Source: a virus. From it: a DNA stretch of 22,925 nucleotides. Made by a program: the position numbers and the translations under genes. The stretch is from the IMG/VR virus record IMGVR_UViG_3300042560_000304, positions 1 to 22,925 of that record, one strand, 5' to 3'. The notes beneath the pieces are model-generated. The model made no database searches and was not told the origin of the DNA. It saw only the letters and a program-made list of their open reading frames with translations. Numbering within the stretch: the stretch's first letter is position 1; each line of letters begins with the position of its first letter. This document shows, one piece after another, positions 1 to 22,925 of the stretch.

Positions 1-44
1 ATTGGGCTGCGCCCACACCGTAAACCATTCCCCCGAGATGAATC

Positions 45-1076
45 ATGGCGACTCTTCGCTCTGACATCATCATCCCAGAAATCTTCACTCCGTATTTAAT
101 TGAGGCCACTACTGCCCGTGATGCCTTTTTGGCTAGCGGTGTGGTTCAGCCCATGGCGGAGCTGAATGCAACTGAGGGTGGTGATTTTATCAATGTCCCC
201 TTCTGGAAAGCCAACCTGTCTGGCGACTTTGAAGTGCTGACCGACAGCACTTCGCTGACCCCCGGCAAAATCACCGCTGATAAGCAAGTCGGCGTGATCC
301 TGCACCGTGGCCGCGCCTTTGAGGCCCGCGACCTTGCAGCCCTGGCTGCTGGCGCTGACCCCATGGCTGCTATTGGCGCCAAAATCGCTGATTACGTTGC
401 TAACCAGCGTCAAAAGGACCTGCTGTCCTGCCTGGCCGGTGTGTTCGGTAGCCTGGGTTCTACCTCCAGCTCTGCTGCTTTCTTTGGCCTGACCATTGAC
501 GGCGAGTCTGGTGATACCCCCACCACGCTGAGCCCCCGCCACGTTGCCGAAGCCCGCAGCCTGCTGGGCGACCAAGGCGACAAACTGGCTGCTGTGTGTA
601 TGCACTCCAAGGTCTACTACGACCTGGTTGAGCGTCGCGCCATCGACTATGTGACCGAGACCGACGCACGTCTGACCTCCAGCGTCACCGACTTCGTTGG
701 CGGCAGCATTGCTGGCGCTTACGGCAATCCCACAGTCCCCACCTACATGGGTCTGCGAGTTTTGGTTTCGGATGATGTCCAAACCGACGGCAGCGGCAGC
801 TCGACCGAGTACGCCACCTACTTCTTCACCCAAGGAGCAGTGGCAAGCGGTGAGCAGCTCGCAATGCAGACCGAAACCGACCGTGACATCCTCGCCAAGA
901 GCGATGCCATGTCGATCGACCTGCACTACTGCTATCACCCCGTTGGTGCTAAGTGGGGCGTGACCACGGTCAACCCGACCCGCGCTCAACTGGAAACCGT
1001 CGGCAACTGGTCGAAGGTGTACGAGCTGAAGAACCTCGGCATCGTGCGCGCCACCAACACCTCCAACTTTGATTGA
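45..1076 (+). CDS. Major capsid protein
   Basis: A 343-residue protein that probably forms the icosahedral shell. The early segment (SDIIIPEIFTPYLIEATTAR, residues 6-25) and the later GGDFINVPFW pattern (about 46-55) resemble the Gp13-like, HK97-fold coat proteins of siphoviruses; this is recognition from memory, not a search. Length is normal for that group. No N-terminal scaffold or delta domain is obvious, so scaffold and protease should lie upstream, outside the window. It is followed after 11 bases by a probable decoration protein, which fits the usual order. The start is preceded only by a weak purine stretch. I am confident about the structural role and less so about the exact family. 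Confidence 0.88.
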   Translation: MATLRSDIIIPEIFTPYLIEATTARDAFLASGVVQPMAELNATEGGDFINVPFWKANLSGDFEVLTDSTSLTPGKITADKQVGVILHRGRAFEARDLAALAAGADPMAAIGAKIADYVANQRQKDLLSCLAGVFGSLGSTSSSAAFFGLTIDGESGDTPTTLSPRHVAEARSLLGDQGDKLAAVCMHSKVYYDLVERRAIDYVTETDARLTSSVTDFVGGSIAGAYGNPTVPTYMGLRVLVSDDVQTDGSGSSTEYATYFFTQGAVASGEQLAMQTETDRDILAKSDAMSIDLHYCYHPVGAKWGVTTVNPTRAQLETVGNWSKVYELKNLGIVRATNTSNFD

Positions 1077-1087
1077 GGTAACTAACC

Positions 1088-1507
1088 ATGGCACAACCTT
1101 CCCAGTTTGAACTGTCCAACGAGCAGTACATCGTTGCTGACCACTACATCGCCTCTTCGGTGGCCGATGTGCAGTTCTTCACCGCTCCGGTGAAGTGCCA
1201 AGTGGTCACCATCCGCGAGGTGCATGCCACCGCCGGTAGTGACGGCTCTGCTGTTTCTGGCACGATCCGTCGTTGCCAAGGCACCGAGGCTGCCACTGCT
1301 GGTGATGACCTGCTCGGTTCCACCAAGATCGACTTCAAGGGCACTGCTCTGACCGAGCAGAAGTTCGATGCTGCCGATTCTGGTGAGCTGACCAGCACCA
1401 CCGCCAACCTGACCCTGGAGGCTGGCGATCGTCTGTCTCTGGACGTCACCGGCACCACCACTGCTCTGGCTGGTGTGATCATCACCGTGCTGCTTAAGCG
1501 CATCTGA
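1088..1507 (+). CDS. Probable capsid decoration / head-stabilising protein
   Basis: A 139-residue protein rich in Thr, Ser, Ala and Gly, with alternating hydrophobic beta-strand-like segments and no membrane segment or enzymatic motif. I do not recognise a specific family. It lies directly behind the major capsid gene, the usual place for a head-decoration protein. It ends in a hydrophobic strand (AGVIITVLLKRI), typical of small beta-sandwich virion proteins. GAGG at 1075-1078 gives an acceptable ribosome binding site nine bases before the ATG. The stop codon overlaps the ATG of the next small ORF (TGATG). The function is inferred from position; it could instead be another small head protein. 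Confidence 0.6.
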   Translation: MAQPSQFELSNEQYIVADHYIASSVADVQFFTAPVKCQVVTIREVHATAGSDGSAVSGTIRRCQGTEAATAGDDLLGSTKIDFKGTALTEQKFDAADSGELTSTTANLTLEAGDRLSLDVTGTTTALAGVIITVLLKRI

Positions 1508-1695
1508 TGGGGCTGTTCGCTTTCCGGCGACTGCGTGATCGTGAGGCTGCCTCTGCGGAGGTGGCCTCTCTTTCTATGCCAGAGCCTAAACTAGACATAC
1601 CGGAGCCTGACGATGGCAATCACAATCGTGGCCACGCCAGGCGCGGCCGACGCAAACAGTTACCTGACGCTGGCAGCAGCGCAGGCGATCATTGA
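1507..1695 (+). CDS. Small hypothetical protein, uncertain
   Basis: A possible 62-residue highly charged protein starting MGLFAFRRLRDREAAS. Its ATG overlaps the stop codon of the preceding gene, which suggests translational coupling, and its first 35 or so codons fill an otherwise empty gap. The rest runs out of frame through the start of the next gene for 83 bases, which is unusual. That tail is Gly/Arg/His-rich and looks like shadow sequence (residues 37-62). One reading is a real short gene that lost its original stop near 1610. The other is that the 105-base gap is only a leader. I do not recognise a family and assign no function. Confidence 0.4.
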   Translation: MGLFAFRRLRDREAASAEVASLSMPEPKLDIPEPDDGNHNRGHARRGRRKQLPDAGSSAGDH

Positions 1696-2176
1696 TGGTT
1701 TTGTGCAGGATGCTGATGTCACGGCATGGGCATCAGCCACGACTGACCAGAAGAACCGAGCGCTGTTTACCGCAACGCAACGGCTAGACCGTGAGCGATT
1801 CCTTGGTGCACGAGCGACCGATACGCAGGCGCTGCAGTGGCCGCGTACTGGTGTGCGCAAGCCTGACACCTATATCAACACCTATGCGGTTGGCTTTCCG
1901 TTCCGCATCACGACGGATTACTTTACTGACACCGAGATCCCAACGCAGGTGCAATATGCGCAAGTAGTGCTGGCAACGTACCTGCACAACAACCCAGACG
2001 GGCTCGGCCTGAGCGGGCTGGAAGACTACAAAAACGTAAAGATCGGCAGCCTTGACGTGACGCCAAATCTCGGCTACGGCGCCGTTGGTGCGGACAAGGT
2101 GCCGCCGATTATGGAGCGTTATCTAACTGGCCTTAGAATAAGTGGACCGGGCAACGTCGCTATTCGCAGGAGCTGA
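1613..2176 (+). CDS. Head-tail connector, DnaT-like ssDNA-binding (DnaT_2) family
   Basis: A 187-residue protein with the recognisable opening of the DnaT_2 family found in phage connector blocks. Its features are TPGAADANSYLTLAAAQA (residues 8-25), a Trp-containing segment (TAWASA), LFTATQRLDR (about 51-60) and ALQWPRTGV (about 73-81). Despite the family name, this position between capsid and head-closure genes matches the adaptor that seats under the portal (gp6/gp15-like, alpha-helical). The C-terminus is variable. The start ATG has GGAG about ten bases upstream. A TAGACA hexamer lies 15 bases before the start. Connector role is inferred from family and synteny. Confidence 0.75.
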   Translation: MAITIVATPGAADANSYLTLAAAQAIIDGFVQDADVTAWASATTDQKNRALFTATQRLDRERFLGARATDTQALQWPRTGVRKPDTYINTYAVGFPFRITTDYFTDTEIPTQVQYAQVVLATYLHNNPDGLGLSGLEDYKNVKIGSLDVTPNLGYGAVGADKVPPIMERYLTGLRISGPGNVAIRRS

Positions 2177-2178
2177 TC

Positions 2179-2406
2179 ATGGACGACTACAGCATTGGCT
2201 TTGAGTACATCAGCGACACGGCTGCACACACCGGCAGGTTTTTTAAGCTGTATGCCGTGGCTGATGCTGTGATCAGCACTGCTACGGTGCAAAACGCAAC
2301 CGGTAACGCTTTTACGTCGGTTCCACTTGGCAAGGGCGATTTCATCGACGGCGTGTTTACCAGCGTCACGCTGGCTAGCGGCAAAATCATCGCTTACAGG
2401 ATCTGA
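2179..2406 (+). CDS. Small hypothetical virion-region protein
   Basis: A 75-residue protein with beta-rich, soluble character (for example KLYAVADAVISTATVQNATG, residues 23-42) and no signal peptide, membrane helix or catalytic motif that I can see. It begins two bases after the connector gene, with AGGAG about seven bases before its ATG. It shares a base with the following start (CTGATGG), so it is clearly part of the operon. Homologues in this slot are usually small structural proteins of the head or neck, but I do not recognise it and assign no function. Confidence 0.65.
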   Translation: MDDYSIGFEYISDTAAHTGRFFKLYAVADAVISTATVQNATGNAFTSVPLGKGDFIDGVFTSVTLASGKIIAYRI

Positions 2407-2615
2407 TGGCTTACGTTCTCCCCGGTGGCGGTGATGCTGTTGCCCGCGACGGGCTTGAGATTCCGACGCATGATTGCATCGTCAACACCTATGACGGTGC
2501 GAACAACTTGCTGACTGCAACGTACAAACGTGGCGGCACAAGCGGCAAAACCGTAGCAGTGCTGACAATGACCTACGACGGCAACAATAATCTGCTTACC
2601 GTTGTTCGGAGCTGA
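2406..2615 (+). CDS. Small hypothetical protein with duplicated YDG-NNLLT motif
   Basis: A 69-residue protein. Near its middle and C-terminus it carries two copies of a short element: TYDGANNLLTATY (about 28-40) and TYDGNNNLLTVVR (about 56-68), separated by a Gly/Lys-rich turn. Two such beta-hairpins suggest a compact duplicated beta fold. The start overlaps the previous stop codon (TGATG) and the next gene begins four bases after the stop, so co-translation is likely. I do not recognise the family. The neighbourhood suggests a small virion or head-fibre-associated protein. Confidence 0.62.
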   Translation: MAYVLPGGGDAVARDGLEIPTHDCIVNTYDGANNLLTATYKRGGTSGKTVAVLTMTYDGNNNLLTVVRS

Positions 2616-2618
2616 GCA

Positions 2619-3152
2619 ATGGCATTTAAGCTCAATCCGTTCACAAGTGGTCTTGATACAGTCCGCAACCAAATGCTGTGGGGATCGTTTTACGACACGA
2701 CTCAGCAGATTGCAGCGGCTGCCAACACTGCCTATTCAGTTGGCATCAATTCAACGGATGCTGATAGCCGTGGGATAAGCATTGTTTCTGGCTCACGAGT
2801 CACCTTTTCTAGGGCAGGCGTTTACAGCGTCACTTACTCTGTCCAGTTTGTGAACACAAGCAGCTCGATTCACGACATCAATATCTGGCTGCGCAAGAAC
2901 AATGAAGGTGACGCTGGCAACGTGCCGGCTAGCGACAGCAAGTTCAGCATCATTGCAAGGCATGGCAGCGTTGATGGCCACGTCATTGGTTGCGTGAACT
3001 ATGTTCTAAAACTTGCAGCTAATGATTATTTGGAGCTAATTTGGTCTACCACAGACGTAGCCGCTAGCATCCAATCGCTTCCATCCTCGCCATCGGGACC
3101 AGCTCATCCTTCCATTCCTGGCATTATCCTTACAGCAGTGCAGGTTGCCTAA
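2619..3152 (+). CDS. Jelly-roll (C1q/TNF-like) probable head-surface protein
   Basis: A 177-residue protein. The segment RVTFSRAGVYSVTYSVQFVN (about 59-78) is the characteristic strand pattern of C1q/TNF-like jelly rolls. It is followed by an INIWLRKN strand, a YVLKLAANDYLELIW pair of strands (about 127-141) and a hydrophobic closing strand (IPGIILTAVQVA). Such domains usually trimerise and bind ligands at virion surfaces. The gene lies inside the connector block, between the DnaT_2 adaptor and head-closure genes, which is not the standard location. It could be a head fibre or carbohydrate-binding decoration. The fold call rests on pattern recognition only. Confidence 0.6.
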   Translation: MAFKLNPFTSGLDTVRNQMLWGSFYDTTQQIAAAANTAYSVGINSTDADSRGISIVSGSRVTFSRAGVYSVTYSVQFVNTSSSIHDINIWLRKNNEGDAGNVPASDSKFSIIARHGSVDGHVIGCVNYVLKLAANDYLELIWSTTDVAASIQSLPSSPSGPAHPSIPGIILTAVQVA

Positions 3153-3511
3153 TGGCACTAGCTAGTCCGCTACGCAAGGTTGCCAGCAAGCTGATGGCAC
3201 GCTTTGGCGGTGTTGCAACGTTCCGCAGTGTGACCGCTGGCGCATACAACACCACCACAGGCGCATCGGCCGAGACAACTACAGACACCACCGTGCGTGG
3301 CGTACTGGAAGACGTGCGCCGCAGTGAGGTCAACGACCTGGTGCAGCAAGGCGACAAGCGGCTGATTATCGCAGCGCTGGATTTGAACGGCACCACACCG
3401 ACAACGGCTGACCGGATCGTGCTTAACAACCGCAGTTTGCAAATCATTGAGGTGCGCACGATTGAGCAGGACAATACGGCCATCACTTACGAGCTGATTC
3501 TGAGGGACTGA
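3152..3511 (+). CDS. Probable head closure (head-tail joining) protein
   Basis: A 119-residue protein. The layout is a short N-terminal helix (SPLRKVASKLMARFGGVATF), a Thr-rich loop, then strands ending in RIVLNNRSLQIIEVRTIEQD and YELILRD. This size and all-beta ending, with the last strand close to the C-terminus, match siphoviral head-closure proteins (SPP1 gp16 or Hc1-like). The order connector, head closure, gp10-like, terminator is the standard one. The ATG overlaps the previous stop (TAATG), and its own stop overlaps the next ATG. Assignment comes mainly from synteny and length. Confidence 0.65.
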   Translation: MALASPLRKVASKLMARFGGVATFRSVTAGAYNTTTGASAETTTDTTVRGVLEDVRRSEVNDLVQQGDKRLIIAALDLNGTTPTTADRIVLNNRSLQIIEVRTIEQDNTAITYELILRD

Positions 3512-3975
3512 TGGCACGCACCATTCGCATTGGTGATATTGGCGACTATGCCAGCCAGCAGTATGAAAAGCTGCTGCGTTCTGCAGTGTTTGAAACAGAA
3601 TTGCGGTTGAAAATGGCCAGCCCAGTTGACACTGGTAGATTCCGCGCTAGTTGGGCAACTGGTGAAAATACTGCTGGCAACTATGACGGCGCTGAACAAC
3701 AGCCAGCAACCGGAGCATGGCGAGAATCAACTAAGCCCCCAAGAGACCCATCGCTTGAGCGCAGAATTAGCATTGGCTATGAACATGGTCAAGAGCGCAT
3801 GGGTAACGTCTATAGCGTGCATAATAATCTGCCCTATGCAGAACGGCTTGCCACTGGATGGTCCAAACAGACTACCAATGCCCCTGGTGGCCAAGCAGGC
3901 TGGGTGCAAGGCATCGCCAAGGACATCCAAGGCTTTGTCAGGGCAAACGCAAACCGCATCGGCAGGGAATCATGA
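3511..3975 (+). CDS. Tail completion / neck protein, HK97 gp10-like
   Basis: A 154-residue protein containing the hallmark SPVDTGRFRASW (residues 37-48), preceded by an amphipathic helix (LLRSAVFETELRLKMA). It also has a YSVHNNLPYAERLATG segment (about 100-115), which matches the conserved xxNxxPYAxxLExG pattern of HK97 gp10-like and lambda Z-like proteins. These sit at the head-tail interface and complete the tail. It overlaps the next start (ATGA), so coupling is likely. The call is based on these two motifs together with the gene order. Confidence 0.82.
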   Translation: MARTIRIGDIGDYASQQYEKLLRSAVFETELRLKMASPVDTGRFRASWATGENTAGNYDGAEQQPATGAWRESTKPPRDPSLERRISIGYEHGQERMGNVYSVHNNLPYAERLATGWSKQTTNAPGGQAGWVQGIAKDIQGFVRANANRIGRES

Positions 3976-4394
3976 GCAGCACCTACAACGACGTTCGCGC
4001 TGCCATTGAAGGTCGCATCGCCACTGAGATGGCGCTGAACCCTGTATATCCGGTCAGCTATCAGAACGTCCCGTACAGCCCACCCAACAACACGCCATGG
4101 CTGCAGGTGTTCATACGCTTTGGCGATAACGCCTACGCGACGCTGCTGCCTACTGGTGGCGTTGGCATGAACCGGCAAAACGGCACGCTGACCGTGAACG
4201 TGTTTACCCCAGTCGGGCTTGGTGCTGGCGCTAATTTCACCATTGCAGAGCGCGTGAAGGACCTGTTTGACCGTAAAACGGTGTCAGCAATCAACTTTGA
4301 CGCAGCATCGGGTCCGGCGCAGGTCACGCCAGCATCGCCTGAGCCGTATTACCAGACGCAGTTGACGATTACTTTTGAGGCGTATTTAAACTGA
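3972..4394 (+). CDS. Tail terminator protein (DUF4128-like)
   Basis: A 140-residue protein. The N-terminal helix YNDVRAAIEGRIATEMA (residues 4-20), a following NVPYSPPNNTPWLQVFIRFG stretch and a TLTVNVFTPVGLGAG strand-loop fit the phage tail-terminator-like family DUF4128. The protein would cap the growing tail tube and dock it to the neck. I chose the ATG at 3972, which overlaps the previous stop as ATGA, because family members begin right at this helix. An upstream in-frame start would overlap the gp10-like gene heavily. It is the last gene before a 37-base gap containing a candidate promoter. Confidence 0.75.
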   Translation: MSSTYNDVRAAIEGRIATEMALNPVYPVSYQNVPYSPPNNTPWLQVFIRFGDNAYATLLPTGGVGMNRQNGTLTVNVFTPVGLGAGANFTIAERVKDLFDRKTVSAINFDAASGPAQVTPASPEPYYQTQLTITFEAYLN

Positions 4395-4402
4395 GTTAGA
4401 CT
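4375..4402 (+). promoter_or_regulatory. Candidate promoter for the major tail protein gene
   Basis: TAGACT at 4397-4402 lies in the short gap between the tail terminator and major tail genes, 29 bases before the ATG, with a weak TTGAGG at 4375-4380 spaced 16 bases away. The hexamer matches TATAAT at four positions, including the key A2 and T6. The downstream gene lacks a Shine-Dalgarno sequence and ends in a terminator. The same hexamer recurs before other late genes. This is inference only. Confidence 0.35.
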
Positions 4403-4431
4403 GACGCAAGCCAACTACCGCTCACAGGCTC

Positions 4432-5178
4432 ATGGCAACTGTTCTGTCCGGTACGTCCGGCGCTCTTTATTACGCACCCGCAGGCACCAGCGTGACCACG
4501 CTTGCCGCAGGTGCATTCCCATCGACCGGTTCCAACATCACCGTTGGCACCTACCTGGGCTTTAAGGTCAACGACCCCGTGACCCTGGCCTACCCCGCTG
4601 GCGCTACCACCACCAACGCCATTGCTGCTGGTGCTTACTTCGTTAAGACCTACGTCGCCAGCACCGGCATCATGACCATCAGCAGTACTGCTGGTGGCGC
4701 TGCTGCAAGCGCCACTGCATCCCCCAGTGGCTTCGGCGCTAACTTTGCCAGCATCACCTACACCGCTCCCGCTGCGGTTGGCGAGGTGCGGGAATGGAGC
4801 TTTGAAATCACCCGCGAGGAGATCGACGTTACCACCATCGGTCAAGAGTCGGCGCAATACGCCCCGTTCCGCGCTTATATCACCGGCTTTGCTGACGGTG
4901 AAGGTTCGGCCATGGTGTATATCACTGATGACGACACCAACCTGGCCAGCCGCATGGTCGAGGACGTGATCCAGCGCAACCAGTCCGGCGCTCAGATGAA
5001 GCTTTACATTGACCGCGTGATTGCCAGCGGCACTGTCAACGAGACCACCAGCCGGTCGATTTTGGTTCCCGTGATCCTGACATCAGCCAGCTTGACGGCT
5101 AACCCTGATGACGCACAGATGGTGGAAATTGCATTCCGTCCGTCGGCTGCTCCTACGTTTGACTTCAGCAAGTCGTAA
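4432..5178 (+). CDS. Major tail tube protein
   Basis: A 248-residue protein of tail-tube type. The tube fold is suggested by an N-terminal strand (SGTSGALYYAPAG, 6-18) and a C-terminal core. The core begins with VGEVREWSFEITREEIDVTT (116-135) and continues through paired strands to EIAFRP near the end. A region of about 90 residues between them (about 30-113) looks like an inserted beta domain that would protrude from the tail. The tail terminator lies upstream and the assembly chaperones downstream, the normal order. A candidate promoter precedes the gene and a strong terminator follows 10 bases after the stop, consistent with high, separate expression. Two later genes (11024 and 11449) look like divergent paralogues. 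Confidence 0.85.
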   Translation: MATVLSGTSGALYYAPAGTSVTTLAAGAFPSTGSNITVGTYLGFKVNDPVTLAYPAGATTTNAIAAGAYFVKTYVASTGIMTISSTAGGAAASATASPSGFGANFASITYTAPAAVGEVREWSFEITREEIDVTTIGQESAQYAPFRAYITGFADGEGSAMVYITDDDTNLASRMVEDVIQRNQSGAQMKLYIDRVIASGTVNETTSRSILVPVILTSASLTANPDDAQMVEIAFRPSAAPTFDFSKS

Positions 5179-5188
5179 GGCATTAATC

Positions 5189-5215
5189 GCCCCGGCCTTG
5201 CGCTGGGGCTTTTTT
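5189..5215 (+). terminator. Rho-independent terminator after the major tail gene
   Basis: A GC-rich inverted repeat, GCCCCGGC / GCTGGGGC (eight pairs, one of them G-T), encloses a five-base loop and is followed directly by six T residues. It begins ten bases after the tail tube stop codon. It would end or attenuate transcription before the chaperone genes, raising the tube protein relative to downstream products. Confidence 0.85.
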
Positions 5216-5226
5216 GTGTCTAGATT
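5198..5226 (+). promoter_or_regulatory. Candidate promoter for tail chaperone genes
   Basis: TTGCGC (5198-5203) and TAGATT (5221-5226) are spaced by exactly 17 bases and lie 21 bases before the chaperone ATG. The -35-like box overlaps the terminator stem. Restarting transcription straight after a terminator makes sense. The hexamer belongs to the recurring TAGA(C/T/A)T set seen before other genes. The gene has no Shine-Dalgarno sequence. Confidence 0.4.
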
Positions 5227-5247
5227 GCTGCCACACACCTAACAACC

Positions 5248-5589
5248 ATGGCAACCCGCGCGCTTGACCGGCTTAAAAAAGCGGCCAACCTAACGCCTAT
5301 CAAGAAGAAAGTTGAACTCAGCGACGGCAGCACGTTTGAGTTTTACAGCACACCGCTGACCATGGCCGAACGTGAGCGGGCGCAAAAGGACGCAGGCACC
5401 GATGAGGCCACTGCGTTTGCATTGCAACTGCTGGTGCAAAAGGCTAAGGATGAAAGCGGTCAGCCGCTGTTCCGTGCAGGCGAAGTGGCTGAGCTTAAAA
5501 ATGAAGTGCGCGACGCTGACCTGCAGTCGCTCATGCTGGCGGTGATCACATCCGACAGCGACGTGACTGAAGAAGACGCAAAAAACTAA
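5248..5589 (+). CDS. Tail assembly chaperone, short (G-type) form
   Basis: A 113-residue protein lying between the tail tube and tape measure genes, the canonical site of the lambda G/GT pair. It opens with a basic helix, then VELSDGSTFEFYSTPLTMAE (about 22-41), a typical beta-then-helix beginning. A mostly helical acidic C-terminus follows (DADLQSLMLAVITSDSD, about 91-107). The stop codon directly follows a slippery heptamer, so part of the ribosomes should continue in the -1 frame to make a longer form. The short form is expected to be the abundant one and to coat the tape measure during tail assembly; this is family knowledge. Confidence 0.85.
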   Translation: MATRALDRLKKAANLTPIKKKVELSDGSTFEFYSTPLTMAERERAQKDAGTDEATAFALQLLVQKAKDESGQPLFRAGEVAELKNEVRDADLQSLMLAVITSDSDVTEEDAKN

Positions 5590-5771
5590 AAGCCCAGGTC
5601 AAGCGCGACTGGATGCTGCGGTTGCAGATGCAGTTGGCGCGGGACTTGGGCTATACGCTGATGGAGCTGTCAGAGCGGATGACGCCGCAGGAGCTGCAGC
5701 TATGGGCCACGCTGTACGAAGTGGAAGCGCAGGAGCGGCAAGAAGCATCACGCAAGGCTAGACGCAGGTAG
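5248..5771 (+). CDS. Tail assembly chaperone, -1 frameshift fusion (GT-type)
   Basis: Reading shifts back one base at 5580-5586. Translation then continues from 5586 for 61 more codons to TAG at 5769-5771, giving about 174 residues. The extension is clean coding sequence: basic start (LKAQVKRDWMLRLQMQLAR), then DLGYTLMELSERMTPQELQL, then an acidic/basic helix ending in KARRR. The LGYTxxELxERMTxxEL pattern is what I expect of T-domain proteins, which contact the tube protein in lambda. The -1 frame has no convincing separate start, which supports production only by frameshifting. It fills the whole gap up to the tape measure gene. Confidence 0.85.
5580..5586 (+). promoter_or_regulatory. Programmed -1 ribosomal frameshift site (A AAA AAC)
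   Basis: The heptamer A AAA AAC fits the X XXY YYZ rule in the zero frame (GCA AAA AAC) and is followed at once by the zero-frame TAA. After slippage both tRNAs re-pair on AAA, and the next codon is CTA of the T-domain. A nested inverted repeat lies at 5604-5641 (CGCGACTG / CAGT-TGG-CGCG around CTGC-GGTT-GCAG). Its 17-base spacing is longer than typical stimulators, so its role is open. Confidence 0.85.
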
Positions 5772-5774
5772 AAT
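5769..5774 (+). promoter_or_regulatory. Possible -10-like element before the tape measure gene
   Basis: TAGAAT matches the -10 consensus at five of six positions and lies 22 bases before the GTG start of the tape measure gene. Its TAG is also the stop codon of the frameshift product, so it may be coincidental. No good -35 box is visible. It is listed because it fits a recurring set. Confidence 0.2.
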
Positions 5775-5796
5775 GACTTAAGTCAGGCTGTCGGTC

Positions 5797-8148
5797 GTGT
5801 CTGTCGTCGCCAATGTTGCTATTAACGTTGACGGCAGGCAAGCGGTCAACGAGCTAAATAAAGTTGAAAGCGCTACCAATCAGCTAAACCAAGGATTCAA
5901 TGCCCTAAAAAGCGCAGCTGCAGCATTGGCTGGCGCATTGATCGTCAAGTCGATTGCCGACGTTGGCGCTCAGTCGCAGCAAACAAAACTGCAACTGCAA
6001 TCATTAACGCAACAATACGGTGAGCTTGAAAAAGCTACCGCATCTGTTGATCGTATTCAAAAAATCTTAGGCATTAGCGCCATTGAAGCAAGAGAAGGAT
6101 ATGCACAGCTTTATGCAGCTTTGCGCGGCACTGGTGTAAGCGCTGAGCAGCTAGAGGTTCTATTTGTCGGTCTGACCAAGGCGGCGCGCATGTCCGGTGC
6201 TGGTGCTGCAGAAGCTCAGGGTGCGTTATTGCAGCTCAAGCAGGCATTTGCCAGCGGCACGCTCTCTGGCGATGAATTGCGGTCTGTACTTGAAGCAATG
6301 CCAGCATTGACGCAGGCAGTCGCCAAAGAAACTGACAGGCTTGGGCTAACTTCTAACGCAACATCTGCGGACATCAAGCGGTTAGGTAGTCAAGGCAAAC
6401 TTACCTCTGACATTCTGTTTGCTGCTGCGCGCAACATTGCTTTAAGCAACACACGGCAACTGACCTCATCCGAGGCATTGAGCGCGGCATACAAGAATCT
6501 GCAAGAACGCATTGCGGAGGCATTCGGCCCGGCGCTTGTGTCAATCGTTGAAACATTTGCCGCTGCTATCGGCGCGCTTGGGCGATATATAGAGTCAAAT
6601 AAAGAATCAATCACTTCAGTCGTCAATGCAATTATCAATTTCGCAAAAGCAGTCGGACCATTGGCCGCTGGGATCTGGTTAGTAATTAAAGCCTATCAAG
6701 CATGGGCTGTTGTTTCTAAAGCATTGGCAGCAACCCAAGCTTTTATTGCTGCATTAACAGGACCCAAAGGGATTGCTCTTGTTGCTGCTGCTGGCGTAGC
6801 GGCTTTTGGCGCTTATCAAACATTGAATGGAGTGCTCAAGGGGACAGAGGCTGAACTTAAAAAACAAAGTGAAGAATCAAAGAAAGCTGGTGATGAGTTT
6901 GGTAGGATTGCACAGAATGTTGGCGAGTTGCCGAATAAAAGCAAAGCAGCAGCCGAAGCAAACAAAGTCTTCACAGATGGAACTAAGCAAGCGCTAGATA
7001 ATATCACAGCACAGCGAATTGAAATCGACGCACAGATTGCATCGCTAACTCGTGGCGCATCAATTACAGCTGCGCGGTATGAAGCCGAAAAAGCAATACT
7101 TGACCTGCGCAACCAAGAGCTTGAGCGGGAATACAACCTAGCGCAGACCGCAGAGCAACGGTTGAATATTGCGGCTGCAATCTTCCAGAATCAAGTCCAA
7201 GCGGCAGAGGTTGAATACAGGCAGGCACTGGAAAATATCACGCTTGAGCAGCGCAAGGTTGAGCTGCAACTGCAGCAAGAGCAACTGAAGTATCGGCAGA
7301 TTGAAGCCGAAGGCAAGCTGCAAATCCTAAAAGCTAAAGACGCAGCAGAGGAAGCCGAGAAGGCCAGAAAACTAAAAGATGCACTTGCGACGCAAGAACA
7401 GGTCATTTCTGCCACACGAGAAAACCTCGGCGCTCAGCAGCAGATTGCGGCCTACCAAAAGCAAGCAGCTGAAACACAATATCAATCCAAAGTGCTGACA
7501 GCTCAAACTGGACTAGAGCAAAAGTTGGTCAGCGATAAAATTGGCCTTAGCCAAGAGCAAGCTACAAGGTTGTCCAATGAGTTGGCTAACGGCGCTATCC
7601 GCTCGCATGAGTTAGCGAACAACACTGAACGCGTATCGCAGAACGCATACAACGCTTCCGGCAATTTCATCCGTGTTGCCAATGCGGCAGACCGTGCAGC
7701 TACTGCTATTCACGGTGCAGCCAACGCACAAGAGCGGCTAAATGCTGCCCAGGGTGGCGGCGGTGGCGGTGCGCCGAAACAAGCCGCCGAGGGAGCTTAC
7801 TGGTCCGGCGGCTTTAAGGCATTTGCTGAAGGCGGTGTTGTCACCAAGCCAACCATGGGCATCGTTGGCGAAGGCGGCGAGCCTGAGTACATCATCCCGG
7901 CAAGCAAAATGGCCGAGGCGATGCAGCGGTATGCGGCTGGCCAGCGCGGCTCCAGTGTGATACCGTCTAGCATTAACCCACAGGTCAGCGTCACGACTGG
8001 CCCAGTCATGAACATGGGTGGCACCAACTTCGTCAGCCAGCAGGATTTCATGATGGGGATGCAAACCGCCAGCCGCCGTGGCGCTGAGATGGCGATCCAG
8101 CTGCTGCAAGGCAATAACAGCGTCCGCCGTCGGGCAGGGGTGGCGTAA
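5797..8148 (+). CDS. Tape measure protein
   Basis: A 783-residue protein that sets tail length and is threaded through the tube. It has a short N-terminal segment (NVDGRQAVNELNKVESATNQ, 11-30) and a conserved tape-measure domain (about 60-240), which includes AEQLEVLFVGLTKAARMSGA and LSGDELRSVLEAMPALTQAV. A hydrophobic stretch follows (about 285-345), probably the membrane-inserting part. Next come long Glu/Gln/Ala-rich coiled coils (about 380-560), a Gly-rich linker, and a C-terminal EGGVVTKPTMGIVGEGGEPE motif common in these proteins. At roughly 1.5 angstrom per residue the tail would be near 115-120 nm. The start is GTG and no Shine-Dalgarno sequence is visible. The central region is more AT-rich than its neighbours. 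Confidence 0.93.
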   Translation: MSVVANVAINVDGRQAVNELNKVESATNQLNQGFNALKSAAAALAGALIVKSIADVGAQSQQTKLQLQSLTQQYGELEKATASVDRIQKILGISAIEAREGYAQLYAALRGTGVSAEQLEVLFVGLTKAARMSGAGAAEAQGALLQLKQAFASGTLSGDELRSVLEAMPALTQAVAKETDRLGLTSNATSADIKRLGSQGKLTSDILFAAARNIALSNTRQLTSSEALSAAYKNLQERIAEAFGPALVSIVETFAAAIGALGRYIESNKESITSVVNAIINFAKAVGPLAAGIWLVIKAYQAWAVVSKALAATQAFIAALTGPKGIALVAAAGVAAFGAYQTLNGVLKGTEAELKKQSEESKKAGDEFGRIAQNVGELPNKSKAAAEANKVFTDGTKQALDNITAQRIEIDAQIASLTRGASITAARYEAEKAILDLRNQELEREYNLAQTAEQRLNIAAAIFQNQVQAAEVEYRQALENITLEQRKVELQLQQEQLKYRQIEAEGKLQILKAKDAAEEAEKARKLKDALATQEQVISATRENLGAQQQIAAYQKQAAETQYQSKVLTAQTGLEQKLVSDKIGLSQEQATRLSNELANGAIRSHELANNTERVSQNAYNASGNFIRVANAADRAATAIHGAANAQERLNAAQGGGGGGAPKQAAEGAYWSGGFKAFAEGGVVTKPTMGIVGEGGEPEYIIPASKMAEAMQRYAAGQRGSSVIPSSINPQVSVTTGPVMNMGGTNFVSQQDFMMGMQTASRRGAEMAIQLLQGNNSVRRRAGVA

Positions 8149-8627
8149 TGGCAGTCAGAGGCGTCCTATCAACACTGTTGATTTTCCCTGAAAACCGTCA
8201 GGTTAATACGTTGCCGCTCTACAGCTTCCAGAACTTTTTCCCTGGGTCGCGCACGATCCTTGGCACTTCGTACACGTACAATTCATACACTGTTGGGTCT
8301 ATCAGCGACGGTAAAGATAGCTCAACGCCTGATCTAGGCATTACGTTTTCAGGCACGGCGGCAAACATTGACTTCATAGATACAGCAATCACCAGTAGGT
8401 ATATTTTTCTTACTTCTGTATGGCGCCTCCCTGCTGCGGACATCGAAAATCCTGCATCAGGAGCGTTCAATCTTTTTGCCATACATTATGGTTATGCCAA
8501 GCAAGCTGAATCCGGCTTTACGTCAATCGCCTTGACCGTGGGCGACTATAACGACTCACAAGAACCGGATTTCCCATGGCGCAAGATACCATGGACAATC
8601 CTTGGACCGTTGGGGGTTAGGACATGA
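8148..8627 (+). CDS. Probable distal tail protein, unrecognised family
   Basis: A 159-residue, beta-rich protein without membrane or catalytic motifs. Its start overlaps the tape measure stop codon (TAATG) and it precedes the tail tip gene, the slot held by distal tail (Dit-like) or lambda M/L-type proteins. Aromatic-rich strands (LPLYSFQNFFPGSRTILGTS, 22-41) and a C-terminal DFPWRKIPWTILGPLGV are visible. I cannot place it in a named family. Base composition is more AT-rich and rarer codons appear than in the following tip gene, suggesting a module boundary. The role is inferred from position. Confidence 0.6.
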   Translation: MAVRGVLSTLLIFPENRQVNTLPLYSFQNFFPGSRTILGTSYTYNSYTVGSISDGKDSSTPDLGITFSGTAANIDFIDTAITSRYIFLTSVWRLPAADIENPASGAFNLFAIHYGYAKQAESGFTSIALTVGDYNDSQEPDFPWRKIPWTILGPLGVRT

Positions 8628-8637
8628 TGACCCCGCT

Positions 8638-8643
8638 GGAGGA
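8638..8643 (+). promoter_or_regulatory. Ribosome binding site deciding the tail tip start
   Basis: GGAGGA is a strong Shine-Dalgarno sequence ending three bases before the ATG at 8647. An alternative in-frame ATG at 8602 lies inside the preceding gene and has no such site, so 8647 is preferred. Confidence 0.7.
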
Positions 8644-8646
8644 CTC

Positions 8647-10653
8647 ATGAGCGAAACTTTTATCAGACCAATTCAATGGAATGATCCCGGTTATTCCAAG
8701 GCATTAGCTGATTATGAAACGCAAGTTTCCAAATGGAAAGATGAACAAGTATGGGGTCAGATTAGGCACAACCTAGCCGAGTCGGCCAATAAACTCAACA
8801 CTGCCCGTCCCCCCGCCGACGCATCAAAGCAGCCGCCGACGCCAGCTGTTACTGAGCAAAAGCGGATCGACGAAGACTCGGGCCTGAAGTTAATCCCATT
8901 TGAAGCGCTGAACGCATCGCAGAAATACGCCAACGCTGGCGACACGATGCCAATTGTGTTCTGCAAGCGCGTTAACGGGCAAGGCGGCGTATGGATCAGC
9001 CCGCCGCTGTTAGAAGCGGTGTCTAATGACTTTGTCCATACGTTCGTCTACCTGGTCACGCACGGCCAAGCGACACTGAACAACACTTACGACTTCATCG
9101 GTAATCAAGCATTTGCAGACATCACACCTGCTGGTTCGGTGCTGCGCGTGCAAGGCTACACCAACAACCCTGCAACATGCCCGCTCGGGTTTGGTGCCAG
9201 CTGCGACCACTCGACGTTTAAGTTCATCACCAATCCACTAGCGGCGACCGTTGGCAACGTGTCACGCACAAGGACAATCAATAACTACACGACTGGCGTC
9301 ACGATTAAAGCCAAGCCGCTGTACCCGGACGGGCTGTCGTCACCTACAGCACTGGAGCGGTACACGCTGACCGTGCAACGCATCAACAACAGCACTGGCG
9401 TCACCGCAACTGTTGGCACCTTCATCACCAGCGCGACGGGCGGCATCAGCAGCATTTCTGACACGCCCACTGCAGGCAACTACACCTACAGCGTGATCAA
9501 CACTGCTGTGCATACGGCATCAACAGATAAGCCAGAAACCATCCTGCTGGAGTTCGTACAGAGCAATACATTCCCCACGAGCTACGACAGGACCAGCAGC
9601 TACACCAACATGACGCTTAAGATCATCCGCGCCAACCTGTATGACCTCAGCAAAGAGTTCAGCGCGCCGTCAGATTTAAAGCAGATTCATATTTTCATGG
9701 ATGAAGGCGTGCAGGTTACCAGATGGCGCTGGCTCAATCCGGCTGATCCAAGCGCCAGCTCACCGCCGTATGCGTACACAACTGCCGTGACAGCAAGCGA
9801 CATTTTTGCAGACCTGATCAATTACTGGTTTGTTAACGGCGGCAAGTTTCCTAATCAAAACTTTCAAAACTTTGCGCTAGAGGACATTGCAGAAACAGCA
9901 ATCTTTCATGAAAACTACAACATGCGGTTTAACGGTTACATTTCAACCGGAACCAACTTCATCTCATGGGCGCAGACAGTAGCACCGTTTTTCTTATGCA
10001 CTTTTACGTCGGTGCTGTCCACTTATGGGCTAAAGCCGGTTTTGCCGCTTAACTCAAGTAGGCAGATTCACCCAGGGTCGCTGCAAAGCTCCATCAAGGA
10101 AACATTTAACGATACAGACGTTAACGTAGATAGCCTGCAGAACAGCATCATCGCTGGCACTTACCGCAGGATCTACAAAAACACGCAAGAGCGCGTGCCG
10201 TTTCAAGTCGTCACAACATGGCGCGGGCAGAACGCGTTCAACCTGGAAACCGCGCAGACCACAACCGTTCGGTATTCCGATTACGCAGCAACGGCGCCAG
10301 AAGAAGCCTATGACATGACCAGCTTTTGCACCAATGCAGACCACGCCACGCTGTTTGCCAAGTATGTACTTGCCACACGGCGTTACAGCACACACTCGGT
10401 CTCATTTCAAACAGCTCGCAACACGTTCAGCACGTCAGAGCTGCAGGTGTATGACCTGATCGCTGTGTCGCTGTCCCGTGTTGACAGCGCAGGCGACAAC
10501 CGCACAGAGACTGAGTATTACCTAGTGGACGCACTAGAGTATGATCAGACAGGTATCACAACCATTACGGCCACGCATTTTCCGCTGAATGGCTCGTACA
10601 TCGGCGTTATCAATGACAGCATCCTAAACGGCTCCTTTGTGGTGACGACATGA
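8647..10653 (+). CDS. Tail tip / host-specificity (J-like) protein
   Basis: A 668-residue protein located after the tape measure and distal tail genes. A helical N-terminal part is followed by the segment ANAGDTMPIVFCKRVNGQGG, which resembles the conserved start of phage tip or hub proteins. The middle is beta-rich and Thr/Asn-rich. A later part (FADLINYWFVNGGKFPNQNF and INDIAE-like FALEDIAETAIF) resembles the J-protein pattern in which the tip domain describes an axial hub. A C-terminal segment (STSELQVYDLIAVSLSRVDS) is typical of the hub beta domains. It lacks the fibronectin repeats of lambda J, so host binding is probably left to the large downstream fibre proteins. The stop overlaps the next start (ATGA). 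Family is by resemblance. Confidence 0.72.
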   Translation: MSETFIRPIQWNDPGYSKALADYETQVSKWKDEQVWGQIRHNLAESANKLNTARPPADASKQPPTPAVTEQKRIDEDSGLKLIPFEALNASQKYANAGDTMPIVFCKRVNGQGGVWISPPLLEAVSNDFVHTFVYLVTHGQATLNNTYDFIGNQAFADITPAGSVLRVQGYTNNPATCPLGFGASCDHSTFKFITNPLAATVGNVSRTRTINNYTTGVTIKAKPLYPDGLSSPTALERYTLTVQRINNSTGVTATVGTFITSATGGISSISDTPTAGNYTYSVINTAVHTASTDKPETILLEFVQSNTFPTSYDRTSSYTNMTLKIIRANLYDLSKEFSAPSDLKQIHIFMDEGVQVTRWRWLNPADPSASSPPYAYTTAVTASDIFADLINYWFVNGGKFPNQNFQNFALEDIAETAIFHENYNMRFNGYISTGTNFISWAQTVAPFFLCTFTSVLSTYGLKPVLPLNSSRQIHPGSLQSSIKETFNDTDVNVDSLQNSIIAGTYRRIYKNTQERVPFQVVTTWRGQNAFNLETAQTTTVRYSDYAATAPEEAYDMTSFCTNADHATLFAKYVLATRRYSTHSVSFQTARNTFSTSELQVYDLIAVSLSRVDSAGDNRTETEYYLVDALEYDQTGITTITATHFPLNGSYIGVINDSILNGSFVVTT

Positions 10654-11024
10654 GCACCTTCCCGTCTGTCAAGCCATCCAGCCGTGCATGGACGCCTGGC
10701 GCACGCGCGCAGTCGATCTACCAGTCCATCGACGGCATTGAGATCAGGTTTGTCCACGGCAGCCGCGTTGTCGGGCAGCGCCTGTCGCTGATTTTTGAGA
10801 ACGTGACCGACGCGGTCGGCAAATCCATTACCGACCACTACGCCGCCAACGGCACCACCTACGGCACGTTTGACCTGCCTGCGGATGTGTTTGCCGGGCA
10901 GACCAGCTACGCGCACACCAACGAGGCCACCAACGCATGGCGTTATGCCGCGCCGCCGCAGGTCTCGTACACTGTCCCTGGTTACCAGAGCGTTACTGTT
11001 GAGTTGCTCGGGGTGACCGCCTGA
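10650..11024 (+). CDS. Minor tail protein
   Basis: A 124-residue protein starting STFPSVKPSSRAWTPGARAQ (2-21). This FPSxxPSSRxxxPG opening recalls a family found beside tail tip genes of cyanobacterial phages and prophages. The remainder is beta-rich, with GTTYGTFDLPADVFAG (about 68-83) and ends YQSVTVELLGVTA. A role as a distal tail or lambda-M-like attachment protein is plausible but unproven. It overlaps both neighbours by one to four bases (ATGA upstream, TGATG downstream), so it is translated with the tail tip. Recognition is from memory only. Confidence 0.68.
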   Translation: MSTFPSVKPSSRAWTPGARAQSIYQSIDGIEIRFVHGSRVVGQRLSLIFENVTDAVGKSITDHYAANGTTYGTFDLPADVFAGQTSYAHTNEATNAWRYAAPPQVSYTVPGYQSVTVELLGVTA

Positions 11025-11449
11025 TGTCCAAGCATTACTCCGGCTCTGATGGTGCGCTTTACGTCGGCGGCACGCAGATCGCCAAGATCCGCAGCTGGGC
11101 GCTGACCGGTTCGGTCGAGACGTTGAACATCACCCGCACGGACGACACCGCGCAAAAGCTGATGTACGGCCGCCAGAGCTACAGCGGCAGCTGCACGGCG
11201 TATTACTACGAAGACGATGCCAACGCGCTGGAGGTATCTGCGCTGCTGGCCAACATCATCCGCACATCCGGCACATCGCCCACCGCGACCGCCACGCTAC
11301 GGCTGGAGCTTGCCGCAACACGCAGGATTGAGGCAGCGGTACTGTTCACGCAGGCCGAGATCGGCGCCAGCACAGGCGAGCTGGTGACCGTCAACCTTAG
11401 CTTTGCGGTGACCGGTAACCTCACCGTCGCAACCATGGGGGCAGCGTAA
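11024..11449 (+). CDS. Tail-tube-like protein, compact paralogue
   Basis: A 141-residue protein with the tail tube pattern but no inserted domain. Its YSGSDGALYVGGTQIAKIRS (5-24) matches, in one continuous stretch, two segments of the major tail protein: the SGTSGALYYAP beginning and the later GEVREW strand. The Trp and the following Thr/Asn pattern (SWALTGSVETLNITRTDD) also align. The segment GRQSYSGSCTAYYYEDDANA and the C-terminal VTVNLSFAVTGNLTVA are tube-like strands. It lies after the tail tip gene rather than beside the tape measure, so it may form a terminal ring or decorate the tip. Whether it is a true paralogue needs a profile search. Confidence 0.65.
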   Translation: MSKHYSGSDGALYVGGTQIAKIRSWALTGSVETLNITRTDDTAQKLMYGRQSYSGSCTAYYYEDDANALEVSALLANIIRTSGTSPTATATLRLELAATRRIEAAVLFTQAEIGASTGELVTVNLSFAVTGNLTVATMGAA

Positions 11450-12339
11450 TGGCGGTCTATCTCGGCAATGCAGGGCTGGTGTCCATCCAACGCTCTGGCG
11501 CATCGACTTACACATCTACGCTTGACCCCGGCGACGTAAACGTCGCGCAAAAGCGGTTCAGCTTTGACTTCCCGAACGATACGTTCATTACAGGCGATTA
11601 CCTGCAAATCACCCGCATCGGCGGCGGCAACCTTGACTTCATTGATGCCAGCGGCTTTACACCGCCCGGCGTTACCTCAACCGGTGCGTGGTACGTCAAC
11701 GTTGACGCGGTCGGCGGCATCCGGCTGTACAAGACATGGGGCGCATCGCTAAACGGCGGCCTAAGTGACGCCATAACACTGGCAGCACCGGGCAGCAGCT
11801 ACACCATCTCAGTGGCGGTCGCTAACGCTGGCTACCGGCAACTGGGCGAGGTGGTGTCGTATGAGCTAAGCACGCAACGCGCTGCCTTGGATGCGTCGGT
11901 GCTGGGTGAGGAGTTTGTACGGCAGGTCAGCGGCATGATCTCAGGCAGCGGGCAGCTGTCATGCTTCTGGGATTTTGGCGAGAACGGCGACATCGAGGCG
12001 GCGCAGTACATGCACCATCTGATCCTGCGGCAGCAGCTAGGCAGTAACTTCAGCGCAGTGCTGACGATCAAACGCGGCGGTGAGGCAGCAGCGACCGGCG
12101 TGTCAAGCGCCGACAGCTCACAGCTGTATTACTTGGTTGACGGGCTGATCACCAACGTTGGCATCTCGTTCGAAGCCGCAACGGCGTTGCAGTCGCAGAT
12201 TGAGTTTGTGACGACCGGTCAGATCCAGTTGCGGTACAGCGCAGGCGGCAGCGTTGCGGGCAGCTTGCTGCTGCAGGAGGATAGCAGCGCGATTGACCTA
12301 GAATCAGGCATAGGCCGCTTGCTGCAAGACGAAATCTAA
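11449..12339 (+). CDS. Tail-tube-like protein with inserted domain
   Basis: A 296-residue protein built like the major tail protein. It has an N-terminal strand (YLGNAGLVSIQRSG, 4-17), an inserted beta region of about 110 residues (FITGDYLQITRIGG, WYVNVDAVGGIRLYKTWGAS), then a core starting QLGEVVSYELSTQRAALDAS (131-150) and LGEEFVRQ. The core start aligns with GEVREWSFEITREEIDVTT of the tube protein. The C-terminus ends with an acidic helix (SAIDLESGIGRLLQDEI) not seen in the other two. It could be a minor tube ring near the tip, or an attachment base for the fibre encoded next. The stop is 3 bases before the next ATG. Function is inferred. Confidence 0.65.
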   Translation: MAVYLGNAGLVSIQRSGASTYTSTLDPGDVNVAQKRFSFDFPNDTFITGDYLQITRIGGGNLDFIDASGFTPPGVTSTGAWYVNVDAVGGIRLYKTWGASLNGGLSDAITLAAPGSSYTISVAVANAGYRQLGEVVSYELSTQRAALDASVLGEEFVRQVSGMISGSGQLSCFWDFGENGDIEAAQYMHHLILRQQLGSNFSAVLTIKRGGEAAATGVSSADSSQLYYLVDGLITNVGISFEAATALQSQIEFVTTGQIQLRYSAGGSVAGSLLLQEDSSAIDLESGIGRLLQDEI

Positions 12340-12342
12340 GCC

Positions 12343-13956
12343 ATGGCAGACCTTAAGATCTCGCAGCTAAACAGTCTCGCGGGCACAAGCCTGGCAGACA
12401 CAGACGTTTTGGCTGTTGTTGACACGTCAGCAAGCGAAACCAAAAAGATCACCTCAGTCGAGCTTGTACGTTATGGCTACGGACTCATCAGCGCCGGAAC
12501 CCTTGACGGCGACATCATCGAAGCCGCCACAACCTCAGCCCGAGGAACAGTCCAGCTCACCAATAGCACCAGCAGCACAAGCACCACCACTGCGGCTGTA
12601 CCCAATGCTGTCAAGTCGGCGTATGACCTAGCCGACGCTGCACTGCCAAAAGCTGGCGGCACGATGACCGGCCAGATCTTGGCCGATGATAGCAGCAGCG
12701 CCAGCACACCGGGTTATGCGTTTGACGGCGACGGCGACACCGGCATGGTGCGCACTGGCGCCAACGAGCTGGCACTGGTCACGGGCGGCAGCAACCGCCT
12801 GACGATCGACGCCAGCGGCAACGTGACCGTACCGGGCAACCTTACGGTTTCTGGCACGACCACCACGATCGACACCACCAATCTGGTGGTTGAGGACAAA
12901 AATATTGAGATCGGCGCGGTTGGTACGCCGACGGACGTGACCGCCGACGGTGGCGGTATCACGCTTAAGGGCAGCACCGACAAAACGATCAACTGGGTTG
13001 ACGCCACCGACGCGTGGACCTTCAGCGAACACGTCAACATCGCCAGCACCAAGGAATACCGCATTGCTGGCACCAAGGTGCTGGATGCCACCAGCCTTGG
13101 CAGTGCTGTCGTCAGCAGCAGCCTGACCAGCGTCGGCACGATCGGCACCGGCACATGGCAAAGCACTGCGATCGGTGTGGCCTATGGCGGCACCGGCCAG
13201 ACCAGCTACACCGACGGCCAGCTGCTGATCGGCAACAGCACTGGCAACACGCTTGCTAAGGCCACGCTGACGGCTGGCAGCGGCGTGTCGATCACTAACG
13301 GCAGCGGCAACATCACGATCAGCGCGACCGGCAGCGGTGGCACGGTCACCAGCGTCACCGCCAGCAGCCCGCTAGCCAGTAGCGGTGGCACAACGCCTGA
13401 CATCAGCATCCAAGACGGCACCACCAGCCAGAAGGGCGCCGTACAACTTGAGGATTCAACTAGTAGCACCAGCACCACCAAGGCAGCCACGCCTAACGCG
13501 GTCAAGAGCGCCTACGACCTAGCCAATGCTGCGCTTCCCAAGAGCGGCGGCACCATGACTGGCGCGATCACGTTCGCTGCAGGCCAGACGATCAGCGGCT
13601 ACGGCGCTATCGACACGGCGCAAACCTGGACCAAAGGCCAACGCGCTGAGGTAACGGCGCTGACTGATGCGGCCACCATCCTTGTTGACTTTGCAGATAG
13701 CAACAACTTCTCAGTCACGCTCGGCGGATCGAGAACCTTGGGTAACCCGACAAACCAGGTGGCCGGGCAGTCTGGATCGCTGTTCGTGACGCAGGACGGC
13801 ACCGGCAGCCGTACGTTGTCGTATTCGTCGGACTGGGAGTTTGCGGGCGGTGCTGCGCCAACGCTCAGCACAGCGGCCAATGCCGTAGACCGGATTGATT
13901 ACATCGTCCGCGCAAGCGGCAGCATCCACGCTGTACTTACTAAAGCCTTCGCCTGA
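12343..13956 (+). CDS. Tail fibre protein with fibre repeats
   Basis: A 537-residue Thr/Ser/Gly-rich fibre protein. The N-terminus ([20 protein letters not shown]) is typical of phage fibre attachment segments. Two copies of the phage tail fibre repeat (PF03406-like), [14 protein letters not shown]...[16 protein letters not shown], occur at residues 66-110 and 363-407, each followed by GGTMTG. Between them is a beta-helical-looking region ([20 protein letters not shown], 165-184) and a [18 protein letters not shown] motif (281-298), common in fibres of marine phages. The C-terminal 110 residues form a separate domain ending AVLTKAFA. It probably trimerises as a side or central fibre. The TGATG overlap couples it to the larger receptor-binding gene. 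Confidence 0.82.
12538..12672 (+). repeat. Tail fibre repeat, copy 1
   Basis: Forty-five codons (residues 66-110 of the fibre), 36 of them encoding the same residue as copy 2. Codon choice has drifted, indicating an old duplication held by selection on protein. Confidence 0.85.
13429..13563 (+). repeat. Tail fibre repeat, copy 2
   Basis: Second copy (residues 363-407), ending in the same GGTMTG turn as copy 1. The two copies flank the central beta region, so they probably act as equivalent helical joints in the fibre. Confidence 0.85.
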
Positions 13957-16334
13957 TGTCAGTCTTTCACGAGAACATGCTGATCGGCGCATCCGGTCAG
14001 GTTGCCGCAGGGGGTATCTCACGCTCGCTGCGCTTCAACTCAGCCGACTCGGCGTACCTCAGCCGCACCCCCGCATCTGCTGGCAACCGCACCACATTTA
14101 CATGGGCTGGTTGGCTAAAGAGGGGCACCCTTAGCGGTGCCACCACTTATCAGCAAATCTTTAGTGCAGGAACAGGAATCAGCGCTAGAGATGGCTTTTT
14201 TATTGACACAGATGTAGACGATACACTGGCCTTCTATTCATCAAGCGGCCTAGCAGGAACCGCGCTGATGTTTAGAACAAATGCGGTTTTAAGGGATCCA
14301 TCCGCTTGGTATCACATCGTATTGGCAATTGACACAACTCAAGCAACAGCGGCAAATAGAGTCAAGCTGTACGTAAACGGAGTAGAACAATCTTTTGCTA
14401 CTACATCCTACCCAAGCCAGAACGCGACTGGTTACATCAACAGCACAGCCACGCACAACATTGGCGCCCATCTAAGCAGTGGCGAATATCTCTCCGGCTG
14501 CCTCGCCGACGTATTTTTTATTGATGGGTCTGCCCTGACCCCCAGCAGCTTCACCGAAACCGACGCCACCACCGGCCAGCTCGTCGAGAAGGCATACACC
14601 GGCAGCTACGGCACCAACGGCTTCCACCTGGAGTTCGCGGACAACAGTGCAGCAACCGCGACCACATTAGGGAAGGACACTAGTGGCAACGGGAACAACT
14701 GGACGCCGAACAACCTGTCCGTCACCGCTGGTGCAGGCAACGATTCGCTGGTGGATGTGCCGACCAACGGCGCGCAGACGGATACGGGCGTGGGGGGTGA
14801 GGTTAGGGGGAACTATGCAACTTTCAATCCGCTAAACAAGGGTCAATACGTAACGCTTTCAGATGGCAATTTACAGCTTGCCCATACCTCCTCGTTTCCT
14901 GGCTGTGTAGCGCAATCGACTATTGGTGTCTCATCTGGCAAATGGTATTGCGAGTTTGTACAAACGGTCGCAACCAATGGCATGGTTGGTCTTAATAGGA
15001 ATAGCGACGTACCAAACAGCCAAAACAATCCGCAGTACGCATACTTTGGTGCAAACGGAAACAAGTACGAGGGAGCTTCAGCTAGCGCATACGGAGCTTC
15101 TTGGACTACCAATGATGTAATAGGTGTCGCGCTTGATGCCGACAATGGCACGTTAGTTTTTTACAAGAACGGGGTAAGCCAAGGCACGGCGTTCTCGGGT
15201 CTAACCAGTGGTCCGTATTTCTTTGCGGCTGGTTCGGCGGGCGGCACAATGACCTACGTGGTCAACTTCGGCCAACGCGCCTTTGCCTACACAGCCCCCA
15301 GCGGCTTCAAGGCGCTCTGCACGGCAAACCTGCCCGCGCCATTAGTCACAAAGCCTAATACGGTGTTTGACACACTGCTTTACACCGGCAATGGTTCGGC
15401 TCGCAGCATCACCGGCCTAGGTTTCAATCCTGATCTGGTGTGGATTAAGGAGCGCAACGCTGCTGCGGATCATGCGCTGTATGACGCGGTGCGTGGTGTC
15501 GAGAAGCGATTGGAATCCAACACCCAAGACATCGAGGTTACAAGTGATGGAGGTGTAACAGCTTTCAACAGCGACGGGTTTTCACTCGGCACACTGGCGC
15601 AGGTCAACACCAACAACGACACCTACGTGGCGTGGGCGTGGGATGCCGGATCGAGCACAGTCACTAACAACTCGGGCTCAATTACCGGCGCCCAAGTCCG
15701 CGCCAACGCGACGGCGGGGTTTAGCGTGGTTGCCGTCACTAAAACAGGCACTGGCACTGTTGGGCATGGGTTAGGTGTAAAGCCAGAACTAATCATCCTG
15801 AAATCCCGTGCGGATGTTGATGCCTGGTATGTGCATCATTCCGCGCTGGCCGCCAACCAATCGCTGTTTTTGAACACGACTGGAGCCACAGCCACTTCTA
15901 ATGGGTATTGGAACAATACATTGCCCACCAGCACAGTGTTTTCTGTTGGTAGCGCAATTCCGAATAGCAACCTGATTGTCTATTGCTTCGCCCCAGTAGT
16001 CGGTCTCAGCGCGTACGGTTCATACACCGGTAACGGCAGCTCGGATGGGCCCTTTGTGTATACCGGGTTTAGGCCGAGATTTTTGATGATTAAAGTTACA
16101 ACGACGACAAACGTTTGGCTAATGCTAGACGCGGCAAGAGACACTTATAACGTTGTATTTAAGAATTTGAACGCGAACAGTTCCGACGCCGAAAATACAC
16201 TTTCTAATTGGGTCGATTTACTGTCCAACGGATTCAAAATTAGAAATGCAACCGATAACGCAATAAACACAAGCAACACCTATATCTACGCCGCCTTCGC
16301 CGAATCGCCCTTCAACTACGCCCGCGCACGATGA
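13956..16334 (+). CDS. Modular receptor-binding / adhesin protein (LamG, SPRY, triplicated C-terminal module)
   Basis: A 792-residue protein with visible domains. First is a LamG/concanavalin-A-like domain (about 22-230), with SRSLRFNSADSAYLSRTPAS, FTWAGWLKRG, WYHIVLAID, KLYVNGVEQ and GCLADVFFIDGSAL. A SPRY-like domain follows (about 325-440), with SGKWYCEFVQ, IGVALDADNGTLVFYKNGV and YFFAAGSAGG. Then come three related modules of roughly 95 residues (472-563, 588-682, 685-787). Each has a small Gly/Thr turn, a GFxPxxxxIK-like strand (GFNPDLVWIKER, GVKPELIILKSR, GFRPRFLMIKV) and a closing aromatic strand. It ends YIYAAFAESPFNYARAR. The modules may correspond to DUF7483 (from memory). LamG and SPRY folds bind glycans or proteins, so host-surface recognition is likely. 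Base composition changes along the gene, suggesting mosaic origin. Confidence 0.82.
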   Translation: MSVFHENMLIGASGQVAAGGISRSLRFNSADSAYLSRTPASAGNRTTFTWAGWLKRGTLSGATTYQQIFSAGTGISARDGFFIDTDVDDTLAFYSSSGLAGTALMFRTNAVLRDPSAWYHIVLAIDTTQATAANRVKLYVNGVEQSFATTSYPSQNATGYINSTATHNIGAHLSSGEYLSGCLADVFFIDGSALTPSSFTETDATTGQLVEKAYTGSYGTNGFHLEFADNSAATATTLGKDTSGNGNNWTPNNLSVTAGAGNDSLVDVPTNGAQTDTGVGGEVRGNYATFNPLNKGQYVTLSDGNLQLAHTSSFPGCVAQSTIGVSSGKWYCEFVQTVATNGMVGLNRNSDVPNSQNNPQYAYFGANGNKYEGASASAYGASWTTNDVIGVALDADNGTLVFYKNGVSQGTAFSGLTSGPYFFAAGSAGGTMTYVVNFGQRAFAYTAPSGFKALCTANLPAPLVTKPNTVFDTLLYTGNGSARSITGLGFNPDLVWIKERNAAADHALYDAVRGVEKRLESNTQDIEVTSDGGVTAFNSDGFSLGTLAQVNTNNDTYVAWAWDAGSSTVTNNSGSITGAQVRANATAGFSVVAVTKTGTGTVGHGLGVKPELIILKSRADVDAWYVHHSALAANQSLFLNTTGATATSNGYWNNTLPTSTVFSVGSAIPNSNLIVYCFAPVVGLSAYGSYTGNGSSDGPFVYTGFRPRFLMIKVTTTTNVWLMLDAARDTYNVVFKNLNANSSDAENTLSNWVDLLSNGFKIRNATDNAINTSNTYIYAAFAESPFNYARAR
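15369..15644 (+). repeat. C-terminal adhesin module, copy 1
   Basis: Residues 472-563: opens LLYTGNGSARSITGLGFNPD, contains VWIKERN, and closes NDTYVAWAWDAG. The opening is similar to copy 3 (YTGNGSSDGPFVYTGFRP). Confidence 0.65.
15717..16001 (+). repeat. C-terminal adhesin module, copy 2
   Basis: Residues 588-682: opens GFSVVAVTKTGTGTVGHGLG, then VKPELIILKSR, and closes NLIVYCFAPVVG. It is the most divergent copy at its start. Confidence 0.6.
16008..16316 (+). repeat. C-terminal adhesin module, copy 3
   Basis: Residues 685-787: opens AYGSYTGNGSSDGPFVYTGF, then RPRFLMIKV, and closes NTYIYAAFAESPF. Its DNA is more AT-rich than that of copy 1. Confidence 0.65.
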
Positions 16335-16429
16335 CCCCACTAGGGAACAAGACCTGTGTGGCGGCTTGACACGGTGGTAAGGTGGTGGAGCAGCGGTGCG
16401 CTAACACCCTGCCCCTGTGACCGCCGATT

Positions 16430-16434
16430 GGAGG
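16430..16434 (+). promoter_or_regulatory. Strong ribosome binding site
   Basis: GGAGG seven bases before the ATG at 16442. It stands out because many neighbouring late genes have none. It lies at the end of a 107-base gap (16335-16441), in which a lone TTGACA (16366-16371) has no matching -10 box. Confidence 0.7.
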
Positions 16435-16441
16435 ATCGACG

Positions 16442-16777
16442 ATGACCCAAGATTACAAGCACCCGATCACGCCACCGCCAGAGCTGGTGCAGCAGTGGGC
16501 GTCCGAGTGGATGCAACAGCAAAGTCTCAACCGCGACAATTTCATGGCCACCCGCGCCAGCCAATACGGTGCTGACCAGGAGCTGGAGGCGTGCTGTGAG
16601 TGGCTGAAGTTGGAAGGTCACGAGTACGAACATGAAGCACTTCTTGTCGCACGCCGCCCCAAGCCGCCGAGCTTGAAGGAGCAGGCGCTGGAAGCGCTTG
16701 ACCACATTGAATTTGGATACGCAACGGGCGAGTTTGGCGATACCATCCGCCGCGCCCTGGAGCAGCTCGATGACTGA
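16442..16777 (+). CDS. Hypothetical protein, cyanophage-type
   Basis: A 111-residue soluble, helical, acidic protein. The opening HPITPPPELVQQWASEW (7-23), a central ACCEWLKLEG and RRPKPPSLKEQALEALDHIE (71-90) resemble, from memory, a family common in Synechococcus genomes and phages and of unknown function. No catalytic motif is visible. It has a strong GGAGG ribosome binding site and overlaps the next gene by eight bases, so the two are a pair. Its position after the fibre genes and before the lysis block gives no firm functional hint. Confidence 0.72.
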   Translation: MTQDYKHPITPPPELVQQWASEWMQQQSLNRDNFMATRASQYGADQELEACCEWLKLEGHEYEHEALLVARRPKPPSLKEQALEALDHIEFGYATGEFGDTIRRALEQLDD

Positions 16778-17030
16778 AATCTCCCCCGCTGCGCAAGCGG
16801 TGCTGACAGCGCTCACTCAACAGGAGTACGGCCTGGACCCTGCTGACATTCCAAATGAAGCGAGGCGCATGGCCTGTGTTGCCGCCGCCGCCCTGCGAGC
16901 TGCTGCGGATCAGGTTTTCACCAGGCAACGTCTGCAGACATTAGCTTCAAAAGGAGGCGAACCGTGTGTGCTGATGACCTGGGCCAAAGACCAGTTTGAT
17001 GCCATCGCCGCCGAGCTTGAAGCCCAGTAG
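16770..17030 (+). CDS. Hypothetical protein, paired with the preceding gene
   Basis: An 86-residue protein starting TEISPAAQAVLTALTQQEYG (2-21), followed by an Ala-rich helix (RRMACVAAAALRAAADQVF) and a short C-terminal WAKDQFDAIAAELEAQ. It is almost entirely helical and has no recognisable domain. I chose the ATG at 16770, which overlaps the previous gene's end, because an upstream in-frame ATG at 16698 would lie deep inside that gene. Similar Ala-rich pieces accompany the preceding protein in picocyanobacterial phages as far as I recall. Function unknown. Confidence 0.68.
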   Translation: MTEISPAAQAVLTALTQQEYGLDPADIPNEARRMACVAAAALRAAADQVFTRQRLQTLASKGGEPCVLMTWAKDQFDAIAAELEAQ

Positions 17031-17046
17031 TCATTCCAACTAGACT
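17017..17046 (+). promoter_or_regulatory. Candidate promoter before the fibre-assembly-like gene
   Basis: TTGAAG (17017-17022) and TAGACT (17041-17046) are separated by 18 bases, and the hexamer lies 20 bases before the ATG at 17067. The TAGACT is in the gap and is not a stop codon of the previous gene. The downstream gene lacks a Shine-Dalgarno sequence. It is part of the recurring TAGA(C/T/A)T set. Confidence 0.38.
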
Positions 17047-17066
17047 GCCAGAACGGATCTAGACCC

Positions 17067-17588
17067 ATGTTCCTCCTCGACGGCCGCCCCCTCAGCCCAG
17101 ACGTGGCGTTTACCGACGTCAATGGCATCCAGCACCCGTCCAACTGGCTCAGGCTGGCCAGCCCTGAGGAGCGCGCCGAGGCAGGCATCACGGAGGTGCC
17201 TGACCCTGAACCATACGATCAGCGGTTCTACTGGGGGCCTGGTCTGCCCAAGGATCACACGCAACTGATCGAGCAGTGGACGCAGCAGACGCGCACCACC
17301 GCGAACACGCTGCTGGCTCCTACGGACTGGGTCATCATCCGCGAGGCCGACAACGGTAAGGCTGCTGACCCGCTACTCAAGACCTGGCGCGAAGACATCA
17401 GGCTGGCTACTGGTGTGAAGGTCACAGCCATCCGCGACACCCTGGACACCGACGAGCTGGCCACCTACATCACTGGCGCCAACTACCCCGTGTGGCCTGC
17501 TGACCCTTACGCGCCGCAGCCGGTGGCAGACGACACCGTGTTGTTTGCGGCCAACAGCACCAGCAGCGGGTTTAGCATGAGCGCATGA
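17067..17588 (+). CDS. Tail-fibre-assembly-like protein
   Basis: A 173-residue protein. The early part (FLLDGRPLSPDVAFTDVNGI, 2-21; HPSNWLRLASPEERAEAG, 23-40) and the motif TDWVIIREADNG followed by LKTWREDIR (86-112) match the general pattern of phage tail-fibre assembly and DUF4376-type proteins. In that pattern, TDWxxxR and a helix with Arg pairs occur after a prolyl-rich host sequence. Such proteins often act as chaperones for fibre trimerisation. The C-terminal 30 residues are Pro/Ser-rich and variable. The gene comes two genes after the large fibre genes and overlaps the next start (ATGA). The call is moderate; no search was possible. Confidence 0.6.
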   Translation: MFLLDGRPLSPDVAFTDVNGIQHPSNWLRLASPEERAEAGITEVPDPEPYDQRFYWGPGLPKDHTQLIEQWTQQTRTTANTLLAPTDWVIIREADNGKAADPLLKTWREDIRLATGVKVTAIRDTLDTDELATYITGANYPVWPADPYAPQPVADDTVLFAANSTSSGFSMSA

Positions 17589-17833
17589 TTGAGCTGATCG
17601 CTGCTGTTGCTGGGGCATCCATCAGCGTGGCTGCGATGGGCGCGATGGGCTTCAGCAAGCGCAACGATGAAGCACGGGATGCCGTGATCAGGCTCACTGC
17701 TGCGGTCGAGCACATCGCCACCCAACTCGAAGTGCTCCACAACGACATCAAAGAAGACCGCAAGGAGACTTTCTCGCGTCTTAACGGCGTCGAGCAGCGC
17801 GTCACTATGCTTGAGGCACGCCCACACCATTGA
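17585..17833 (+). CDS. Small membrane protein with coiled coil, lysis cassette
   Basis: An 82-residue protein. It has one N-terminal membrane segment (about residues 3-22, IELIAAVAGASISVAAMGAM), then a charged coiled coil with heptad spacing (about 28-78, with AVIRLTAAVEHIATQLEVLH). An N-terminal membrane helix followed by a periplasmic coiled coil resembles a short Rz-type inner spanin or a haemolysin/holin-accessory protein. The topology is opposite to XhlA, which has a C-terminal membrane helix. It lies just upstream of a second tiny membrane protein and the endolysin. The start overlaps the previous stop (ATGA). Lysis involvement is inferred from context. Confidence 0.68.
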   Translation: MIELIAAVAGASISVAAMGAMGFSKRNDEARDAVIRLTAAVEHIATQLEVLHNDIKEDRKETFSRLNGVEQRVTMLEARPHH

Positions 17834-17835
17834 CC

Positions 17836-17976
17836 ATGGACGCGCAAACCGTCGCCGTCATCGCCATTATCCTCGCCGCTGGTAGCGAGGTTATCGCGCT
17901 GACCCCGCTTAAGTCCAATAGCTGGATCCAACTGTTGCTGCAGGCACTGCGCCTGATGTTCCCTAAGCGTGGCTAA
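17836..17976 (+). CDS. Very small membrane protein, candidate holin
   Basis: A 46-residue ORF with ATG at 17836, two bases after the previous stop, and TAA at 17974-17976. The N-terminal 22 residues are a hydrophobic helix (DAQTVAVIAIILAAGSEVIA, 2-21). The rest is a Leu-rich amphipathic stretch ending LRLMFPKRG with a basic tail. This size and the basic C-terminus fit a small holin or pinholin-type protein, and the next gene is the endolysin, whose GTG start overlaps it by eight bases. Similar short proteins occur beside lysins in picocyanobacterial phages as far as I recall. No experimental class can be assigned. Confidence 0.6.
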   Translation: MDAQTVAVIAIILAAGSEVIALTPLKSNSWIQLLLQALRLMFPKRG

Positions 17977-19033
17977 GGAACCAATCAAGCTGACCGACCT
18001 GTTTCGGTACTACAAACACGGCACGCCGCACCAAATGGCGGCGATCGTTGAACTGGAAGCGGAGCTGTTAAAGGCTGCGCCGGAATTGTTTAATAAAGAC
18101 CAGGCGTGGTACAAGGCATGGCAGCAAGGCGGCAAGCTGCACAACTATGACGCGGCTGCCACGCTCATCCGCGAGTTTGAGGGCTGCCACCTGTCGGCTT
18201 ATCCGGATCCGCTTAGCGGCGGCGAGCCATGGACCATTGGCTATGGCACCACCAGATACAGCGACGGCCGTAAGGTGCAACGCGGCGACAAGATCAGCGT
18301 CATCGACGCCAACCGGCTGCTGGACCTAGAGATCGAGCGCATCGCCAGCAAACTGCGCAGCACGGTGCCGTACTGGAACGCAATGAGCGGCGACAAGCAG
18401 TGCGCGCTGATTAGCTTCGCCTACAACCTTGGCTCGGGTTTCTACGGTGCTGCTGGCTTTGAGACCATCAGCAAACGGCTCAAGGCGAAGGAGTGGCCAC
18501 AGGTGCCTGAGGCGCTGCTGCTGTACCGCAACCCCGGAACGGCCGTAGAAGCTGGCCTGCTGCGCCGCAGGCAAGCGGAAGGCAGGCTATGGGGTATTGA
18601 GTCACAAACTGCCAAGCTGAGCCCTAGCAGCCCGTTTTCAGCGCGGATCACGCCCCACATACGGCTAGGCGAGTTTGCCCTTGATCAAGAGGCGCGGCGC
18701 TTTGATCACCAGTACCAGGTTGATACAGCCGCAGAGCTGGCAGCATTCCTCGAGCGGGTGCGGGGTGCGTTCGGTGGTAAGCCGGTGGTCATCACCAGCG
18801 GGTATCGACCGTCAGCCATCAACCGCAGCGTTGGTGGTGCGAGCCAGTCAGAGCACCTCTATAACGCACCCAGTGTCGGCGCGGTGGACTTCTACATTGC
18901 AGGCGCTGACATCTACGCGGTGCAGGACTGGTGCGTCAAGCATTGGCCATACAGCACCGGCCTAGGCGCGCCTAAAGGCTTCGTGCATCTAGGGATACGC
19001 CAAGGCAAGCCGCGTCTCACCTGGCCTTATTAG
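17969..19033 (+). CDS. Bifunctional endolysin: GH24 muramidase plus M15 peptidase
   Basis: A 354-residue protein with two peptidoglycan-cutting domains. Residues about 60-210 form a phage-type GH24 lysozyme: E71 in REFEG, D80 in AYPDP and T89 in WTIGYGT make the catalytic E/D/T set, and ISFAYNLGSG (148-157) is the standard second motif. Residues about 235-350 form an M15-type (D-Ala-D-Ala carboxypeptidase-like) metal site: VVITSGYR (273-280), H296 in SQSEH, D307 in GAVDFYI and H340 in FVHLG. The N-terminal 58 residues are an unassigned helical leader with no signal peptide, so export depends on a holin. The GTG start overlaps the upstream small membrane gene. Its stop TAG is followed by CT, forming the recurring hexamer. 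Confidence 0.9.
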   Translation: MAKEPIKLTDLFRYYKHGTPHQMAAIVELEAELLKAAPELFNKDQAWYKAWQQGGKLHNYDAAATLIREFEGCHLSAYPDPLSGGEPWTIGYGTTRYSDGRKVQRGDKISVIDANRLLDLEIERIASKLRSTVPYWNAMSGDKQCALISFAYNLGSGFYGAAGFETISKRLKAKEWPQVPEALLLYRNPGTAVEAGLLRRRQAEGRLWGIESQTAKLSPSSPFSARITPHIRLGEFALDQEARRFDHQYQVDTAAELAAFLERVRGAFGGKPVVITSGYRPSAINRSVGGASQSEHLYNAPSVGAVDFYIAGADIYAVQDWCVKHWPYSTGLGAPKGFVHLGIRQGKPRLTWPY

Positions 19034-19036
19034 ACT
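19031..19036 (+). promoter_or_regulatory. Possible -10-like element before the phosphoesterase gene
   Basis: TAGACT lies 24 bases before the ATG at 19061. Its TAG is the endolysin stop codon and no -35 box is visible, so coincidence is possible. The following gene has no Shine-Dalgarno sequence. Confidence 0.2.
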
Positions 19037-19060
19037 CCTGGTGTAAGCCGATACCACGGC

Positions 19061-19912
19061 ATGGCGATTACCACGACGCGGCTGTCGCCAGAGCTGCTAG
19101 AGGTACGGATACCGTATCAGAGCAGGCAGGACTCTGCAACGTTCCTGCTTGCATCAGACATCCACCTTGACAACCCGAAATGCGACCGCAAGCTGCTGTT
19201 GCAGCACTTAGACGAGTGCAAGCAGCGCGGCGGTCGAGCGTTGATGTTTGGCGATGTCATGTGCCTTATGCAGGGCAAAAAAGACAGACGCGGCAGTAAA
19301 GGCGACATCAGGCCCGAGCATCTCGGCGGCAATTACTTTGATCTGGTGTTCCGCGAGTCAGCAGACCTGCTCAAGCCTTACGGCGACATGATCCTGATGA
19401 TGGGCGACGGCAACCACGAGACCGCTGTGCTCAACAACCAAGAGATCGACCCGCTAGAGAACGTCGTCAGGCTCATGCGTAACGATGGCGCAGTCACTGA
19501 GCACATGGGTTATCAAGGCTTCGTGCGGTTTGTGTTTTACCAGCCGACCGGCCGCGTGCGGCGCTGCACGTTGTTCTTCCACCATGGTGCATGGGGCGGC
19601 ATCATCACCAAAGGCACCATGGGCGGTGGGCGGTACGCGCAGATTGCGCCTGACGCTGACATCATGATCAACGGCCACAACCACGAACGCAGCATCGTTG
19701 CGCACCCGTGCTACCGCATCGCAGAGAACGGTAAGGCATGGATTGAGCAGCGCTGGCACTTGCAGACCGGGACCTATAAGCAGGAGTTTGGCGCTACAGG
19801 CGGCTGGGCTATTGAGCGCATCGTGATGCCTAAGTCGCTCGGCGGCATCTGGATGACGCTGCGGCCACGGGACCGTGGCGGCGTTGACATCACCTGCGAG
19901 CCAACGGTATGA
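19061..19912 (+). CDS. Calcineurin-like metallophosphoesterase
   Basis: A 283-residue enzyme with the full set of metal ligands: D33-x-H35 in ASDIHLD, G64-D65 in FGDV, GNHE (117-120), a His pair at 174-175 in FFHHGAW and GHNH (205-208). These define a two-metal-centre phosphoesterase acting on phosphate esters, possibly nucleic acid ends or nucleotides. The exact substrate cannot be read from the sequence. The first 25 residues precede the core and the last 50 hold an extra beta region. It lies after the endolysin, away from replication genes. The stop overlaps the next gene start (ATGA). Confidence 0.88.
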   Translation: MAITTTRLSPELLEVRIPYQSRQDSATFLLASDIHLDNPKCDRKLLLQHLDECKQRGGRALMFGDVMCLMQGKKDRRGSKGDIRPEHLGGNYFDLVFRESADLLKPYGDMILMMGDGNHETAVLNNQEIDPLENVVRLMRNDGAVTEHMGYQGFVRFVFYQPTGRVRRCTLFFHHGAWGGIITKGTMGGGRYAQIAPDADIMINGHNHERSIVAHPCYRIAENGKAWIEQRWHLQTGTYKQEFGATGGWAIERIVMPKSLGGIWMTLRPRDRGGVDITCEPTV

Positions 19913-20091
19913 GGCAGTACGTCCTAGAGGTGGAATACACCATCGTCGTCGAATCCGATAACGACGACCCGGAAGCGGTATCAGATGATTTCGTGGCGCG
20001 GCTCACTGAGCTAGCGCCGTCCAATGATCACATCCTGGGCTTGTCCGTCCAGGTGCTACCTATCCCTGAGCTTCGTGGATCATCTGATTGA
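19909..20091 (+). CDS. Small hypothetical protein
   Basis: A 60-residue acidic protein. It shows beta-helix-beta character: RQYVLEVEYTIVVESDNDDP (2-21), a helical AVSDDFVARLTELA, and a closing strand ILGLSVQVLPIPEL. The size and pattern are reminiscent of small ferredoxin-like or RRM-like accessory folds, but I do not recognise a family. It overlaps the phosphoesterase stop by four bases and the probable start of the HNH gene. Coupling to the phosphoesterase suggests a partner role, which is only an inference. Confidence 0.65.
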   Translation: MRQYVLEVEYTIVVESDNDDPEAVSDDFVARLTELAPSNDHILGLSVQVLPIPELRGSSD

Positions 20092-20374
20092 TGGCTCAAA
20101 CCTTATCCCGAAACGCAATGCAAAGCATTCATTCAGAAAACAAATATTCGAAGCATGGGGCCATCAATGCGCGTACTGCGGCGTACTGGCTGACACGCTG
20201 GACCATGTGAAGCCACGCCATAAGGGCGGCGCCACAGTTGCTGAGAATTTGGTGCCAGCGTGCAAAAATTGCAACCGTCGCAAAGGCAGCGAAGAATGGC
20301 GCGAATGGTTCAGCCGTCAAGATTCATGGACCGTTGACCGCGTGCTAAAGATTCAGGACTGGTTGATTGATTAA
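20075..20374 (+). CDS. HNH homing-type endonuclease
   Basis: A small HNH nuclease. From a GTG at 20075 it is 99 residues. Its core has CAYC (a CxxC pair), LDHVKPRHKGG (the first His and the H of HNH), ENLVPACKNCNRRKG (the Asn and a second CxxC). The two CxxC pairs bind structural zinc. The start is uncertain: an ATG at 20024 would overlap the previous gene by 68 bases, while GTG 20075 overlaps by 17 and suits the typical short N-terminus (SNLIPKRNAKHSFRKQIFEA). No Shine-Dalgarno sequence is clear. It ends the plus-strand late block and meets the minus-strand sigma gene tail to tail. Such free-standing HNH genes are often mobile; function in packaging or homing is not determined. Confidence 0.82.
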   Translation: MDHLIDGSNLIPKRNAKHSFRKQIFEAWGHQCAYCGVLADTLDHVKPRHKGGATVAENLVPACKNCNRRKGSEEWREWFSRQDSWTVDRVLKIQDWLID

Positions 20375-20451
20375 GCATCTGGTGATAAAACACCATCGCC
20401 TGCCAATCTTGCGCATGGTCTCTGCACATTCCATTATAACAAACGCGCCAT

Positions 20452-21351
20452 TTATCGTTGTGCTTTTCTATCGTCGGTTCCAAGGGGTGTACCTGTCAAC
20501 GGGTTGCTCATTAGCATACGCAGCCGCTTGATGCCACGGCGCTCAAGATCCTGCAATTTGCTTTTGCTGATGTTAAGATCCCGCTCCAGCTCTGCCCAGG
20601 TAATAGGTTTGCTGATAAGCCGTGCGCGCAATACTTGCTGCGTGATGTCATCAAGGTATTTGTTGAAGTATTCCATCATCTCCTGTATTTCTTGCCTTGC
20701 TTCTTCTTTTGTAAATGCAGGGTCAGCGATCATATCAACAATTACATTGCTTTCAGTGTCTGCAATATGCGCATCAAGGCTGGTGACGCGGTAAGACTGC
20801 TTTAGCAGCATGGATAAATCTTCAACGCCGACGCTGATCTGGTCTGCAATTTCAGTCATCGACGGCGTGCGACCTAGCTCATGGCCTAGTTGCTGCGCGA
20901 CACGGCCAACCTTAAACAGCATTTCATGGACACTGACCGGCAGTTTGATAACCGGGTCATATGTCACCAGCGCTCGTGTAATAGCCTGCCGGATCCACCA
21001 ATAGGCGTAAGTTGAGAACTTGTAGCCTCTGCTTGGGTCGAACAGGTCAACCGCACGCGACAGGCCGATATTACCCTCTTGGATCAGGTCGATAAACTCA
21101 AGCGTCTTGTGGCTGCGTTTGTCGTATTTGCGTGCGACATGGACCACAAGCTGCAGGTTGGACTGGATGAACCGCTGCCTGGCGCGATCACCGCTGCGCA
21201 ACTCGCGGCGTTCGTCGGTCGTCAGCGCACGGTCTAGCTGCTTTAGTTCACGCCATCGCTGCACGCGTCTGCCGAGTTGTATCTCTTGCTGCGGTGTCAA
21301 CAGTGGATATTTAGCGATACTGTTTAGGTAGTCCTTGACATAATCAGCCAT
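20452..21351 (-). CDS. Phage-encoded RpoD-like (group-2 type) RNA polymerase sigma factor
   Basis: A 299-residue sigma-70 family protein. Region 1.2 lies at 3-35 (YVKDYLNSIAKYPLLTPQQE, the cyanobacterial style). Region 2 is at about 60-130, with FIQSNLQLVVHVARKY, LIQEGNIGLSRAVDLFDPSRG and FSTYAYWWIRQAITRAL (2.3/2.4, -10 recognition). Region 3 is at about 138-210. Region 4 at about 222-285 is diverged: the usual RFGL and RERVRQIE signatures are replaced by LRARLIS and KSKLQDLE, although an HTH-like TWAELERDLNISKSKLQDLE remains. It should redirect host polymerase to phage promoters. It is the last gene of the minus-strand operon, downstream of dCTP deaminase. I infer a role in late gene expression. 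Confidence 0.93.
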   Translation of the reverse strand: MADYVKDYLNSIAKYPLLTPQQEIQLGRRVQRWRELKQLDRALTTDERRELRSGDRARQRFIQSNLQLVVHVARKYDKRSHKTLEFIDLIQEGNIGLSRAVDLFDPSRGYKFSTYAYWWIRQAITRALVTYDPVIKLPVSVHEMLFKVGRVAQQLGHELGRTPSMTEIADQISVGVEDLSMLLKQSYRVTSLDAHIADTESNVIVDMIADPAFTKEEARQEIQEMMEYFNKYLDDITQQVLRARLISKPITWAELERDLNISKSKLQDLERRGIKRLRMLMSNPLTGTPLGTDDRKAQR

Positions 21352-21595
21352 GATGAGACCGTTGGTTCACACAATAGAAGCACAGTTTCACGGTGCTGCC
21401 AACGCGCAGGTGTTGCGGGAGCTGCATGAACGCGGCGACTGGAACGGATTGCTGGAATATGCACTGCTGCTGGCTGAGCAAGAAGCCAGCCAGCGGTCGC
21501 AGATTAAGTGGTTGGTTGGCGAGGCAATGCGTTCATGCAGCGTTGAACCGTGGCATCTGGCTGCGGCCAATGAACTGCTTACTGGCGGCCACTAG
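21350..21595 (+). CDS. Hypothetical protein, divergent from the sigma gene
   Basis: An 81-residue soluble protein with amphipathic helices (NAQVLRELHERGDWNGLLEY, 18-37; LLAEQEASQRSQIKWLVGEA). No known domain or motif is visible. Codon use and composition look genuine. Its ATG overlaps the sigma start codon on the other strand (CATGATG), and its end overlaps the 3' end of dCTP deaminase by 63 bases. An alternative ATG lies three bases later at 21353. It is the only plus-strand gene in this minus-strand block. If real, its promoter would lie inside the sigma coding region. A function cannot be assigned. Confidence 0.58.
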   Translation: MMRPLVHTIEAQFHGAANAQVLRELHERGDWNGLLEYALLLAEQEASQRSQIKWLVGEAMRSCSVEPWHLAAANELLTGGH

Positions 21596-22084
21596 CTTGT
21601 CGTTGTTGTAGTGGCCGACTGCTGCATAACTCAATGCAGGGCGTTGGCTCATGCGGAAAAAAACCATCTGGCCAATCTTCAAGCCTGGATACACCGGCAG
21701 CGGCTGCAACTGGCGTGCGTTCTTTAGCTCAAGCGTCAGCGCACTACCGTGCCAGCCTGGATCGGCGTATCCGGCGTGCAGGTTTTCGTAACCCTCGCGG
21801 GCGCGGCTGGACTTAAGGAAGAACAGCCCAGCCACATCCTCAGGCATCACGAACGTCTCGATCGTCTGCGCAAGGATGAACTGCCCAGGCACCAACTCGT
21901 ATGGGTGGTCTGGCGTGTAGTCCTTGATCGACAGCGGGATCATCTGATGCGATTCGACTGATTCAAGCATGATCAGGTCACCCAACCGCAGGTCCAAGCT
22001 GGCGGGGTTGATCAGCTCCGGCTGATGATGTTGCACCATGCCTTGCGCGATAAGGTCATTGATCTCGGTGTCGCACAGAATCAT
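21533..22084 (-). CDS. dcd: dCTP deaminase (dUTPase-superfamily fold)
   Basis: A 183-residue enzyme converting dCTP to dUTP (or dUMP in bifunctional types), feeding dTTP synthesis. Features include NPASLDLRLGD (26-36), a KSSRAREGYENLHAGYADPG block (91-110) and WHGSALTLELKN (111-122), with the catalytic Glu at 119. A C-terminal GLKIGQMVFFRMS and GHYNNDKLVAASK tail is also present. All are typical of the Dcd trimer. The zinc-ribbon gene upstream overlaps its start by 29 bases. The 3' end overlaps the plus-strand 81-residue ORF. The position, between DNA-metabolism genes and the sigma gene, fits the early nucleotide-supply module. Confidence 0.9.
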   Translation of the reverse strand: MILCDTEINDLIAQGMVQHHQPELINPASLDLRLGDLIMLESVESHQMIPLSIKDYTPDHPYELVPGQFILAQTIETFVMPEDVAGLFFLKSSRAREGYENLHAGYADPGWHGSALTLELKNARQLQPLPVYPGLKIGQMVFFRMSQRPALSYAAVGHYNNDKLVAASKQFIGRSQMPRFNAA

Positions 22085-22262
22085 GAGTCCAGGTGATGAG
22101 GTGATTGGGTAAAAATTGCTCTTGAGGTTGAAACGTGTACCAGCGATGACCGCAGGCTTTGCATTTACGACGGCGGTAAATCGTACCGTCGTTTTGTTTT
22201 GTTAGAACCACATAGGTGCAGTGGCTACTACATTTCGGGCACGGTGTTTGAACGGCGGGCAT
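22056..22262 (-). CDS. NrdR-like zinc-ribbon protein
   Basis: A 68-residue protein with a treble-like zinc ribbon: C8-x2-C11 in PCPKCSS, then C34-x2-C37 in RRRKCKACGHRWYT. The RRRxCxxCGxRWxT pattern is that of the N-terminal ribbon of NrdR, the ribonucleotide reductase repressor. It lacks the ATP-cone domain that follows in NrdR, so it cannot be a normal nucleotide-sensing repressor. It probably binds DNA or RNA. It overlaps the dcd start by 29 bases and the preceding RHH gene by 35. The unusual distance between overlapping frames suggests strong packing. The regulatory role is inference. Confidence 0.72.
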   Translation of the reverse strand: MPAVQTPCPKCSSHCTYVVLTKQNDGTIYRRRKCKACGHRWYTFQPQEQFLPNHLITWTHDSVRHRDQ

Positions 22263-22488
22263 CTTCTAGATTTTGTGCCATGACTGCTGCACTGCGCAGC
22301 ATGGTGCTGAGCTTGACTGGTTTCATGTCCTTCCAGCAGGCGTACCTGATGGCATGACGGAAGCCCATGCTAATGTTGCCGTCGCCTAGTTTGCGTGCGG
22401 CTTCAATCTCTTCCCGCGTCATGCGGATATTGACCGTCAGGTTGCGGCCTTTACCGACAGCGCGGCGGTCACTTAAGTTATCAGCCAC
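22228..22488 (-). CDS. Ribbon-helix-helix-like putative DNA-binding protein
   Basis: An 86-residue basic protein. Residues 16-22 (NLTVNIR) form a likely beta strand, followed by TREEIEAARKLG (24-35) and GNISMGFRHAIRYA (37-50). This is the strand-helix-turn-helix order of Arc/CopG-type ribbon-helix-helix repressors with the G-x-S-x-G-x-R-x-A-I turn. The remaining 35 residues are helical and may oligomerise. The start is a GTG overlapping the previous gene by 16 bases. It is a candidate early regulator acting with the following zinc ribbon. The assignment is from pattern only. Confidence 0.62.
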   Translation of the reverse strand: MADNLSDRRAVGKGRNLTVNIRMTREEIEAARKLGDGNISMGFRHAIRYACWKDMKPVKLSTMLRSAAVMAQNLEDARRSNTVPEM

Positions 22489-22679
22489 TGCATGTACCAG
22501 TTGGCTTTGCGCATGTCCTGTACTGGGTTGCCTTTGTGTTCAGCGCGCCAAATGTACTTAATGACCTGACCTTTGCAGTAACCCCGGAACTCGTCCGGGG
22601 TCAGTGCTGCTTGGATTGCCTCGATGCACTCAATACCGCCTTGCGTGTAGTGCGGCGGGTGGTTGACCAGATCAGCCAT
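22473..22679 (-). CDS. DUF3310 protein
   Basis: A 68-residue protein with the DUF3310 signature: VNHPPHYTQGGIECIEAIQA (5-24), a DEFRGYCKGQVIKYIWRAEH block (29-48) and a final KANWYMQWLIT. DUF3310 proteins are very common in phages, usually near DNA replication genes, and are sometimes called nucleotide kinases without firm evidence. The length is normal. Its ATG overlaps the end of the 47-residue gene upstream (ATGGCTGA, eight bases), and its stop overlaps the next start. It belongs to the early operon. Confidence 0.88.
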   Translation of the reverse strand: MADLVNHPPHYTQGGIECIEAIQAALTPDEFRGYCKGQVIKYIWRAEHKGNPVQDMRKANWYMQWLIT

Positions 22680-22815
22680 CCTGCAGCAGCTCCATCAGCT
22701 TGAGCACATATGCAGCAAAGGCGACATGGGTCATAACAGCATGGGTGCCCGGAGGCACCCCATAACTGTCACGCCACCACTCCTCAAAGGCTGCTTTGAT
22801 GGCGGGTTCGTTCAT
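22672..22815 (-). CDS. Small hypothetical protein, 47 residues
   Basis: A short ORF from ATG at 22815 to TGA at 22672-22674. It encodes an N-terminal acidic/aromatic helix (AIKAAFEEWWRDSYGVPPGT, 5-24) and a second helix (AVMTHVAFAAYVLKLMELLQ, 26-45). It begins on the stop codon of the SSB-like gene (TGATG) and ends overlapping the DUF3310 start by eight bases. This tight overlap on both sides is the main evidence that it is real. I do not recognise a named family; function unknown. Confidence 0.62.
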   Translation of the reverse strand: MNEPAIKAAFEEWWRDSYGVPPGTHAVMTHVAFAAYVLKLMELLQDG

Positions 22816-22925
22816 CAGAACGCAGCCTCCTCAGCCTTGGGGCGTGGCAGGTACTCAAACCGCTGCACGTTCAGCACATGCTTGCTGCGTTTGGTGCCGG
22901 TGTCCTTGTCAGTCCAGTCCTGGCG
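22815..22925 (-). CDS. Single-stranded DNA-binding protein (SSB)-like, C-terminal part
   Basis: The last 36 codons of a gene entering from the right edge. It reads RQDWTDKDTGTKRSK, then HVLNVQRFEYLPRPK, and ends KAEEAAF before TGA at 22815-22817. The W-TDKD-(G)-KR followed by a VxxxRFEYL strand is the end of a bacterial/phage SSB OB-fold. The acidic tip ending in Phe recalls the SSB C-terminal tail, though the usual DDDIPF is reduced. Partial, so the family call is tentative. It would be an upstream member of the early operon. Confidence 0.55.
   Translation of the reverse strand, partial: RQDWTDKDTGTKRSKHVLNVQRFEYLPRPKAEEAAF

Follow-up and report, generated by a model that had tools for sequence, protein, structure and literature searches.

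The window analysed here, the whole 22,925-nucleotide stretch formed by positions 1 to 22,925 of IMG/VR virus record IMGVR_UViG_3300042560_000304, carries on its minus strand an open reading frame (20452–21351, ATG start) that encodes a 299-residue sigma-70 factor of the cyanobacterial group-2 type. Pfam searches placed regions 1.2 (E = 4e-11), 2 (E = 1e-19) and 3 (E = 8e-11) above the cut-off, whereas region 4, alone of the four, fell below it (E = 0.09, with a score of 12.8 bits where 24.1 are required). The best NCBIfam model was TIGR02997 (cyanobacterial RpoD/SigA), which scored 240 bits and was thus below its cut-off of 384.5. Solved sigma factors align with the protein across almost its full length. 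A fold search with the full model retrieved known sigma factors only; their rmsd was high because the orientation of the domains is not fixed in the model. The original prediction had placed a sigma factor here with a region 2.3/2.4 near the cyanobacterial group-2 consensus, and this was borne out: FSTYAYWWIRQAITRAL matches the group-2 sequence FSTYAYWWIRQG(M/I)TRAI, and an alignment with 16 host sigma factors showed that the residues that read and melt the −10 element are intact in the segment spanning region 2.3–2.4 and the start of region 3.0 (residues 108–135; 20947–21030, minus strand). The retention of regions 1.2, 2 and 3 suggests that the protein would bind the polymerase core. No close full-length host homologue, which would have pointed to an unmodified host gene, was found; the closest host protein found shares 43% identity. 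In a maximum-likelihood tree of regions 1.2–3, the family of the window protein is set off by a branch with 100/99 support and the host proteins lie apart, which indicates that the family is not a recent host capture.

Whole genomes were read for relatives that combine a sigma factor of 60–99% identity with the same capsid gene. The near-complete ones measure about 41–43 kb and are organised in two arms that depart from one intergenic region. One arm carries the genes for helicase, exonuclease VIII, RecT and dCTP deaminase, with the sigma gene last; the opposite arm carries helicase-primase, clamp, terminase, portal, capsid, tail and endolysin genes. In the window, too, no large gene follows sigma in the presumed early arm. 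The same is true of S-CBS1, S-CBS3, KBS-S-2A and S-LBS1, in which the arm that sigma ends runs into the lysis/late arm, by the lysis genes. The group-2 sigma factors of these four phages (rpsD4/RpoD) are homologous to the window protein, with 37–46% identity in the aligned part, and phage sigma factors of this type are already known (PMC6157547, PMC3751600, PMC10452541). The inter-arm region of G001, a relative from the same species as the window and with a 99% identical sigma factor, contains TTGACA-N17-TACGAT inside a CTTG...CAAG dyad. This putative host-type promoter would fit early transcription of the sigma arm, and the original prediction that sigma belongs to an early operon agrees with a gene that closes the arm starting there; early expression of sigma is thus suggested by gene order and promoter sequence. 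The dyad covers both the −35 and the −10 element (G001 22470–22700, with the same place in relatives) and adjoins a small divergent open reading frame (MELAHPLSVQFTAEQL... in G009), which resembles a ribbon-helix-helix repressor by eye and had no Pfam match.

The unusual part of the protein is region 4. We found at least 596 matching stretches in IMG/VR and kept the best 80 loci, with 58–99% identity; the altered region 4 is common to the aligned representatives of these 80 loci and is accordingly due neither to chance nor to an assembly error. Residues were counted in an alignment of 27 family representatives with 16 cyanobacterial sigma factors, with sigma-70 numbering registered on T583, which is residue 262 of the window protein. 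In sigma-70, the region 4 residues considered here act in −35 binding, and H455 reads the extended −10 element. As originally predicted, LRARLIS and KSKLQDLE replace the usual signatures, here host LRFGLEG and RERVRQLE, and −35-contact residues are altered in every relative. The arginine of host RFGL (the R562 equivalent, R243 of the window protein) is invariant in the family. The three residues that follow it in hosts, FGL, are deleted between regions 4.1 and 4.2 in 27/27 members (20620–20625, minus strand). In the recognition helix and its extension (residues 262–282, SKSKLQDLERRGIKRLRMLMS; 20506–20568, minus strand), the E585 equivalent is lost in all 27 representatives (T, S, G, A, N or V instead), as is that of R588 (Q, Y, H, N, S or C instead). 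The R584 equivalent is K or R in 27/27, that of R586 is R or K in 19/27, H in 4 and T or A in 4, and that of Q589 is chiefly N, D, S or T. The contact positions thus differ from member to member within the family. Outside region 4, the H455 equivalent (residue 140, just past region 2.3–2.4) is S in the window protein and S or G in the family, with A or N in two rows, against H in 16/16 hosts; the E458 equivalent is retained in nearly all family members. The window protein is therefore like the cyanobacterial group-2 sigma factors of TIGR02997 in regions 1.2–3 and in its −10-reading residues, and unlike them in its identity of at most 43%, its altered region 4 and the loss of the H455 equivalent. 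The host norm is itself wider than RERVRQIE, since three host paralogues (L126, L141 and L155) have RDRVRNLERDG, which is closer than RERVRQ to KSKLQDLERRG. The sigma factors of S-CBS1, S-CBS3 and KBS-S-2A keep RERIRQ, REAIRQ and RERVRQ, respectively, together with the GL loop, whereas the window protein has no RERxRQ-like helix. Compared with these three phages, the FGL deletion, the E585 and R588 losses and a C-terminal NPLxxTPL tail occur only in the window-type family.

AlphaFold2, run with host sequences in the alignment, predicted region 4 helices at residues 235–245, 252–259 and 263–282 with a pLDDT of about 70–80; without host sequences the same helices were predicted at somewhat lower confidence, and a helix-turn-helix appears in both predictions. 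Among 26 independent pairs of close relatives, dN/dS was 0.021 in region 2, 0.074 in region 3, 0.051 in region 4.1, 0.116 in region 4.2 and 0.070 in the tail. The original prediction called region 4 degenerate. That term goes too far. The domain falls below the Pfam cut-off and has lost contact residues, including the E585 and R588 equivalents in the recognition helix, but the retained R243, the basic residues at the R584 and mostly the R586 positions, the predicted helix-turn-helix and the dN/dS of 0.116 argue that region 4 is rebuilt under purifying selection, not degenerate or decayed. It probably still docks on the beta flap. A pseudo-domain on its way to being lost might be read from the constraint on region 4.2, weaker than on any other part (0.116 against 0.021 in region 2), from the other unusual region 4 helices in the sigma factors of S-LBS1 and G046, and from G033 and G034, which have two sigma genes each (L311/L313), the second of 188 residues and ending ahead of region 4. 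Region 4 thus seems dispensable in the wider phage group. We nevertheless consider decay in the window-type family hardly credible, because dN/dS is far below 1, W, E, R, R, M and P positions are invariant across region 4.2 and the tail, and the tail is conserved. The stop codons of the two 188-residue proteins differ between G033 and G034.

The DNA upstream of the late genes has a sequence pattern of its own. The top two hexamers there were TAAACT (23 occurrences against 2.0 expected) and TAGACT (16 against 1.4). On the late strand, 35/74 TARACT sites lie 8–50 nt ahead of a start, a placement shared by 6.6% of positions, compared with 2/19 sites on the early strand; the two hexamers ranked first and second among 240 letter permutations. 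The genes that follow the sites are those for portal, head-completion, tape-measure, tail and nuclease-like proteins, and the distance to the start codon is mostly 20–27 nt. Sites from related genomes are not independent, and the motif is significant in single genomes (for example, p = 5e-4 in G001, 4e-4 in G018 and 4e-5 in KBS-S-2A). For analysis of the flanks we used 23 non-redundant late sites with dissimilar upstream DNA. These contain no −35 element, the best match to TTGACA being 2.65 compared with 2.80 at random, and TGn precedes the hexamer in 0/23. Column information revealed no new −35 consensus or shared upstream element in the 23 sites, apart from one weak column at −29. An A stands 7 nt after the hexamer in 17/21 late sites and in 6/31 on the early strand, a feature that played no part in site selection; with this A as the expected +1, position −1 is a pyrimidine in 18/21. 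The late pattern is TARACT-G-N4-Y-A(+1), in which the hexamer agrees with TATAAT in 4/6 letters. Nine genomes together contain its full form, TARACTGNNNNYA, 20 times on the late strand and 0 times on the early strand. These sequences look like −10-only, phage-specific late promoters that have neither a −35 nor an extended −10 element. Of the promoter types originally foreseen, −10-only and phage-specific ones are consistent with these data; use of an extended −10 element at the late sites is not supported, and we rejected it on the 0/23 TGn count and the loss of the H455 equivalent. At some TARACT sites on the late strand (G009 15449, G013 11851 and G016 2333), the +1 A is the A of the start codon, and ahead of the tape-measure gene of G001 and G012 it is the A of ATG, which suggests leaderless holin-like and tape-measure messages.

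Counted in the window by itself, the pattern is unremarkable in number, with 5 occurrences against 4.98 expected; what sets these apart is strand and position, each of the five lying on the late strand immediately ahead of a gene. Candidate late −10 elements on the plus strand are TAAACT at 1587–1592 (+1 A at 1599), 20 nt ahead of a head-completion-like gene at 1613; TAGACT at 4397–4402 (+1 A at 4409), ahead of the gene at 4432 for a probable major tail protein, with a second, weaker match ahead of the same gene at 4387–4392 (TAAACT, +1 G); TAGACT at 17041–17046 (+1 A at 17053), 20 nt ahead of the gene at 17067; and TAGACT at 19031–19036, which lies on the endolysin stop codon and 24 nt ahead of a nuclease-like gene at 19061. 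A variant candidate, TAGAAT (5769–5774, plus strand; +1 A at 5781), precedes the tape-measure GTG at 5797, where relatives have TARACT.

The same data bear on what region 4 might do. Conservation of the core-binding regions together with loss of the usual −35 contacts would suit a take-over decoy that mainly competes for the core and so shuts host −35/−10 promoters, yet the intact −10-reading residues and the conservation of the late motif point to productive use, and we regard a decoy role as very improbable. Region 4 might instead be re-specialised for a different, phage-specific upstream sequence, as its constraint (dN/dS 0.116 in region 4.2), its basic residues and its helix-turn-helix would allow. 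However, the 23 late sites share no upstream element, the contact positions are variable in the family, and the DNA upstream of the portal gene is entirely different between subclades while TAAACT is kept. This makes re-specialisation improbable.

Our preferred reading, to which we assign a probability of about 0.6, is that the protein is a phage late sigma factor of cyanobacterial group-2 ancestry that reads −10-only late promoters. The basis is drawn from sequence: homology, predicted fold, changes in contact residues, constraint, promoter pattern and gene order. The second sigma factor of the fellow phages G033 and G034, which stops short of region 4, also speaks for it. Under this proposal, host RNA polymerase with a host sigma factor would read the canonical early promoter and transcribe the early arm, with sigma as its last large gene. 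The phage sigma factor would then join the host core through regions 1.2, 2 and 3, with region 4 probably on the beta flap, and transcription would start at TARACT-G-N4-Y-A(+1), from the −10 element alone, ahead of the genes for portal, head, tail and tape-measure proteins. A normal region 2 combined with an altered region 4 could use such promoters, and we infer that this sigma factor is the reader of TARACT. Because the late promoters have no −35 element, the recognition helix would have been freed from −35 reading and region 4 rebuilt, perhaps to touch DNA non-specifically or to contact a partner.

Phage KBS-S-2A restricts the order of these events. It has the same late motif with no evident −35 element, yet a normal RERVRQ helix. 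The altered helix is thus not needed for −10-only late promoters, which came first or independently, and we rejected a tie between TARACT and the altered region 4. KBS-S-2A likewise gives no support to loss of −35 reading as the cause of the −10-only promoter type. No TARACT was found on the late strand of S-CBS1, S-CBS3 or S-LBS1. TAnnCTG occurs ahead of late genes, at a similar distance, at 6 sites in S-CBS3 and S-LBS1, of 20 in the three genomes, which hints weakly at a related late element.

The late TARACT sites might instead be read by a host sigma factor, perhaps helped by an activator from the phage, in which case the phage sigma factor would have other targets such as host genes or growth-related metabolism. 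With 4/6 letters in common with TATAAT, TARACT could suit a host sigma factor, and KBS-S-2A shares the motif despite a very different region 4. Phage S-H1 keeps TARACT at its portal, tail and tape-measure genes, and searches of its record with tblastn, a profile and Pfam region 2 turned up no sigma gene; S-H1 thus weighs against dependence of the late promoters on the phage sigma factor. However, the S-H1 record also contains no recognisable relatives of the endolysin and holin genes, which lie next to sigma in related phages. The record may therefore be incomplete, and the absence of sigma is uncertain. Moreover, among 28 capsid-bearing records checked, the 8 longest (at least 35 kb) all have sigma (8/8). 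The full pattern is also rare in candidate host genomes (1–3 per genome of 2.4–3.0 Mb), although matched control patterns are rare there too and we make no claim that hosts avoid it. Overall, we judge reading by a host sigma factor unlikely.

Many phages have sigma factors, whose promoters are rarely known; here many genomes allow a sigma family, its altered −35 module and a candidate late promoter bearing a start-site signature to be examined side by side. The late sigma factor proposed here also comes with natural contrasts, namely a normal helix (KBS-S-2A), no region 4 (the second sigma factor of G033 and G034) and no sigma found (S-H1). This makes it possible to test, in abundant freshwater cyanophages, whether region 4 of a sigma factor becomes free for other tasks once −35 promoters are lost.

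One further comparison concerns phage T4, whose late promoters are without a conserved −35 element (PMC2988020); the T4 sliding clamp activates them by way of peptides that gp55 and gp33 carry (PMC2988020, PMC7892883). Like the gp55 system, the window-type genomes combine a sigma-family protein, apparently −10-only late promoters and a sliding clamp of their own, here of the beta type. In T4, sigma region 4 is missing from gp55 and the flap is capped by gp33, whereas the window protein keeps a predicted folded region 4 and no relative of gp33 was recognised. The beta-type (DNA polymerase III) clamp is encoded in every near-complete sigma-bearing window-type genome, an association that counts once because these form a single clade; in G001 (18684–19721) and its kin, the clamp gene is near the terminase gene. 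No beta-type clamp was detectable in KBS-S-2A, S-CBS1/3, S-LBS1, G033, G034 or G046; of these phages, KBS-S-2A shares the late promoters. It is conceivable, if something of a long shot, that −10-only promoters are served by a clamp-activated holoenzyme, with the NPLxxTPL tail or an 81-residue companion protein as the link to the clamp and with region 4 as an adaptor and not a −35 reader. If true, this would be a siphophage version of replication-coupled late transcription; we treat the link between clamp and late transcription as a lead, not a finding.

The tail in question is conserved around NPLxxTPLG (residues 282–290; 20482–20508, minus strand), with both prolines and the threonine conserved at the protein level. 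It had no match among known clamp motifs, and it partly overlaps the start of the next gene, a 57-residue open reading frame with a TTG start (20310–20483, minus strand; no Pfam match) that begins within the last sigma codons. The overlap explains the conservation only in part: both prolines and the threonine use all four codons, and the final leucine is nearly always CTT. Relatives of the 57-residue frame lie downstream of sigma in the window-type family and near sigma in KBS-S-2A, S-CBS1 and S-CBS3. The 81-residue frame (21350–21595, plus strand; for example, G001 29338–29580) diverges from the sigma start codon, with overlapping starts, and occupies the gap between sigma and the dCTP deaminase gene. 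It is present in all sigma-bearing window-type genomes checked, with about 68–98% conservation, and absent from the other phages checked, and is a candidate sigma partner or anti-sigma factor.

The major capsid gene, which starts at position 45, is preceded by a conserved TAAACC (21–26, plus strand) that has no A at +1 and is uncertain as a promoter. In addition, a strongly conserved tandem hairpin-like sequence, GGCTGCGC...GGGCTGCGCCC, lies upstream of the capsid start (window 1–44, and L226–L305) and is a possible signal for RNA processing or translation.
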